Below are positions 1 to 64,000 of a DNA stretch of 64,000 nt, one piece after another. Position 1 is the stretch's first letter. Every line of letters starts with the position of its first letter. This DNA comes from Anabaena sp. UHCC 0187. GTDB lineage: Bacteria; Cyanobacteriota; Cyanobacteriia; Cyanobacteriales; Nostocaceae. The stretch lies in the NCBI RefSeq assembly GCF_009712035.1, contig NZ_VILB01000008.1, forward strand, positions 24,518 through 88,517, given 5' to 3'. The translations under genes and the position numbers were made by a program. Under the pieces are notes generated by a model. The model saw only the letters and a program-made list of their open reading frames with translations. It ran no database searches and was not told the origin of the DNA.

Positions 1-1
1 C

Positions 2-1297
2 GGTAATGGGACTTATACCTTCACCCCAACTGCTGACTTTAATGGTGCAGTTAATCTTTCCTACGGTGTGAGTGATGGTACAGATACCTTAGCTGGACAA
101 ACTCAGACTTTCTCTGTGACTCCGGTTAATGATGCACCAACTGTAGCAAATGCGATCGCAAACCAAACCACTCTAGAAGATGGTTTCTTCAGCTTTACCC
201 TTCCCGCCAATACCTTTGCTGATGTTGATGCAGGTGACAGCTTAACTTATACTGCTACTCTCGCTAACGGCAATTCTCTACCTACCTGGTTAACCTTCGA
301 TGCTGCTACCAATACCTTTAGTGGCACACCCGACGACCCAGATAACGGCACAATTAGCATCAAAGTTACCGCGACTGACACCAGCAATGCCAGTGTTAAT
401 GATACCTTTGACCTGACCGTAACTCCTGTCAACGATGCACCTGTAGCTGGTGATGACTCTTTTAGTGCCAATCAAAATACCCCATTGACCTTGCTATCTG
501 GCGACCTGTTAGCAAATGATACCGATGTAGATAGCCCTACTTTGAGCATCTCTGCTGTCAGCAACAGTGTTAACGGTAGCGTAACTATCAATAGCAGTGG
601 CAATGTCGTCTTTACTCCCACCACAGGTTTTAGTGGGGATGGCAGCTTTAGCTATACCGTCAGCGATGGCAATGGTGGCACTGACTTAGGCATGGTAACA
701 GTAGCTGTCGGGGTTAACCTCAACGGTACTAACAAAGATGACGTTATTAACGGTACACTCGGCAACGACATCATTAACGCCCTCAATGGTGATGATAATG
801 TCTTCGGCAATGCTGGTAACGACAACCTTGTTGGTGGCAATGGCGATGACATACTCTATGGCGGTGCTGGTAACGATCAACTTTATGGCGGTAACAGCAA
901 TGACTTCCTCTATGGTGATGCTGGTAACGACCATCTCGAAGGTGATAACGGTGAAGACAAACTTTATGGCGGTGACGGTAACGACACCCTTTTCGGTGGT
1001 AATGGTGAAGACTTGCTTGTTGGTGGTGCTGGTAATGACTTCCTCAACGGTGGCAAGCAAGATGACATCCTGACTGGCGGTACTGGTAGCGATATCTTCG
1101 TCTTCGAGAAAGCCGCAGGTAGAGATAAAATCACTGATTTTAGTTTAGGTCAGGGCGATAAAATCGGCTTGTCTGGCTTGAGTTTCAATCAGTTGTCCTT
1201 CTCTGGTGATGAGATTCGTTTGGGTAATCAAACTTTAGGCATATTGACCGGGTTTGATACTACTACACTGACACAGAACAACTTTATCTCTGTTTAA
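2..1297 (+). CDS. RTX/cadherin-like surface or secreted protein, 5' end outside the window
   Basis: The reading frame is open from base 2, so this is the C-terminal part of a longer gene; the GTG at 68 is only an internal codon. In order one sees the end of a cadherin-like repeat, a dystroglycan-type cadherin domain (nt about 150-430), a second cadherin-like domain opening with PVNDAP and ANDTD motifs (nt about 430-710), then about a dozen GGxGxDxLxG nonapeptides (nt about 730-1090) that bind calcium in RTX proteins, and a hydrophobic C-terminal block (GSDIFVF, ITDF) usual in cyanobacterial RTX proteins. Such proteins leave the cell through type I secretion. No exporter gene lies beside it. 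The next gene downstream is a second RTX protein on the same strand. Confidence 0.9.
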   Translation, partial: GNGTYTFTPTADFNGAVNLSYGVSDGTDTLAGQTQTFSVTPVNDAPTVANAIANQTTLEDGFFSFTLPANTFADVDAGDSLTYTATLANGNSLPTWLTFDAATNTFSGTPDDPDNGTISIKVTATDTSNASVNDTFDLTVTPVNDAPVAGDDSFSANQNTPLTLLSGDLLANDTDVDSPTLSISAVSNSVNGSVTINSSGNVVFTPTTGFSGDGSFSYTVSDGNGGTDLGMVTVAVGVNLNGTNKDDVINGTLGNDIINALNGDDNVFGNAGNDNLVGGNGDDILYGGAGNDQLYGGNSNDFLYGDAGNDHLEGDNGEDKLYGGDGNDTLFGGNGEDLLVGGAGNDFLNGGKQDDILTGGTGSDIFVFEKAAGRDKITDFSLGQGDKIGLSGLSFNQLSFSGDEIRLGNQTLGILTGFDTTTLTQNNFISV

Positions 1298-1324
1298 GTG
1301 GATTAGATATCTCTGATTGAGAAT

Positions 1325-1352
1325 GTAGGGACGTTATATAGAACGTCTCTAC
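1325..1352. repeat. Palindromic interspersed repeat, GTAGAGACGTT family
   Basis: An 11-base arm at 1325-1335 pairs with 1342-1352 (one G-T pair) around a short A/T loop. It lies between the two RTX genes. Related copies at 47321-47350 and 55081-55109 share the GTAGAGAC core, so this is an interspersed family and not a gene-specific site. It could also act as a weak terminator for the first RTX gene. Confidence 0.7.
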
Positions 1353-1424
1353 AAGAGTTTTCGGTATATCGTATTATTTGTTTAAAACTATTTAACCATT
1401 TACGTAGGCAAAATCGTAATTATT

Positions 1425-3653
1425 ATGATTATTAATGGTACTTCCAATAACGATGAGTTAATTGCCCAACAAGGTGATCAAGTCTTTGGATTTGCAGGTG
1501 ATGATACCCTAGATGCAGCTAATGGTGATGGAAATAACATCCTTGACGGTGGATCTGGCAACGACAAGCTTTTTGGGAATAATAACGACACCTTAATCGG
1601 TGGTGATGGAAATGATAGCTTATATGCTAAAGGTGATTCCGGTAATAACATCCTCAATGGTGGTGCTGGAGAAGATGACTTATATGCTGAAGGTAATTCC
1701 GGTAATAACATCCTCAATGGTGGTGATGATAGCGATCGCTTGTTTGTCTTAGAAGGCGATAATAACAGCCTGAATGGTGATGCTGGAGATGATGAGCTTT
1801 ATGTCATGGACGGTAGCCTTAACACTCTCAAAGGCGGGGTTGGTAATGATTTTCTTCAGACACTCAGCATCACAGGTAACAACACCCTAGAGGGTGGTGA
1901 AGGTAATGATACTCTGATGGGAACACTGGCGAGCGATAGCTTATTTGGTAATGATGGAAATGACTTACTCTACGCTGGTAAACAAGGTACTAAAATGATT
2001 GGCGGTAATGGATTTGACCGCTTTTATCTTGGTAATGGTTCAGTTCCTGATGTACCCGCAGAAGTATTAGATTTTACAAAAAGTGATGATAAAGTTGTCA
2101 TTGCTGGCATCCCTCAAGTCCATAATTTTGAAGACATCATTCTAGAGCAAGTTGGGAATGACACAATTGTCAAAGCTCTAATTGATAGTAGTGAAAAAAA
2201 CTTGGGCATTTTACGAAATGTCCTCAGCAGTGATCTAGATGCTTCTAATTTTGATTTTATAATTCCTGTTTTCTCAATTACTGATGCTGCATCTATTGAA
2301 GGTAATGATCTAAATTTCACCATTACCCGCACCGATGATATATTAATTGAGCAAACAGTGACTGTATCCACATCCATAAATACAGGAGATACAGCCAGTG
2401 TTTCTGACTTCACTGCTCAAACTCAAACTATCACCTTTGCTCAGGGAGAAACCCAAAAAATCTTTACTGTTTCCAGCATACTAGATAGCTTATTCGAGAG
2501 TGCTGAAACTTTTACTGTGACTTTAAGTAATCCCACAAACGGATCAATTATCAATTCTACAAATGGCATAGCCAAGGGAACTATTAATGATGAAGATATA
2601 CCTCTAGCCGTTATTACCAACAACAGCATATTTAGTGTTAAAGGAGTTGGTGATACAGTCAGACTCAAAGCCACCTTAATAGAAAGCAATTCTACTTTTG
2701 TCAACGAACTTGGTGTATTTGTTGTTGACAATGCCGAAGGTAGAATTAACGGTATTGCACCAGGGGAACAAGGTTACAATGAAGCCGCTTTTAACCGAGC
2801 AAAAACCCAAGGTGAAGGTATTTTTTCTGCCATTGCTAATCTTCCTAATCTGTTTAAAACTGACATTGAAACTAATAGTCTGACACGACTACTGGAATTT
2901 GATTCTGGTAGTTACTTAAAATTCTTTTTAGTCAAAGACGGTACGGTTGATGCTTTCAAAGCCGGACTCATTGAAAATACCAACATTTTATTTGCTGATT
3001 CTTCAAACCAAATCATTACACAAGAAGAGGGTAATTTTACAATTTCCTGGAAAGAAAATACGACTAAGACCAACTTCGATTCTCTAGTAGTGAAGATAGA
3101 ATCAACTGATGAATCCTTAACTATAGGTACAGCACTACAAGAAGAAAGCCAAGCAAAATTAATTGATTTACGAGATATATCAGGTTTGGTAAAAGCAGAC
3201 TTTTCTGTGTTTAGAGAAGCTGCATACAACAACGAGGTCTATTTTTATGAAGTCAACAATGCTCAAGGACAAATTGGCAGCCTGGAAGCAACTTCAGCTA
3301 ATAGAGCCAATTACTTACAAGCAGCCATCAACAATCTGATTAAAGATGCAGAAACTGGTGAAACCATCAAATTTGCTGTTTCTAACCAGGGTCAATTCAC
3401 AGACAGTGCCATGATTACAGGTGGTTCAATCTTCGCTCCCATGATCATTATCAATGGCACTTTGTCACAGTTGACTGATAATAATACTGATAATGATCCT
3501 CAAGTTTATTTCCCTTACTTGGGAGTCAATTCTGATGGAGTAGACCACATTCGCTTATTAGCAGACAATACATTTGGTTTCGAGGACTTATCTGGTGGTG
3601 GTGACTTGGATTACAATGATTTAATTATTAAATTGAACTTCACTGTCCAGTAA
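1425..3653 (+). CDS. RTX protein with Calx-beta and DUF4114 domains
   Basis: A 742-residue calcium-binding surface or secreted protein. Residues 1-200 are RTX-like GGxGND/GGDGND repeats with irregular spacers. Residues about 280-390 form a Calx-beta domain (FSITDAASIEGN start, TFTVTLSNPTNG, then TINDED end). The last 60 residues carry the DUF4114 signature (DLSGGGDLDYNDLI), which is common at the C-terminus of cyanobacterial surface proteins. The ATG at 1425 is followed at once by the first repeat and there is no signal peptide, as expected for type I secretion. It lies 127 bases after another RTX gene, so the two may be co-secreted or paralogous. The precise role is unknown. Confidence 0.9.
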   Translation: MIINGTSNNDELIAQQGDQVFGFAGDDTLDAANGDGNNILDGGSGNDKLFGNNNDTLIGGDGNDSLYAKGDSGNNILNGGAGEDDLYAEGNSGNNILNGGDDSDRLFVLEGDNNSLNGDAGDDELYVMDGSLNTLKGGVGNDFLQTLSITGNNTLEGGEGNDTLMGTLASDSLFGNDGNDLLYAGKQGTKMIGGNGFDRFYLGNGSVPDVPAEVLDFTKSDDKVVIAGIPQVHNFEDIILEQVGNDTIVKALIDSSEKNLGILRNVLSSDLDASNFDFIIPVFSITDAASIEGNDLNFTITRTDDILIEQTVTVSTSINTGDTASVSDFTAQTQTITFAQGETQKIFTVSSILDSLFESAETFTVTLSNPTNGSIINSTNGIAKGTINDEDIPLAVITNNSIFSVKGVGDTVRLKATLIESNSTFVNELGVFVVDNAEGRINGIAPGEQGYNEAAFNRAKTQGEGIFSAIANLPNLFKTDIETNSLTRLLEFDSGSYLKFFLVKDGTVDAFKAGLIENTNILFADSSNQIITQEEGNFTISWKENTTKTNFDSLVVKIESTDESLTIGTALQEESQAKLIDLRDISGLVKADFSVFREAAYNNEVYFYEVNNAQGQIGSLEATSANRANYLQAAINNLIKDAETGETIKFAVSNQGQFTDSAMITGGSIFAPMIIINGTLSQLTDNNTDNDPQVYFPYLGVNSDGVDHIRLLADNTFGFEDLSGGGDLDYNDLIIKLNFTVQ

Positions 3654-3733
3654 TCTGTGAAAAAATAATTGACTTTAATTCTGGCATCTTCTGTGGTAAA
3701 AAATCTGATAAACTAAGCGAAAAATCACGATTT

Positions 3734-4276
3734 ATGAATCATCAAGGTACAATTATCTGGCTAACAGGTTTAAGTGGAGCAGGTAAAACAACGATCGCCT
3801 CGTCTGTTGTCCAAGAACTACAAAGACGCGGTTGCAGAGTAGAATTACTTGATGGTGATGTTGTTCGCACTAATTTATCTCAAGGGTTGGGATTTAGTAA
3901 AGAAGATCGGGATATCAATGTTCGCCGTATTGGTTTTGTTGCCAATTTACTCAGTCGTAATGGCATAATAGCGATCATTGCAGCAATTAGCCCCTATCGA
4001 GAAATTCGAGAGGAACTAAAACAGACAACTACTAACTTTGTGGAAGTTTACGTTCAAGCACCATTAACGGTTTGCGAATCCCGTGATATAAAAGGACTTT
4101 ACGCTAAAGCTAGGGCTGGACAAATCCAAAATTTCACAGGTATATCTGATCCTTATGAAGAACCTTTAAATCCAGATATTATTTGTATTACTGATAAATT
4201 TACTGTTGAACAATGTGTTTCTCAAGTAGTCATTTATTTAGAGAAGCAAGGATATATTTCTATAATAAATCATTAA
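3734..4276 (+). CDS. cysC: Adenylylsulfate (APS) kinase
   Basis: Phosphorylates adenosine 5'-phosphosulfate to PAPS in sulfate assimilation, in the cytoplasm. The 180-residue product has the family's normal length. Near the N-terminus is the P-loop GLSGAGKTT, followed by LDGDVVR, the conserved GFSKEDRDINVRRIGFVA block and the SPYREIRE segment; a CESRDIKGLYAKARAG stretch is the substrate-lid region. The ATG at 3734 sits eight residues before the P-loop region, which fits the family. It follows an RTX gene by 80 bases and runs towards the hpnI-like gene, with which it is convergent (9 bases apart). No other sulfate-assimilation gene is nearby. Confidence 0.95.
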   Translation: MNHQGTIIWLTGLSGAGKTTIASSVVQELQRRGCRVELLDGDVVRTNLSQGLGFSKEDRDINVRRIGFVANLLSRNGIIAIIAAISPYREIREELKQTTTNFVEVYVQAPLTVCESRDIKGLYAKARAGQIQNFTGISDPYEEPLNPDIICITDKFTVEQCVSQVVIYLEKQGYISIINH

Positions 4277-4285
4277 TTTACAACA

Positions 4286-5401
4286 TTAACCCATTTCCAA
4301 TTTACCATCTTTAACTAATTTAAACTTTGTCCCTCGCCATTCAATTGTATTACCCACAAACCCGCAACACCAAATTATAAAGCGCACTATATCTGCAACA
4401 GGAATTAACCAAAAATACTTTTTAGTAACTGCGTCATCAAGAAGTTTTACCCCTATTACCCAAGCCATAATAAATCGCATTAATAAAGTTATGGAGAAAA
4501 CCAACCAAGAAAGAATAGAACCACTGCTAGTTATCAATAATAGTAAACTAGAAATTGTCCCAAAAGTAAATATTAATCCGGCATAACCCCAAGGACGAGA
4601 AACACGAATACAACGCGCCCAACGGATTTGACGGTTGATAGAATCAAATAAGTTACTATATCCTAATCCGTGTTCTACTATATAGTTAGATAAAACTACT
4701 TTTTCACCTGCTTGCGTTGGTAAATAGCCGAGTTGATAGTCGTCTGCTAAATAATCAGCTACAGCCGCAAAACCGCCAATTTTCGCTAATGTGGTTTTGC
4801 GAATGACAATGGTTGAACCCAAGGCAAATTTTATCCCTTCTAATTGTTTACTAACTAAAATGCCGGGTTGAAAATCTGTGGCTGTACAAATAGCTTCTAA
4901 AATTGTGGCTATTCCTTGGGCTGTGGAACGATATAAACAGGTAACAACGCCGACTTTTTCATCTTGTAAAGGTTGAATAACTGTTTGCAAATAGTTTGAA
5001 CTAACATAAATATCACTATCAGCAATTACTAAAATAGCATGGTTGGCACCGGTGACAGCATTAGCTAAGTTACTGATTTTTAAATTTGCGCCGATAATAT
5101 GATCTTTCACCACCAAACTAATATCTATTTCGGGGAATTGTTGAATTAATTTCTTAACTACTTCTATACTAGGGTCTGTGGAACTGCGGACACCAAAAAT
5201 AATTTGATACTGGGGATAATCTTGTTGACAAAATGAAGCTAAGTTGGTGTAAGTCCCCTTATCAACACCACACAGCGGTTTAAGGATAGTGACAGGGGGA
5301 TGAAATTCCGGGTTTATGGGAGGAGAGTCATGCAAAAATGCTATCGCTGTATAAACCCCATAGGTGTAAAATAAAACGGCTGATAAACAAAGAATTAACA
5401 T
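4286..5401 (-). CDS. hpnI: HpnI-type hopanoid glycosyltransferase
   Basis: A membrane-bound family 2 glycosyltransferase of the ceramide-glucosyltransferase/HpnI type. It has an N-terminal membrane helix, then PPVTILKPLCGVD, DYPQYQIIFGV, the DSDIYV nucleotide-sugar metal site, a region with YLADDYQLG, the QIRWARC acceptor motif (QxxRW), and C-terminal membrane segments. In known hopanoid pathways HpnI adds N-acetylglucosamine to bacteriohopanetetrol; HpnK and HpnJ then process it, and both are encoded at 14.7-17.2 kb here. The ORF can be extended to 5458, but those 19 residues are written by a heptamer repeat, so I prefer the ATG at 5401, directly before the membrane helix. A ceramide-type acceptor cannot be excluded. 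Confidence 0.8.
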   Translation of the reverse strand: MLILCLSAVLFYTYGVYTAIAFLHDSPPINPEFHPPVTILKPLCGVDKGTYTNLASFCQQDYPQYQIIFGVRSSTDPSIEVVKKLIQQFPEIDISLVVKDHIIGANLKISNLANAVTGANHAILVIADSDIYVSSNYLQTVIQPLQDEKVGVVTCLYRSTAQGIATILEAICTATDFQPGILVSKQLEGIKFALGSTIVIRKTTLAKIGGFAAVADYLADDYQLGYLPTQAGEKVVLSNYIVEHGLGYSNLFDSINRQIRWARCIRVSRPWGYAGLIFTFGTISSLLLLITSSGSILSWLVFSITLLMRFIMAWVIGVKLLDDAVTKKYFWLIPVADIVRFIIWCCGFVGNTIEWRGTKFKLVKDGKLEMG

Positions 5402-5425
5402 CAGGGGAAAGGAATCAGGGAGTAA

Positions 5426-5457
5426 AACAACTGACAACTGACAACTGACAATTGACA
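5426..5457. repeat. Heptameric short tandem repeat (CAACTGA)n
   Basis: About four copies of the 7-base unit CAACTGA, the last one changed to CAATTGA. This type of short tandem repeat is characteristic of filamentous cyanobacteria. It fills the space between the likely hpnI start and the divergent ABC-transporter ATG at 5460. Confidence 0.8.
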
Positions 5458-5459
5458 TA

Positions 5460-7088
5460 ATGAATCTAATTTACTTTCTTTTACGGTCTTCTTGGAAAAT
5501 GGTAGCGATTGCTATTACCACAGGTTTTTTGAGTGGTGGTAGTAGTGCGGGATTAATCGCCCTGATTAGTAGTGCAGCGAGCAAAAGCAATGCTGCACCT
5601 TTGACAACTATAGCCTGGGGTTTCGTTGGTTTAGTCACCGTGGCCTTAATTACCGGCGTGATTTCCCAAATCATGTTAATTCGCTTATCTCAAAATGCCG
5701 TTTTGCAATTGAGAATGCAGTTAAGTCGGCAAATATTAGCGTCGGAATTAAGTCATTTAGAACAATTAGGAAATCCCCGCTTATTAGCAACTTTAACAGA
5801 AGATGTCCAAGCGGTAGCAAATGCTGTATATGTGATTCCCTTTTTATGTATTGATATATCAATGGCATTAGGCTGTTTACTATATATAACTTGGCTATCT
5901 TGGTTAGTATTTATCATGGTTGTGGCTTTAATGATTGCTGCTATTGCTAGTTGTAAATTATTATTAGATAAAGGCGAAAAATTATTAGCTTTAGCCCGTG
6001 AAGATCAAGATGCTTTGTTTAATAATTTTAGCACCCTTACAGCGGGAATCAAAGAACTAAAACTCCACTATCAACGCCGTCAATTCTTTCTGAGTAATCG
6101 TTTAGAAGCTACAGCCAGCAGATTTAGAAATCATAATGTTCAAGGTTTAACTTTATTTGCCACAACTACCAGTTGGGGTAAATTAATATTTTTCTTTGCT
6201 ATTGGTTTTGTCCTTTTCATTTTACCGCATTTATTCGCTATTGATGCCGAAACTTTATCCGGTTACATTCTCACTTTCACTTATTTAATGTTGCCTATGG
6301 ATAATATTTCCAATAATTTACCATTAATTAGTAAAGCCAGTGTTGCTTTACAAAAAATCGAATCTTTAGATTTATCTTTAGCCAGTCGGGCGGAAATTGC
6401 CACAGCACCACCTCATGCTCTCACAAATTGGCACAGTTTACAACTAAAAAACGTCACTCACACCTATTACACAGATAAAGAAGATAATAGCTTTATTCTT
6501 GGGCCAATTAATCTTACCCTTTATCCCCAAGAATTAGTTTTTATTGTGGGTGGAAATGGTAGCGGTAAATCATCTTTAGCGAAATTAATCACTGGTTTAT
6601 ATATTCCTGAAAATGGCGAAATTATCTTAGATCAAAGTTTGATTAATGAAGCTAACCGCGAATGGTATCGCCAACATTTTTCCGTCGTTTTTTCTGATTT
6701 CTACTTATTTGAAGAACTACTAGGATTAGAAAATAATAACTTAGATATTCAGGCTCAAAAATATTTACAAAAATTGCAACTTGATCATAAAGTTAAAATT
6801 GAAAATGGGCAACTTTCCACCACATCTCTTTCCCAAGGACAACGAAAACGTCTAGCATTACTAACAGCATATTTGGAAAATCGCCCAATTTATTTATTTG
6901 ATGAATGGGCTGCTGATCAAGATCCCCTATTCAAAGATATATTCTATACCCAATTATTACCAGAATTGAAAGCACAGGGAAAAACAATTTTAGTAATTAG
7001 TCATGATGATCATTATTTTCATTTAGCCGATAGAATTATTAAACTAGACTATGGCAAAATTGAATTTGATCAACTCCCACAAACTTAG
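5460..7088 (+). CDS. Cyclic-peptide-type ABC exporter, fused permease and ATPase
   Basis: A 542-residue half-transporter of the SyrD/PvdE (cyclic peptide exporter) family. Residues 1-300 are six hydrophobic segments. The ATPase part has the Walker A motif GGNGSGKSS, the signature LSQGQRKR, a Walker B variant IYLFDEWAA followed by DQDP, and the H-loop in VISHDDHYF. The FDEWAADQDP sequence and the short linker are typical of this family and unlike type I RTX exporters. It is divergent from hpnI and 9 bases upstream of the DUF2237 gene. No peptide synthetase gene is in the window, so the cargo is unknown. It could move a peptide or lipid, and a role with the neighbouring RTX proteins is unlikely. 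Confidence 0.85.
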   Translation: MNLIYFLLRSSWKMVAIAITTGFLSGGSSAGLIALISSAASKSNAAPLTTIAWGFVGLVTVALITGVISQIMLIRLSQNAVLQLRMQLSRQILASELSHLEQLGNPRLLATLTEDVQAVANAVYVIPFLCIDISMALGCLLYITWLSWLVFIMVVALMIAAIASCKLLLDKGEKLLALAREDQDALFNNFSTLTAGIKELKLHYQRRQFFLSNRLEATASRFRNHNVQGLTLFATTTSWGKLIFFFAIGFVLFILPHLFAIDAETLSGYILTFTYLMLPMDNISNNLPLISKASVALQKIESLDLSLASRAEIATAPPHALTNWHSLQLKNVTHTYYTDKEDNSFILGPINLTLYPQELVFIVGGNGSGKSSLAKLITGLYIPENGEIILDQSLINEANREWYRQHFSVVFSDFYLFEELLGLENNNLDIQAQKYLQKLQLDHKVKIENGQLSTTSLSQGQRKRLALLTAYLENRPIYLFDEWAADQDPLFKDIFYTQLLPELKAQGKTILVISHDDHYFHLADRIIKLDYGKIEFDQLPQT

Positions 7089-7097
7089 GCATTAACA

Positions 7098-7469
7098 ATG
7101 ACAGAAGCGAAAAACGTACTGGGGACAAAATTAGAACTTTGCTGCACTTCTCCCATGACTGGCTTTTACCGCGACGGATTTTGTACCACAGGTGGACAAG
7201 ATACGGGAATGCACGTTGTTTGCGCTCAAGTTACAGAGGAATTTTTGCAATATACTAAATCCCAGGGAAATGATTTGAGTACACCTGCACCTCATTTTAA
7301 TTTTCCTGGCTTAAAACCTGGTGATTGTTGGTGTTTATGCGCTGCAAGGTGGCAAGAAGCCTTAGAAGCTGGTGTTGCACCGACCGTAGTTTTAGAAGCC
7401 ACCCATGCTAGGGCTTTGGAAGCTTGTAATTTAGAAGATTTGCAAAAACATCGGGTAATTCGTAATTAG
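7098..7469 (+). CDS. DUF2237 family protein
   Basis: A 123-residue cysteine-rich cytoplasmic protein matching the DUF2237 pattern: an N-terminal NVLGTKLELCC, SPMTGFYRDGFC, a histidine/cysteine segment (MHVVCAQVT), GNDLSTP, and the FPGLKPGDCWCLCAARW block before APTVVLEATH. The function of the family is not established. It begins 9 bases after the ABC transporter, so the two are probably co-transcribed. Part of the gene (from about 7293 to the stop) exists again as a decayed copy at 12471-12603, on the other side of the NLR-like cassette. Confidence 0.85.
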   Translation: MTEAKNVLGTKLELCCTSPMTGFYRDGFCTTGGQDTGMHVVCAQVTEEFLQYTKSQGNDLSTPAPHFNFPGLKPGDCWCLCAARWQEALEAGVAPTVVLEATHARALEACNLEDLQKHRVIRN

Positions 7470-7536
7470 GAAAGTGGTTAATAATTATTAGCAAATATAG
7501 CAATAGTATATGAATTTTGAAAAAATCTAAGTAGCC

Positions 7537-7640
7537 AGGGAATAAATTCCCTGTCTCAAAGCTAAAGTCGGTTTTAACCGACTGTTTTTAGAGTGCGTTT
7601 TAACGCACTTTTGCTATTAGCCCGGAAATTGATTTCCGGG
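7537..7640. repeat. Array of four short palindromes
   Basis: Four unrelated hairpins stand in a row: 7537-7552 (AGGGAAT arms), 7566-7583 (AGTCGGTT/AACCGACT, perfect), 7593-7608 (GTGCGTT/AACGCAC, perfect) and 7621-7640 (CCCGGAAA/TTTCCGGG, perfect). They lie between the DUF2237 gene and the small membrane gene. Each sequence resembles phrases of cyanobacterial repetitive DNA. The array could be the end of a decayed mobile element or a composite terminator between the two convergent genes. Confidence 0.75.
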
Positions 7641-7661
7641 TGGGTGTGGAGGCTAAAAGAG

Positions 7662-7976
7662 TTATTTACTGCTTTTACTGACTTGAGAACGTTCTAAAAG
7701 ATCATTCAAGTCCTTTTTTGCTTCTTGAGTCAATTTCAAACTAGCTAAATTAGCTACAATGCTTAAAGGGACATTAACTCGGTCTGATTGTATCCTATTA
7801 AATAATAATAAAATGACTATCAATAACGTTACCATTGTAGATAAAATGGTAATACTAACACCTAAGTAATAAGTAACCCTTGATTGATGAACTAACAAAT
7901 CAATGATTTGACTTTGCTTTTCTTGAGTAATTTGAATATGTGAATCTTTTGGGGATTTTTTAAACCAGTTAAACAT
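7662..7976 (-). CDS. Small single-pass membrane protein beside the NACHT genes
   Basis: A 104-residue protein of unknown family. It has a charged N-terminus (MFNWFKKSPKD), a soluble stretch up to residue 33, one long hydrophobic segment at residues about 36-60 (YLGVSITILSTMVTLLIVIL), and a helical charged tail (KLTQEAKKDLNDLLERSQ). The cassette's first NACHT gene starts 227 bases away on the other strand, so the two share a divergent promoter region. Small membrane proteins often accompany cyanobacterial STAND ATPases, and a role as membrane partner or effector is possible, but that is inference from position only. Similarity to the TRADD-N-associated membrane family was considered and cannot be claimed. 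Confidence 0.6.
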   Translation of the reverse strand: MFNWFKKSPKDSHIQITQEKQSQIIDLLVHQSRVTYYLGVSITILSTMVTLLIVILLLFNRIQSDRVNVPLSIVANLASLKLTQEAKKDLNDLLERSQVSKSSK

Positions 7977-8202
7977 AACTCTTAACTCCTATTTTGATGA
8001 TTTATCTCAGTTCGTTTTTGAACTTAATAACAATATAGAAATTTCATTCAAAATGAGAAAGATGAAAAAAGGGTTTTCTTCGTGAAAACTTTTCCCCAAA
8101 CTTTAGGGAATTTAGTGAAATATCAATACCCCAAATTCCCTAGACAACAATAATCCATATTTGCTATAGTAGAGAAAATTAAGCTACTACTAATTTATAT
8201 TC

Positions 8203-9606
8203 ATGAATAAACCAGAAAAAGTACAAGCTAGTGAGGCAGGAAAAGCTAAACTAAAAGAAGTATATAAAAAAGCAAGTTTTACTATAGAAACTCTAGCAAC
8301 AACAGCAAATGCTAGTCAAGACCAAATTAAATATTTAATAGGACAAAATACCCAAAAAGTAAAAGCAGTTGATAGATACATTATAGAAAATGTAGTGAAT
8401 GCTATAAATGCAGGATTTAAAAAAAATGATATAGATGAAAAACTCACACCATCAGATATAGTTGATGATTGGTATCCACCACTAATACCAACAGAATTTA
8501 CAACCGTAATTGCAGACAAAACCCAAATATTTTGCGGTCGCAAATTTGTATTTGATGCTATTACCGAATTTATCAAAGATAACAAAAGTGGCTATTTTAC
8601 CATCCTTGGTGATGCGGGAATGGGTAAAAGTGCTATTTCTGCCAAATATATAGTAGATAATCCTGGAACAATTTGCTTTTTTAATATTCGCGCTGAAGGT
8701 AGAAATCGTCCCGATGTATTTCTGAGATTAATTCGTCAACAATTAGTAAATAGGTTTGATTTACAGAATGTAGAAAATGATGATTTATCTACTTTATTAA
8801 TTAAAGCTAGTCAACAATTATCTAATTCTGAAAATTTAGTAATTGTTATTGATGCTTTAGATGAAGTTGATCAAGAAGACAACGGAAATCTATTAAATTT
8901 ACCGATGTATTTACCGGAAAAGGTTTACTTGATTTTCACCAGAAGACCTTATAATTTAGATGATAAAAGATTAACTCTTTCCCCCGATACTAAATATCAA
9001 GAATTAGATTTGAGGGAATATCAGGATAAAAGTAATAATGATGTAAAAGCCTATATTAAAGAATTTATGGATTTACAAGAATATAAAGCACGTTTAGAAA
9101 ATTGGATAATACAACAAAGGAATTTGTCAGTAGATGAGTTTATTAAAACTATCGCTGCTAAAAGTGAAAATAATTTCATGTATTTACGCTATGTTTTAGA
9201 AGCAATTGCAGAAGGATTTTATAAAGATGAAAAACTAGAACAATTACCCGCAGGTTTACAGGGATATTATGAGAGTCATTGGCGCATTATGGGAATGACT
9301 GCTAGACCTTTACCCAAGGATAAAATTAAAATCATTTATGTAATGTGTGCTTTAGAAAGTGCCGTATCCCGTGAAATGATTGTGAAATATTCCCAGGAAG
9401 ATGATCTCACAGTGCAGGAAGTTCTCAAAGGTTGGACACAATTTTTACAGAAACAAGAAACCTATCAACCGGCTCGTTATCGCTTTTATCATGAAAGTTT
9501 CCGCGATTTTTTACAACGTCAGGAGATTGTGGAAGCTGCGGGGGTGAGTTTACCTCAAATCAGCGCGGAAGTTGCTAAAAATATGGCTGAGGGATTAATA
9601 CTATGA
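8203..9606 (+). CDS. STAND ATPase with N-terminal HTH-like and NACHT domains
   Basis: A 467-residue NLR-like signalling ATPase. Residues 8-80 follow the pattern of an HTH-like helical domain that precedes many cyanobacterial NACHT domains (SEAGKAKLKEVYKK, then NASQDQIKYLIG). FCGRKFVFDAI at 110-120 opens the ATPase; Walker A is GDAGMGKS (136-143), Walker B VIVIDALDEVD (213-223), and FTRRP is a sensor arginine motif. A winged-helix part and the FYHESFRDFLQ motif close the protein. Its TGA overlaps the ATG of the WD40 gene (ATGA), so the pair looks like one NACHT-WD40 receptor encoded in two translationally coupled parts. A cell-death or anti-phage role is plausible for such proteins but not shown here. 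Confidence 0.85.
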   Translation: MNKPEKVQASEAGKAKLKEVYKKASFTIETLATTANASQDQIKYLIGQNTQKVKAVDRYIIENVVNAINAGFKKNDIDEKLTPSDIVDDWYPPLIPTEFTTVIADKTQIFCGRKFVFDAITEFIKDNKSGYFTILGDAGMGKSAISAKYIVDNPGTICFFNIRAEGRNRPDVFLRLIRQQLVNRFDLQNVENDDLSTLLIKASQQLSNSENLVIVIDALDEVDQEDNGNLLNLPMYLPEKVYLIFTRRPYNLDDKRLTLSPDTKYQELDLREYQDKSNNDVKAYIKEFMDLQEYKARLENWIIQQRNLSVDEFIKTIAAKSENNFMYLRYVLEAIAEGFYKDEKLEQLPAGLQGYYESHWRIMGMTARPLPKDKIKIIYVMCALESAVSREMIVKYSQEDDLTVQEVLKGWTQFLQKQETYQPARYRFYHESFRDFLQRQEIVEAAGVSLPQISAEVAKNMAEGLIL

Positions 9607-11300
9607 GTAACTTTCGCACTTGGTTTGATAAAAAATCAGAGGAAGCACAAGAACAGTTTTTAGGTGAATATACCCGATTATTGTTAGCAAATGAAGAGTA
9701 TAAAAAACTGTGCCAATTATTAGCTAACTACTACTTTATCGAAGCGAAAATTAATCATCCTTTATTTGGAGTAAAAGCACTGATTGAAGATTATGATTTA
9801 TTAGATACTTCAGGAATCATGAATAATTTAAAATATGCAGAAACTATCAAATCACTAAAATTAGTTCAAGGTGCTTTATCCAGATCAGCACACATAATAT
9901 TTCGAGAGCCAAAACAACTCAAGGTACAACTATCAGCACGACTAAAATATTTTGATTTACTAGAAATTGAAAATTTGTTAGCACAAATCGCCACAGATAA
10001 AAATATAGGTTTATATAGTTTAATAGGTAGCCTCACACCTCCTGGTGGTGGTGGATTAATTCGCACCCTCTCAGGTCATAGTAACTTGGTAAATGTGCTT
10101 GCAGTCACACCCGATGGTAAAACCCTGATTTCTGGTTCATCTGACAACACTATCAAAATCTGGGAGATAGGAACACGTGCAGAAAAGTTCACGCTAAGAG
10201 GTCATAGTGACTGGGTAAGAGCGCTCGCAGTCACACCCAATGGTAAAACCCTGATTTCTGGTTCATATGACAATACTATCAAAATCTGGGATTTAGGAAC
10301 ACGTGCAGAAAAGTTCACCCTTAACGGTCATAGCTCCTTGGTAAATGCGCTCGCAGTTACACCCGATGGTAAAACACTAATTTCTGGTTCATCTGACAAA
10401 ACTATCAAAATCTGGGATTTAGGAACACGTGCAGAAAAGTTCACCCTAAGAGGTCATAGTAACTCGATAAGAGCGCTTGCAGTCACACCCGATGGTAAAA
10501 CCCTGATTTCTGGTTCATCTGACAACACTATCAAAATCTGGGATTTAGGAACACGTGCAGAAAAGTTCACCCTTAACGGTCATAGTGACTGGGTAAATGC
10601 CCTCGCAGTTACACCCAATGGTAAAACCCTGATTTCTGGTTCATATGACAAAACTATCAAAATCTGGGATTTAGGAACACGTGCAGAAAAGTTCGCCCTT
10701 AACGGTCATAGTGACTGGGTAAATGCTCTCACAGTCACACCTGATAGTAAAAACCTGATTTCTGGTTCATCTGACAAAACTATCAAAATCTGGGATTTAG
10801 GAACACGTGCAGAAAAGTTCGCCCTTAACGGTCATACTAAATCGGTAAATGCGCTCGCAGTTACACCCGATGGTAAAACCCTGATTTCTGGTTCATATGA
10901 CAATACTATCAAAATATGGGATTTGGGAACAGGTGCAGAAAAGTTCACTCTTAAAGGTCATAGAACGATTGCATTCACACCCGATGGTAAACCCCTGATT
11001 TCTGCTTCAGGTGGCAACACTATCAAAATCAGGGATTTAGGAACACGTGCAGAAAAGTTCACCTTCACTAATAATAGTGACTGGGTAGAAGTGCTTGCAG
11101 TCACACCCGATGGTAAAACCGTGATTTCTGCTTCAGGGGACGATACTATCAAAATCTGGGATTTGGAAACAGGTGAAGAAATAGCAACTTTCACAGGAGA
11201 AAGTCCAATAAAATGCTGTGCAGTTGCTCCCGATGGGGTGACAATAGTAGCGGGAGAAGAATCGGGAAGGTTACATTTTCTGCGTCTGCAAGGAAGGTGA
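9603..11300 (+). CDS. WD40 propeller protein, partner half of the NACHT ATPase
   Basis: A 565-residue protein. Residues 1-155 are helical and match the linker found between NACHT and WD40 parts in fused homologues (KLCQLLANYYFIEAK, VKALIEDYDLL, the SLTPPGGGGLIRTL joint). Residues 156-565 are about ten WD40 blades of 42 residues; the first seven are nearly identical, with unit TPDGKTLISGSSDNTIKIWD. Blade eight is short by about five residues and has IRD in place of IWD. The start overlaps the NACHT stop (ATGA) and no other upstream start is needed. Together with the preceding gene it makes a complete STAND receptor in two chains. The propeller is the expected sensor. Confidence 0.88.
   Translation: MSNFRTWFDKKSEEAQEQFLGEYTRLLLANEEYKKLCQLLANYYFIEAKINHPLFGVKALIEDYDLLDTSGIMNNLKYAETIKSLKLVQGALSRSAHIIFREPKQLKVQLSARLKYFDLLEIENLLAQIATDKNIGLYSLIGSLTPPGGGGLIRTLSGHSNLVNVLAVTPDGKTLISGSSDNTIKIWEIGTRAEKFTLRGHSDWVRALAVTPNGKTLISGSYDNTIKIWDLGTRAEKFTLNGHSSLVNALAVTPDGKTLISGSSDKTIKIWDLGTRAEKFTLRGHSNSIRALAVTPDGKTLISGSSDNTIKIWDLGTRAEKFTLNGHSDWVNALAVTPNGKTLISGSYDKTIKIWDLGTRAEKFALNGHSDWVNALTVTPDSKNLISGSSDKTIKIWDLGTRAEKFALNGHTKSVNALAVTPDGKTLISGSYDNTIKIWDLGTGAEKFTLKGHRTIAFTPDGKPLISASGGNTIKIRDLGTRAEKFTFTNNSDWVEVLAVTPDGKTVISASGDDTIKIWDLETGEEIATFTGESPIKCCAVAPDGVTIVAGEESGRLHFLRLQGR
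10074..10955 (+). repeat. Seven near-identical 126-base tandem units (WD40 blades)
   Basis: Units begin with GGTCATA at 10074, 10200, 10326, 10452, 10578, 10704 and 10830, an exact 126-base period. Bases differ mainly just after GGTCATA (codons such as AACTTG, GACTGG, TCCTTG, AACTCG, AAATCG) and at AAC/AAA before ACTATC. More diverged units follow to 11300. Such uniformity implies recent duplication or gene conversion and makes the copy number likely to vary between strains and assemblies. Confidence 0.95.
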
Positions 11301-11302
11301 AA

Positions 11303-12439
11303 ATGAATACCTTATCTTTCTCTTCCCCAGACTTACAATCCATCATCCTCAGCAAAACAGAAAATTTTGTTGGTCGTGATTTTATTTTCACTGCTATTAA
11401 TAATTTTCTCCACCGTTACCCCAAGGGTTATTTCACCATTGTGGGTGTTCCCGGTAGCGGTAAAAGTGCCATTCTTGCCCAATTTGTGCGCCAAAATCCC
11501 CATACTATTTATTACAATGCCCAAATTGCGGGTAAAAATCGAGTTGAGGCATTTTTTCCAGAGGTTTGTACACAGTTAAATTTATTGTTAGAGAATTTAT
11601 CTAGCACCCCTCCCCAACCCTCCCCGCAAACCATGACAGAGACAGGATTTATCAATGCAAATGAGGGAAGTTGGTTATTTTCTACTTTATTGCAACAAGT
11701 CAGCGAGAAATTACCAGATCAGAAAATAATTATTGTGATTGATGGTTTGGATGGAATTGATATAAATAGTCAAGCTGTAGGAACGAATTTATTTTATCTA
11801 CCGCGATATTTACCCGATCAAATTTATTTTATTTTCGCTCGTCGTCCCTATCAAAAATCCCATAGTGGCTTGTTAATTGAAGCACCTTCACAGATTTTAG
11901 ATTTAGCAGATTATCCAGTGGAGAATAGGGAAGATATTAAAGCATATATTCAGAGAAACCTAACCCCCCTAACCCCCCTTCCCTACCAGGGAATGGGGGA
12001 ACAAGAGTTTTCTAACTCCCCTCTCCTCCCAGGAGAGGGGTTGGGGGAGAGGTTTAATGAAAATGAAGATAATTTTATGTATGTGCAACAAATTTTAAAA
12101 GCTATTGCTGATGGTTTTTATTCTGCAAATGATTTTGAGCAAATTCCACCAGATTTAGAGGTCTATTATCAACAACATTGGCAAAAAATGCAAGGTCAGG
12201 GTTTATCTGATGTTGCGATGGATATATTGCGGGTTTTGACTGCTGAAGAAACTCAACCCATGTCAACAGTAGCTATTAGTCAAATTATCAAAGCTGATGT
12301 TTTTGATGTGGCGGAAATTATGGAAACTTGGTTAGAATTTCTGCAAGAAATACGCACAAGTAAGGAAACTCAATACCAATTATATCATCACAGTTTTCGG
12401 TTATATCTTCATTATTACAGCACTTTGCCTAACGGTTAA
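11303..12439 (+). CDS. Second, shortened NACHT-type STAND ATPase
   Basis: A 378-residue paralogue of the 8203-9606 ATPase lacking the N-terminal HTH-like part and any WD40 tail. Walker A is GVPGSGKS (48-55), Walker B IIVIDGLDGID (143-153), followed by FARRPY and FRLYLHYY near the end. The ATG at 11303 has the purine-rich AAGGAAGG upstream and lies 2 bases after the WD40 stop; the ORF could be extended to 11213 but that would run through the WD40 gene. Residues about 219-251 are proline/glycine-rich and are written by a repeat inserted in frame, where the paralogue has a helical segment (LENWIIQQRN). It may be an inactive or decaying copy or a regulatory partner. Confidence 0.75.
   Translation: MNTLSFSSPDLQSIILSKTENFVGRDFIFTAINNFLHRYPKGYFTIVGVPGSGKSAILAQFVRQNPHTIYYNAQIAGKNRVEAFFPEVCTQLNLLLENLSSTPPQPSPQTMTETGFINANEGSWLFSTLLQQVSEKLPDQKIIIVIDGLDGIDINSQAVGTNLFYLPRYLPDQIYFIFARRPYQKSHSGLLIEAPSQILDLADYPVENREDIKAYIQRNLTPLTPLPYQGMGEQEFSNSPLLPGEGLGERFNENEDNFMYVQQILKAIADGFYSANDFEQIPPDLEVYYQQHWQKMQGQGLSDVAMDILRVLTAEETQPMSTVAISQIIKADVFDVAEIMETWLEFLQEIRTSKETQYQLYHHSFRLYLHYYSTLPNG
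11958..12052. repeat. C/G-rich palindromic repeat inside the second NACHT gene
   Basis: The stretch opens with two CTAACCCCC units and contains a perfect 10-base hairpin, CCCCTCTCCT (12018-12027) with AGGAGAGGGG (12031-12040), followed by TTGGGGGAGAGG. The same vocabulary appears between genes at 27648-27690. It is an intergenic repeat type of cyanobacteria that here lies in frame in a coding region; a shorter CCCCTCCCCAACC run at about 11609 in the same gene may be another remnant. Confidence 0.8.
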
Positions 12440-12465
12440 ATACAATAATTAATCGCAAAGTGCTG
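12418..12465 (+). terminator. Hairpin at the end of the NACHT cassette
   Basis: A perfect 11-base inverted repeat, CAGCACTTTGC (12418-12428) and GCAAAGTGCTG (12455-12465), spans the stop codon at 12437-12439 with a 26-base loop. No U-run follows, so it is a candidate terminator or a mark of a rearrangement and not a canonical terminator. Confidence 0.5.
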
Positions 12466-12470
12466 TATAT

Positions 12471-12603
12471 CATTTTAGTTTTCCCGGTTTAAAAGCCGGT
12501 GATTGTTGGTATTTACGCGCTGCAAGAGGGCAAGAACCACGCTAGGGCGTTAGAAGTTTGTAATTTAGCAGACTTGCAAAAATATCGGGTAATTCGTAAT
12601 TAA
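12471..12603 (+). pseudogene. Decayed 3' fragment of the DUF2237 gene
   Basis: Bases 12471-12603 align with 7293-7469 of the intact DUF2237 gene. The translation gives HFSFPGLKAGDCWYL, AARGQE, then HARALEVCNLADLQKYRVIRN and a stop, so the end of the protein is recovered. About 44 bases coding for the EALEAGVAPTVVLEA region are deleted, shifting the frame, and there is no start or N-terminal half. The fragment lies right after the NACHT cassette and in the same orientation as the intact gene, so the cassette is bracketed by a partial direct repeat about 5.2 kb apart. Confidence 0.9.
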
Positions 12604-12626
12604 AAAACTGCCACTAACTCAAATTA

Positions 12627-13451
12627 TTAACTCCGACATTTTGGAGTTTTTCCATAATTAGGAGTAGCGTCAGGATAAAAGGTACGAATAGCACCTTTTT
12701 TAGCAACAAAAATATTTGCAAATGTTTTGCCGTTATCAGTCACACTCAACAAACAAGCTTTGGGAGTTGCATTTAAACTAGGGTTATTTTTGTATGCTTT
12801 AGCTGCAATAGTTAAAATCTCTTCGGCATTGAGGGTGTAACCATATCCTTTGAATGGATCATTGACGATGCGATTGCCCACTTTCATGCTAACACCAAAG
12901 GAATAAACAGCCCCTGGTTTCACCTCAGATTTTTTCACAGACTGAGGTGAAATTCCCGCAATACCTCGTTTCTGTAAATCTAAATAACGTCCAGCATAGT
13001 GTAAACCACCAATTTTAGTTTCTCCGGGTTCACCACAAAAAACATGATCGAATCCTTTTGCATTAAACCAAAGATTAGTTAAATCTTCCAGAAATTTTGG
13101 ATTAGAAGTTCTATCTGGAAAAATATAACCCCCAACATTAGTTTTAATATTGCTGAGAACATTGGGAAAACTGTTAAACATGGTTTTGAATTCAGTAGGT
13201 TTAACCACTTTTCCTAATTTCCCACATAATTGATTAACTGCTTGATCAAACTTATTCAATACAGGAGGAGGAGGAGTTAAATCTTGTCTACCACCAAATT
13301 TAACGTTAACAGGATTATCAATATTATCAAAGAAAGGTAAAAGTTCCTCTGCGCTTACCAAGGTAGGACTAGATAGAGTAGTTACAAAAAATAGTCCTGT
13401 TGCTGAAATTAAGCAGAGAAATCCATTTAACTTGTTTAACATCATTGGCAT
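12627..13451 (-). CDS. Secreted EndoU-like protein
   Basis: About 275 residues, starting at the ATG at 13451 or 13445 (an ORF extension to 13487 only adds residues before the signal peptide). A signal peptide (hydrophobic core CLISATGLFFVTTL, cleavage near LVSAEE) is followed by a proline run (TPPPPV). The region FDHVFCGE and, after a short gap, GLHYAGRYLDL matches the first two conserved blocks of the EndoU ribonuclease fold, each with its histidine. EndoU domains occur in bacterial toxins and in housekeeping secreted proteins; there is no immunity-gene candidate next to it. It sits between the NACHT cassette and a J-domain gene. Nuclease activity is not certain. Confidence 0.65.
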   Translation of the reverse strand: MPMMLNKLNGFLCLISATGLFFVTTLSSPTLVSAEELLPFFDNIDNPVNVKFGGRQDLTPPPPVLNKFDQAVNQLCGKLGKVVKPTEFKTMFNSFPNVLSNIKTNVGGYIFPDRTSNPKFLEDLTNLWFNAKGFDHVFCGEPGETKIGGLHYAGRYLDLQKRGIAGISPQSVKKSEVKPGAVYSFGVSMKVGNRIVNDPFKGYGYTLNAEEILTIAAKAYKNNPSLNATPKACLLSVTDNGKTFANIFVAKKGAIRTFYPDATPNYGKTPKCRS

Positions 13452-13521
13452 CTCACTGGATTCACGTATTAATATAAACAGCACCAAAGTACCATTAAAC
13501 TATTAATCGTGTCAATTGTTA

Positions 13522-14577
13522 CTAATTAAAATTCATCATGTCCCCAAATTCTTCCATCATTTTCTCCATTAATTCTTCCATCATCTCCTCCTGCATAGAA
13601 CGGAGACTTTCGGGACCTGCCAGAAATTCCTTAATCGTCATTTTTTTATCTTTAAAATCTTTGACAAAATCACGAATTTCTGCAACGATTTTAGTTTGAT
13701 TTTGCATGGTTTCCAGCATCACTTCAATACAATCAACACCTTGTTTAGCTGCTTTTTTGTAATCAGCAACCATAGACCCTTCTGGGGTATTTTTTGCTAA
13801 TCGGAGTTCTTGCTTCAATTTCTCATACTGATTTTTGAGAATTTGATTGTGTTGTTCTATATTTTTACATTTGCGACTTAAATCATCCTCACTATTATTA
13901 TCAATTGTTTCTCCGACTTCATATTTACGTTCAATTTCCAAAAGTCGCGCTAAATCTCCTTCTTGGTAAGCTTTATTAATTTCCTTCATTATTTCTGTGT
14001 GCGTCATTTGGGTTTCATTATCTTTAACCTTATCAGGGTGAAAGATTTCCGCTAATCGCAAAAATGTCTGTCGGACTTTTCTAGATTCATCTGTTCTCGC
14101 TACTGTGGGAGATTCTGAATCTCCTTCTGCTTCCCAAAACTGACGACGACGTTGATGATTTTCTTCAGAATCATCATTTTCAAATAGTTCATCTAATTCT
14201 TCATCATCATCTTCTTCATCATCATCAATGGGTTTATAACTAATAATTCCTCCCTTTTGTAAACTTCTGTACAGTGATTGGATATTTTTCTGGGTTTGTT
14301 TTCCCATCTTTCTCGTAGTTAAAATTTCGGCAAACAAAGCATGAATTTCTGCATCTAATTCTGCCATTGTTTTCATATTCGGACTAACTCGATGAAATAC
14401 CTCTGTAGCTAAAGAACGCATTTTTTCGACAAAGTTATTTAATTCTGTCCGCTTTTTCTTAATTTGCTTTAATAAAGATTCGTGTTCTTTCTCTAAACCC
14501 TGTAACTGAAGATGTAAGTCAGAAAGAGCTAAGGGAGTTACTGTAGTTGAGGATGCTGTTTTTGTTTTGCGTGCCAT
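13522..14577 (-). CDS. J-domain (DnaJ-like) coiled-coil protein
   Basis: A 351-residue cytoplasmic protein. Residues 1-120 are charged and coiled-coil-like, followed by a very acidic run (residues about 119-137, DDDEEDDDEELDELF). The J-domain-like part is RQTFLRLAEIFHPDKV with the diagnostic HPD, then KEINKAYQEGDLARLLEIE. The C-terminus is again helical and rich in Met and Glu. It lacks the Gly/Phe and zinc-finger parts of DnaJ, so it is a specialised Hsp70 cochaperone or a J-like protein of unknown client. It stands alone between the EndoU-like gene and hpnK, on the same strand. Confidence 0.75.
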   Translation of the reverse strand: MARKTKTASSTTVTPLALSDLHLQLQGLEKEHESLLKQIKKKRTELNNFVEKMRSLATEVFHRVSPNMKTMAELDAEIHALFAEILTTRKMGKQTQKNIQSLYRSLQKGGIISYKPIDDDEEDDDEELDELFENDDSEENHQRRRQFWEAEGDSESPTVARTDESRKVRQTFLRLAEIFHPDKVKDNETQMTHTEIMKEINKAYQEGDLARLLEIERKYEVGETIDNNSEDDLSRKCKNIEQHNQILKNQYEKLKQELRLAKNTPEGSMVADYKKAAKQGVDCIEVMLETMQNQTKIVAEIRDFVKDFKDKKMTIKEFLAGPESLRSMQEEMMEELMEKMMEEFGDMMNFN

Positions 14578-14748
14578 AATAGTAGATGCAAGTAAAATCA
14601 GGGTATTTATCTGTGTTTATCCGCGTTTATCTGCGTTCAATTATTCTTGAAGATTCTACACAAATTCAATAAAAGTTAAAATGGACAATAACAGACGGTA
14701 CTAAACAACATTATATTTTAAATATTGATGTTTATACAAGATTCTTAA

Positions 14749-15585
14749 TTAAATTAGCTGGTTATAATTACTTAATTTAAACCCTTTCACAGTCAACATT
14801 TCCCGCACTTGTTGACTCAACAAAGCCGCTAATTCTACTTCACCACCGTTATTTATATCAGTATTCACTAAATCAGGATGAGAATAAATTTCTACTAATT
14901 CCGCTTCTATTTGCGGTATCAAACCTAGTAAATATTTTTCGCTCATGTCACCAGTTTGTAACAATCCATAAACCCTGTTAGCAAATTTAATTTGATTTGC
15001 TTTTAATAAACCTTCTCCATAACGGCGTAATTGTCCAAAAACAATAGACCAAATTATTTTAATCAGTAAGTTGCGTTTATCAATCTTCAGATTTTTTGTT
15101 AATTCTTCGGAAGGTAAACGGATAAATTTAATCTGAAATTCTGGGGCAAATTCGGTTAAAATATTCAAGATTACAGGATGCACATGAAGGTGCAAATGTC
15201 CATCAACATGAGCAAGATTTAAACCAGAATCCCGAAATTTTTCTAATTGAGCATATATTTCTAACCGCAATTCTGCACGGGTAGCTTGATTAAATTGATA
15301 ACTTAATCCTGCTTGAGTAGGATCATTAGAGAAATTACCTTGAGAGTCTACTAAATGAGGAATTTTTGCAGGTGGTAAAACTGATTTACCACAAACTAAA
15401 ACCAGGTGTAAACCAACTGCTAAATCAGGGTGATTTTTTGCTAGAGCGATCGCCTCTTGTGCTGCATCACCACTTACCATTAAACTAGTGCTAGTTAAAA
15501 TCCCTTCCTCATGGGCTTTAATAATCGCTGCATTTACACCGGACGAAACACCGAAATCATCAGCATTAATAATTAAATAAGACAT
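14749..15585 (-). CDS. hpnK: HpnK-like carbohydrate deacetylase (ChbG/HpnK family)
   Basis: A 278-residue metal-dependent deacetylase of the YdjC fold. The N-terminal INADDFG motif supplies metal-binding aspartates, VGLHLVL supplies a histidine, and HVDGHLHLHVHP is the second histidine cluster. In hopanoid producers HpnK removes the acetyl group from the N-acetylglucosamine added by HpnI. The gene lies 212 bases upstream (in reading sense downstream) of hpnJ on the same strand, separated by a repeat. General family members act on chitooligosaccharides, but the hpnJ and squalene-synthase neighbours make the hopanoid role more likely. Confidence 0.82.
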   Translation of the reverse strand: MSYLIINADDFGVSSGVNAAIIKAHEEGILTSTSLMVSGDAAQEAIALAKNHPDLAVGLHLVLVCGKSVLPPAKIPHLVDSQGNFSNDPTQAGLSYQFNQATRAELRLEIYAQLEKFRDSGLNLAHVDGHLHLHVHPVILNILTEFAPEFQIKFIRLPSEELTKNLKIDKRNLLIKIIWSIVFGQLRRYGEGLLKANQIKFANRVYGLLQTGDMSEKYLLGLIPQIEAELVEIYSHPDLVNTDINNGGEVELAALLSQQVREMLTVKGFKLSNYNQLI

Positions 15586-15664
15586 TGGTAAAAAGTGATG
15601 ATGATTAAAAATGTTTGAATCAGGATACCCAGGATTAAAGGATTAACAGGATTAATTAAAAAAC

Positions 15665-15794
15665 CCTCAGAAGATAATTAAATTAAATCCTGAACATCCT
15701 TAAATCTTGTAAATCCTGATTCAGACAGTCCTCAGAAGATAATTATTAAATCAAATCCTGAACATCCTTTAATCCTGGATATCCTGATTCTGAC
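15665..15794. repeat. Two direct 65-base repeats
   Basis: Copies at 15665-15726 and 15730-15794 both open with CCTCAGAAGATAATTA, continue with AAATCCTGAACATCCTT and close with ATCCTGATTC. The AATCC-TG phrase is shared with 28065-28110, so it belongs to an interspersed family. It fills the gap between hpnJ and hpnK. Confidence 0.85.
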
Positions 15795-15797
15795 AAT

Positions 15798-17231
15798 TTA
15801 CCTAGCTAAAGCTTGAGTCCGACGTTCATTCAAATAACCAAAGAACTCCTTACCCTCGCGCAAACGACGAACTAACATTTGTCTATCACCAAGCATTTCC
15901 CGCACAATGGGAATAATCGCTTTTGGACGGAAGTAAAACTTGCGATACATTTTTTCAACAGCATCTTCAATTTCTGCACTGGAAAGAGTTGGATATTGCA
16001 AAGTTGAAGTTTGAATACCGGAAGTTGCTACTAAAGACTCATTCGCAAACCAACCCTTTTCTCTAGCTTGGTCATACAATTCTGTACCAGGATAAGGTGC
16101 AGCAATAGAAACTTGAATTGTATGGGGACTCAATTCACAAGCAAAGCGAATTGTTTCTTCTACAGTTTCTGGAGTTTCTATTGGTAAACCAATAATAAAA
16201 GTCCCATGAACAGTAATACCAAGTTTGTGGCAATTCTTCATGAATTCTCGCGCCACTTCTAGCTTAATGCCTTTTTTGATATTATTGAGAACTTCTTGAT
16301 TACCAGATTCAAAACCTACCAATAATAACCTTAAACCGTTATCCCGTAAAGTTTTCAGAGTATCATAATCTAAATTAGCACGAGCATTGCAACTCCAAGT
16401 TAAATTGAGTCGCTTCATGTGTTTACTAATTGCTATTGCTCGATGTTTGTCAATGGTAAAAGTATCATCATCAAACATATACTCCCGCACCTTGTCCCCA
16501 AAGAGAACCTTAGCCTCTTCCATTTCTCTGCCTACGGCATCGGGGCTTTTATGACGGTATAAATGTCCGCCAATAGTTTGCGGCCACAAACAAAAAGTAC
16601 ATTTTGCCGGACAACCACGCCCAGTATAAAAAGAAATATAAGGATGTTGCAAATAGCCAATAAAATATTTGCTAATATCCAAATCACGGGCATAAACTGG
16701 TAACACACTGGGCATAGCATCCCAGTCATGAATTAAAGGACGTTCTTCAGTTTGGTGGATATTTCCCAACTTATCCCGGTAACTCAAACCCTTGATTTCA
16801 TCCCAAGGTTTCCCCTCTGCCAACTCCTTACAAGTATAATCAAATTCATTGCGGCAGACAAAATCAATTACTGGATTTTCCCGCAAAGTTTCTTCTGGTA
16901 AAACCGCAACGTGCGCCCCCACAAAGCCAATTTGCACATTAGGGTTTTGCGCTTTGATCGTTTCTGCACACTTAACATCATTCGCCAAAGAAGGCGTGCT
17001 AGTGTGCATAATTACCAATTCGTAATCCTTGGCAATTTTTAACACATCATCCACAGTTTGCCCGTGGGGAGGTGCATCAACTAACCTACTGCCAGGAACT
17101 AAAGCCGCTGGTTGTGCTAACCAAGTGGGATACCAAAAAGAAGTAATTTCTCGTTTTGCTTGATATCGCGCCCCTGCACCACCATCAAAACCATCAAAAG
17201 ATGGTGGACTCAGAAATAAAGTAGTTTTCAT
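15798..17231 (-). CDS. hpnJ: HpnJ-like radical SAM protein
   Basis: A 477-residue B12-dependent-type radical SAM enzyme. The N-terminal part (to about residue 190) is the cobalamin-binding-like fold; the cluster motif CPAKCTFC (CxxxCxxC) follows GRG at about residue 205, with the FDDDTFT and GFESGNQEVL segments of the radical SAM barrel after it. The opening FLSPPSFDGFDGGAGARYQAKRE is characteristic of HpnJ. In characterised hopanoid producers HpnJ contracts the glucosamine ring to make the bacteriohopanetetrol cyclitol ether. It lies between hpnK and the squalene synthase gene on the same strand. Confidence 0.87.
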   Translation of the reverse strand: MKTTLFLSPPSFDGFDGGAGARYQAKREITSFWYPTWLAQPAALVPGSRLVDAPPHGQTVDDVLKIAKDYELVIMHTSTPSLANDVKCAETIKAQNPNVQIGFVGAHVAVLPEETLRENPVIDFVCRNEFDYTCKELAEGKPWDEIKGLSYRDKLGNIHQTEERPLIHDWDAMPSVLPVYARDLDISKYFIGYLQHPYISFYTGRGCPAKCTFCLWPQTIGGHLYRHKSPDAVGREMEEAKVLFGDKVREYMFDDDTFTIDKHRAIAISKHMKRLNLTWSCNARANLDYDTLKTLRDNGLRLLLVGFESGNQEVLNNIKKGIKLEVAREFMKNCHKLGITVHGTFIIGLPIETPETVEETIRFACELSPHTIQVSIAAPYPGTELYDQAREKGWFANESLVATSGIQTSTLQYPTLSSAEIEDAVEKMYRKFYFRPKAIIPIVREMLGDRQMLVRRLREGKEFFGYLNERRTQALAR

Positions 17232-17322
17232 GAATATCTCTCACACACAAATTTTTATTTTGGTAATATACAATTGTTTCCTCTTACCTGTTCCCCGTTC
17301 CCCGTTTCCTGTTCCCTCTGAC

Positions 17323-18153
17323 CTAACTAGCTTTGACGTTCACACCCATGAGGTTTTCAATCAGGGAAATAACATCACTGCGGCTGAGTTTTTCCTTACC
17401 ACTGGCTAAAGCATCAAGAGTACCATGAGCTAAAGCTAGAGGAATTTGGCAAAATTGCAAAGCTGGCCCCTCTGGCAAAGAGTTGGTATAAGCATCTGCT
17501 AAGATAAGATTGCGACGGGCATATTCTTGGAGATGATCGTTATCCCAACCCACGGGAGAAAAGCTGACCCCACGGGTTAAATCCTCAGAATTGTTCCGCA
17601 GAATATTTACTGCTTGCAAACCCCTACCAAATCCTATGGCTTGAGTGCGGTTGCTTTGAGTTCCATCATACCAGTTCCATAAATCCGAGAGTAACAAGCC
17701 TACCGCACCCGCTACTCCAAATGTATAACGGTCTAAATCAGCTTCTGTTTCTATTTTCCAATTTCTATCTGCCCAGTAAGCCATTCTATCAGCCATTGCG
17801 GCTGTTGCATCCCAAATCCGGGGAGCAATGCTTTCAGGTGCTAATATTGACCATTCTCTAATGCGTAAGCTGACTTCCTGTAAAGAATTTTCGTATCCGT
17901 CAAATCCCACAGAAAAAGCATCAAGGGGAAAACCATCTACTCCAGCTTGTAATGTCAGACTAATATTTTGCAATAGGTGTTTTTTAGTCTCATTATCCAA
18001 TTTTGGATCATCTTCAATTTGATCAATTGCCCGCATACACAAGTATGCTGATGCTACCGCTTCTTGCAATCCTGATGGTAAAATACTAATTGGGATATAA
18101 AAAGTTCGACTAGTGTCTTTGAGGATTTGCAAAGCATCTCCACGTAAATCCAT
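17323..18153 (-). CDS. sqs: Squalene synthase (squalene/phytoene synthase family)
   Basis: A 276-residue head-to-head prenyl synthase. The start is placed at 18153 because GGAG lies 7 bases before this ATG and MDLRGDALQILK is the usual beginning; the ORF extends to 18189. The first aspartate motif is in YLCMRAIDQIEDD (DQIED), as in squalene synthases. The second is NILRNNSEDL, where the first Asp of DxxED is Asn. The gene is followed by hpnJ and hpnK, so it most likely supplies squalene for hopanoids; a phytoene synthase is the alternative. No squalene-hopene cyclase is in the window. Confidence 0.82.
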   Translation of the reverse strand: MDLRGDALQILKDTSRTFYIPISILPSGLQEAVASAYLCMRAIDQIEDDPKLDNETKKHLLQNISLTLQAGVDGFPLDAFSVGFDGYENSLQEVSLRIREWSILAPESIAPRIWDATAAMADRMAYWADRNWKIETEADLDRYTFGVAGAVGLLLSDLWNWYDGTQSNRTQAIGFGRGLQAVNILRNNSEDLTRGVSFSPVGWDNDHLQEYARRNLILADAYTNSLPEGPALQFCQIPLALAHGTLDALASGKEKLSRSDVISLIENLMGVNVKAS

Positions 18154-18189
18154 TTTGTTAACTCCTCTCTTTATTTTCACACCACACAC

Positions 18190-18894
18190 AATTCGGATTT
18201 TTTTTGATGATACTGGCTTTAGTTTTTACTAAACCTTAAAAACCATAGATACCCTAGTATTTAATCTAGGAATTAACAGTTTATGGTGTCGTACTTAACA
18301 TAAGTCTCAAGTTTATCAAAGTTTAGTATAGTATATAAGGTTTTGGTAACAACAACTTTGGCTATAAATTTAGACAGAGCAAACCCCAAGTTTTGAGTAT
18401 AAAAAAAATATTATTGCTTAATATTAACTCAACTTAATTTACTGCTAATCCGCTGGAGGAACAAAATTTGTCGAGATTTTGAGTCTATTACCATCACCTA
18501 CAAGTTTTTATTAACGCAATATTCGACACTAAGTATAATATTGATACTATAAAAACTGTATCTTATCTCATTTTTCACAAAAAATAACCTACACACCTAT
18601 TTTTTTGCTTTAGTCTTGCTTGTTACCTATCTCTACTAGGAAGTATGGCTATCCACAGTCAGTTATCACAAATGAAATAGGATATTTATATAAATAGTGA
18701 ATTTTGTCCAAAAGTGTTCATTTTGTGTAAAGTATATGCAGGTAAATGGCAAAATATCACATTCATTCCCAAAAATTGGCTAAAATCTACCTGATAGACC
18801 TTAATTCAATCAGGGCAGTGTCAATAAATTACTCAGAATTCAGCTATTGTCAACGTACCTACAACATCCCTAGTTTAATATTTTAGAGGTATCA
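18190..18894. other. 705-base AT-rich intergenic region
   Basis: No coding frame of convincing length, RNA gene or obvious repeat was seen. It separates the divergent squalene synthase and NYN genes and must hold both promoters. TATAATATTGATAC-like stretches near 18535 are possible -10 boxes, but no clear -35 partner was recognised. Confidence 0.5.
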
Positions 18895-19584
18895 ATGGAG
18901 TTTAATAATCTTAGCAAAAAAACAAACGAATATAAAGAACTTAAAGAAAAACCTCAAAGACATTATCCCCCTACTAAAGGTAGTCTTAAAGCTAAAGAAC
19001 CTAATCCAGTCAATAATAGTACCCTGAGTGATGATGACAATCGTGGTCGAGTAGCAATTTTTATTGATGGCTTAAATCTATTTCATGCCGCATTGCAACT
19101 AGGAATTGAAATTGACTATGTAAAATTGCTTTGTCGTTTAACTAAAAGTTCTCGATTATTACGTGCCTTCTTTTATACGGGAATGGACAGTGGCAACGAA
19201 AAGCAACAGGGATTTCTTTTATGGATGCGTCGTAACGGCTATCGTGTAGTTACTAAAGATATGAGTGTAGTTGTAGATAATTACAAAAGACCAAATCTGA
19301 ATGTAGAAATTGCCGTTGATATGATTACTTTAGCACCCTATTATGATACAGCTATTTTAGTTAGTGGGGATGGAGATCTATCTTATGCGGTTAATGCCGT
19401 TAGTCGGATAGGAGCTAGAGTAGAAGTAATTGGTTTGCAAACAACAACTAGCGATAGCGAAGCCCGATCTAGAAATTACCTTATTGATGTGGCTGATGAA
19501 TTCATAGATTTTGATAGTATGAAACAACACATTCAAAAAGATTCTTGTATCGGTTATAGTTACCGAACTCCTTCTAATTACTAG
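18895..19584 (+). CDS. LabA-like NYN domain protein (DUF88)
   Basis: A 229-residue protein with a PIN-like NYN nuclease fold. The N-terminal 50 residues are charged and low in order. The domain starts at RVAIFIDGLNLFHAA (first conserved Asp and Asn), continues with FYTGMDSGNE, the VEIAVDMITLA segment, and the catalytic-type LVSGDGDLSYAV, and ends with VADEFIDF. LabA in Synechococcus elongatus affects circadian gene expression, and other members are ribonuclease-like. Nearby genes give no hint of function. The ATG at 18895 follows AGAGGTATC. Confidence 0.85.
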   Translation: MEFNNLSKKTNEYKELKEKPQRHYPPTKGSLKAKEPNPVNNSTLSDDDNRGRVAIFIDGLNLFHAALQLGIEIDYVKLLCRLTKSSRLLRAFFYTGMDSGNEKQQGFLLWMRRNGYRVVTKDMSVVVDNYKRPNLNVEIAVDMITLAPYYDTAILVSGDGDLSYAVNAVSRIGARVEVIGLQTTTSDSEARSRNYLIDVADEFIDFDSMKQHIQKDSCIGYSYRTPSNY

Positions 19585-19993
19585 CTTTAAATTCCCAGTA
19601 CCTAATTTTTTGTGATACCAAATATAAAATACTTGTAAATTCTGGGGTCTTAGATATTTATTACGCTATCCTCAAACTCAAAAAATTTGAGGTACTTAAT
19701 GTTGCATTTTATTTGGCACTTTTTTAAAATCTATGCTATATCAGTGTAGAAATAGCTAATTAACATTAACAAGTATAATCACCATACTTTAAAATTCAGT
19801 TTTAAGTAAAGTATGATTGCTGATTAATGTGTTGTTAGTATTCACTTAAAATGTATCCTCAATAGATACAGCAGAATTCAGGAGTCAGGAGTAAAACCTG
19901 CTTCATGCTTGATATCCCAGCGTGGCCTATGCCTACGACAGCTACGCTAAAGCCGTATTTCCTATAACTTATATTATTAAAGGAGTAGGTACT
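19585..19993. other. Intergenic region with an inverted repeat
   Basis: No gene is seen. CATACTTTA (19783-19791) pairs with TAAAGTATG (19807-19815) to give a 9-base hairpin, with weaker complementarity outside it. From about 19877 there is a short AGGAGTC heptamer repeat, and 19920-19950 resembles a common cyanobacterial repeat (GGCCTATGCCTACG) that opens a spurious upstream extension of the next gene. Confidence 0.5.
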
Positions 19994-20317
19994 GTGAATC
20001 AAATTCAGTTAACTTTAGTTATTAGCTATGTCCTAATGACTGGCTATTTTTTTACCAATTGGTTAACCTTTTCTCTCCGTCATCCTACATCTTCTCCAGA
20101 GGATAAATTTTTCTCCTTTATCATGTTTATTATCACCACTATTTTGTGGCCTGTAGTAATTGTGATTTCTTGCTTAGAAATCCTTAAAAAAGGCAAGTTA
20201 GAATTTACTATGGTAGTTCCTGTGCTTTTAGCAATATTCGCGTTTAGTATTTCCTACTATTTAAGTTCGGTACATGAACATTGGCTGTGTTATTATGATC
20301 TTTTTTGCCATGCTTAA
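19994..20317 (+). CDS. Small membrane protein of unknown function
   Basis: About 107 residues from the GTG at 19994, which has AAAGGAG eleven bases upstream. The ORF can be read from 19922, but that stretch is repeat DNA. Three hydrophobic segments are visible (IQLTLVISYVLMTGYFF, FIMFIITTILWPVVIVIS, and VVPVLLAIFAFSISYYL) with a Ser/Pro/Glu loop between the first two. No family was recognised. It stands alone between the NYN gene and queD. Confidence 0.55.
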   Translation: MNQIQLTLVISYVLMTGYFFTNWLTFSLRHPTSSPEDKFFSFIMFIITTILWPVVIVISCLEILKKGKLEFTMVVPVLLAIFAFSISYYLSSVHEHWLCYYDLFCHA

Positions 20318-20406
20318 ATAACCATCGTAACTGGTTTTGAATTTTGAATTGCTTATTGTTTTTTTTAAAGTCTACATCTGGAAATCTGACTCCCTGAATT
20401 TAAACT

Positions 20407-20796
20407 TTAATCATCTTCATATTCTGCCCAAGAATTAGCAGTTTCCGATACAGCAACCTTAAGTTTTATATCATTCGATAACCGCTTTTTAGTTTCGTCA
20501 TAAATATATTTAGCAATCATTTCCGCCGTTGTTTCATATTCAGGTGGCATCACCTCATTTAAAATACAATGATCTAGCCCTCCCTGAGTCATATCTTTTT
20601 TAGCCCAACGTAAACTTCTAAAATCAGCCACCATAACTGGGTGAGGACAGTATTCTGAGGAATGCAAAGTTGATGACTGCGCTTCAATTCTCACCTTATA
20701 AGTATGTCCGTGCATTCTCCCACAAGGACCATTATAGTCTTTGATATAGTGGGCGCTATCAAAGGTAAATTCTGTACTTAGTTTCCATTTTGGCAT
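20407..20796 (-). CDS. queD: 6-carboxytetrahydropterin synthase (QueD/PTPS family)
   Basis: A 129-residue enzyme that uses dihydroneopterin triphosphate to make 6-carboxytetrahydropterin for queuosine and other deazapurines. FTFDSAHYI supplies the first zinc histidine, CGRMHGHTY the catalytic cysteine and the other two histidines, LDHCILNE a conserved Asp-His pair, and VSETANSWAEY the substrate glutamate. The length matches QueD. No other que gene is near; pterin synthesis (PTPS proper) is the alternative. It stands alone on the minus strand. Confidence 0.9.
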   Translation of the reverse strand: MPKWKLSTEFTFDSAHYIKDYNGPCGRMHGHTYKVRIEAQSSTLHSSEYCPHPVMVADFRSLRWAKKDMTQGGLDHCILNEVMPPEYETTAEMIAKYIYDETKKRLSNDIKLKVAVSETANSWAEYEDD

Positions 20797-20979
20797 CTTG
20801 ATATACTCTTTGCTAATTGGTAATTGGGAAAATTCTTCCCCCTGTTCCCTGTTCCCTAAATATGCAATTTAACCTAAATTTGTACTGATGTTAACTCAAT
20901 CTTTGCTCATTGGATCTGCCTTAGTTAGAAGATGGTGAGGATACGATAAAAAACACACAGTATATCTATCAGGTTATAG

Positions 20980-21525
20980 ATGTATACAGGATTCCAAATG
21001 CTTGAAGTTATTGCTGTTGCTGGGCTATTACTGATTCTTGGCGATTTTGTTTCTACCTTCTTCTATCATGTCCCTGAACACGTTTTTGGTAGCCTCCACC
21101 TGACAACTCATCATTCCTGGAAAAAGAATTTTCGCCACTATGCTATTTTAACATTTAATCCCCAGGTGCTTTTAGATGGGATTTTGGGAGCTTTGCCCTA
21201 TTTACTAGTAGCCGTTTGGTTATGGCAGTTATCACCCATAGGCGTAATTTGTGGTTTGTTGCTTGGGCAGTTCCATGTGTGGTGGAGACACGTAATTTCT
21301 TTAGGGTGGCAAACACCTCAAGCTGTAACGGTTTTGTGTAAATTTTTATTTGTTACTACGCCGGAACAACACTGGTTACATCACCAAAAAACTAACATGG
21401 GTTTCGGGGATATTTTCACGTTTTTTGACCAACCTGCAAAAATTTGGCTGCGTTGGTTGCGGTTACTGAGAATGTATTGGCGTTCTGATCCGGAAACTCA
21501 CATTTCTCGATCAACTCGATTTTGA
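20980..21525 (+). CDS. Sterol desaturase/fatty acid hydroxylase superfamily-like protein
   Basis: A 181-residue integral membrane protein with the histidine pattern of di-iron hydroxylases: HVPEHV, LTTHHSWKKNFRHY, FHVWWRH and HWLHHQ. Three or four hydrophobic stretches are visible. The ATG at 20998 (MLEVIAVAGLL) is an alternative start, since AGGA lies 8 bases before it. The substrate is not evident; a fatty acid or hopanoid-like lipid is possible. It stands between queD and a DUF1565 gene, with no obvious partner. Confidence 0.7.
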   Translation: MYTGFQMLEVIAVAGLLLILGDFVSTFFYHVPEHVFGSLHLTTHHSWKKNFRHYAILTFNPQVLLDGILGALPYLLVAVWLWQLSPIGVICGLLLGQFHVWWRHVISLGWQTPQAVTVLCKFLFVTTPEQHWLHHQKTNMGFGDIFTFFDQPAKIWLRWLRLLRMYWRSDPETHISRSTRF

Positions 21526-21613
21526 CTAGAATTACCGACTTAAAATATTGAGTGTGTTAAAAGTATGGTTAATTATGGATGTCACCATTAAAACCTTACA
21601 CGTTTAACAATCA

Positions 21614-23701
21614 ATGGTTAATTCTAGTCTTGTTGCCACAGTCTATGTTAATTCCGTTACGGGAAATGATGCTAATACGGGTTCTCGGTCTACGCCATTA
21701 AAAACTATTACCCGCGCCCTCAAGCAAGGGAAAGCATCAACAATTATTCAGTTGTCCACAGGCACTTATAGCACAGCCAATGGCGAAGTCTTTCCCCTAG
21801 TCATTCCACCGGGAGTATTGGTAGTAGGAAATGAGGCCAATAAAGGTCAGGAAATTATCATTTCTGGCAGTGGGGAATATCAAAGCCCTAGTTTCGGAGT
21901 CCAGAATATAACTTTACTATTACTAGGTGATGCCAGTCTCTTAGGTGTTACCGTGATTAATAATTCACTTAAAGGTACTGGTGTTTGGATTGAGTCATCA
22001 ATACCTACCATAGCTAATAGTACATTTAAGAACTGTACTAGGGAAGGAATTTTTACCACTGGCAATGCTAAACCGGGTATTGTGGATAATTTGTTTATTA
22101 ACAATAAGGTGAGTGGATTAGTCATCGCTAAAAATAGTAAAGGGGAAATATTGCGGAATGTATTTCAAAATAACGGTTTGGGTATAGCGATTAGTGATTT
22201 TGCTGCCCCTTTAATCGCCAATAATAAACTTTCAGCCAATGGCACAGCGATCGCCCTTTCTAGGGATGCTAAACCAGTATTACGCCGGAATCTGATTGCT
22301 AATAATATCCAAGGTGGTCTATTGATAAATGGTAATGCTATTCCCGATTTAGGAAGTCCTCAAGATCCTGCTGACAATATTTTTCGGGAACAGGGTAAAT
22401 TCGATTTACAAAATGTCACAGATCAGAAAATCATGTCCGTCGGTAATCAGTTAAGCCCTCCCCAGGTAATGGGGGCAATAGATTTTATGGCTGCTACCAT
22501 TGACACCCCCAGTCAAATAGGAGTTAGCACCAGGTTTGCTGATTTAGAGGGACATTGGGCGGCAGCTTTTGTGGAGTCCTTGGTGAGTAAAGGTTTTATT
22601 AGTGGCTTTCCTGATGGGACTTTTCAACCAGCCACACCAATTACCCGCGCCCAATATGCGGCTTTGATGACTAAAACATTTGAACTACCTGAAAGTAATC
22701 AATTAGATAGATTCAAAGATGTCAAATCAAACTTTTGGGCTGCTAAAGCCATAGCCAGTACGGCGGATCAAGGCTTTTTGAAGGGCTTTCCTGATGGGAC
22801 ATTTCGACCGGAAAATAACTTAACAAAAATTCAAGCTCTAGTCTCCATTGTCAACGGTTTAAACTTGAATGGTGGTAATCCTAACGTCTTAATGGTATAC
22901 CGTGATCGCGCCCAAATTCCTAGTTACGCTACCAACGCCACCACCGTAGCTACGCAAAAACTATTAGTAGTTAATTATCCCCAAGTGGATCAATTAGAAC
23001 CACTGCGAGAAATTACCCGCGCTGAAGTTGCCGTTCTCATTTATCAGGCATTAGTCGCTACAGGTCAAGAAAATCCTCTTCCCTCTCCCTATATTGTCAA
23101 ACCAGAGACAGAGATTCCCTCTTTTTCCGATATTGTCGGACATTGGGCAGAACCATTTATTCGAGCATTGGTTAGTATGAACTTAACCCAGGGTTTTGCT
23201 GATGGTACATACCAACCAGATCAAGCCATGACTCGCGCCCAATACACAGCTTTAATCGCTGCGGCCTTTAATCCCCCAGCCAAACGCCCGTCCCCAGAAT
23301 TTATAGATATACCCCAGAATTTTTGGGCAGCTAACGCCATCGAAATAGCAGCCAGAGGCGGTTTTGTAGGCGGATTTAGCGATCGCACCTTCCGTCCTAC
23401 CCAAAACGTCCAACGGCTACAAGTCATAGTCTCCTTAGTCAACGGACTGGGACTTTCGCCAACTGCCCAAAAAGCCGTAACCTATGTTGACCAAGATAAA
23501 ATTCCCGAATATGCCCGGACAGCAGTTACCATAGCTACCCAGCAAAAAATTATTGTTAATTATCCAGATCCCAATTTGCTGGCACCAACCAGGGAAGCCA
23601 CCCGTGCCGAAGTTGCGGCTATGGTCTATCAGGCATTAGTAGCCAGTCAACGCACTAAAGTTATCAACTCACCATATATTGTTTTGCAGATCAGCAATTG
23701 A
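21614..23701 (+). CDS. DUF1565 beta-helix protein with SLH domains
   Basis: A 695-residue surface protein. Residues 10-290 are a DUF1565 right-handed beta-helix (VYVNSVTGNDANTG, GTYSTANGEVFP, then NNK/NGNA repeats). From about residue 305 to 670 there are four S-layer-homology-like units (FADLEGHWAAAFVESL, GFPDGTFQPATPITRAQYAAL, and repeats such as FSDIVGHWAEPFI). SLH domains attach proteins to the wall or outer membrane. No signal peptide follows the ATG at 21614 (MVNSSLVATVYVN), which is unusual for a surface protein. Its beta-helix is paralogous to that in the gene at 24654-26219. Confidence 0.88.
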   Translation: MVNSSLVATVYVNSVTGNDANTGSRSTPLKTITRALKQGKASTIIQLSTGTYSTANGEVFPLVIPPGVLVVGNEANKGQEIIISGSGEYQSPSFGVQNITLLLLGDASLLGVTVINNSLKGTGVWIESSIPTIANSTFKNCTREGIFTTGNAKPGIVDNLFINNKVSGLVIAKNSKGEILRNVFQNNGLGIAISDFAAPLIANNKLSANGTAIALSRDAKPVLRRNLIANNIQGGLLINGNAIPDLGSPQDPADNIFREQGKFDLQNVTDQKIMSVGNQLSPPQVMGAIDFMAATIDTPSQIGVSTRFADLEGHWAAAFVESLVSKGFISGFPDGTFQPATPITRAQYAALMTKTFELPESNQLDRFKDVKSNFWAAKAIASTADQGFLKGFPDGTFRPENNLTKIQALVSIVNGLNLNGGNPNVLMVYRDRAQIPSYATNATTVATQKLLVVNYPQVDQLEPLREITRAEVAVLIYQALVATGQENPLPSPYIVKPETEIPSFSDIVGHWAEPFIRALVSMNLTQGFADGTYQPDQAMTRAQYTALIAAAFNPPAKRPSPEFIDIPQNFWAANAIEIAARGGFVGGFSDRTFRPTQNVQRLQVIVSLVNGLGLSPTAQKAVTYVDQDKIPEYARTAVTIATQQKIIVNYPDPNLLAPTREATRAEVAAMVYQALVASQRTKVINSPYIVLQISN

Positions 23702-23832
23702 CAAGTAGAATGAGAAACACTGCCTATCAATTTTGCCGCTGGTGAAAAAAAACACTCATGTAGCTAAAAATACGTTAGGCTAGATGCGATGGGTGAAATG
23801 TTTATACCTATTGCCATAGAAACTTACAGCCC

Positions 23833-24513
23833 ATGTTAACAACAGCCCCGGTTACTCCAACTTTTGCGGCTCCTGCCGAATTAGCAGCTAAATTATTAAC
23901 TCACTACAGTTTTGATCTCAATGGGTATAATGCCAGTGAGTTAATTAGCCGCTGGCAATCAGAATATCCCATTCATTGGTTACACTTGGCGGTGATAGAA
24001 GCTTTGTATCAAGGACGTTATAAAGCTATATCTGTACAGCAAATTTTGACCTTTTGGCGGCGTAGGGGAGAGACAACATATCATTTCAACATGGAATTTG
24101 AGCGCATGATTTGCAGCAAATTCCCCGAACGTCTCACTTCTCCCTCTCTCCCAGTTTTACCACCACCTGAACAGGAGATCAGGACTGAAAAATATAAACA
24201 TCCTCAATTATTACCAGCCGAAGTTAGTTATAAGTATCAAATAAATAATAATTTACAGCGTACAGTCGCAACCTGGGACTCTGACCAAGAAAATCTAGTC
24301 CCTACACCTCCTTCTTTTCAATTAACAGCAGAAGTAAGTCAACAGGAAATTATTGAGAGTATTTCATATGAACCAACACCACAGCTAATGTTAGCAGCAA
24401 CGGCCAATCATCCCCCCATTGGTCAGTTTATGCCCCAAAAAAGCGATCGCACCGAATCTTTTACATCCAAACTCAAAGCCCTCACTAGTGAAAGCTTGGA
24501 GTTTGTATTTTAG
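23833..24513 (+). CDS. Conserved cyanobacterial hypothetical protein
   Basis: A 226-residue protein. Residues 8-95 form a compact helical domain (PAELAAKLLTHYSFDLNGYNASELISRW, IHWLHLAVIEALYQGRYKAISVQQIL, FEREM-type end), followed by a low-complexity Pro/Gln/Glu/Ser-rich tail. The N-terminal part looks like a conserved cyanobacterial domain seen in signalling or regulatory proteins, but I do not recognise its function. It is convergent with the next gene across a repeat tract. Codon use is ordinary. Confidence 0.6.
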   Translation: MLTTAPVTPTFAAPAELAAKLLTHYSFDLNGYNASELISRWQSEYPIHWLHLAVIEALYQGRYKAISVQQILTFWRRRGETTYHFNMEFERMICSKFPERLTSPSLPVLPPPEQEIRTEKYKHPQLLPAEVSYKYQINNNLQRTVATWDSDQENLVPTPPSFQLTAEVSQQEIIESISYEPTPQLMLAATANHPPIGQFMPQKSDRTESFTSKLKALTSESLEFVF

Positions 24514-24652
24514 GGAGTCAGGAGTAGGAGTCAGGAGTCAGGAGTCAGGACGAAGAAGGAAGAAAGAAGAAGGAAGAAAGAAGAAGGAAGAAAGAAGAAG
24601 GAAGAAAGAAGAAGGAAGAAGGAAGAAAGAAGAAGGAAGAAGGAAGAAAGAA
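24514..24652 (+). repeat. GGAGTCA heptamers followed by a homopurine tract
   Basis: Bases 24514-24550 hold about five GGAGTCA-type units, and 24552-24653 is an almost pure A/G strand built from GAAGAAGGAAGAAA units. It ends at the stop codon (24654-24656) of the minus-strand gene. It occupies the whole gap between two convergent genes. Confidence 0.9.
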
Positions 24653-24653
24653 A

Positions 24654-26219
24654 TTACTTTATAGGCTCGATAACTGCTCTTAAACCTTTGCTATTGAAAG
24701 AGTTAACCATTTCACTAGCACTTTCCTGACTGCTAAAGATTCCCACTTGCATCACCTTGCGGCCTTGCCAAACTTTAGAAAAAGCATCAGTAACTAGAGA
24801 ACTGACTAAATTCTGTTGCTGTTGATTTGCAACTAGCACTAGCACGCGATAACGGGAATTTTTATTAGTAGCTGAATAATTTTGAGGGGCTGAATTCTGA
24901 ATATTTGCCCCTGTTGCGGCTTGAGGAGCGACAAATTCAATAGCACCTGAGTCAAGTCGCACATAATTAAACTGTGGTAAATCAGACTGATTATTTGGTA
25001 ATTGTGGCGGTTGACTGGAATTAGGAATGGTTCTAATTTTTAAAGGTGTTAGAGTTCTTTGATTAGGAAAATTGGAAACTGTGGGGGTAGAAAAGGTTAT
25101 TGGTGTATTCCCCGAAATTTCTCTTGATAAAGAGTTAGAACCAGAATTTTGGGCTGTAGATGCGGTTATGCCTTGAAGATCCACCTTACCGCTGATGCGA
25201 TTGCTAACTAAATTGTTTCCAGGGGCAGAAATTAGCAACTTAGCACTTTGGGCGTTGATATCATAACGACCATTATTCCGAAATACATTCTTCCCTGGGT
25301 CATAACTACTACCTAAATCTGGTCTAGCTTGGGCAATTATTACTAAACCATCTTCTTTGTTACCTTGAATAAAATTATTCCTGAACATGGGTGTAGCATT
25401 TGCTTGGACAATAATACCCGATCTATTGTCCTGAATTTGGTTAGCTACTACCACCGGAGACGAATTTTGAGCAACATTAATCCCAAAACCAGTTTCTTGA
25501 AAAATATTTTCTCTGATTTCGGGGCGAGCATTACCAGAAATAGTTATGCCATTAGCACCATTGCGAATAAAATAATTTTTGCTAATGCTAGGTGTAGCAT
25601 CACCAGTGACAGCAATTCCATCTTGGGTACTATTAGTAAAGGTATTGTCTCGAACTACAATATTGCTAGATTCAATCCACAATCCATAACCCCGACTATT
25701 AGAGTTAGTAATGGTGACACCACTTAAACTAGCTTGGTTAGCACCGACAATGGCGACGTTTTGACCACCAAACCTGCGACTGAGGTATTCACCACCACCA
25801 ATAATTGTTACGGTTTTGCCTTTATTGTTAATATCGCCTTGAATCGCTACCCCTGGTTTTAAAATTAAAGGAAATACTTCTCCAGTTTTGGCACTATATG
25901 TACCAGGAGAGAGGATAATTAAACTGTTAGACTGTGATGCTTCTAAGGCTTGAGTAATTGTTTGCCAAGGTGCGCTTTCACTCCCATTACCTGTTTTGTC
26001 ATTTCCCATACTTGGGTTGACAAATGATTGGTTAACCTGAGAGATTGTTTTTTCACCTGGAAATAGCTGTTCTATTCCTGTAGGCACTTGAGCAAAGACA
26101 CTACTTGCGCTTGTCATTAAGAGTGTTGTACTCGTCATTCCTAAACTAATAGTTAAACTCAAAATTGAGAAACTCAGGGAATTATGCAGGGTGTTCACAG
26201 ATTTTTGGGGAATTATCAT
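24654..26219 (-). CDS. Exported DUF1565 beta-helix protein with SPOR-like C-terminus
   Basis: A 521-residue protein. A signal peptide (LSFSILSLTISLGMTSTTLLM, cleavage near VFAQ) is followed by a DUF1565 right-handed beta-helix (residues about 60-330) with the NRSGIIVQANATP-type repeats, then a Ser/Pro/Asn-rich linker and a C-terminal SPOR-like domain (RYRVLVLV, MQVGIFSSQESASEMVN). SPOR domains bind denuded peptidoglycan at division septa in characterised proteins. The beta-helix is a paralogue of that at 21614. It ends in a homopurine tract. The function is unknown. Confidence 0.82.
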   Translation of the reverse strand: MIIPQKSVNTLHNSLSFSILSLTISLGMTSTTLLMTSASSVFAQVPTGIEQLFPGEKTISQVNQSFVNPSMGNDKTGNGSESAPWQTITQALEASQSNSLIILSPGTYSAKTGEVFPLILKPGVAIQGDINNKGKTVTIIGGGEYLSRRFGGQNVAIVGANQASLSGVTITNSNSRGYGLWIESSNIVVRDNTFTNSTQDGIAVTGDATPSISKNYFIRNGANGITISGNARPEIRENIFQETGFGINVAQNSSPVVVANQIQDNRSGIIVQANATPMFRNNFIQGNKEDGLVIIAQARPDLGSSYDPGKNVFRNNGRYDINAQSAKLLISAPGNNLVSNRISGKVDLQGITASTAQNSGSNSLSREISGNTPITFSTPTVSNFPNQRTLTPLKIRTIPNSSQPPQLPNNQSDLPQFNYVRLDSGAIEFVAPQAATGANIQNSAPQNYSATNKNSRYRVLVLVANQQQQNLVSSLVTDAFSKVWQGRKVMQVGIFSSQESASEMVNSFNSKGLRAVIEPIK

Positions 26220-26422
26220 TGTTTATAGAACTCCTGAAAATATCTAGCAGGAAGATTGACAGTCTTTTTTTCTATGACTTTGATTATCACTGTATATCAA
26301 CTGCTGCCAGACAACTGCTATACAATCAATTTTTATACTGTCCAACAGTAGTATGTTCACGATGTTACTCGTACCTTGACAAATTGACCACAATTAGTTA
26401 GCAATTATTTAATAATCAAAAT

Positions 26423-27511
26423 ATGAATCAGGCTGGCTATTACGATGCAAGCATTAAAAATGGGGTTTTTGTAATGGTTTCAGCCCATAGTCACACACAA
26501 CAAACTGTTTATCGCATTTTAGATGCGAACTTGGATCGCGCTCGTGAGGGTTTGCGAATTATTGAAGAATGGTGCCGATTTGGTTTAAATAATGCCCAGT
26601 TTTCAGGTATATGTAAACACTTGCGTCAAGAGTTGGGCGCTTGGCATACGGCTGAAATCCGCGCAGCCCGCGATACACCAGGTGATCCGGGAACTGATTT
26701 AAGTCACCCCCAAGAGGAACAACGGGCTGATATTACATCTCTATTACAGGCTAATTTTTGCCGTGTGCAAGAAGCATTGCGCGTATTAGAAGAATATGGC
26801 AAGCTTTATCATGGGAATATGGGAGCGGCTTGTAAACAAATGCGTTATCAGGTTTATACCCTGGAAAGTAATTTGATGGGTTATCAGCGTCATCAGTTAT
26901 TATGGCGATCGCATTTATATCTGGTAACATCTCCCGCAGATAACTTATTCGCAATTGTGGAAGCTGCCCTTCAAGGTGGATTAACTCTGTTACAGTATCG
27001 GGAAAAGACGGCTGATGATTCGGTACGTTTAGAACGGGCTATGCAGCTACGGCAGTTATGTCACCATTATGGTGCTTTATTCATTATTAATGATCGGGTA
27101 GATTTAGCTTTAGCTGTGGATGCTGATGGTGTGCATTTGGGACAACAAGATATACCTATTGCTGTAGCGCGTCAATTACTAGGACATCAACGCATTATTG
27201 GCCGCTCTACCACAAATCCTCAAGAAATGCAAGGGGCAATTGCCGAAGGTGCGGACTATATTGGTGTGGGGCCTGTGTATGAAACACCAACTAAAGTAGG
27301 TAAAGCCGCAGCGGGTTTAGAGTATGTGAAGTATGTTTCCCAAAATTGTCAAATTCCCTGGTTTGCAATTGGGGGAATAGATATGAGTAATTTGAATGAT
27401 GTCATGAATGCGGGAGCGCAACGGGTGGCTGTAGTGCGATCGCTGATCGAATCAGATCAACCTACATTGGCAACTCAGTATTTTCTTTCGCAACTGCACC
27501 GAATTAAATAA
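26423..27511 (+). CDS. thiE: Thiamine phosphate synthase with N-terminal ThiD2 domain
   Basis: A 362-residue bifunctional-type enzyme. Residues about 25-145 are the ThiD2 domain (YRILDANLDRAREGLRIIEEW, RVQEALRVLEEYGKL), a phosphomethylpyrimidine kinase-like module fused to ThiE in cyanobacteria. Residues 150-362 are ThiE (LQYREKTADD, IINDRVDLALAV, ADGVHLGQQD, GVGPVYETPTK, FAIGGI). ThiE joins HMP-PP and the thiazole phosphate. The ATG at 26474 (MVSAHS) is an alternative start 17 residues in. thiS lies 640 bases downstream with an unrelated hicB between. No TPP riboswitch is visible upstream. Confidence 0.93.
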   Translation: MNQAGYYDASIKNGVFVMVSAHSHTQQTVYRILDANLDRAREGLRIIEEWCRFGLNNAQFSGICKHLRQELGAWHTAEIRAARDTPGDPGTDLSHPQEEQRADITSLLQANFCRVQEALRVLEEYGKLYHGNMGAACKQMRYQVYTLESNLMGYQRHQLLWRSHLYLVTSPADNLFAIVEAALQGGLTLLQYREKTADDSVRLERAMQLRQLCHHYGALFIINDRVDLALAVDADGVHLGQQDIPIAVARQLLGHQRIIGRSTTNPQEMQGAIAEGADYIGVGPVYETPTKVGKAAAGLEYVKYVSQNCQIPWFAIGGIDMSNLNDVMNAGAQRVAVVRSLIESDQPTLATQYFLSQLHRIK

Positions 27512-27647
27512 TTCAGGAATATTGACAGTAATTATAGTGGGTTAATTTCACCCACCTTGCTGTGTTTGTCAATATTGTGATTTAGTCTATGGCTTTTATT
27601 GCTTCTAAATTAATTGGAAAAGTATTATATTCCCCTGTACATAATAG

Positions 27648-27673
27648 CCCCCTCCTCGCTTGCGGGGAGGGGG
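27648..27673 (+). repeat. C/G-rich palindromic repeat
   Basis: The arm CCCCCTCCTCGC (27648-27659) pairs with GCGGGGAGGGGG (27662-27673) with one mismatch and is followed by TTGGGGGTGGGG. The same type is inserted in the second NACHT gene (11958-12052). It may also terminate thiE transcripts. Confidence 0.7.
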
Positions 27674-27771
27674 TTGGGGGTGGGGTTCTTGTATTTCACT
27701 CAATCAAGAACCGCTATATTAAGATATAATTATTTTGATCATCCCCTACCTAAAAACTTGAACTTCAAACT

Positions 27772-27972
27772 ATGAAAATAAAAGTCATTATTCACAAAGA
27801 AGAAGTAGGTTATTGGGCAGAAGTTCCTGCTATTCCCGGTTGTGCTACCCAGGGAGATACTTTTGAAGAATTACTACAAAATATATATGAAGCCGTTGAG
27901 GGTTGTTTACTCGTTGATGTTGATTCATTAGAACTGGATGAATCTGCTCAAATATTAGAAATTGCCGTATGA
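27772..27972 (+). CDS. HicB-like antitoxin, without HicA partner
   Basis: A 66-residue HicB-type RNase H-like fold. The pattern KIKVIIHKEEVGYWAEVPAIPGCATQGDTFEELLQNIYEAVEG is that of small HicB antitoxins. HicB normally neutralises the HicA mRNA interferase. No short GGxH-type HicA frame is visible on either side, so this is an orphan. Many cyanobacterial copies are solitary and may serve another function. It lies between thiE and thiS, all on the same strand. Confidence 0.75.
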   Translation: MKIKVIIHKEEVGYWAEVPAIPGCATQGDTFEELLQNIYEAVEGCLLVDVDSLELDESAQILEIAV

Positions 27973-28153
27973 AATCAATTTCAGGGAAATAAATCAATAT
28001 CAATTCGTAAATATTAGAAATAGATTTAAACAATGTACAATTGATAATTGGTGATCAAATCTCTATTTCATCCTATTTATCCTTTAATCGGTGGACATCC
28101 TGATTCTGACTAGATTATTATTTTTATAACTCTTAAATTCAAACTTTTTCTCC

Positions 28154-28366
28154 ATGTCCAATCAAATTCATCTCCAAGTCAATGGAGAAACGCGCAATTG
28201 TATATCCCCAACTGCTTTACCCGAATTACTGCAACAGTTGGGTTTTAATCTGCGCTTAATAGCAGTAGAATACAACGGTGAAATATTACATCGTCAATTT
28301 TGGACTGAAACTCAAATCAAAAATGGCGATCGCTTGGAAGTAGTCACCATAGTTGGTGGTGGTTAA
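28154..28366 (+). CDS. thiS: Sulfur carrier protein ThiS
   Basis: A 70-residue ubiquitin-like protein that carries sulfur for the thiazole ring of thiamine. It has the IHLQVNGETRNC start, LPELLQQLGF, VEYNGEIL, and a C-terminal IVGGG whose final glycines are activated as a thiocarboxylate. It follows hicB and, more distantly, thiE. Its last four bases overlap the end of the convergent glycosyltransferase gene. The upstream region has no recognisable TPP aptamer. Confidence 0.88.
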   Translation: MSNQIHLQVNGETRNCISPTALPELLQQLGFNLRLIAVEYNGEILHRQFWTETQIKNGDRLEVVTIVGGG

Positions 28367-29598
28367 TTTAACAAACAAGAATAGCAAGATTCAGGACTAT
28401 ATAACCAGCGATGATAGGTTTTCCGTTTCGCTAATTCCTTACCTTGACGGCCGAGTTTTTCCCGAAGCTGTGAATCTTGACACAAACGCTTAAAAGTTTG
28501 CAACATCTCATAACCAGAATCGGGATTTACCAACAGGCCATTTTCTTCATGATGAACCGCATCTAAAACACTACCTAAGCGAGAAGCAATTACAGGTTTA
28601 CCAAAATAACCAGCTTCTAAATAAACTACACCAAAATTATCTATGGTTTTATCTTCATGATTATCTGAATTTAACATCGCAAAAATATCACAAGCTGCAT
28701 AATAACCGGCTAAATCCCTTTCTGGGACATACCCTGCAAAATGTACTCGTTTATCTATTCGCAACCTTTCCGCTTGGGATTTTAGCTGGTTTTCACAAAC
28801 TCCTGTACCGCAAATAATGCAATGAACATCTACACCAAAATTTAGCAATACGGGAATATTATCTATTACCCGATCAAAGTTTTTATATTTAACCAAATTC
28901 CCCACAGAGAGAATAACTATCGCTGTTTCCGGAATATTGTAAGTTTGACGAATACGATTACGTAAATCATCAATATGACTAAAACTAGTAGGATTACCAA
29001 ATCTTTCTGGTCTCACAACTGGGTTAATCACATGAGTTGGAGTATCTAACCGAAAAGTATTTCTTAAAGAATTGCGAATATAAGAACTATTACAAACAAT
29101 TCCATCAGCGCGTTTGAGAGTTAATTTTAATAGCCATTTCCACAAAGGGTTACTAGCTGTACGGACTAAATCATTATCATGTAAATAGATAAAAAAGCGA
29201 ATTGGTAAAATGTAACTGAGTAACAACAACGCCGGAAAATCATAACCATGACACCATTCAATGTAGCGGTAATGATAGCGAAAATATAATTTAATAGCTA
29301 ATAAAAAAGCAGCAATAATATTAAAGCCAGATTGGATTATATTTCCTAACCAGTTATCACACCAAGCTGGAAAATTAAACCAACGATAAACCGGAAATTG
29401 CTGGGATTGATCAAATTTTTTATCTCCAGCACAACCACCAGCGAGAACAATTACCCGATCTGGATCTTGTAAACAACGATTATAGACATATTCACCAATT
29501 ACAGCTTCTTTTGGGCGAAATATTCGGGAAATAACCAGGATATCTGGAGAAGCCGTTTTATCTCTAATTTGTGACCCTAGTTGTGATATATTTTCCAT
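28363..29598 (-). CDS. Group 1 (GT4-type) glycosyltransferase
   Basis: A 411-residue GT-B glycosyltransferase that transfers a sugar from a nucleotide donor. N-terminal half: VIVLAGGCAGDKK, WCHGYDFPALLLL and a domain-linking IVCNSSYIRNSL. C-terminal half: VILSVGNLVKYKNFDRVI, ICGTGVCENQL, RVHFAGYVPERDL and the EAGYFGKPVIASRLGSVLD donor-binding region. It stands alone, convergent with thiS, so the acceptor is unknown. Its 1.3 kb upstream region has no cell-wall or polysaccharide gene. Confidence 0.88.
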   Translation of the reverse strand: MENISQLGSQIRDKTASPDILVISRIFRPKEAVIGEYVYNRCLQDPDRVIVLAGGCAGDKKFDQSQQFPVYRWFNFPAWCDNWLGNIIQSGFNIIAAFLLAIKLYFRYHYRYIEWCHGYDFPALLLLSYILPIRFFIYLHDNDLVRTASNPLWKWLLKLTLKRADGIVCNSSYIRNSLRNTFRLDTPTHVINPVVRPERFGNPTSFSHIDDLRNRIRQTYNIPETAIVILSVGNLVKYKNFDRVIDNIPVLLNFGVDVHCIICGTGVCENQLKSQAERLRIDKRVHFAGYVPERDLAGYYAACDIFAMLNSDNHEDKTIDNFGVVYLEAGYFGKPVIASRLGSVLDAVHHEENGLLVNPDSGYEMLQTFKRLCQDSQLREKLGRQGKELAKRKTYHRWLYSPESCYSCLLN

Positions 29599-30923
29599 AA
29601 TTAAGCTTGATAAATTAACTGGAATTAGGGCATTATCTTCAATTGAATTGATTATTTACTGCTAAATAGCAAAGTAAATATATTGCCAAAACTATCCAAT
29701 CTAAATGGCAATTTCAAAAAATTAGTAATCAGAAAAAATGAAATAATCATTTGCATTAATAGAGGTATAGTCCAGACAAATCCGACAACAGATAAAACAG
29801 AAGAGATATATAAATAGAGGTTGTCGAATTCTGCTGATTTAGAGAAAATTATTAAGTTCTAACTCCAAAAATTAGGTTTTGACATTTTTGTTAACAGATA
29901 AAACTTGCACTTTTCACTTAATGCCCAGAAGATGATTTATATGTGTAACACCTGGCTAACAAAACTATAAATTTATCACCAATTTCGCTGCCAATTATTG
30001 TTTAATTTGCCCAGGTTTATCAATGCTGGATAAGTTATCTGCATAATCAAAGATAGCTATGATTTATCACTGATACTCCCAAGAGATTACTCAGAAACTA
30101 CTCGGAAAATTGTTAAATCTAACTATTTCCTCTAGAATACCGCAAATATTGTCTATTTTAGTGCCAAATCGCCAGAAAATATCGGTAATTTTGTAATCTG
30201 TGTCATAGCATTTATTGCCAAATAATGATTTAATAACATCCATTATTTTTACCTTTGTTGCGTACATAATTTTCATCATTAATTAGGGTATCAATCATTG
30301 CATTTACCCCATGTTGAGTTTGAATACCCTGAGATGGTAATCATGGATATATTTGCCACATTACAGCTTATCCTAGAAACGAGTTTTTCAACCCGCTGCC
30401 ATAGTTAATCAGTAGTAAGTGTAAAATTATTAATTGTCACTGCGCTTATATTACTGACGACTGATGAAAAATAAAACCCCCTAAGATATAGGTGCTAAAT
30501 ATTCCGTCTCTATCCGGAAAAAATCTGTTAGTAGCAAAATTAGTAATATAAAAAAACTCGTATCATTTAAAACAGGCTTATTCAGATGCTCAAAAAAATA
30601 TTTAACAGTAGTAGGATTTACACTTAATAAATAAGTGCTGCCATCATCAGTAAGAATTATTACTGAGATTATTAATTAATCAATGATACAAATTACTTTT
30701 TTAGCCCCAACATTATCAGTATGGCATTATTGAGCAATGGAAATAATTAATTGATTCCCAAGTTTTTTGATGGTAAGGATGTTTCCCAGTACGGTTATCA
30801 ACGCCAGAAATCTCTCCCTATTTTCTCCCTAACCAAGATAAGAAGCGGTAGATTAGATATAGCGTCACTTCTTCAAAACAGGGGAAGTCATCATAAAAAT
30901 ACAGTTGTCACAATAAATGTGTT
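29599..30923. other. 1.3 kb AT-rich intergenic region
   Basis: Apart from one possible 50-residue ORF (30091-30243) I see no convincing gene. A weak inverted repeat, AGGGTATCAA (30285-30294) with TTGAATACCCT (30320-30330), lies near its middle. No rRNA, tRNA or riboswitch was recognised. Two promoters, for the glycosyltransferase (-) and DUF1517 (+), must lie near its ends. Confidence 0.5.
30091..30243 (-). CDS. Possible small protein of 50 residues
   Basis: Read from the ATG at 30243, which has AAAGGTAAAA directly before it; an extension to 30279 has no such site. The product, MDVIKSLFGNK to NNFPSSF, shows no signal or membrane helix and no known family. It is supported only by the start signal and the clean frame, so it may be chance. 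Confidence 0.3.
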   Translation of the reverse strand: MDVIKSLFGNKCYDTDYKITDIFWRFGTKIDNICGILEEIVRFNNFPSSF

Positions 30924-31886
30924 ATGAGTAAAAAAATACAAGGATTCCTCAAACCCCTATTTAAAACCATCTTTGTCATTAGCTTAGTGCTAACTTTGGC
31001 TTTTAGTCATGCTAATGATGCCTTAGCAGCCCGCAGTGGTGGCAGAATTGGTGGTGGTTCTTTTAGAATGCCTTCTAGTCGTACCTACACACCCCGGACA
31101 AATATGCCCAGCAGTGGCGGTTACTACGCTCCCTATGGTGGTGGTTTCGGATTTCCGTTTCTTTTGCCCTTATGGGGTTTTGGTGGCGGTTTTGGCGGGT
31201 TGTTTGGGATTTTGATCTTTTTTGCTATGGCGAATTTTTTAGTCCAAACATTTCGCCGTGTTACCAGTGGAGAAACGGAAGAAGTCAGCTACAGTAGTAA
31301 TCCTTCGGTTTCCGTTACTCGTTTACAAGTTGGTTTACTAGCCCAAGCCAGAGATTTACAACCCGAACTCAATCGGATTGCGGAAACTGCTGATACCAAT
31401 AGCCCAACGGGAAGAAGCGAAGTTTTACAAGAAGCTAGTTTGGCTTTATTGCGTCACCCTGAATATTGGGTATATGCGGGTGGTGGAACTCAACAAGCAA
31501 AGTTAAATTCCGCAGAATCCCAATTTAATCGGTTATCTTTAGCCGAACGCAGTAAGTTTAGCGAAGAAACTCTTTCTAATGTCAATAATCAGTTAAAGGC
31601 TGTTCTCAGTCAGGAAGCTTTATCTGGTGAAGATAACCCGACTCGTTTGATTAGTGAAGGGCCAGGAGAATATATTATTGTCACTTTATTAGCAGCAACT
31701 TTGGGTAAATGTGAAATTCCCGCTATTAATAATGCTGATGATTTACGCCAAGCTTTACGTCAAATTGGTAGTCTTGGTGGTGAACAACTTTTAGCAATTG
31801 AAGTTTTGTGGACTCCCCAAGCTGAAGGGGATACTCTAACATCAGATGATTTGTTTGCTGAATATCCTGATTTGAAATTGGTTTAA
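30924..31886 (+). CDS. DUF1517 protein with signal/membrane segments
   Basis: A 320-residue protein. An N-terminal hydrophobic segment (FKTIFVISLVLTLAFSHANDALA) is followed by Arg/Gly/Ser-rich sequence (RSGGRIGGGSFRM), a second hydrophobic block rich in Gly and Phe (FGFPFLLPLWGFGGGFGGLFGILIFFAMANFLV), then a soluble part with VTRLQVGLLAQARDLQPEL and LLRHPEYWVYA, the DUF1517 signature. The family is found in cyanobacteria and chloroplasts; no function is established here. It stands alone. Confidence 0.9.
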   Translation: MSKKIQGFLKPLFKTIFVISLVLTLAFSHANDALAARSGGRIGGGSFRMPSSRTYTPRTNMPSSGGYYAPYGGGFGFPFLLPLWGFGGGFGGLFGILIFFAMANFLVQTFRRVTSGETEEVSYSSNPSVSVTRLQVGLLAQARDLQPELNRIAETADTNSPTGRSEVLQEASLALLRHPEYWVYAGGGTQQAKLNSAESQFNRLSLAERSKFSEETLSNVNNQLKAVLSQEALSGEDNPTRLISEGPGEYIIVTLLAATLGKCEIPAINNADDLRQALRQIGSLGGEQLLAIEVLWTPQAEGDTLTSDDLFAEYPDLKLV

Positions 31887-32000
31887 TTGAGGTTTAGGGC
31901 TGAAAACAGTTAGAAGTGACTTGTAATCGAGAATTGCGACATTCGTTTTAAGATTATCTATGTCACAATTGAGGAAACTACCATTTATAATCCTACTGCT

Positions 32001-32171
32001 GTGCAAGCCCTAACCTGTCTCAGGGTTTGTGAGATGCTGTCTAACCGCCTTCTAGACATCCACTTGATTCGATTTGACGAAATTGAGCGATATGTATATA
32101 TTCTGGCAGGTGATGAAATGGAAATTCTAATCTTCCCTGAAGGAAATTGGAGGTTTAATAATGAAACCTAA
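32001..32171 (+). CDS. DUF6888-like small protein, GTG or lost start
   Basis: A 56-residue frame that is easy to overlook. Its sequence VQALTCLRVCEMLSN, IHLIRFDE, YILAGDEMEILIFPEG, NWRF matches the small DUF6888 proteins that usually pair with DUF6887. The frame is open upstream without an ATG; the GTG at 32001 is the only plausible start, and the residues just before (NPTA) look like the usual beginning, so the normal ATG may have been lost. The end overlaps the DUF6887 start by 11 bases. Its function is unknown. Confidence 0.65.
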   Translation: MQALTCLRVCEMLSNRLLDIHLIRFDEIERYVYILAGDEMEILIFPEGNWRFNNET

Positions 32172-32397
32172 TTTTGCTCAAATGTCGAGGTCTGAGTTGA
32201 AAGACTATGTACGTAGACATCCCAGTGATTGGGAGGCTTTGAATATTCTAGTGAGTAGTCGTACTCCTGATTCAGAAGCTACATGGTATGCGCCAATGGT
32301 GACAGCAGAAGGTATACCAATAGAAGAGAATGTCCGGTTAGCGGAACAAGCTATTCAGGAACGAATTACCTTAGAGAACAAAAAAAGAGTCCATTAG
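32161..32397 (+). CDS. DUF6887-like small protein
   Basis: A 78-residue protein. MKPNFAQMSRSELKDYVRRHPSDWEALNILVSSR is the DUF6887 signature. It overlaps the DUF6888 frame, which is the usual order of this cyanobacterial pair, reminiscent of toxin-antitoxin couples in size and overlap, although no toxin activity is known for it. The tail after residue 40 (YAPMVTAEGIPIEEN) is longer than the basic domain. Confidence 0.75.
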   Translation: MKPNFAQMSRSELKDYVRRHPSDWEALNILVSSRTPDSEATWYAPMVTAEGIPIEENVRLAEQAIQERITLENKKRVH

Positions 32398-32424
32398 GAG
32401 TATAAAAGATTTCAAACTCTTACT

Positions 32425-32449
32425 CTCTGTGACTCTGCGCCTCTGCGTG
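32425..32449. repeat. CTCTGCG interspersed repeat
   Basis: CTCTGTGACTCTGCGCCTC followed by TGCGTG. The same family occurs at 35440-35471, 36761-36787 and, as an inverted pair, 62404-62467. Common in cyanobacterial intergenic DNA. Confidence 0.7.
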
Positions 32450-32478
32450 TTAGCGAAGCGGGGCGAAGCCCAACAAAC

Positions 32479-33252
32479 TCATTTAGGAAACTGTCCTTCG
32501 CGCACTTCCACAGCGTAATCTTGGACAGCTTTGGTAATTGTTTCTCGTAAATTTGTATAAACCTTGGCGAATGGTGGTTGTTTTTCCGAAAGTCCGAGAA
32601 TGTCAGAAGTGACTAATACTTGACCATCACAGCTAGAACCTGCACCAATTCCAATAGTAGGAATATGGAGTTTTTGTGTAATTTGCAGGGCTAGTTTTGT
32701 AGGAATATGTTCTAATACTATCGCAAAAACCCCAGCTTGTTCGAGAGCGATCGCTTCGTTAAAAATTCTCTCTCCTGCTTCCTGGGTTTTTCCCTGTTGT
32801 CGCAACCCTAATTGATGGATTGATTGGGGTGTTAATCCCACATGACCCATAACCGGAATTCCAGATTGCACTAATCGGGCAATAGTTTCCACCATTGCGG
32901 GATAGCCACCTTCTAATTTTACCGCTTGCGCTCCTGTTTCTTTCAACACCCTGCCGGCGGAGTGCATGGCTTGGGAGATGCTTTCTTGATAGGTCAAAAA
33001 TGGTAAATCAACTACCATTAAAGCATTTTTGACACCACGCCGCACAGCTTTAGCATGATGAATCATTTCATCTAAAGTTATGGGTAAAGTAGTTTCATAA
33101 CCAAGGATGACGGCAAGAGAATCACCAACTAAGATCAAGTCTACACCAGCTATATCTAAAAGTTGAGCGATCGCATAATCCCAGGCAGTTAACGCAACAA
33201 TCGCCCGTTCCTGTTGTTTCCATTGAGTTAATTGTTGGGTAGTAACTGCCAT
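32479..33252 (-). CDS. panB: 3-methyl-2-oxobutanoate hydroxymethyltransferase
   Basis: First committed enzyme of pantothenate synthesis: it transfers a hydroxymethyl group from methylene-tetrahydrofolate to ketoisovalerate. The TIM barrel has [61 protein letters not shown] and [15 protein letters not shown]. The true start is the ATG at 33252 (MAVTTQQL); the ORF extends to 33279 only through heptamer repeats. No panC is adjacent. It ends at a CTCTGCG repeat. Confidence 0.93.
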
Positions 33253-33256
33253 AAAT

Positions 33257-33309
33257 AATTGATAATTGATAATTGTCAATTGTTAATTGTCAATTGATAA
33301 TTGTCAATT
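33257..33309. repeat. Heptamer-like AATTGTC/AATTGAT tandem repeat
   Basis: Seven or so AATTGAT, AATTGTC and TTAATTG units fill the space between panB and the propeller gene. Typical cyanobacterial short tandem repeat; it creates spurious coding extensions at the panB start. Confidence 0.85.
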
Positions 33310-33314
33310 ATTCC

Positions 33315-34415
33315 CTATTTCACATACCGACCAAAACCAAAATGAGGTTGGGCTTTACCGACTGAAGGCATTAACCAAGCTAAACCCTCCGTTGTTCCTA
33401 TCCATAATTTATTACCAATATCTGGTGCCAGGGTCAAAACTCGACTGGAAGGAAGTCCGGTAACTTGGTCTAAGACGGCTCCTGTATATGGGTTTAATCG
33501 GAGCAACCCATTGTTAGTACCCACCCATACACTACCATCTCTGGCAAACTTAACTGATGTCACGTTGCGTCCGCGCAGGGGAGTCACAGACCGTAATACA
33601 ATACCATTTTTGGGATTAATCACTAACAATTGATTTGGCATTCCTGCCCAAATTAATCCTTGGGGACTAATTGCTAAAGTCTGGACAGTCCCCCCAGGGA
33701 GATTTTCGATTCTCTTCATTAGTAAAGCACTGGAGGTATTCACCTTGACTATTCCCTCTAGCGTCCCAGCCCACAGTTGACCATCTGCATCTAAAGTCAT
33801 GGCGTTAACACTAACACCAGGCATATTTTTAACTGTGGTCATGATTAAGCCTTGGTCGGGACTAACCAGGGTTAAACCGGCATCAGTTCCTACCCACAAG
33901 TAACCCCGCTTATCAAGTAACAGTGATAATACTCGTTTGGAGGGTAATAATAAATTTTGGGCTGTAATTTGACTGGTTTGGGGGTCTATTCTGGTTAAAC
34001 CCTCATTGTTTCCTACCCACAAACGCCCTACTTTATCTTGTGCTAAAGCACTAATAGCAATATTTCGTAAACTAACACGGGAAATAACTTTGCCAGTATT
34101 GGGGTCAATGCGTGATAGTCCGCGCCATGAACCTACCCAAAGATTACCTGTAAAATCTCCGAGTAAGTTACTAATGCGATAATCTACTTCTGTTTCCCCC
34201 TCTTGCAATTCTCTCTCGTTGGGTAAGGGTTTAATTCGTTCTGGTGGTGCTGCGGCTGGATAGGTGGGGGTAGAATTAGGTTGATTGAGAGTGGGATTTT
34301 TGTCTGTATTATCAACCTTTTGAGCTTTAGCTGGTGTTACCATGTTTGGTAAAGCTATTAATCCCAGCAAGGCGGACATTATCAATAAATTAGTATGCTT
34401 GTGAAATAAAGTCAC
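33315..34415 (-). CDS. Exported propeller protein with LWVGT repeats
   Basis: A 366-residue protein. A signal peptide (LLIMSALLGLIALPNM, cleavage near TPAKAQ) is followed by a Pro/Asn-rich linker and about seven repeats of LWVGTxxGLxRIDPxTG, the pattern of two-component-regulator propeller (Reg_prop) domains. No transmembrane or kinase region follows, so it is a stand-alone periplasmic or lipid-anchored propeller of unknown partner. It is downstream of panB on the same strand, without evidence of shared function. Confidence 0.8.
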   Translation of the reverse strand: MTLFHKHTNLLIMSALLGLIALPNMVTPAKAQKVDNTDKNPTLNQPNSTPTYPAAAPPERIKPLPNERELQEGETEVDYRISNLLGDFTGNLWVGSWRGLSRIDPNTGKVISRVSLRNIAISALAQDKVGRLWVGNNEGLTRIDPQTSQITAQNLLLPSKRVLSLLLDKRGYLWVGTDAGLTLVSPDQGLIMTTVKNMPGVSVNAMTLDADGQLWAGTLEGIVKVNTSSALLMKRIENLPGGTVQTLAISPQGLIWAGMPNQLLVINPKNGIVLRSVTPLRGRNVTSVKFARDGSVWVGTNNGLLRLNPYTGAVLDQVTGLPSSRVLTLAPDIGNKLWIGTTEGLAWLMPSVGKAQPHFGFGRYVK

Positions 34416-34622
34416 AGTTATATTCCTGCTGATAGAGTATCCAATTTTGACAAGGGAACAGGGAACTCCAGAAAAGGTAGAGGGGAAGGGGGCTTTCTAG
34501 GGAGGAAACAAGCCCTTCTTCCCTGCCTCTGATAATAATTTTTCTACTTTCGGTTGGAGTAAATTAGGATAGATTCAAGAATACTCCACTAATTGGTGTA
34601 ATTACTAGCAGGATAATCACTA

Positions 34623-35357
34623 ATGAGAGAACCCAGTAAAAATCTCAACCCTCTATTTACTCCAGCAGAAGTAGAAAAAATGGGGTTAACTTGGTTAGTA
34701 GCAGCGGCTATAGTCACAGTAATTATGTGGCAAATACCCATAGGAAATTATATTTTATACCCATTTTCTATTCTGGCAACATGGTTTCATGAAATGGGTC
34801 ACGGTTTAATGGCCTTGATGTTGGGGGGACAGTTTCAACAATTAGAAATTTTTAGTAATGGTTCTGGCGTAGCTCATTATACTTTAAGTCGCACATGGGG
34901 ATACCTTGGCATCGGCTTAGTCGCGGCTGCTGGTCCAATGGGGCCACCTATTGCCGGTGCAAGTTTAATTCTCGCTTCTCGCAGCTTGAAAACAGCTTCT
35001 TTGAGTTTAAAAATTTTAGGTGGGTTTTTACTGCTATCTACATTAATTTGGGTGCGTTCTTGGTTTGGTTTTGTGGCCATTCCCCTGTTAGGTTTAATGA
35101 TATTAGGAATTGCCTTAAAAACACCTCTTTGGGTACAAGGATTTGCAATCCAATTTTTAGGTGTGCAAGCTTGTGTAAGTACCTATCATCAATTGGATTA
35201 TTTATTTAGTTATACTGCTGGCCCCCTAGGATTATCAGATACAGGACAAATGCAGCGATATTTGTTTTTACCTTATTGGTTTTGGGGGCTATTAATGGCG
35301 ATCGCTTCTTTAATCATCTTAGTCCAAAGTCTTCGCATCGCCCATATCGAAAAATAA
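34623..35357 (+). CDS. M50-family membrane metalloprotease
   Basis: A 244-residue integral membrane protein. The zinc motif HEMGHG lies in WFHEMGHGLMALMLGG at about residue 57, in the first half, with hydrophobic segments on both sides (WLVAAAIVTVIMW, LGIGLVAAAGPMG, ILGGFLLLSTLIW, and a last one near the C-terminus). The GPMG motif after the second is frequent in M50B proteins. Such proteases cut membrane proteins or are non-catalytic regulators. It stands alone between the propeller gene and tocopherol cyclase. Confidence 0.85.
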   Translation: MREPSKNLNPLFTPAEVEKMGLTWLVAAAIVTVIMWQIPIGNYILYPFSILATWFHEMGHGLMALMLGGQFQQLEIFSNGSGVAHYTLSRTWGYLGIGLVAAAGPMGPPIAGASLILASRSLKTASLSLKILGGFLLLSTLIWVRSWFGFVAIPLLGLMILGIALKTPLWVQGFAIQFLGVQACVSTYHQLDYLFSYTAGPLGLSDTGQMQRYLFLPYWFWGLLMAIASLIILVQSLRIAHIEK

Positions 35358-35405
35358 GCAAAACAAAAGTAAAGCGTGATAACGCAAATTTACGCCAACG
35401 TGTAA

Positions 35406-36602
<1,197 letters not shown>

Positions 36603-36635
36603 AAATACTGCTATGATAATATTTGGTTCATCTTT

Positions 36636-36709
36636 GGGGTTGTAGCTCAGTTGGATAGAGCGAGCGCCTCCTAAGCGCTAGGCCGTGCGTTCGATCCGCA
36701 CCGATCCCA
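36636..36709 (+). tRNA. tRNA-Arg (anticodon CCU)
   Basis: A complete cloverleaf of 74 bases: acceptor GGGGTTG with CGATCCC (two G-T pairs), D-stem GCTC/GAGC, anticodon stem AGCGC/GCGCT with loop CTCCTAA (anticodon CCT, reading AGG), T-stem GTGCG/CGCAC with loop TTCGATC, discriminator A. The CCA end is not encoded, and no intron is present. It follows the tocopherol cyclase gene by 33 bases. Confidence 0.97.
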
Positions 36710-36760
36710 TTTATACTCTAATTAAGTTTGCTGTTGGGCTTTATAATCTTTTTTTGACTA

Positions 36761-36787
36761 ACCGCAGAGGCGCAGAGGACGCAGAGG
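36761..36787. repeat. CTCTGCG repeat, reverse orientation
   Basis: ACCGCAGAGGCGCAGAGGAC then GCAGAGG, the reverse complement of the 32425 family. Located downstream of tRNA-Arg; may terminate its transcript only if transcribed into a hairpin with another copy. Confidence 0.65.
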
Positions 36788-36920
36788 CAAGAGAAAATGC
36801 TTAACTAAATCGTGTTGGTTTATTTTTGTAAACTATCAGATTTATGTAGTCGTACTTTGCACTAAAGCACAACTACAAAGAAGTAAGAATTTGTGGTTCT
36901 GGATTTTTTCTGAATTAAAT

Positions 36921-37964
36921 TTACTGTAATTTAGCGTGAGCAGCTAAAATGATTCTTTCTGTTTCTTCCCAATTGATACATTTATCTGTTACGGAAACAC
37001 CATATTGCAAGTCTTCTCGTTTTCCGGTAATCGGTTGGCTACCTTCGTACAAGTTCGATTCTAGCATCATGCCGACAATTGAAGTATTTCCATCTACTAT
37101 TTGCTGAATAATATTTTCAAACACCATAGATTGTAATCTGTAATCTTTGTTAGTATTACCATGACTACAATCAACTACTATTCTTGGTGATAAGTTAGCT
37201 GCTTTTAATTGTTCTTCTACTAATTTAATGTTCTCTGCATCAAAATTAGGCTGAGTTCCTCCCCGCAAAATTACATGGCCATGAGCATTTCCTCTAGTTT
37301 GAAATACGCTTACTTGTCCTTTTTGATTAATACCCAGGAAATTATGCGGTGTGTTCGCTGATTTGAGCGCATTTACAGCAACTTGAATATTACCGTCTGT
37401 ACCATTTTTGAAACCCACCGGCATAGATAAACCACTGGCCATTTCTCGGTGTGTTTGTGATTCGGTGGTTCTTGCGCCAATTGCTGACCAAGATACCAAT
37501 TCACTGATATATTGAGGAATGATCGGATCAAGTGCTTCTGTGGCAGTTGGTAATCCTAATTCTGTCAACTTTAATAGTAAGTTTCTGGCAATTGATATTC
37601 CTCGTTCTACTTGAAAGGAATCATCCATTTCTGGATCATTAATTAATCCTTTCCAGCCTACAGTAGTTCTCGGTTTTTCAAAGTAAACTCGCATAATTAA
37701 TAGCAGTTTATCCTCAACTTTTTCGGCTAAACCTAGTAACTTTTCTCCATATTCTATGGCTGCTTTCGGATCATGAATTGAACAAGGACCCACGACAACA
37801 AATTTACGCCGATTTTCAAAATCTAGAATATTTTCTATTTCTTGTCTGAATTTTAAAATTGTATTTTCAGCAGTTTTAGTTAAAGGTAATTTTGCTTTTA
37901 CTTCATTAGGAGTTGGTAAAACATGAGAACTCTTAATGTTAGTGTTAATTAATTTGTGAATCAT
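36921..37964 (-). CDS. aroF: 3-deoxy-7-phosphoheptulonate synthase, AroF/G/H type
   Basis: A 347-residue class I DAHP synthase that joins phosphoenolpyruvate and erythrose 4-phosphate, the entry to the shikimate pathway. Motifs are GPCSIHDPKAAIEYG, MRVYFEKPRTTVGWKGLINDP, ATEALDPIIPQYI, IGARTTESQ, GFKNGTDG, ARNAH/NAHGHVILRGG, VVDCSHGNTNKD and GMMLESNLYEG. The length matches the E. coli isozymes, which carry an N-terminal extension for feedback control (residues 1-45 here). No aromatic-pathway gene is adjacent. Confidence 0.94.
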   Translation of the reverse strand: MIHKLINTNIKSSHVLPTPNEVKAKLPLTKTAENTILKFRQEIENILDFENRRKFVVVGPCSIHDPKAAIEYGEKLLGLAEKVEDKLLLIMRVYFEKPRTTVGWKGLINDPEMDDSFQVERGISIARNLLLKLTELGLPTATEALDPIIPQYISELVSWSAIGARTTESQTHREMASGLSMPVGFKNGTDGNIQVAVNALKSANTPHNFLGINQKGQVSVFQTRGNAHGHVILRGGTQPNFDAENIKLVEEQLKAANLSPRIVVDCSHGNTNKDYRLQSMVFENIIQQIVDGNTSIVGMMLESNLYEGSQPITGKREDLQYGVSVTDKCINWEETERIILAAHAKLQ

Positions 37965-38177
37965 GGCAGAAATATTTTGAATTGTGTTATACGGTAATCA
38001 TCCTATCTAAAATATTTGTGAAGCCGTTTTTTATGTTCTTTAAGTCTAAATTAGTTAAAAAAAACAAGTTACACAAATGAGATCAGATGGCTATATGCAA
38101 GGGTTGATATATTAATATACACAGTTTTTGAGAAAAATACAAGATAATTAATACCTTAAGTTAGACAAAAGGCTCCT

Positions 38178-38206
38178 ATCCCCAACTGTTTCAAGAAGTC
38201 GGGGAT
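38178..38206 (-). terminator. Hairpin after the DUF1823 gene
   Basis: ATCCCCAACT (38178-38187) and AGTCGGGGAT (38197-38206) form a stem with one mismatch. It lies 30 bases beyond the minus-strand DUF1823 stop and also resembles a common cyanobacterial repeat (TCCCCGACTTCTT). Confidence 0.5.
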
Positions 38207-38236
38207 ATTTGGGGAAAATTGCTATATTTAGCAACT

Positions 38237-38614
38237 CTACTCAATTTTACCAGTGGTTATTAACATATAGCTTAATAACCAATTTGCTGATGTAGCTCTG
38301 CGAGTTTGTCGAGGCCCAAATTCACCAATTTTGTAACCTTTAAAACCGAGTTTTTCCTTGAGTAGCTGTTTATTTTCTGGAGGAATAGAACGAGTTAATT
38401 TCATAATTGCTGGACGAGAATCAATAAAATCCGGTGGTTGTGGATATTCATCTCTCCAGGTTACTGCTACTTCACTATTAGTCCATGTGTCTGTAATGGG
38501 ATTATAGCGATAACCCAGGTGATACCATAATAATTTTTTTACAGTATCATCATCAATTTTATCGTTAATGATTGCCCAAATTGTTTCTGTATTCAGTGCT
38601 GGAAGATTAGACAT
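38237..38614 (-). CDS. DUF1823 family protein
   Basis: About 125 residues. The DUF1823 signature is seen in LPALNTETIWAIINDKI, DDTVKKLLWYHLGYRYN, WRDEYPQPPDFIDSRPA, IPPENKQLLKEKLGFKGY and KIGEFGPRQTRRATSANWLL. It is a conserved cyanobacterial and plastid family of unknown function. The ATG at 38614 (MSNLPAL) is the family's normal start; the extension to 38653 enters a heptamer repeat. It is not clustered with a functional partner. Confidence 0.85.
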   Translation of the reverse strand: MSNLPALNTETIWAIINDKIDDDTVKKLLWYHLGYRYNPITDTWTNSEVAVTWRDEYPQPPDFIDSRPAIMKLTRSIPPENKQLLKEKLGFKGYKIGEFGPRQTRRATSANWLLSYMLITTGKIE

Positions 38615-38649
38615 AATTTTTAAGGAATCGGTGACAGGTAAGAATTTTA

Positions 38650-38672
38650 CCAATTACCAATTACCAATTACC
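38650..38672. repeat. CCAATTA heptamer repeat
   Basis: Three to four CCAATTA units upstream of the DUF1823 gene and after the dienelactone hydrolase gene. Typical short tandem repeat; it causes spurious coding extension. Confidence 0.8.
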
Positions 38673-38712
38673 AGCTATTACAGATATAATCAGTGTTCAA
38701 ACCCACAAAATA

Positions 38713-39501
38713 TTACTTAGCAAATATTTCTGCAAAAAACTGCCGCATAGCTTGCCAAGAACGCTGATCTGCACTTGAATTATAAACAGCACCTTTGGGG
38801 TTATTTTTAGCTTCTGGGTTAGTAAAAGCATGAAGCGCACCACCATAGGATATTAATTGCCAGTTGACATTGCCTAGACGCATTTCTCTTTGAAAAGCTT
38901 GCACTTGCTGTTCGGGAACAAAGGGATCATCAGCGCCATGCAATACTAATACTTTAGCTTTAATATTTTTAGCATCGTTAGGATCAGGCGTGTCCAGGTT
39001 GCCATGAAAACTGACTACACCCGCAATATTGACACCACTGCGAGCTAGTTCTAAGACTGTACCACCACCGAAGCAGTAACCAATAGCAGCAATGCGTTTA
39101 GAGTCAGTCAAGGGATACTTTTGTAAAACTTGTAACCCAGCTTTTGCTCGTTCCCGCAGTAATTTCCGATCTTGACGATAAATAGTGGCTTGTTTGCCTG
39201 ATTCTTCGATGTTTTTTGGTCTAATTCCTTTACCATAAATATCGGCTGCAAAAGCCACATATCCCAACTTGGCTAACTGTTGAGTCCGTTTTTTGGTATA
39301 AGACTGTAACCCATTCCATTCATGAACTACTAATACACCAGGGCGCTTAACTTTAATAGCATCATCATAAGCAAGATATCCTTCTAATACTGTATTTCCT
39401 TGCTTGTACTCAATTATTTTAGTTTTAATTTCTGCTAATACATGAGTGGAACTTAACAATATTACCGCAGGTGTCAGCAAAACAGAAAGTAAAAATTTCA
39501 T
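38713..39501 (-). CDS. Exported dienelactone hydrolase family protein
   Basis: A 262-residue alpha/beta hydrolase. The signal peptide is MKFLLSVLLTPAVILLSS with cleavage near VLAE. Nucleophile cysteine in IGYCFGG (GxCxG), acid in GADDPFVP, histidine in GALHAFTNP: a Cys-Asp-His triad as in dienelactone hydrolases. VHEWNGL near residue 55 is the usual oxyanion region. The substrate is unknown and probably periplasmic. It stands alone. Confidence 0.87.
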   Translation of the reverse strand: MKFLLSVLLTPAVILLSSTHVLAEIKTKIIEYKQGNTVLEGYLAYDDAIKVKRPGVLVVHEWNGLQSYTKKRTQQLAKLGYVAFAADIYGKGIRPKNIEESGKQATIYRQDRKLLRERAKAGLQVLQKYPLTDSKRIAAIGYCFGGGTVLELARSGVNIAGVVSFHGNLDTPDPNDAKNIKAKVLVLHGADDPFVPEQQVQAFQREMRLGNVNWQLISYGGALHAFTNPEAKNNPKGAVYNSSADQRSWQAMRQFFAEIFAK

Positions 39502-39916
39502 AACTTTATTCAGTATTCAAAATTGATTATGGTGAATTATCACCATAAAACCCGACCAAATAAAAGTCATTATTTTGAAAATAATTGCTACAATTCTGCT
39601 TTTAGCTTCTGTACAATATGTCTCAGCTATCAAAAAAGAATTCAGTAGTTAAAAGTTGCAGGAGTATGGTTTAGGCCACACTACGCTACGCTATCAGAAT
39701 GAACTTTTTGTATAACTGGCATAGGAATAGAGATAGATTCAATCATTTAATGTATAAAACCGTACTTAATTGATGCTAATCTCCTAACTTCTGTATTCTG
39801 TTTAGTAAGATTGCCATTCTAGCAATGCGAAATTTTGTCGTAACGCTAAATTATTAGTTATATAAGAAAAATCAATCGTTGTTCCCACCTAATTTATCGG
39901 CTATTAACTCACTACC
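39502..39916. other. 415-base intergenic region
   Basis: No gene was seen. Around 39670-39700 there is a repeat-like GGCCACACTACGCTACGCTA. The remainder is AT-rich and separates the divergent hydrolase and M3 peptidase genes, so it holds both promoters. Nothing else is evident. Confidence 0.5.
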
Positions 39917-42022
39917 ATGCGTGCAACTGCTACTATTTATCAGAATCCCCTACTTCAAAGCTCTGGTTTACCCGCGTTTGCGGCTATTGAATCGGAGCAA
40001 GTCGAACCAGCTTTTAGTTATCTGTTAGCCGAACTTGAGAAGCAGTTAACTGGCTTGGAGACAAATATAGAGCCTACTTGGAGCGGCTTAGTAGAACCTC
40101 TAGAAAAATTGACAGAACGGCTAAATTGGAGTTGGGGGATACTGAATCATTTAATGGGTGTAAAAAATAGTCCAGAACTACGTATTGCCTATGAAAAGGT
40201 ACAGCCACAAGTAGTCCAGTTTATGAATATTCTGGGTCAAAGCAAACCCATTTATAATGCTTTTAAAGCAATTAGAAATAGTTCTACTTGGGAAACTTTA
40301 GATTCAGCCCAACAACGAATTATCAAAGCTGCCATTCGAGATGCAGAATTGTCTGGTGTTGGTTTAGAAGGAAAAGACAGAGAACGTTTTAACGCTATTC
40401 AGATGGAATTAGCAGAACTGGCAACTAGATTTGCGAATCACGTTCTCGATGCCACTAAAGGCTTTATTTTAATACTCACCACCCTAGATGACATTGATGG
40501 CTTACCAAGTAGCTTGTTGAGTCTTGCAGCCCAAGTAGCGCGGGCGGCTGGAGAAGAAAATGCCACACCAGAACATGGCCCTTGGCATATTACTTTAGAT
40601 TTTCCCAGCTATTTCCCCTTCATGCAGCACAGTACCCGACGGGATTTACGGGAAAAACTCTATAAAGCTTATATTACCAGGGCATCGGCTGGGGAATTAG
40701 ATAATAATCCTTTGATTATCCGTATTTTAGAATTACGTCAAGAACTAGCTCAATTAATTGGCTTTGAAAGTTTTGCGGAACTCAGTTTGGCTAGTAAGAT
40801 GGCCAAGGATGTTCCCGCTGTTGAAAAGCTCTTAGAAGAACTCCGTCAAGCTAGTTATCATGCTGCTGTCAAAGACTTAGAGCAACTCAAAGCCTTTGCT
40901 CAAGCTCAGGGCGCAACAGAAGCCGAAAATTTGCAACATTGGGATATTAGCTTTTGGGCTGAACGTCAACGGGAAGAAAAATTTGCCTTTACGGCTGAAG
41001 AATTACGTCCCTATTTCCCCCTCCCTCAAGTGCTAGATGGCTTATTTGGGCTGGTAAAAAGGCTTTTTGGTGTGAGGGTGACTCCTGCTGATGGCCAAGC
41101 CCCAATATGGCATGAGGATGTCCGCTATTTCCAAATTGCGGATAAATATGGTGAACCTATTGCTTATTTTTACTTAGATGCTTACAGCCGTCCCGCAGAA
41201 AAACGCGGTGGTGCTTGGATGGATGCTTGCATTCACCGTCGTAAAGTCACAGAAAATGGTGTGACTACAATTCGCCTACCTGTAGCTTATTTGATTTGTA
41301 ACCAAACTCCCCCTGTGGATGGTAATCCTAGTTTGATGGCTTTTGATGAGGTGGAGACATTGTTCCATGAATTTGGACATGGCTTACATCATATGCTAAC
41401 TAAGGTGGATTATTTGGGGGCAGCAGGTATTAATAATGTTGAATGGGATGCGGTGGAATTACCGAGCCAGTTTATGGAAAACTGGTGTTATGACCGCCAG
41501 ACATTGTTTGGTATGGCTAAACATTATCAAACAGGGGAATCATTACCGGAGCATTATTACCAAAAGTTGTTGGCAGCACGTAACTATATGAGTGGTTCAA
41601 CTATGTTGCGGCAACTGGACTTTAGTAGTGTTGATTTGGAATTACACTACCGCTATTCTCCCAATAGTCAGGAAACCGTGACAGATGTGCGACACCGCAT
41701 TGCTAAGTTAACAACTGTATTACCACCATTACCGGAGGATGCGTTTCTATGTGCTTTCGGTCATATTTTTGAAGGTGGTTATGCAGCCGGATACTATAGC
41801 TATAAGTGGGCTGAAGTTCTCAGTGCTGATGTTTTTGCTGCTTTTGAAGAAGCGGGCTTAGAAGATGAAATCGCCATCCATACTATTGGCAGACGTTACC
41901 GAGATACGGTGTTAGCACTAGGTGGCAGCCAGCATCCAATGGATGTCTTTAAAACCTTCCGGGGACGAGAACCCAGTACCAAGGCTTTACTTAAGCACAA
42001 TGGGCTGCTGACTACTATCTAA
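39917..42022 (+). CDS. prlC: M3 family oligopeptidase (oligopeptidase A-like)
   Basis: A 701-residue cytosolic zinc peptidase that degrades short peptides. The zinc motif is HEFGHG in ETLFHEFGHGLHHML; the third ligand is in WDAVELPSQFMENW. The GGAWMDAC and TLFHEF order, the HYRYSP and FGHIFEGGYAAGYYSYKWAEVL end match oligopeptidase A. The ATG at 39917 opens with NPLLQSSGLPAF, as in the family. It stands alone. Confidence 0.93.
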   Translation: MRATATIYQNPLLQSSGLPAFAAIESEQVEPAFSYLLAELEKQLTGLETNIEPTWSGLVEPLEKLTERLNWSWGILNHLMGVKNSPELRIAYEKVQPQVVQFMNILGQSKPIYNAFKAIRNSSTWETLDSAQQRIIKAAIRDAELSGVGLEGKDRERFNAIQMELAELATRFANHVLDATKGFILILTTLDDIDGLPSSLLSLAAQVARAAGEENATPEHGPWHITLDFPSYFPFMQHSTRRDLREKLYKAYITRASAGELDNNPLIIRILELRQELAQLIGFESFAELSLASKMAKDVPAVEKLLEELRQASYHAAVKDLEQLKAFAQAQGATEAENLQHWDISFWAERQREEKFAFTAEELRPYFPLPQVLDGLFGLVKRLFGVRVTPADGQAPIWHEDVRYFQIADKYGEPIAYFYLDAYSRPAEKRGGAWMDACIHRRKVTENGVTTIRLPVAYLICNQTPPVDGNPSLMAFDEVETLFHEFGHGLHHMLTKVDYLGAAGINNVEWDAVELPSQFMENWCYDRQTLFGMAKHYQTGESLPEHYYQKLLAARNYMSGSTMLRQLDFSSVDLELHYRYSPNSQETVTDVRHRIAKLTTVLPPLPEDAFLCAFGHIFEGGYAAGYYSYKWAEVLSADVFAAFEEAGLEDEIAIHTIGRRYRDTVLALGGSQHPMDVFKTFRGREPSTKALLKHNGLLTTI

Positions 42023-42102
42023 GGGTGTAGGGGTGTAGGGATCTAGAGGAGAATATTTTTCTTTTTCTTCTCATGTACCAATTACCCATTCCCTCAGTAA
42101 AT

Positions 42103-42339
42103 TTACATGACAACTTCTTCCCGTTGGCAATCAAAGAAAAGCTCAAAAACAGTATCAGGAATCATCTGACGGATATGCTGAATATAGCCTTCGGCATCCG
42201 CACGACTCCGAAACCGAGAAACAATTACTTTCTCTTGTTCGGTAACGACACGAGCTACAGCCCAACCATTCAGCCTTTTTTTATAGGCAATAGCTTGATT
42301 TTCTGAAGTGGTATCTTTGTAATCCGTATTTTGTGGCAT
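42103..42339 (-). CDS. Small cyanobacterial hypothetical protein
   Basis: A 78-residue protein (MPQNTDYKDTTSEN at the start). The central KRLNGWAVARVVTEQEKVIVSRFRSRADAEGYIQHIRQM looks like one small alpha/beta domain, with RF-RSRADAEGY resembling SPOR-like sequences, but I cannot assign it. The opposite-strand frame at 42073-42306 covers the same bases; the minus frame is preferred for its composition. It is convergent with the M3 gene. Confidence 0.55.
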   Translation of the reverse strand: MPQNTDYKDTTSENQAIAYKKRLNGWAVARVVTEQEKVIVSRFRSRADAEGYIQHIRQMIPDTVFELFFDCQREEVVM

Positions 42340-42617
42340 GATTATTTTATGCGTATGAACTTGAGTGAAGGGCGTTAGTATGTCTTTTAGTCAAAGATGT
42401 ACTAGCTCTTTTTATTGATGATGCCACCTTGTTATTACATATTTTAAAAATTGTCAATACCTGGTGCAACAACTGAATCTTTTGACAATGTTTAGTTTTA
42501 TTTGATTCCAACGAGTATATACTGATTTATTCAGTGTTTAAACTCACATAAAAACGAAAAATGTTGGTATAAACTATACCAAGCTTCAATTATTTGAGAT
42601 TATCTTGCAAAATAAAA

Positions 42618-43619
42618 ATGTCAATCACATCAATCATCAAAAAAGTCGCATTACAAATAGGGGCTGTAGTTTTAGTTGAACCAGAATATGAATTTGTGGG
42701 ACATATTACTTTTAAAAATGGTAAAAGGTCAGTTTTTAGTTATGCCAAATTAGATATTAACGGTTTGGCTTCAGCAGATTTAGCCAAAGATAAAGCCTAT
42801 GCTAATTTTTTCTTAAAGCAGTTTGGATATAGAGTGACAGAGGGAAAGACATTTTTTGCTGATAAGTTATGTGCTAAATTAGCAAACCCTAGAAATATTG
42901 ATGATGGATTTAATTATGCACAATCAATGGGATTTCCGGTAATTGTTAAACCGCTGAATCTTAGTCAAGGAATATTGGTGACTAAGGTATATAATCAAGC
43001 AGAATATTATGATGTAGCTAATAAAATATTCCAAATTAAATCAGGATTGATTGTGGAAAAGTTTTATAGTGGTAATGACTATAGAATTGTGGTTTTAGAT
43101 AACGAAGTGATTGCCGCTTACCAAAGAATCCCCTTATTTGTTCTTGGTAATGGTAAATCTAATGTTTTAGAATTACTTCAACAAAAGCAGGCAAAATTTA
43201 TTAGTGCGGGTAGAAAAAATGTTGTTAAATTTGATGATTTCCGCATTTTCCAAAAATTACAAACACAAAATCTTGATTGGGATAGTGTAATTCCTCATGA
43301 TCATATTGTCTATCTTTTGGATAGTGCTAATTTATCCAGTGGTGGAGAAGCAGTAGATTTTTCGGACAATATTCATCCTGATTTTCAGAAATTAGCAATT
43401 AATATTACCAAAGATATCGGACTAAGATTAGCAGGGGTGGATATACTCACCCATGATATAACTATGCCGATGGTAGATTATACCCTCATTGAAGTAAATG
43501 GTTCTCCTGGATTAAATCACTATGCTGCTAGTGGTGAGGTAGCAGCTAAGAGAGTGGAAGAATTATATCTGAAAATTCTCCAAGCTTTGGAAAATGATAG
43601 TTATAACTTCCCCTCCTGA
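42618..43619 (+). CDS. Stand-alone ATP-grasp ligase, CphA-like
   Basis: About 333 residues. Residues about 85-330 match the ATP-grasp fold of cyanophycin synthetase: FPVIVKPLNLSQGILVTKV, IVEKFYSGNDYRIVVLDNEVIAAYQRIP, VLGNGKSNVLELL, LRLAGVDILTHD and IEVNGSPGLNHY (the Mg-binding end). Such enzymes join a carboxylate to an amine using ATP. There is no Mur-ligase-like half as in CphA, and no peptide precursor is adjacent. The ATG at 42618 is preferred over the TTG at 42594. It is convergent with the CIRCE-associated gene. Confidence 0.82.
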   Translation: MSITSIIKKVALQIGAVVLVEPEYEFVGHITFKNGKRSVFSYAKLDINGLASADLAKDKAYANFFLKQFGYRVTEGKTFFADKLCAKLANPRNIDDGFNYAQSMGFPVIVKPLNLSQGILVTKVYNQAEYYDVANKIFQIKSGLIVEKFYSGNDYRIVVLDNEVIAAYQRIPLFVLGNGKSNVLELLQQKQAKFISAGRKNVVKFDDFRIFQKLQTQNLDWDSVIPHDHIVYLLDSANLSSGGEAVDFSDNIHPDFQKLAINITKDIGLRLAGVDILTHDITMPMVDYTLIEVNGSPGLNHYAASGEVAAKRVEELYLKILQALENDSYNFPS

Positions 43620-43634
43620 CTTGGTGAATTCTGA

Positions 43635-43988
43635 CTACAAATTTTTCCCTAGTAGTGATTCGAGTTCCGCTGACAAAGAGTTCATATCTGCGACCCTAGC
43701 TACGATTAGACTATCATCTCCGGCATCGTTTAATCGAGATTTCCAATAGTTAATACTCTCAGCATTATTCATCCAAAACTCAACTACCGTATCTACCACT
43801 TGATCTAAGTTCCAACCCCATTTTATAGGAACTGGTTCTATAGATGCTAGAAAGGCATCTAAAGTACAAATGTGAGTTCCTAGATATTCTATGCCTTGGT
43901 GCTGTGGTTTAGCTAAACTCTGTTGTTGGTGATTGAAAAAATGCAAAACAGGAGATACCCCTACCAGATTGAAGCTGTATTTAATCAT
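43635..43988 (-). CDS. Unknown protein downstream of a CIRCE operator
   Basis: A 117-residue protein with a strong ribosome site (AGGAGG nine bases before the ATG). It has no signal or membrane helix; it looks like an alpha/beta protein (MIKYSFNLVGVSPVLHFFNHQQQ, VPIKWGWNLDQVVDTVVEFWMNNA, INYWKSRLNDAG). I do not recognise the family. A perfect CIRCE element lies 140 bases upstream in the likely leader, so the gene may be HrcA-repressed and heat-induced. It is convergent with the ATP-grasp gene. Confidence 0.6.
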   Translation of the reverse strand: MIKYSFNLVGVSPVLHFFNHQQQSLAKPQHQGIEYLGTHICTLDAFLASIEPVPIKWGWNLDQVVDTVVEFWMNNAESINYWKSRLNDAGDDSLIVARVADMNSLSAELESLLGKNL

Positions 43989-44127
43989 TCTCGTCCTCCT
44001 AATGAATTCATCAATTGCCGAGAAACCTGAATTTTAGGCAAAAAACTATTAAGGAAAAGTCCGTTAACTCCATTGAGAAAAAGTAGATTTTCTGCCTACT
44101 ACATCAGTTTCAATATGAGGTCAGAAA

Positions 44128-44154
44128 TTAGCACTCAACCCTTGTGAGTGCTAA
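44128..44154. promoter_or_regulatory. CIRCE operator (HrcA binding site)
   Basis: TTAGCACTC (44128-44136), a 9-base spacer, then GAGTGCTAA (44146-44154). This is the exact CIRCE consensus recognised by the HrcA repressor and normally found at groESL and groEL. Here no chaperonin gene is in the window; the nearest gene reading away from it is the 117-residue one at 43635-43988. On its minus-strand side TACAAT (about 44170-44175) could be a -10 box. Confidence 0.95.
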
Positions 44155-44323
44155 AGTTTATTTGGTTGTTACATTGTATTATTAAATAATATATGGCATT
44201 AATCCCAGGATGTAAATGATTTTTAATATTCTTCAAGAAAGAATTAACTTCTTGCAAAAGCTGGCAAAAAAGTAAAGGAAAATACTTTTCTATTTCTCGA
44301 TTTCTGCAAGAAGTCTCTGACAC

Positions 44324-47300
44324 CTATTTTACCTGGCCACGGAAGCGCACAAAGCCGTAAGAATTAGCTGGATTTCCCGAACTAGTAGCAGCAGGTAGAT
44401 TCAGTAAAGTAGTTGAATTAGTGATATTGACTACTACAGCACCGTTAGTATTACTACCACATGAAGCTGGTATATTGGTATTATTATTAGCTGGATAATA
44501 AGTACCCCGATCTGCATCTGGATCATTACTTAAATAAACAGTGCTAGAGCCAACTGCTAAGGCAATACCATGATCTGATGTTGGTAAACCACCATCATTA
44601 GGAGTTAAACCATTAAAAGCTGTAGGGACAAAAGTGACGTTAGTTGGTACTAAGTCACAGAATTTAACATTAGTAGCATCTGCTGTACCATTAGATAGGA
44701 AATAAATTGTGTATTCTATTTCATCACCTGGCTTCACAGTTCCAGCATTAATTAAGCCTTGCAAGTAGCCGCTAGGCCATTTTTGTATGGCATCATCATC
44801 AACATCACGGGGTGTAGGTACATAATTGTCAGCAGTGGGAGATACAGCACTACTACCATCAATAAAAGTATTAAAATCTTGACTATTAATTCTGGTGATG
44901 CGTTTAACCAAAAGCAATTTTGATTTTGGCGCATTACCGTTATTATTCTGCCCAACGCTAGTAATCCGACTACCTGTACCATCAGTATCTATAGTTGGTA
45001 AAAAGTTTGCACATCTATTATTTGTATTAGCATCTCCACTGGTAGTCGCTTCCCAGCACGCACTCGTATTAGTATCAGTGCCATTTCGAGTCAAACTAAT
45101 AGACTGACCTAAAGCAGTCGTCACTAAACTAGACTGATAGGTATTGTCCCAAAGATTGAGAACACTGTTTGGAGGTGAATTAATCTCACCACCAGTACCA
45201 TAAGCGATATAATCAATCACCTTATCCAGATTGTCGTATAACCAAACATCATCACCTGTATTATTCAGTTTAGGAGTTAGTCCCAACCAACTCTGAAACG
45301 CTGCTCCTGTAGCTTGATTATTGGCATTGTTGTCACCAATCCAAATCACTGCATATTGCCCTGGTTGTAAGGTTGTACCATTAGGAAATGTGTAGGTAAA
45401 ACCATTAGTAACATCATTATCGCTTGCGGTTAAGTGGCCATCTGATAAACGAAAACCACTCAAGTCTACCGCTGATGCAGAAGAATTGTAGAGTTCAATA
45501 AATTCATCATTGGTAGCAGTAGTTGTTCCTGTTTCCTTGTGTAATACTTCATTGATGATGATGTTGCCAGCGTTAGGGGAAACAATATCAATAATCTCCA
45601 CAGGGACAAACTCTGCTGCACTGGGAACATAACTCCATATATCTAATCCTTTGGCATCACCAAATGAGCCTGTACAAACGGTGTTAGTACTTCCACCAGA
45701 ACTTGCGCCAAAAGCTCGTTGAGTGCTAAGAGTATTAAATCCTGAATCTAAATTACTACTATGTTGACCGTTGACAGCCGGAGGTGGATTACTTCCACAA
45801 AGAACGTTTCCTACTGTTCCTACAGTAGTTCCCCCTACAGTAGTATAACCACGATCATCATAAAATCCTGTATGTTGCCCTAATGGGTTCGTAGCATTGA
45901 TGAGAGTAAAATTTGGACCACCAAGAGTGCTATTTTCAACATCAAACAGGGGAAAATGGTATTCACCACCACGGTTGCGGATAGTAGTTGAGTAAGTGCC
46001 AACGGGGAAATAGTTGCCACTATTATCTTTACCATCCCAGGTAACGGTTTTATTTATTGGCGACAGTATTTTTCCACGTAATAAACGGTTGTTGGAATTA
46101 TTAGGGTCAAAATTTACACCGTCTCTGCTAATGATTATTTCATAACTGCTCAACAAATTACTGTCGAACTTAAAGGTTCCTCCACTTTTATAGTTGGAGG
46201 TATTGGACATTAGTGTACCAGTAAAACTGGCATTACTGATAACTGGTGATATGGCTGATATGGGGAGGCTACGAGCTAATATAGAGTTAGAATCAGGAAT
46301 ATTAAAGAAAATAACGTGGTTGGGTGGTGCAATATTTACTCCACCTTGAGGTGTTTGCAATAAAGGACTATCTACGTTATTGACAAGATTATGATAAAGA
46401 GGTGTTAAGCCATCACTATCCAAGTAACCAATATCATTACCATAGACCAAAAAACCATTAGGATCTAATCCGTTTAAGCTAGTTTTATATTGATAGCCAT
46501 CTTTAGTTACAATATAGAACTCAGAATTGATAGGTCTGCCATTATTTCCCGTAGTGAGCGCCAAATAGTCTGTAAATAGTCGCCCTTTAATGTCTGTTGT
46601 AGAAGTTAGACTACTGCGGACTGTGACATCCCATGCTGTTATATTAGCGGCTGAACTATTGCTGCCATTATCCTGACTGGTAAAATTAATAGCTCCATCG
46701 TGCCTAGTACCAGTACCAGTATCCGTACTGCTTCCGCCAACTCCGTAGAAAACTACATAATAAATACCAGTCGTAGGAACTTGATAGTAACAAGGTACGT
46801 AGCCACCAGAAACAGCATTACCTGGTGTGCCATTTGTCTCATTTGTGATGGTGTCTGGACCGGCTAATTCTTGAGTCCGGCTAGTGATTTTGCCTAAATT
46901 TGTATTTGTAGTGGAAGTTCTTTGGCTGGAACATCGGAATACTTGATTAGAGAGAGTTTCATCGCCAATTCTCCCTGTTTTCGTACCATAAATAGTAATT
47001 TGAGCCTGACCCACTCCTTCGGAACTAGAACCCAAGAGGATGTATTCTCCAGCATTAGCGTAGACTTGTAGTAATGTCCGCCGTCGTAGAGAATTGTTAA
47101 CAAAATTAGTAGCGCCAGGTGGTGCAGAAGTTGGTCCCCAGAATTGACTTCCGTACCATTCAAGGTTAGCTCTAAAACCAGTAGCACTAGAAGGATGTAA
47201 ATCCCTACTACCTTCAGCTTGAACTGGTTGTATCCAGTAACCCCAAGACAGTATGAGAAGAAGGACACCGAGCCATTTTGTTTGGTAATTGACAGATGGT

Positions 47301-47422
47301 TGATGTTTAGAAGTATTCTTTGTAGAGACTTTCCGAGGAACGTCTCTACATGAAGCTGATTGATTTTTAGAGCATCTTGCGGAGAGAATTATTTGGGAAA
47401 GATATTGAAATAATAGGCTCAT
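44324..47422 (-). CDS. Exported lamin-tail-domain protein with DUF11-like end
   Basis: A 1032-residue exported protein. Residues 1-45 include a repeat-encoded stretch (CRDVPRKVSTKNTSK), followed by a membrane-like signal segment (WLGVLLLILSWGYWI, VQAEG). A long all-beta region follows; residues about 610-760 contain a lamin-tail domain (NIIINEVLHKE, FIELYNSS, VDLSGFRLSD, LQPGQYAVIWIGDN). Residues about 880-1000 are DUF11-like (VKPGDEIEYTIYFLSNGTADATNVKFCDLVP). LTD domains occur in secreted cell-surface proteins. It is the last gene of the minus-strand cluster, 74 bases after the OmpA-type gene. Confidence 0.85.
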   Translation of the reverse strand: MSLLFQYLSQIILSARCSKNQSASCRDVPRKVSTKNTSKHQPSVNYQTKWLGVLLLILSWGYWIQPVQAEGSRDLHPSSATGFRANLEWYGSQFWGPTSAPPGATNFVNNSLRRRTLLQVYANAGEYILLGSSSEGVGQAQITIYGTKTGRIGDETLSNQVFRCSSQRTSTTNTNLGKITSRTQELAGPDTITNETNGTPGNAVSGGYVPCYYQVPTTGIYYVVFYGVGGSSTDTGTGTRHDGAINFTSQDNGSNSSAANITAWDVTVRSSLTSTTDIKGRLFTDYLALTTGNNGRPINSEFYIVTKDGYQYKTSLNGLDPNGFLVYGNDIGYLDSDGLTPLYHNLVNNVDSPLLQTPQGGVNIAPPNHVIFFNIPDSNSILARSLPISAISPVISNASFTGTLMSNTSNYKSGGTFKFDSNLLSSYEIIISRDGVNFDPNNSNNRLLRGKILSPINKTVTWDGKDNSGNYFPVGTYSTTIRNRGGEYHFPLFDVENSTLGGPNFTLINATNPLGQHTGFYDDRGYTTVGGTTVGTVGNVLCGSNPPPAVNGQHSSNLDSGFNTLSTQRAFGASSGGSTNTVCTGSFGDAKGLDIWSYVPSAAEFVPVEIIDIVSPNAGNIIINEVLHKETGTTTATNDEFIELYNSSASAVDLSGFRLSDGHLTASDNDVTNGFTYTFPNGTTLQPGQYAVIWIGDNNANNQATGAAFQSWLGLTPKLNNTGDDVWLYDNLDKVIDYIAYGTGGEINSPPNSVLNLWDNTYQSSLVTTALGQSISLTRNGTDTNTSACWEATTSGDANTNNRCANFLPTIDTDGTGSRITSVGQNNNGNAPKSKLLLVKRITRINSQDFNTFIDGSSAVSPTADNYVPTPRDVDDDAIQKWPSGYLQGLINAGTVKPGDEIEYTIYFLSNGTADATNVKFCDLVPTNVTFVPTAFNGLTPNDGGLPTSDHGIALAVGSSTVYLSNDPDADRGTYYPANNNTNIPASCGSNTNGAVVVNITNSTTLLNLPAATSSGNPANSYGFVRFRGQVK
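47321..47350. repeat. GTAGAGAC palindromic repeat in the N-terminal codons
   Basis: TGTAGAGAC (47321-47329) pairs perfectly with GTCTCTACA (47342-47350). It lies inside the 1032-residue gene between its first ATG and the signal segment; the same family occurs at 1325 and 55081. It therefore encodes about ten of its N-terminal residues. Confidence 0.85.
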
Positions 47423-47496
47423 AAATAGTTTATTCGATGATTATAATTTAAGGTTTCGGATCACAGGTTCTTTTCAGAAGTAGGGAGATGTGTTGT

Positions 47497-49590
47497 TTAT
47501 CTCTCCAATTGCAAATCTTCCTCTTGAACAATTACTTCTATGCCTCGAATATCTTTGAAAATAAATTCTGAACGACGATTACGTGCATGATCTAATTTAC
47601 TATTGCCAGGGGTTAATAGTTCGGTTTCACCAAAGGAACGAATTATCATTCTTTCTGGGTCAATACCTTGACGAATGAGATAATTTCGGGTGGCTTTGGC
47701 GCGATTTGCTCCCAATTTCATATTATATTGATCGCTGGCACGTTTATCGGTATGTCCATAAATTTCAACGATGATTGAGGGATTTTCACGTAATACTTGA
47801 GCAATTTTATTGAGGATGTTCGCACTAGCGGGACTAATATTATATTTGTCTAGGGCAAAATGGATGTTTTTAGGAACTTTGAGTTTGATTGGTTCATTAG
47901 GTATTTCTGTAATTTCTGGGGGAGTGATTGGAGGTTTGTTTGGCCGTGGTGGAATTAAACAATTAGGAAATGGGAGAGAAATTCGAGATTTTCTATTGAT
48001 AACAATCGGTTTATTGATATTAATAGGACGAATTACCGCCGGATAGGCAGGTTCTGATGTACCATATTGTTTGAGGGTAGCGATCGCACTCACTCTATCT
48101 CCTGGTTGTAAATTATCCAAGTTAAAGCTAAATTTACCTTGATTATCGGCGGTGGTGGTTGCTAATGGTTGGCTTAAAAAGCCATAACCGCTTTTACCAG
48201 TAATTCGATAAATATCAACTTGGGAATTAGGTTCAGCTATACCATCAATACCAACTTTAGAACTTATCCCTAGGAAAAATTCAGAACTGAGAAATTTAGG
48301 GCTATTAATAGCACCATTAGCTGTATCTAATCTTCTATTTTCGGAATTACGCATAGGGTTCGGTCCGTCCCCATTTTGAAAATCATCTACTCCCACATTA
48401 TGCTGATTATTTAGGTCTATACTTAATCCTTCTAAAAAAGAAAATTTATTATTTTCAATAATATTTCTATCACTTTGGGGATAGGATGTAATTACTACTC
48501 CTGCACCTGCTTGATAACTAATATTATTGTTATTAACCTGATGATCATTCCCCATTAAATAAATAGCAGCGCGACGAAATCTCCTGCCATTAGATTTAAT
48601 TTGATTATTAATTATTTTAGTAGATCCTTGTGGTTTAAAGGCATAAATTCCACTACCATCATTCCCACAAATTAAGTTTGATGTAATTTCCGATTTATCA
48701 ATATTACCATCTAAGCGAATAGCATCGGGCATTCCCGCTAAACCATTACTAATAATAATATTTTCAGCTATTTGCATTTCTGTGGCTTGCCAACCTGTAA
48801 TAATCGCACTACCATCATGATAAGAAATGCGATTTCTTTTGATAATTGTTCCCTGGGAATTAAACACAGAAACCCCAAAAGCAGAGGTATTTTCTGGCAT
48901 TTTCCCATCAGGGAGAATACCTAACCAATTATTTTCAATGACTACATTTTTAGGAGGTTGGTTATTTTCTGTTTCAGAAATTTCTCCCACGAAAGATTTT
49001 AATTTAATTGTATGGGGATGGGTAAAAGTATTAGATATAAAAATATCTGCTGGTGGTGTACTTGCGGTATCTCGATGATAGGAGTTAAAACCATAAATAC
49101 TCAAACCGCGAATTGTGATATTATCGGCGGTGATAGTTAAACCACGAAAAACTTCAGCATTATTAGCAGCAGTAATACTAACTACAGGTTGAGGAATATT
49201 AATTTCCGCTGTTGGCGACTTTTTACTATCATATCCTGGTTGAGTTGTTCCATCAATAATTAAGCCAGGAGTAGCTAGAGGTGGTAAAATTTCTTGCAGA
49301 TAAATTGTAGTTTTTTGTGGTGGTAAATTAAACTCTATCCGAGAATCTTGATTAGGGGTAACTTGAGCTTTTTCAATATTACTTAATTGTTCTATTTTTA
49401 GAGTACCATTAATTAGAGAGATTGCTTCTCTCAATGTTAAAGTATCATCTGCTTTAATTTCTCCGTCTTGATTACTATTCACTACTATTTTTAGTCCTGG
49501 AGATTGAGCTAAGGTAGGAATTGGCAGAAAGATGAGTAGTGATAAATAAAGATTAAATAAGTTTATAATTTTAAATTTTAATAGTTTCAT
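47497..49590 (-). CDS. Beta-helix protein with OmpA-like peptidoglycan-binding domain
   Basis: A 697-residue exported protein. Signal peptide INLFNLYLSLLIFLPIPTLAQ, then a right-handed beta-helix (residues about 95-420) with NDG/NNQI repeats, a short beta-sandwich and a proline-rich linker (RPNKPPITPPEITEIP), and residues about 570-690 an OmpA C-like domain (IHFALDKYNISPAS, IVEIYGHTDKR, NMKLGANRAKATRNYLI, RRSEFIFKD). OmpA domains bind peptidoglycan. Its ATG overlaps the stop of the barrel gene (ATGA), so the two are translationally coupled and probably form one complex anchored between the cell wall and outer membrane. Confidence 0.85.
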   Translation of the reverse strand: MKLLKFKIINLFNLYLSLLIFLPIPTLAQSPGLKIVVNSNQDGEIKADDTLTLREAISLINGTLKIEQLSNIEKAQVTPNQDSRIEFNLPPQKTTIYLQEILPPLATPGLIIDGTTQPGYDSKKSPTAEINIPQPVVSITAANNAEVFRGLTITADNITIRGLSIYGFNSYHRDTASTPPADIFISNTFTHPHTIKLKSFVGEISETENNQPPKNVVIENNWLGILPDGKMPENTSAFGVSVFNSQGTIIKRNRISYHDGSAIITGWQATEMQIAENIIISNGLAGMPDAIRLDGNIDKSEITSNLICGNDGSGIYAFKPQGSTKIINNQIKSNGRRFRRAAIYLMGNDHQVNNNNISYQAGAGVVITSYPQSDRNIIENNKFSFLEGLSIDLNNQHNVGVDDFQNGDGPNPMRNSENRRLDTANGAINSPKFLSSEFFLGISSKVGIDGIAEPNSQVDIYRITGKSGYGFLSQPLATTTADNQGKFSFNLDNLQPGDRVSAIATLKQYGTSEPAYPAVIRPININKPIVINRKSRISLPFPNCLIPPRPNKPPITPPEITEIPNEPIKLKVPKNIHFALDKYNISPASANILNKIAQVLRENPSIIVEIYGHTDKRASDQYNMKLGANRAKATRNYLIRQGIDPERMIIRSFGETELLTPGNSKLDHARNRRSEFIFKDIRGIEVIVQEEDLQLER

Positions 49591-52500
49591 ATTCTTAGTT
49601 TCCCGGCTGTGTTTCCTTTAATTAATGATTCCTGTTGTTGTTGTGGTGCAACTTTTTGTTGTCCGAAACCTTCAAATAGTTCATTAAGTTTCACAGTTAA
49701 ACCTAAATATGGACCACCTGCGGAACGAGTTCCAGAAAAGTCTCGGTCATCAACTTTACCAAAAACGTAACCAGCAGCAAGACGCAAATTAGAAGTTAGA
49801 TAATAGCCGGCTTCTACAACAAAGCCTGTTTCTGTATAATTACCTTGACTAATCCACCGCGTTTCTCCCACCACATCCATGTTGTATCCTAAGCGATAAG
49901 TTGCCCGGAATTGTGCTAAATTTACTGTACTTGTCCCGGCTAAATCACTGGCTAGATAAGAGGTACTATTACGTAAGCCATATTTACCATAAAATTCCCA
50001 TTGCCAATTAGGAGCATAAATAGCTTCCATTGCAAAAGTATGATCTTCTGAACCTGTGCCACTTCCTAACAGGATTGTATCGGGAATAGTTGCCGGATTT
50101 TGACGATATTCATAGCGTAATAGGGCGTTAAACTTATCACTACCAATGTCACGATAAGCTAAACCAACTTTCAAGTTGATTGTGTCTCCTAAGCCAACCA
50201 ATTTTTGATTAGAAGAATTAGCTTGTTGGTAACGTGCTAAAGCTGTTAAAGAGGGCGTAATTTTACCAGTTATACCACCAGAAATAACTGTATTTGTGCC
50301 TCCAGCAGAATTACGATATTCGTATCTAGTGCTGGCTTGAAAATTAGGATTATCACTGTATTCTAAGCCAGCACTGTAGCTATCACCGCTATTAAAACTA
50401 ATGCCGGAAGCTGCTTGACCAAAAGCAAAAGGTTGAGCAGATTGTTGACCTGTGGCTTTTTGTGTAAAGAAGTTACCAAATATGTGTTCATAAGCTAAAT
50501 TTAAGCGTAAACCAGGAGCAATAGTCCAAAGATTTTTTAACCCAATTGCACCTTGAGTAGTCATTTCATTTGCACCACCAATGAGAGAATAGCGCCCGGT
50601 TACAGTAGTATCTGTACCAAGTTTGTGTTCACCATTGACATTTAAACTGGTGATAGCATTACCGCTATATTGACCACTATTAAAAAGTTGATGTGTCAGA
50701 CTAATATTAATGCCACGAATAGCTGCCCAATTTAGTCCAAAGATGGTACGGTTGGGGTAAACACTATCATTTTCAGCCGAGAGACTAAGTTCATTTTGAG
50801 CCTGAAATGTGAGACTCTTGGCAATGGGAACAGAAAAACGCGATCGCAATTGTTGAGAAGTACCACCGAGGGAAGTAGTAGAAATGCGATCTTGGCGATC
50901 GCGGTAAATCCAATCTACATCAAAAGTGGCTTTACCTAAACGTTGTTGAATACCCGCAGAAATGGTAGTTAAGGAATTATCAAGTTGATTACCGGGAGTA
51001 GCTTCAGGTTTGGGGTTAAATAGTTCTTCAAAGGTATTACGAACTTCGGGAGCAATACCAAAATTATCTTCGTGATCATATTGCAACCGCAGATTTGTAG
51101 TTGTAGTAACTTTACCTGTCAGTTGCGCTCCATAACGAGTTTGTCCGGGAGCAAAACTAATGGTGGCATTATTGGCAAACCCTGGATCTACAGAAGTATA
51201 ATAAGCGCGACCTTGAAGACCTGAAAAAATTTCTCCTTGTGCTTCCAAACGATAAGCTTGGCCACTGACTTTACCAGCTACATCAGAATTATTGGTGGAA
51301 TGGGCATATTCAGCAATGAATTTACCACTATTTCCCAAGGAGATTTGCGTATCTGCACCATAGATTTCAAAATCTCGGATTCCTTGATTTTCTTTGAGGT
51401 AAGTTGCTCCTATCCAACTATCTTTCCCCGCGCCCCGATTCAAGTTATATTGCAAACGACCAGCATAAATATTACCGTCAGAGTTTTTCACGTCATACTC
51501 GTAGGTAACAATAATTCTGCGGACTAATATCTGTCCATATTCATCCAGCGCAGTTCGCCGAATCGCTTCTCGGAATAATAAAGTTCCCCGATCATAATCA
51601 ATTTCATAATCCGGGCCTCTGGTGAGTTTTTGCCGCTTAATGACAGTTCCTGGACGATTGAGTTCTTCTAATTCCAAATAGACATTTTCGCTACCTCCCT
51701 GCAAGATTCTGCGGGAAAGGAAGTAGTAACCACTTGTCCCATCTGGGGGAATTGTATCTCGTTGGAATCCTTTAACATATTGACTATAAAAACCTGTAAT
51801 TGCCAGATTTCCTAAGTTGTAGTTAGTTTTAAAACCATGTAGTTGACGACTGGTAGCTGTAAATTGCTGTGATGGTTGGGCAAATTCCTCTGTGTTGTAG
51901 TCACCCCACATGAAATAATCGGGGTTAGCACCAGAAATCTTAGGCGATCGCTCTAATCGGGCAAATACGCTATCAATAGAAGGAGTAACAACTGTAGATG
52001 TGGAACTGTCACCATAAACAGGATAGTTTTTATCATTAGATGAGCCAGTTCTAAACAAATTATTATCACAGTTGCAATCTTCATTCAAACTGCGAGAACT
52101 ATTATATGCACCTGTAAATAACCATTCTCCAATTGCACCAGTGGCAAATATGGCTGAGTGAAAACTGACTTGTGTATTGTTATCTTTATCAGGTGGGAGA
52201 AAATCACGATATCGGCTGTAATAATCTGTACCTTTTGCACCTACTCGTAAATCTATCACCCCAGTTAACAAACTAGGACGAAGTGCGGTTTCAAATTGTA
52301 GTTGGGTAAAACCTTCTAAGCCAGTAGCTGTAGCCCGAATTCTCACTGTTTGAGCTTTCGTATCTGAACGTAAATTAGCTACAAAAAAGCCACTCTTAGC
52401 TTCTACTTGGAATCCTGGTTGATCTGGTTTGAAGTCTGTACCAATAAACTCCCCGGCTGTGGGGAATAATGTAATAACAGCATCTTGATTAGAACGATTA

Positions 52501-53444
52501 CCACTTTTATCTAGTAATTGTCCCTGAATTACTGTGGTAGAACGGCCATCAGCAGGAATCCGAGTTGCACGACTTTCTAATTTTAATTCTGTTGGTGCGC
52601 CTTTAATACTTACCTTGGCTATTTCCGGTGGTTCTGTTCTTCCCACCACTTGAGCAGAAATAGTGTTTTCCCCCGGTTTTAAACCCACCCCATACCATGT
52701 CTGAGTTACCAGATTGGTAGTAGTATCTGTTTCTGTCCGGCCGATTAAGGAGGAATCAACCAACTCTCCATTCACTCGCAATTCTAGCTGACTACCAGCA
52801 CTAAACTGCACAATTATGGAAGTAACAGGACTATCTAAAACCTCATCAGACATAGGAGTGAGAATTTTCACTACTTTGGCTACTTGAGAAATTTGGGGTA
52901 CTGTTGTCGTTGGATTTAAAGATGCCGGAACAGGAGCATTTTCGGTTGTGGTAGTTGGATTTAAAGATGCAGGAATTGGAGAATTTTCTATTGTGGTAGT
53001 TGGATTTAAAGATAACGGAGCAGGAGCATCTACCGATTTTTCTGTAGTTGGATTAGCAAAATTTAAAGATTGAGCAAGAGGAATATTTCCAGCTTTTTGT
53101 ACTGTTTTGACTGGTTGATAATTGGCAGAATTTGTAAAATTTAAAGATGGCGCAAGGGGAATATTTTCAGCTTTTTCTGCTGCTGTAGGTACAGGTAATT
53201 GAGTTAGAGGAATCGCAGAAACTTCTTCTTTTTCTGTAATTTTCGGCTGTGATTTAGCAGCATAATTTTCTGCTGCTTCAGCACTAATTTCATCACCAAC
53301 ATAGGTTTGTGGTTCTGAATTAGTTTGTTCAGTTGTGCTTTCGGCTTTAACTAAATTATGAGATACTATAAAACTGAAAGCTCCAGCTATAGCCCCCATT
53401 AATCTTACATTCAAAATACCAGGATGGTTTAGTTTAGGTTTCAT
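49587..53444 (-). CDS. Large outer-membrane barrel protein with Ig-like plug region
   Basis: A 1285-residue protein. A signal segment (LMGAIAGAFSFIVSHNLVKA) is followed by a Pro/Asn/Thr-rich low-complexity region with 17-residue repeats (SLNPTTT, ENAPVPASLNPT), an Ig-like domain (residues about 190-400, GAPTELKLESRATRIPADGRST), and about 800 residues of alternating strands ending in YLGLTVKLNELF, a transmembrane barrel. Barrel strands lack a TonB-box-like start. The ATG overlaps the stop of the DUF11 gene (ATGA), with GGAGGG as ribosome site. It could be a secretion or assembly channel for the DUF11 proteins. Confidence 0.8.
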   Translation of the reverse strand: MKPKLNHPGILNVRLMGAIAGAFSFIVSHNLVKAESTTEQTNSEPQTYVGDEISAEAAENYAAKSQPKITEKEEVSAIPLTQLPVPTAAEKAENIPLAPSLNFTNSANYQPVKTVQKAGNIPLAQSLNFANPTTEKSVDAPAPLSLNPTTTIENSPIPASLNPTTTTENAPVPASLNPTTTVPQISQVAKVVKILTPMSDEVLDSPVTSIIVQFSAGSQLELRVNGELVDSSLIGRTETDTTTNLVTQTWYGVGLKPGENTISAQVVGRTEPPEIAKVSIKGAPTELKLESRATRIPADGRSTTVIQGQLLDKSGNRSNQDAVITLFPTAGEFIGTDFKPDQPGFQVEAKSGFFVANLRSDTKAQTVRIRATATGLEGFTQLQFETALRPSLLTGVIDLRVGAKGTDYYSRYRDFLPPDKDNNTQVSFHSAIFATGAIGEWLFTGAYNSSRSLNEDCNCDNNLFRTGSSNDKNYPVYGDSSTSTVVTPSIDSVFARLERSPKISGANPDYFMWGDYNTEEFAQPSQQFTATSRQLHGFKTNYNLGNLAITGFYSQYVKGFQRDTIPPDGTSGYYFLSRRILQGGSENVYLELEELNRPGTVIKRQKLTRGPDYEIDYDRGTLLFREAIRRTALDEYGQILVRRIIVTYEYDVKNSDGNIYAGRLQYNLNRGAGKDSWIGATYLKENQGIRDFEIYGADTQISLGNSGKFIAEYAHSTNNSDVAGKVSGQAYRLEAQGEIFSGLQGRAYYTSVDPGFANNATISFAPGQTRYGAQLTGKVTTTTNLRLQYDHEDNFGIAPEVRNTFEELFNPKPEATPGNQLDNSLTTISAGIQQRLGKATFDVDWIYRDRQDRISTTSLGGTSQQLRSRFSVPIAKSLTFQAQNELSLSAENDSVYPNRTIFGLNWAAIRGINISLTHQLFNSGQYSGNAITSLNVNGEHKLGTDTTVTGRYSLIGGANEMTTQGAIGLKNLWTIAPGLRLNLAYEHIFGNFFTQKATGQQSAQPFAFGQAASGISFNSGDSYSAGLEYSDNPNFQASTRYEYRNSAGGTNTVISGGITGKITPSLTALARYQQANSSNQKLVGLGDTINLKVGLAYRDIGSDKFNALLRYEYRQNPATIPDTILLGSGTGSEDHTFAMEAIYAPNWQWEFYGKYGLRNSTSYLASDLAGTSTVNLAQFRATYRLGYNMDVVGETRWISQGNYTETGFVVEAGYYLTSNLRLAAGYVFGKVDDRDFSGTRSAGGPYLGLTVKLNELFEGFGQQKVAPQQQQESLIKGNTAGKLRI

Positions 53445-55096
53445 GGTTTCTTACCCTCCTGGAATGTGGGAGTAACCCCAAAATTCATCCGTGCCATCCC
53501 TCCCGGTTCTAACCGTACCAAGCGAGATTGGCTATTACGCTCATTGAATTTCCGATTCGGAGCTAGAGTATATCCGGGTAAACTACTCAAGTCTAATACC
53601 CCCGTATGCGCTCCTGGTAAAACATTAGCTAAGGAGAATAAACCATTGGGATCTGTGGTGATGCGATTGCCATCTTCGAGGTAAATTACCGCATTTGGTA
53701 TTCCCGGTTCACCTCGTTGTTGTTCTCCATCAAAATTTTTATCAACAAACACTCGGCCGATGAGTGTTCCACAGTCGCTAGTAATTCCTGGGCGGACTTT
53801 CAAATAGTGTGTTGCCGGGCCATCTTTTATAGTTAAATTATTATCTGTTCTTTGGGAACTAGCGATCGCACTATTTCTGCCTGTCCCCCGTTGGGCATCA
53901 TTTGTTAATTGCACCGCATAAGCTATATTGATAGTCTTATCAATATCAATAGTTGTATTTGTACTAAAATTAACTGTATTGCCATTGCGAACAGCGTTAA
54001 TAGTCACTGCATTACCATCTAGTTCTCCCCGCACTGAATTGGGTAAGAAATTGAAACCCAAAGGTAAAGTATCTGTAACAGCTAAATTATTTATTGTTAC
54101 CCCAGATGTATTTTTCACAGAGACACGATAGATAGCTGTATCTCCCGGTTCTGCTGTAGCGCGATCGCCTGTTTTATTAATCTGCATCTGATTTGGTTGA
54201 CACAACTTAGCCTGAAAATTCAGTGATAAAAGACTTAATGATTGAGTGGCCGCATTATTTACCAATACCGCTTGATCTGTGATTGTCGTTTCATTATTCT
54301 TGAGACTAATTGGTTGACCATCTAAAGAAGTTGCCCGATAGGTAACAACATTATTTTGATTACTTAATATCTCAACCTTAATTCGTTGCTCTTTAAAGAC
54401 AGAAGTTGCTGGTGGATTAACTACAAAAATATAGGTTTTACCAACATCAATTTGACCTCTGTTAGCATCAAGTAAAAAATTATATGCACCCTTGTATTCC
54501 AAAGGGCTATTTACAATAAAATAAGGGTTGGCATTTTTATCATTTGGTGATAAACCTTCTGGCACAACATTATTAAGAACATCTGGTACTTCTGTCGGTG
54601 TCAGAGAAACCAATTGTCCCAACTCTGTACCAGTCGCACCACCAAGAGGTTCATAAACACCCACAGAAAACCCTGTATAGTCAGGTAATAATGCACCTCC
54701 ACACCCATAAATCCGTCCTAGGGGGTCAACCAAAACATTATTGGTTCTGAGTTGAGTAGAACTTCCTTCAATCGTTATTGGACCAGGAGAATTAGGATCT
54801 GGATCTGTATAGGTATAAGTATAAGTAGCCTGATTATCGAAAAGATATTTTTTCTCAACTACTGTTTGTTGTCCTAATACAGCTACAGGTATAGTAGTTT
54901 GTAAGATACTTCCCAATAAAAGACTAGCTGTTATACGTTTACACCAGCTACCTTGAGAATTTAAAAAATTTTTGATTAGCAAATAAATATTCACTGGTAA
55001 AACGCATCTTTGATGACTTAATTCACTAATAAATTTTGGTGTTTTATCAATTGAGATAGATATACATTTCCGGTAAAGATTGTAGAGACGTTCCAT
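53441..55096 (-). CDS. DUF11/SdrD-B-like surface protein
   Basis: A 551-residue exported protein. Hydrophobic signal RITASLLLGSILQTTIPVAVLG at about residues 54-76. An N-terminal beta region is followed by a DUF11 domain (residues about 305-415, TAIYRVSVKNTSGVTINNLAVTDTLP) and an SdrD B-like domain (GTLIGRVFVDKNFDGEQQRGEPGIPNAVIYLEDG, then GYTLAPNRKFNERNSQSRLVRLEPG). The ATG at 55096 comes from a palindromic repeat; a GTG at 54994 (VNIYLLIKN) is a good alternative, 34 residues in. The stop overlaps the barrel gene's ATG. Confidence 0.82.
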   Translation of the reverse strand: MERLYNLYRKCISISIDKTPKFISELSHQRCVLPVNIYLLIKNFLNSQGSWCKRITASLLLGSILQTTIPVAVLGQQTVVEKKYLFDNQATYTYTYTDPDPNSPGPITIEGSSTQLRTNNVLVDPLGRIYGCGGALLPDYTGFSVGVYEPLGGATGTELGQLVSLTPTEVPDVLNNVVPEGLSPNDKNANPYFIVNSPLEYKGAYNFLLDANRGQIDVGKTYIFVVNPPATSVFKEQRIKVEILSNQNNVVTYRATSLDGQPISLKNNETTITDQAVLVNNAATQSLSLLSLNFQAKLCQPNQMQINKTGDRATAEPGDTAIYRVSVKNTSGVTINNLAVTDTLPLGFNFLPNSVRGELDGNAVTINAVRNGNTVNFSTNTTIDIDKTINIAYAVQLTNDAQRGTGRNSAIASSQRTDNNLTIKDGPATHYLKVRPGITSDCGTLIGRVFVDKNFDGEQQRGEPGIPNAVIYLEDGNRITTDPNGLFSLANVLPGAHTGVLDLSSLPGYTLAPNRKFNERNSQSRLVRLEPGGMARMNFGVTPTFQEGKKP

Positions 55097-55109
55097 GGAA
55101 AATCTCTAT
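55081..55109. repeat. GTAGAGACGTT-type repeat at the DUF11 gene start
   Basis: TGTAGAGACGTTCCATGGAA followed by AATCTCTA forms an imperfect palindrome related to the copies at 1325 and 47321. The central ATG (minus strand) is the annotated start of the 551-residue gene. Confidence 0.75.
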
Positions 55110-55128
55110 TTTTCCCTGTTCCCTCTGA

Positions 55129-55689
55129 TTAGCGAACTTGGGTTTCATAAGTCGCTGTAACTGTCGCTTTTCCTGGAAGTGAGGATATTTGCAAGCGAAT
55201 ATGAGTATAAGCTGTTGCTGGTGCAGGTTGAGTTTCTACCTTACCGTTGCGAGTCACTTTAATCGTAGGATTCTCTACAAAGGTGCGCTGATTATCAATG
55301 CTGTAGGTAATTTTAGCACCTTTAGAAGTCTTAGTCGAGTTCAACACATAAACCATCTGTTTAGGAATAGGTTGATTAAGAACCAAATTTTTAATAGGTT
55401 GAGCGCCTTTATTTTCCCCAGTTAAGGTATATTTCAATACATCACCTGGCTTAACATTAGCTTGACCTTCTAAACGTTCCCATTTCTTAACTTCCTTACC
55501 TTGTTCATCTTTCACAATCACTTGTTTTTTAGCTTCTAAAAGTAATTCCAGTTGAGGCTTTTTGTTATTACTTTGGGCGATCGCACTGCTAGACTGCCAT
55601 ATAGGTGCTATTCCTGGGACTTGACTAATAAATGGTACAGTAGCAACCAAAGCAAATGCACTTAAACTAACTATAGAAAAACGTTTCAT
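55129..55689 (-). CDS. Small DUF11-like exported protein
   Basis: A 186-residue protein. Signal peptide SLSAFALVATVPFISQVP with a cleavage near SSAIAQ. The mature part (LELLLEAKKQVIVKDEQGKEVKKWE, DVLKYTLTGENKGAQPIKNLVLNQPIPKQM) is a single DUF11-type beta-sandwich. It lies 32 bases upstream, in reading order, of the 551-residue gene and 154 bases after the 853-residue gene; the cluster probably starts at one promoter before 58405. Confidence 0.82.
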   Translation of the reverse strand: MKRFSIVSLSAFALVATVPFISQVPGIAPIWQSSSAIAQSNNKKPQLELLLEAKKQVIVKDEQGKEVKKWERLEGQANVKPGDVLKYTLTGENKGAQPIKNLVLNQPIPKQMVYVLNSTKTSKGAKITYSIDNQRTFVENPTIKVTRNGKVETQPAPATAYTHIRLQISSLPGKATVTATYETQVR

Positions 55690-55747
55690 TTTATATTCCT
55701 TATCTAACTCTCATCTTGACAAAGAGAGGAAACCAAATTTTCTGTTT

Positions 55748-55834
55748 CCTCCCTTCCTAGGGGATTAAGGAGGGTAATTAACCTTTCCTATTCCCCAGTT
55801 TCCCCCCTTCCAAGGAAGATTAGGGGGGATAATT
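55748..55834. repeat. Two related palindromes between DUF11 genes
   Basis: CCTCCCTTCCTAGGGGATT...GGAGGG (55748-55778) and CCCCCCTTCC...GATTAGGGGGG (55802-55830) are two imperfect hairpins of the same type. They lie between the 853-residue and 186-residue genes and could partly stop or stabilise the transcript. Confidence 0.7.
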
Positions 55835-55843
55835 CACAACCTA

Positions 55844-58405
55844 CTAGTTAACCTTCCGTTGGAAAGTAAATGTTCTCGCTGTAGAACCTGGTGCAATCTG
55901 TCCAGTCACTGAGTTCACATATCTGGTGACATCAGTAGCTTGTGTTAGTCCTGTTACATCACTCGTAGAAGTAGTGGCAGGCTGACCACTGAAGAAGGTG
56001 ATGGTTGAAGCTCCAGAATCCTTAGCTGAACCAACAATATTACTGGTGTCAATTATCGCATTGCCGTCATTGTCCTTGGCCCAGTTGTTTGTTCCTGATA
56101 CACCATTCTCAGTGATAACAACTTTATCAGCACTCAAAATTACATTACTTGTTCCTACTGTAGCTTCAGAAACATTTTTGTAAGTAATCTGATACTCAAT
56201 AATATTCCCTGGCTGAGGCGACTTGGGTTCGGTACTAAATGTTCCCTCTCCAGCGATGATAGCAGCACCTGTTCCCTGTAAAAGTCTGGATTTTTTGACT
56301 AGTTGCAAGAATCCAGTGTACACCCGGTCAATGGTGGTGTTTCTAACTTCAGTAGCATCGATCACACCTGGCGTAGCGCCGTTGTCTATGAAAGCTGTGA
56401 TTGGTGCAGGGAAGCCACGTTCGACAGTTGTGACAGGACTAGCAGTAGTACCTTGCGCCGATGTATCAGTTGATAGTGGAGTACCAGCAGGCAAGTCAAC
56501 ACTCACACCATAGGTAACGTTAGCACCACTGGCAACACCATTAATCCGCAGTGGGTTAATATCAGAAATCGGATTACCGCCTACTGTACCCGTTCCAGAA
56601 AGGAATGTATAATTACCTGCGCCATCATAGGTGTAAGAAGCACTTAAACTTTGATAAGTTATGGTTACTACTGTACCGCTTGGCAAATTACCTACTGTTG
56701 TTGGTGCTGTGGGCAACAAAGAAATATTTGCAGCAGCGGCACCAGTATTTTGAGCCGTGTTAGTAAACGATACAGCAGCCGGATTAATAGGAGTACCAGG
56801 GATAACATTAGCGTCAATTAATGATGATTTGTTAGTGAAATCATCATTGTTATCAGTTGGACCGACAGCAGCAGGAGCATTCTGTGGTCCATTCAAGAGA
56901 GATAAAGCAGCAGGTATGCTAATTGTTAGCTGGTTATATTCACCATTACCATCATTAGCAGTACCACTGTTATTATTTCCTGGGTCAAGACCGGAAGCCG
57001 CAGTATTGTCATTACCAGTGGTTAAATTTGCTGGATCAGAGAAGTTTGTACCGTTGAAGTTACTTGGGGTTTGGTCACCTGATTCATCATAAACAAGTGT
57101 ACCTGGTTTCTCAGAAGTTTCACCGAACACTTGAGCGATGTTGTTAATAGTTGCTGGTCCTGCGTTTATACCACTCGTTATGACCTGGATACTAAAACCA
57201 GTAATAGTTACCCCTGGTGAAACAGAAGTGATAGCATTAGGATCGTTGACAAAACCTACTCTTTTTACCAATGCAAGTGCTGTAGGCGCGGTAGTGTCCC
57301 AACTTACCCAGTCAGTAAGGGCATTAGCTTTTTTAGTAGTGTCCGTATCAACGGAGTAAACTACTTTCCAACCAGCAGGAGCAACAGGCTTGCCAGTAAG
57401 CACTGTATTTGCCGGAATAGCATCAGAGACTAAAATGCGCTGAGTATTTGCAGTACCGTCAAGTGTGATATTTGTAGCTGTTAAAGGCGCTGGTATCGAA
57501 CCACTATTAGTTGGATCATTCTGCTCTACTCGCAAGCTTAAACCATAGGTCAGCACATCATCATTAAGTACGGATGTGAGACCAGGACTGTAAGCTGTCC
57601 GAGTTTTCAGTAAAGTTGCTAAGGCCTGGATTTTAGGAGTAGCACCTACGGTAGTTCCTTGAGTAGCGCTGGCTTCTCTCACACCATTGATTGGCGCTAC
57701 CGTTGTGTTAGCATCTACAGTGTAAACGTCTCCACCATCTGCACTACGTGGTTGGTTTTGGGCATCACCAGGAGTTTGACCTAATCTGGCGGTAATAGTA
57801 TCTCCTGATGTAGCACTATTTTGTACTGTAACTGGTACACGTACCAACACACTACCATTAACTGGTATAGCAGTTGTGGTAGTGAATCCACCCGCAGGTA
57901 CATTTACCCAGTTTGCACCACCATCGAGACTGTACTGCAATTGTCCACTTGCGCCACCGGGTAATGTACCTGCAACTGTTGCTGGACCTGTTGTATTGGA
58001 TACGTTAGGAATGTAGAAGTTAGTTACCTCGTTACCGACGTTGGTTACGGTAAAGACATAGGACAGTAAATCACCAGGTTGAACTGGTCCACCTTGATTA
58101 ATTAGGACATTATTTGCATCAAGACGACCCAAGTTATTAATACCAGAACCTGTGACGGTAATACCTGCTACCTCAGCCACCGTGACTTGAACGGTGTTAG
58201 AGGTTGAATTGATTGGTGAGTTAGGGGCATTAGGATCTTCGTAGGTCGCTGTTGCTGTGTTACTAATGCTTGTCCCAGCAGCAGTTCCATCAGCAAAGGC
58301 AGGGGCAACAAAGGGGAAGAAGCCGTTAGCAATAAAGGCTGTGGCTAGTAAGGAACGGAATAATTGAGATTGTCTACGAGTTAAAGACTTTTTAGTACGG
58401 TTCAT
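55844..58405 (-). CDS. Large DUF11-type surface protein
   Basis: An 853-residue exported protein, the first of the minus-strand cluster. Signal peptide LLATAFIANGFFPFVAPAFAD. Mature part: a first DUF11 unit (SNTATATYEDPNAPNSPINS, then LSYVFTVTNVGNEVTNFYIPN), several further beta-sandwich regions with Asn/Thr/Gly-rich loops, and a final DUF11 unit (NIIEYQITYKNVSEATVGTSNVILSADKVVITENG). No SLH, RTX or cysteine-rich anchor is seen. It probably forms the main surface component, with the barrel and OmpA protein as its envelope partners (inference). Confidence 0.83.
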   Translation of the reverse strand: MNRTKKSLTRRQSQLFRSLLATAFIANGFFPFVAPAFADGTAAGTSISNTATATYEDPNAPNSPINSTSNTVQVTVAEVAGITVTGSGINNLGRLDANNVLINQGGPVQPGDLLSYVFTVTNVGNEVTNFYIPNVSNTTGPATVAGTLPGGASGQLQYSLDGGANWVNVPAGGFTTTTAIPVNGSVLVRVPVTVQNSATSGDTITARLGQTPGDAQNQPRSADGGDVYTVDANTTVAPINGVREASATQGTTVGATPKIQALATLLKTRTAYSPGLTSVLNDDVLTYGLSLRVEQNDPTNSGSIPAPLTATNITLDGTANTQRILVSDAIPANTVLTGKPVAPAGWKVVYSVDTDTTKKANALTDWVSWDTTAPTALALVKRVGFVNDPNAITSVSPGVTITGFSIQVITSGINAGPATINNIAQVFGETSEKPGTLVYDESGDQTPSNFNGTNFSDPANLTTGNDNTAASGLDPGNNNSGTANDGNGEYNQLTISIPAALSLLNGPQNAPAAVGPTDNNDDFTNKSSLIDANVIPGTPINPAAVSFTNTAQNTGAAAANISLLPTAPTTVGNLPSGTVVTITYQSLSASYTYDGAGNYTFLSGTGTVGGNPISDINPLRINGVASGANVTYGVSVDLPAGTPLSTDTSAQGTTASPVTTVERGFPAPITAFIDNGATPGVIDATEVRNTTIDRVYTGFLQLVKKSRLLQGTGAAIIAGEGTFSTEPKSPQPGNIIEYQITYKNVSEATVGTSNVILSADKVVITENGVSGTNNWAKDNDGNAIIDTSNIVGSAKDSGASTITFFSGQPATTSTSDVTGLTQATDVTRYVNSVTGQIAPGSTARTFTFQRKVN

Positions 58406-59591
58406 GGGAATGTGTATATGTGCAAAATAGGTTAATCATCTGTAAAAATTCTCACTTCATTAATTGAGGATTACAGATATGAATATCCAATGTAAACTTT
58501 TTCCCAAGCTATGTTCATGGCTGGAAACTTTGAATTTGGAGTTATTTATCCGGTATTAATCGGTAATAAAGTAATTTGATCCTGTTGTCATATTTTCAGT
58601 ATCAACGGCTTAATATTTGCATACCAAAACCTAATTAAACTTGAACATTTACTTAAGAGGTTATAGAATTTACTCTTGTGAGATAGCTTCTAAACGATTG
58701 GTTGTTTCATGTCTTATTGCCGATGTCTTAATATATATGCCGCAATTTTGCATAAGTTGTGGAGATAGATCCTCATATTTACCCGTTATATCAATTACCA
58801 AGTCAAACTCTCGTAATTGATTTTATACAAGCCTTTCACGAATTCTATCTTCGGCATAGTTGCACTGCGATTAAATGTTAGTTAGAACCTGCAAGCCCTA
58901 ACTAGAGTTGTGTTTTATTTGATCGATAGATATACACCTCTTCAAGTTTGAATACATTAAAAAAACACACTACTCAGATATGACTAGCTTCTAGGTAATA
59001 GAAGCAATCTCTTAGTAACTGAGTATTACTTATGTTCTTTTTAGTTTCTAGTTTTTATCCTGACGAGAAATAAATTGTCTTGTATCTCTAGATAGGTAAA
59101 TCCTAAATCATATAAGTAATATTGTCTAGAGGCTAAAAAAATATATTACTTGAATTAATATTTGTTAATCAAGCTATTATTCTAAGTATAAATATCATCT
59201 ACTTGAATTAAATTAATAATACATTATAAATATACGCACTTAAATTAAAATGTTATTTATCATCAAAACTAAAAAATAAATCAAATTAAATTTGTCTTTA
59301 AATATACTTTATTTATTTAGTTCTCTTATTTTTTAAATAAATTTAAAACGTAATGTTTATTACGCAAAATTCAGTAAATATATTTATGATGTTTCTTCAT
59401 GAAATATATTTATTAACTCAGTAAGCTGATTTTTCGCAAAATCTTTACATTAATTAAACGGAAATTTCATTAAACTACCCAAATTTATAGAGTAATTAAA
59501 CCCGACAAAAATAGTCGGGTATGTTTGACGTGGATTTTGCCTTGTGCTAGTATCATTCCACAGTTGACGGACACCCAGGGAACGCGAAATT
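58406..59591. other. 1.2 kb AT-rich intergenic region with a hairpin
   Basis: No gene was recognised. It separates the DUF11 operon (minus) from thrC (plus) and must carry both promoters. Near its thrC end, ACCCGAC (59500-59506) pairs with GTCGGGT (59514-59520), a 7-base stem with loop AAAAATA, about 70 bases before the thrC ATG; it may be a leader structure or the end of a small transcript. Confidence 0.5.
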
Positions 59592-60896
59592 ATGACTCAG
59601 GCGATTACAAACCTCAACCAAGCGAACACTTCTATTCTCAAGGCTTTGAAGTGTAAAGAATGTGGAGCAGAATACGAACTTAAAGCTACTCATGTATGTG
59701 AAGAGTGTTTTGGACCATTGGAAGTCAAATATGATTACAATGTGCTAAAAAGCTTAGTTAGTAGAGAAACTATTGAAGCTGGTCCTAATTCTATTTGGCG
59801 CTACCGTCACTTTTTACCCGTTGCCACAGATAATTATATAGATGTCGGTACAGGAATGACTCCCTTGGTGCGTTCTCACCGTCTTGCCCGTCGCCTGGGT
59901 CTAAATAAACTTTATATTAAAAATGATGCCGTCAATATGCCCACCCTGAGCTTTAAAGATCGGGTGGTGTCAGTTGCCCTCAGTAGAGCCAGAGAATTAG
60001 GTTTTACTACCGTATCTTGTGCTAGTACAGGTAATTTAGCAAATTCTACCGCAGCGATCGCTGCCTACGCTGGTTTAGATTGCTGTGTATTTATTCCTTC
60101 TGACTTAGAAGCTGGTAAAGTCATCGGTAGCTTGATTTATAGTCCTACCCTGATGTCAGTCAAAGGCAACTATGATCAAGTTAATCGCCTTTGCTCAGAA
60201 GTTGCCAATACCCACGGTTGGGGTTTTGTGAATATTAACTTGCGTCCTTACTACTCTGAAGGTTCTAAGACATTAGCTTTTGAAGTTGCCGAACAACTAG
60301 GTTGGCAATTACCAGATCATATAGTTGCACCTTTAGCTTCTGGTTCTTTGTTCACCAAAATCTATAAAGGTTTTCAAGAATTTGTCGAAGTTGGTTTAGT
60401 AGAAGGTAAAGATGTCCGTTTCAGTGGCGCTCAAGCAGAAGGTTGTTCCCCCATTGCGGCAGCTTTTAAAGAAGGTAGAGACTTTATTCAACCAGTTAAA
60501 CCCAATACAATTGCCAAATCAATTGCTATTGGCAACCCTGCTGATGGCGTATATGCTGTAGAAATAGCAAACAAAACCAACGGTAATATTGAATCAGTTA
60601 ATGATGCTGAAATTATCGAAGGTATCAAGCTATTGGCAGAAACCGAAGGCATTTTTACCGAAACCGCAGGTGGTACAACCGTTGCAGTTCTCAAAAAATT
60701 AGTCGAAGCTGGCAAAATTGATCCAGATGAAACTACAGTGGTTTACATCACTGGCAATGGTTTGAAAACCCAGGAAGCAATTCAAGGCTACATTGGCGAA
60801 CCTTTAACAATTGATGCCAAATTAGACAGTTTTGAACGGGCTTTAGAAAGATCCCGCACACTTGACCGTTTAGAATGGCAAGAAGTTACAGTTTAA
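59592..60896 (+). CDS. thrC: Threonine synthase
   Basis: A 434-residue PLP enzyme converting O-phosphohomoserine to threonine. An N-terminal zinc-ribbon-like part has CKECGAEYELKATHVCEEC (four cysteines). The PLP lysine is in LSFKDRV, followed by SCASTGNLANSTAAIAAYAGL; IEEG/TAGGTTVAVLKKL and VVYITGNGLK follow near the end. The length and zinc ribbon fit the cyanobacterial form. A ThiS/MoaD-like carrier gene lies 82 bases downstream. Confidence 0.95.
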   Translation: MTQAITNLNQANTSILKALKCKECGAEYELKATHVCEECFGPLEVKYDYNVLKSLVSRETIEAGPNSIWRYRHFLPVATDNYIDVGTGMTPLVRSHRLARRLGLNKLYIKNDAVNMPTLSFKDRVVSVALSRARELGFTTVSCASTGNLANSTAAIAAYAGLDCCVFIPSDLEAGKVIGSLIYSPTLMSVKGNYDQVNRLCSEVANTHGWGFVNINLRPYYSEGSKTLAFEVAEQLGWQLPDHIVAPLASGSLFTKIYKGFQEFVEVGLVEGKDVRFSGAQAEGCSPIAAAFKEGRDFIQPVKPNTIAKSIAIGNPADGVYAVEIANKTNGNIESVNDAEIIEGIKLLAETEGIFTETAGGTTVAVLKKLVEAGKIDPDETTVVYITGNGLKTQEAIQGYIGEPLTIDAKLDSFERALERSRTLDRLEWQEVTV

Positions 60897-60913
60897 TCCT
60901 TTCACCATCAATT

Positions 60914-60942
60914 GTAGGGGTTTAGCATTGCTCAACCCCTAC
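60914..60942 (+). terminator. Hairpin between thrC and the MoaD-like gene
   Basis: GTAGGGGTT (60914-60922) pairs perfectly with AACCCCTAC (60934-60942), loop of 11 bases. No U-run follows; it may slow transcription into the downstream carrier gene or be a copy of a common repeat. Confidence 0.6.
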
Positions 60943-60978
60943 CTGACAAATCACTCAGTAAAAATTAACGTTTAAACA

Positions 60979-61254
60979 ATGGCCGTAACAGTTTTAGTTC
61001 CCACCGCTTTGCAAAAATTCACAAATAACCAAGCTGCTTTAGAATGTAGTGCTAGTAATATTTCTGGCTTATTAGATTCCTTAGAAGTAAGCTGTCCTGG
61101 TATCAAAGCGCGTTTGTGTGATGAGGCAGGAAATCTCAGACGGTTTTTGAATTTCTATGTCAATAGCGAAGATATCCGCTTTTTAGAAGGGGCAGAAACA
61201 GCCCTCAAAGATGGTGATGAAGTGAGTATCGTTCCCGCTGTTGCAGGTGGTTGA
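60979..61254 (+). CDS. MoaD/ThiS-like ubiquitin-fold carrier protein
   Basis: A 91-residue beta-grasp protein ending in VAGG, the GG tail that is adenylated and thiocarboxylated in MoaD, ThiS and Cys[49 protein letters not shown] and [13 protein letters not shown] follow the MoaD-like pattern. It follows thrC on the same strand. In mycobacteria CysO serves cysteine synthesis, so a sulfur-carrier role linked to amino-acid metabolism is plausible. The partner enzyme is not in the window. Confidence 0.85.
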
Positions 61255-61342
61255 AACATCTATCAGGGTTTAGGGTATAGGGTTTTGAAAGTCCCAAATT
61301 ACCCGTTACCCAATCTTATAGAAGGTATTTTGCGAAAACTAT

Positions 61343-61703
61343 CTATTTAAAAGGCGTTAATTGTTGTAGCCATTCTTGGTTATTTTCTATATTATTTAAA
61401 ACTATCCGTTTATAATCTTCGTTTTCTAATTCAATATTTAAAACATTACCAAAATCATTTTTTTTTGGTGACATACCAAAACTCCTTACCTCTATCTGTG
61501 TAATAAGTTCCAGCTTTAATCACTCCAGGGACAAAACTACCAGGGGCGCGGAGTTCTTTCCAGTCATTTGGGGGTAAGTCTGTGGTAACTTGGATAATAT
61601 GAGTTAGTGGTATTTGCCAAATCTTATTAAAGCGAACAGCTAAAAGTTGTTCTTTTAAAGAAAATTCTATTTGCAATTTATCGTCAATTATACTTAATTC
61701 CAT
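61343..61703 (-). pseudogene. PH-like protein gene with a frameshift at nine A
   Basis: The frame from the ATG at 61703 gives MELSIIDDKLQIEF, then WQIPLTHIIQVTTDLPPNDWKELRAPGSFVPGV and EFWYVTKKK, then stops at 61455. Removing one base from the run of nine A (61459-61467 on this strand) restores an open frame for 36 further residues (NDFGNVLNIELENEDYKRI, then ENNQEWLQQLTPFK) to a stop at 61343. The full product, about 119 residues, resembles short bacterial PH-like proteins. The break may be a true mutation, a sequencing error, or a site of transcript slippage. Confidence 0.8.
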
Positions 61704-61880
61704 AATTAACCTTGTTAACTTTACGCCAACATTGCATTCTCATAATAGCATTACTTGTTACCAATCACCCTTTACCAGCCTAAAATAGATAGAAAGGATT
61801 AGATAATCCTTATATATAAATAGCTGTAGCTATGCTCTAATATGCCAAAATAAAAGTAACTGACTACCCCAAAATGAGCA

Positions 61881-62366
61881 ATGGCAGAAGAAACTAATCA
61901 AAATCAAGCCGGAGATGTAGCTTCTAATCCTGCTGCAACCGCCCCAGAAAAGCCCCCAGCAGAGGCTAAAGCTGCCAAAAAGGAAAAACCCCCAGCGTTG
62001 GAAGATAAGCCTTTTGAAGAGTTTATGCAGCAGCATTACTTACCGGCGTTGCAAGAAGCAATTACTAAAGAAGGTGTACCAGATGTGAAGCTGACTTTTG
62101 CCAAGCAGAAGTATTCCATTATTGGTTTTAATTCAACGGAAGAATGTTGGCAAGTTATCGGTTCTTGGCAAGGGGGACAGCGCCAGTTTAATGTATATTT
62201 TCCTGAAGAAAATATTCAAGGTAAAAAGGGATTTTCTTGTAATGAAGGTAAAAAACCCAGTACCTTGGAATCATTTTTAATTGATGAGCGCAAAACTACT
62301 CTAGAATTATTGGTATCTCGGTTAGTATATCGCTTGAACGGACAAAAATGGTTAGGTAGAAATTAG
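61881..62366 (+). CDS. DUF2996 protein
   Basis: A 161-residue protein. Residues 1-45 are Ala/Pro/Glu/Lys-rich and disordered (AATAPEKPPAEAKAAKK); residues 48-160 are the DUF2996 domain (PFEEFMQQHYLPALQEA, VKLTFAKQKYSIIGF, QGGQRQFNVYFPEENIQGKKGFSC, LELLVSRLVYRLNGQKWLGRN). The family is found in cyanobacteria and chloroplasts; no function is established. It stands between the frameshifted PH-like gene and dus. Confidence 0.85.
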   Translation: MAEETNQNQAGDVASNPAATAPEKPPAEAKAAKKEKPPALEDKPFEEFMQQHYLPALQEAITKEGVPDVKLTFAKQKYSIIGFNSTEECWQVIGSWQGGQRQFNVYFPEENIQGKKGFSCNEGKKPSTLESFLIDERKTTLELLVSRLVYRLNGQKWLGRN

Positions 62367-62403
62367 CTATTTCTTTCAAGGTAACTTGAAAAATCTCTTT
62401 TTT

Positions 62404-62467
62404 CACTCTGTGCTTCTGCTGTTTAAAGATAATTTATCGAACCACAGAGGCACAGAGAACACAGAGG
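62404..62467. repeat. Inverted pair of CTCTGTG/CACAGAGG repeats
   Basis: CACTCTGTGCTTCTGCTG (62404-62421) and ACCACAGAGGCACAGAGAAC continuing to 62467 face each other. Same family as 32425, 35440 and 36761. It lies between DUF2996 and dus and could form a long hairpin. Confidence 0.65.
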
Positions 62468-62559
62468 AAAGATATTAAGAAATAATTTTTACTCTCTTTC
62501 AACGGTTTGTCGGTTTGATTTCTATTCTCTTAACTTAATACATATTTTTAATTCTAACC

Positions 62560-63615
62560 ATGATTTCTCTTTCTCCTGAACTTCAAGCTAGACTTTCCAC
62601 TCCTTTAAAAATCGGCTCATTTGAGGTTAAAAGCCGGGTTTTACAGTCTCCGTTATCGGGAGTGACTGATATGGTGTTTCGGCGTTTGGTGCGTCGTTAT
62701 GCTCCCGAATCTATGCTGTATACGGAAATGGTAAATGCTACAGGTTTACACTATGTTAACCAATTACCAAAAATCATGGAAGTAGATCCTCAAGAAAGAC
62801 CTATTAGTATTCAATTATTTGATTGTCGTCCCGATTTTCTAGCGGAAGCAGCCATAAAAGCTGTTGCGGAAGGTGCGGATACTATTGATATTAACATGGG
62901 ATGTCCAGTTAATAAAATTACTAAAAATGGTGGGGGTTCTTCTTTATTACGTCAACCAGAAATTGCGGAAGCAATTGTGCGAGAAGTTGTCAAAGCGGTA
63001 GATGTTCCTGTAACTGTGAAAACCCGCATTGGTTGGAATGATCATGAAATTACTATTCTTGATTTTGCGAAAAGAATGGAAGACGCGGGAGCGAAAATGA
63101 TTACTGTTCATGGAAGGACTCGTTCCCAAGGTTATAACGGTAATGCGCGGTGGGAATGGATAAAAAAAGTCAAGGAAATTTTATCAATTCCTGTGATTGG
63201 GAATGGGGATATTTTCTCTGTGGAAGCTGCGGTAAAATGTTTAGAACAAACTGGTGCAGATGGGGTAATGTGTTCTCGTGGTACTTTGGGTTATCCGTTT
63301 TTAGTTGGTGAGGTTGATCATTTCTTAAAAACTGGAGAATTATTACCACCACCTAACCCCATTCAACGCTTAGAATGTGCGCGAGAACATCTTTTTGCTT
63401 TATGGGAATATAAGGGAGATAGGGGAGTCCGTCAAGCTCGGAAACACATGACTTGGTATGCTAAAGGCTTTATGGGTGCTGCTGATTTACGCGGTAAGTT
63501 AAGTTTAATGGAAACTGTCCAACAAGGTTTAGATTTGATTGATGGTGCGATAGAAAGATTAGCTCATGGTTATGAAATTGAGGAAGAAACAGAATCTACT
63601 ATTGCATTAATATGA
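62560..63615 (+). CDS. dusB: tRNA-dihydrouridine synthase
   Basis: A 351-residue flavoenzyme that reduces uridine to dihydrouridine in the tRNA D-loop. The TIM barrel opens with RVLQSPLSGVTDMVFR, then TEMVNATGL, IQLFDCRPDFLAEAA, DINMGCPVNKITKNGGGSSLL with the catalytic Cys in NMGCP, VKTRIGW, ITVHGRTR, PVIGNGDIFS and DGVMCSRGTLGYPF. The C-terminal helical part is DusB-like. It stands alone before the DUF2059 gene, which is convergent. Confidence 0.92.
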   Translation: MISLSPELQARLSTPLKIGSFEVKSRVLQSPLSGVTDMVFRRLVRRYAPESMLYTEMVNATGLHYVNQLPKIMEVDPQERPISIQLFDCRPDFLAEAAIKAVAEGADTIDINMGCPVNKITKNGGGSSLLRQPEIAEAIVREVVKAVDVPVTVKTRIGWNDHEITILDFAKRMEDAGAKMITVHGRTRSQGYNGNARWEWIKKVKEILSIPVIGNGDIFSVEAAVKCLEQTGADGVMCSRGTLGYPFLVGEVDHFLKTGELLPPPNPIQRLECAREHLFALWEYKGDRGVRQARKHMTWYAKGFMGAADLRGKLSLMETVQQGLDLIDGAIERLAHGYEIEEETESTIALI

Positions 63616-63619
63616 CGCT

Positions 63620-64000
63620 TTATTTAGGAGAACGGATATATCCTTCTGATTTCAATTTTTCTAAGGCTCTTTCGGCTGCTTGTCTCCCATATTTAATACC
63701 AATTGCTGTAGATTCTTTGGAAACTTGCGGAATCACAGATAATGTTTTCTTTCCTAATGGTGTTTCATAAAATGCGATAATTCCTTCTATTTCTTCATTT
63801 GTGAAATATTTGCTGTAAATGGGAATGTATTCATCTATAATTTCTTCTGGTTTGAATTCAGCCATAAAAGTATCCCAAAATTTTGGAGGTGCTTGGGGAT
63901 ATTCAGCTTTTAGACTATCTATTAATTGAGTAATTATCTTGCGGGAAAGATTTCTTGAACCAGTTATATCCAATAATTTGTTGATATTATTGGTTTTTTC
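63620..64000 (-). CDS. DUF2059-like protein, 5' end outside the window
   Basis: The frame remains open to the window end (EKTNNINKLLDITGSRNL in the last bases), so the reading start is outside. The visible 126 residues match DUF2059 (KLLDITGSRNLSRKI, FKPEEIIDEYIPIYSKYFTNEEIEGIIAFYETPLGKKTLSVIPQV). Family members are often exported; a signal peptide would be expected upstream. It ends 4 bases after the dus gene, with which it is convergent. Confidence 0.85.
   Translation of the reverse strand, partial: EKTNNINKLLDITGSRNLSRKIITQLIDSLKAEYPQAPPKFWDTFMAEFKPEEIIDEYIPIYSKYFTNEEIEGIIAFYETPLGKKTLSVIPQVSKESTAIGIKYGRQAAERALEKLKSEGYIRSPK

Follow-up and report, generated by a model that had tools for sequence, protein, structure and literature searches.

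The window, a 64,000-nucleotide stretch of the Anabaena sp. UHCC 0187 genome, includes: (i) a minus-strand gene for a small membrane protein of 104 residues with two transmembrane segments (TM, 7662-7976), (ii) a plus-strand open reading frame (ORF) of 467 residues for a STAND ATPase (N1, 8203-9606), (iii) a plus-strand ORF of 565 residues for a linker and WD40 propeller (9603-11300), and (iv) a plus-strand gene of 378 residues for a second, headless STAND ATPase (N2, 11303-12439). The parts are located where a preliminary description of this DNA had placed them. The linker-WD40 ORF starts inside the N1 stop codon (ATGA overlap). The mechanically called N2 ORF opens at 11213, inside the WD40 gene; its start is likely the ATG at 11303, two bases past the WD40 stop.

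A proposed receptor encoded by two genes

In a homologue survey, dozens of loci from cyanobacteria have N1, linker-WD40 and N2 in this order, and the arrangement is thus more than chance. The N1 genes surveyed are the best 80 of 165 matches of one search together with the best matches from 148 genomes of the order, with identical N1 cores removed before counting; the counts are those of a sample and not a census. The linker-WD40 gene follows N1 in 122 of 124 sampled loci, in support of the two-chain STAND receptor first proposed, and the two are fused in only one of 127 distinct N1 genes (L118). The preliminary description had stated that ATPase and propeller are united in a single protein in fused homologues, which is nearly untrue of this family, and had named fused pairs in housekeeping contexts as grounds for rejecting the cassette, which so rare a fusion does not supply. 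It also treated the split as special to the window, whereas members of the family are, as a rule, split in this way. In some loci (L034, L039 and L058), the WD40 part is instead fused with N2. A phage-borne origin is rejected, as a phage collection gave no match at 1e-6; plasmid-borne matches number six records, and some family copies on plasmids adjoin an integrase.

The N1 head (8203-8487) is a Cro/C1-like helix-turn-helix (HTH), with model helices of high confidence at residues 11-74. The window head is below the Pfam cut-offs for HTH_26 and HTH_3, while seven of eight relatives scanned singly are over one or the other (L056 is under). The remainder of N1 (8488-9606) is an NBD-HD1-WHD STAND ATPase by Pfam matches, motifs and fold search. 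It matches NPHP3_N over the cut-off (1.1e-7) and AAA_16 (1.1e-5) and NACHT (0.0053) below theirs, and has an intact Walker A, Walker B and catalytic glutamate. In fold comparison, the NBD-HD1-WHD core aligns to Apaf-1 residues 105-470; Apaf-1 is also the sole, marginal match (E 0.0096) of the N1 profile among PDB sequences. The first Foldseek match is a maltose-system entry, and Avs3 is also among the fold matches. Relatives of N1 carry other heads (NNH5, HEPN_Swt1, kinase and EAD4), and 18 head changes are counted on the NACHT tree. HEPN, EAD4 and NNH5 heads are typical of conflict systems.

The linker (9603-10058) is predicted to be all-helical and may be Apaf-1 HD2-like, aligning best to Apaf-1 residues 469-586, with zero matches by Foldseek alone. 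The propeller (10059-11300), supported by Pfam, blade variability and a repeat scan, has near-identical blades, a 126-base unit being repeated 8.9 times across 10073-11181. Blade differences fall mainly at face positions, the variable columns being 11, 12, 13, 15, 31 and 33.

N2 (AAA_16, 2.9e-10) has otherwise intact motifs but lacks the catalytic glutamate, which is present in one of 55 N2 proteins compared to all 130 N1 rows with a residue at that column (132 aligned). From this alignment, N2 is probably an ATPase unable to hydrolyse its nucleotide. An N2 was counted from 280 aligned residues and 280 bits upwards. Among genes with more than 5 kb of downstream sequence, N2 is present in 54 of 64 genes of head clusters 0, 1 and 3 versus none of 30 in the remaining clusters. 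The second ATPase noted after the WD40 gene is supported; it had been called shortened, which is right in that it is headless, although its length is about that of the ATPase part of N1.

The membrane gene and the putative operator array

TM is a putative relative of the CyanoTRADDas_TM family (PF20712) and the proposed effector. The window protein scores 18.9 bits, under the cut-off of 24.3, while seven of eight homologues at the equivalent position exceed it. The TM gene is found only with HTH-headed N1 (30 of 46 sampled loci, compared to 0 of 71 with other heads), and thus tracks the HTH and not the receptor as such. This link is newly described here. The divergent membrane gene, whose lack of conservation had been named as a ground for doubt, is therefore conserved, though only beside HTH-type N1.

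Between TM and N1 lies a putative inverted operator array of the window type (8071-8145), with GGG/CCC cores at 8071, 8094, 8106, 8129 and 8138 and a core spacing that resembles the general array. It is flanked by a promoter-like site for TM on the minus strand (8032-8059, TTCTCA-16-TATATT), a consensus match not above shuffles, and one for N1 on the plus strand (8141-8170, TAGACA-18-TATAGT, extended -10), which matches the consensus at 10 of 12 positions, the number of such sites again not exceeding shuffles. The -35 of the N1 site overlaps the last operator site. Conservation is 0.80-0.96 in 20-base steps across 8057-8176 versus 0.44-0.75 in the rest of the intergenic region, and the exact sequence CCCCAAATTCCCTAG occurs once in the genome, at the window array. 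The general operator has 49 sites (at least 12/14) in 22 of 34 TM-N1 intergenic regions (one a duplicate; 10 kb in total), compared to a shuffle mean of 0.09 and no site in 364 kb of flanks. Within 500 bases upstream, it is found at 25 of 40 cluster 1 N1 genes and at none of 91 in other clusters. The commonest 8-mer occurs in 22 of 33 intergenic regions versus at most 11 in 100 resamples. An exact 13-mer is at the locus in 7/7 genomes with a cluster 1 N1 and absent from 3/3 genomes without, the assignment to the locus being the analyst's reading of match places. A large regulon is rejected, as the 13-mer with up to one mismatch exceeds the control in some genomes and is below it in others. A second HTH type has RGTATA repeats at 7 of 11 genes, with a mean of no more than 0.25 per 250 bases in five other clusters tested.

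Operator sequence and HTH recognition helix vary together, by the analyst's count over 40 rows, of which 36 are distinct. In 26 of 27 cases, a KRL-type helix goes with TCTGCCCTA sites that match at 11/14 or better, while the KYL-type helix of the window and four close kin is accompanied by AAATTCCCTA in 5/5 and by the general site in none; four other helices have sites of neither kind. Locus L059 has a core 81% like that of the window, yet a KRL helix and a general-type operator. L051 and L053 have sister cores and TM proteins that differ at 3 of 97 residues; their HTH and operator both differ and have changed together. Most informative about the cassette are this array and the link between HTH and TM, neither of which the preliminary description was in a position to see.

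Relation to known systems

Receptors of the Apaf-1 type lie at the heart of cell death in animals, and a prokaryotic ancestry is assumed for them. The cassette shares NBD-HD1-WHD and WD40 with Apaf-1, CED-4 and Dark in identical order, with a predicted helical domain in between that may correspond to HD2. By contrast to Apaf-1, it is in two chains, cut near Apaf-1 residue 470, has an HTH-like head instead of a CARD and adds the ATPase N2, an operator and a membrane gene. STAND transcription regulators such as MalT and AfsR likewise combine a STAND ATPase and an HTH, the latter supported here by the Pfam matches of relatives, with repeated promoter sites, for which the array is the candidate counterpart; the cassette differs in that its HTH is N-terminal and Cro/C1-like, its sensor is separate and its relatives swap in effector heads. 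The bNACHT/Avs proteins share the STAND ATPase, exchangeable heads and repeat sensor, whereas the cassette has its sensor on its own chain, a pseudo-ATPase partner and a transcription-type head. On eight window proteins, PADLOC matches were only partial or weak; a partial match to Avs1b (3.7e-10) is rejected, as the NCBIfam equivalog scores 21 bits versus a cut-off of 1500.

Two ATPases to one propeller had appeared an unrecognised arrangement; however, a precedent exists in the WRAP operon of Nostoc (Dunin-Horkawicz 2014, as cited in PMC9218822), described as coupled TIR-STAND and STAND-WD40 genes with one highly repetitive propeller. The WRAP propeller is fused to its ATPase instead of forming a separate chain, and Pfam finds no TIR head on the first ATPase of the cassette. 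WRAP-type genes are found in 16 of 217 family genomes; of seven regions examined, five have a gene of 511-522 residues adjoining a STAND-WD40-like gene, and none matches the HMMs built here for N1, N2, linker or HTH above 12 bits. WRAP is thus rejected as the same system, though the two may be remotely related. In TRADD-N conflict systems (PMC8195603), a membrane gene of the CyanoTRADDas_TM family, to which TM is putatively related, likewise diverges from a gene whose product begins in an HTH-like manner; in L187 that product has TRADD-like_N and pentapeptides. Seven window proteins have no Pfam match to a TRADD-N domain. Near-identical WD40 blades are described for the fungal NLRs HET-D and HET-E (PMC12222747 and PMC4986451). 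With the GH pairs aligned, the variable columns of the cassette equal their variable positions 10, 11, 12, 14, 30 and 32. By contrast, their position 39 (column 40, variability 0.13) is invariant in the cassette, column 8 (0.60) is outside the variable list of those texts, and the fungal proteins are one chain with a HET head. Searches of an open-licence library of papers gave no description of the three-gene cassette or of its operator.

A predicted receptor with transcriptional output

The DNA-binding-type head, the matching DNA sites and the TM gene suggest that the cassette probably answers a signal by switching genes. The favoured reading, at a probability of about 0.6, is a split Apaf-1-like receptor with transcriptional output that would govern its own and the TM promoters. 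N1 and the coupled HD2-WD40 chain would form one NLR-like receptor with a ligand-sensing propeller, and N2, with nucleotide bound but not hydrolysed, would be a fixed partner, making one complex of three chains. In the window subtype, the effector head would be replaced by the HTH, which may bind the array lying between the two promoters. On assembly driven by ligand, N1 would sit differently on the array, shifting expression of N1 and of the divergent membrane protein, which would act at the membrane. The computation itself shows the gene order and split, the predicted folds, the missing N2 glutamate, the HTH-TM link and the array with its HTH covariation; a complex of the three chains, binding of N1 to the array, the ligand, the sign of control, toxicity of TM and an immune role are inferred. 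More tentatively, and at less than even odds, the family may be an undescribed split-NLR class in which a pseudo-ATPase held in the ATP state seeds the two-chain receptor on its operator, ligand frees or turns on the membrane-acting protein, and HTH and operator are swapped together as one plug-in cassette, elsewhere replaced by effector heads such as HEPN or kinase.

A less likely alternative is that the HTH serves autoregulation only, limiting the amount of N1 through repression at both the N1 and the TM promoter, while the death or defence step would take place at the protein level, with the N1-WD40 assembly acting on TM as anchor or pore. Small proteins with two transmembrane segments are plausible pores, and the overlap of the last operator site with the -35 of N1 fits repression, although the absence of TM from the 71 genes with other heads argues otherwise. 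Repression of a toxic NLR-like operon is also known, as CdxB represses lypABC (PMC13236601). Less probable still is a non-immune switch, in which a MalT/AfsR-kind regulator would respond to a metabolite, to stress or to a signal from kin by adjusting the level of a membrane protein, as the maltose-system fold match and the absence of recognised defence neighbours among eight window proteins might suggest; against it stand the HEPN, EAD4 and NNH5 heads of relatives, repetitive blades variable at face positions, plasmid copies beside an integrase and decay in the sister genome G128. That a broken fused receptor lies by accident among unrelated neighbours, as the decayed G128 copy and fragments elsewhere in the window's genome could imply, is rejected as highly improbable by the same split and order in 122/124 loci and the intact motifs of N1 and N2.

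Compared to one-chain receptors, the family distributes the same modules over separate chains, with the break at the joint that precedes the sensor arm. Its exchangeable heads and conserved non-hydrolysing partner are natural parts for studying NLR assembly, and in the HTH subtype the output would be directly readable as a promoter. If the favoured reading is true, a reporter could stand in for killing assays and reveal the targets of the variable propellers.

Architecture of a probable split-receptor family

The cassette at 7662-12439 of the window, which belongs to a 5.1 Mb cyanobacterial genome, includes a small two-TM membrane-protein gene (TM, 7662-7976, minus strand) that is divergent to N1, an HTH-NACHT ATPase gene (8203-9606). 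The linker and WD40 gene (9603-11300) overlaps N1 by ATGA and is followed by N2, a headless second ATPase gene (likely start 11303, end 12439). By Pfam, the N1 and N2 of the window are NPHP3_N/AAA_16-type NTPases and the third gene is WD40.

N1 matches are noted in 52 of 148 genomes of the order. The relatives combine best hits in these genomes with the best 80 of 165 matches from one search of genome contigs, and 60 wider stretches were retrieved; removal of identical cores leaves 127 N1 genes, which are best hits, such that the counts are not a census. Among these 80 matches and in the core tree, the closest relatives are from Dolichospermum and Anabaena. The split is widespread in this set: a linker-WD40 gene lies within 2.5 kb of N1 in 122 of the 124 genes with more than 600 b downstream, the two overlap in 71 (by exactly four bases in 28), and N1 is fused to the linker in 1/127. 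Fusions of WD40 to N2 are found at loci L034, L039 and L058. The most likely reading, at a probability of about 0.85, is an NLR-like receptor that would be reassembled from the N1 chain and a chain formed by the WD40 propeller and a preceding helical domain (HD2).

The N1 N-termini (heads) form ten clusters, including NNH5 (cluster 0, two representatives) and, from single representatives, HEPN_Swt1 (cluster 4), protein kinase (cluster 6) and EAD4 (cluster 8) by Pfam. Clusters 1 (the window) and 3 are HTH-like: seven of eight cluster 1 relatives scanned as heads pass the HTH_26 or HTH_3 cut-off, the window head falls below both. Two cluster 3 members are below Pfam cut-offs, yet cluster 3 agrees with the profile of cluster 1 at 96.9%. 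To map the head label on a FastTree of 124 cores takes 18 changes, where nine would be the minimum possible. N2 follows N1 in clusters 0 (27/31), 1 (21/27) and 3 (6/6) and in 0/30 genes of the remaining clusters.

N2 and the propeller

The Walker A residues G, G and K and the aspartate of Walker B do not vary across 55 distinct N2 sequences, whereas only L167 has E at the position of the catalytic glutamate; all 130 N1 rows with a residue at that position have E. Thus, N2 should bind and hardly hydrolyse nucleotide, and is probably a nucleotide-binding, non-hydrolysing partner that may stabilise or seed the assembly. A loop insert in N2 (LTPLTPLPYQGMGEQEFSNSPLLPGEGLGER, about 11959-12055), with variants in the N2 of L034, L036, L039, L101 and L109, resembles a repeat element translated into protein. 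A fragment of a second N2-like gene in the genome of the window (L220:6785-7276, contig C5) has the same repeat element and is a remnant of another cassette.

Blades resemble one another more within a protein (median identity 0.72; window 0.80) than between proteins (0.57) across the 57 proteins that have four or more full blades. The most variable columns within arrays are 31, 12, 15, 13, 33, 8 and 11. For HET-E, high dN/dS is reported at positions 10, 11, 12, 14, 30, 32 and 39 (PMC12222747), of which six of seven are variable columns here once the GH pairs are aligned. Such positions are exposed in any WD40 blade, so the likeness may reflect convergence or constraint.

HTH heads, divergent TM genes and predicted operators

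Where more than 1 kb of upstream sequence is available, a divergent TM stands beside N1 in 25/36 genes of cluster 1, 5/10 of cluster 3 and 0/71 genes of the remaining clusters. Searched independently of N1, the TM family occurs in 32 of 148 genomes; our TM model matches 25 of the 30 best loci, and the divergent ORF has an HTH-like start, by eye, in 19 of these 25. Of ten such starts scanned, a single one passes a Pfam HTH threshold and another two match below it; a profile of 14 matches the cluster 1 HTH at 95.6%. Examples are L187, which encodes HTH-like, TRADD-like_N and pentapeptide regions, and L214 (1932-4882), another receptor, where HTH, NACHT and NCH2 form one chain with a divergent TM and general-type operator sites; thus, the HTH and divergent two-TM gene look like an independent module. 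L215:8728-9193 carries TM together with operator sites, and the N1 model finds no match nearby.

The operator search covered 34 TM-N1 intergenics (10,063 b), one a duplicate. The word ATCTGCCC recurs in 22 of the 33 without the duplicate, whereas the most frequent word never exceeds 11 across 100 Markov resamples. At 12/14 or better, ACCTATCTGCCCTA occurs 49 times in 22/34 intergenics, is absent from 364,325 b of flanking sequence and averages 0.09 per shuffle; within 500 b upstream it is found for 25/40 cluster 1 genes versus 0/91 others. Adjacent '-+' pairs of these general sites are spaced 25 or 26 in 22 cases. In ten whole genomes, the exact 13-mer is at the N1 locus in 7/7 with a cluster 1 N1, with five extra copies elsewhere in four of these, and is absent from 3/3 without one.

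General sites are absent from the TM-N1 intergenics of the window and L034-L037, which have instead a conserved inverted array of AAATTCCCTA type (8071-8145 in the window; conservation 0.80-0.96 versus 0.44-0.75 in the surroundings). G/C core spacing is near that of the general array (L037: 85, 108, 120, 129, 152; L055: 84, 108, 119, 129, 153), and ungapped identity of the window and L153 arrays is just 45%. The window array ends 57 b before N1, and its distance to the start of TM is 169 b. Of 21 general arrays, 8 end 56-62 b before N1 and the other 13 at a greater distance; their median distance to TM is 161 b. One promoter-like site, for N1, overlaps the last array element and another, for TM, lies beyond the first, both in numbers not above shuffles. 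CCCCAAATTCCCTAG has one exact match in the genome, at this array, and 25 with up to two mismatches (control 3).

Operator type covaries with the recognition helix in 36 distinct heads (40 rows, four duplicates). The 27 KRL-type heads have general sites at 11/14 or better in 26 and at 12/14 in 25, the exception being L038; all five KYL-type heads have the window-type array and no general site, and the remaining four have neither. The five KYL heads are close kin, so their pairing may be one change; L059, however, with a core 81% like that of the window, combines a KRL helix with general sites. On the tree, the cores of L051 and L053 are sisters; their TM proteins differ at 3/97 residues and their intergenics are similar in the first part, after which L053 has another HTH cluster and, replacing the general array, direct repeats of RGTATA at 11-22 b. 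RGTATA is in 4-5 copies in 7/11 cluster 3 genes, whereas clusters 0, 1, 2, 4 and 5 average no more than 0.25 per 250 b. With this second HTH type, the repeats are upstream of N1 in L053, L061, L071, L089, L091, L095 and L097, mostly spaced 11-15 b. Against binding counts the test of HTH and TM as tree traits (p 0.125, FastTree of cores). The covariation is taken as good evidence that the heads very probably bind these sites, the window array included.

Genomic setting and proposed role

The cassette is bracketed by an intact DUF2237 gene upstream (7098-7469) and, downstream, the 3' part of that gene in a second, decayed copy (12470-12610; two blocks, 86-87% identity), as might be left after duplication or recombination. 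The L037 cassette is at the same site (ABC-DUF2237-cassette-DnaJ). In G128 of the same genus (L252), DUF2237 is followed by WD40 and part of N2 up to the contig end, with TM and N1 matches absent over that stretch, and G195 has ABC and DUF2237 with the cassette absent. A Chroococcidiopsis plasmid carries N1-WD40-N2, with annotations limited to AAA ATPase, WD40 and ATP-binding protein, adjoining a recombinase gene. Such gain and loss is compatible with a conflict system and does not prove one. Adjoining the cassette are a bacterial EndoU nuclease domain protein (12627-13487, minus strand; Pfam 1.8e-29) and a DnaJ-domain-like protein (13522-14577, minus strand; 1.3e-4, under cut-off), the latter also in L037; a 2025 paper (PMC12169576) reports that DnaJ is involved when bNACHT25 senses phage. 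Two repetitive proteins at 68-3653 have GGxGxD-like repeats of the calcium-binding RTX type by eye.

In the mechanism considered most likely, ligand on the propeller would drive assembly, which N2 would join as an ATP-bound partner; in the HTH subtype, assembly would be read out at the array between the two promoters, and TM would be raised or released. Whether TM is the effector, and whether the role is immunity, are each put at even odds. STAND receptors with exchangeable heads and HIC propellers are already known. Also described are the WRAP operon with its two STANDs (PMC9218822) and HTH-TRADD-N proteins, for which a transcriptional response is hinted at (PMC8195603, section 9). While the single elements are thus known, the open-licence literature searched gave no earlier account of the split three-gene family or its operators.
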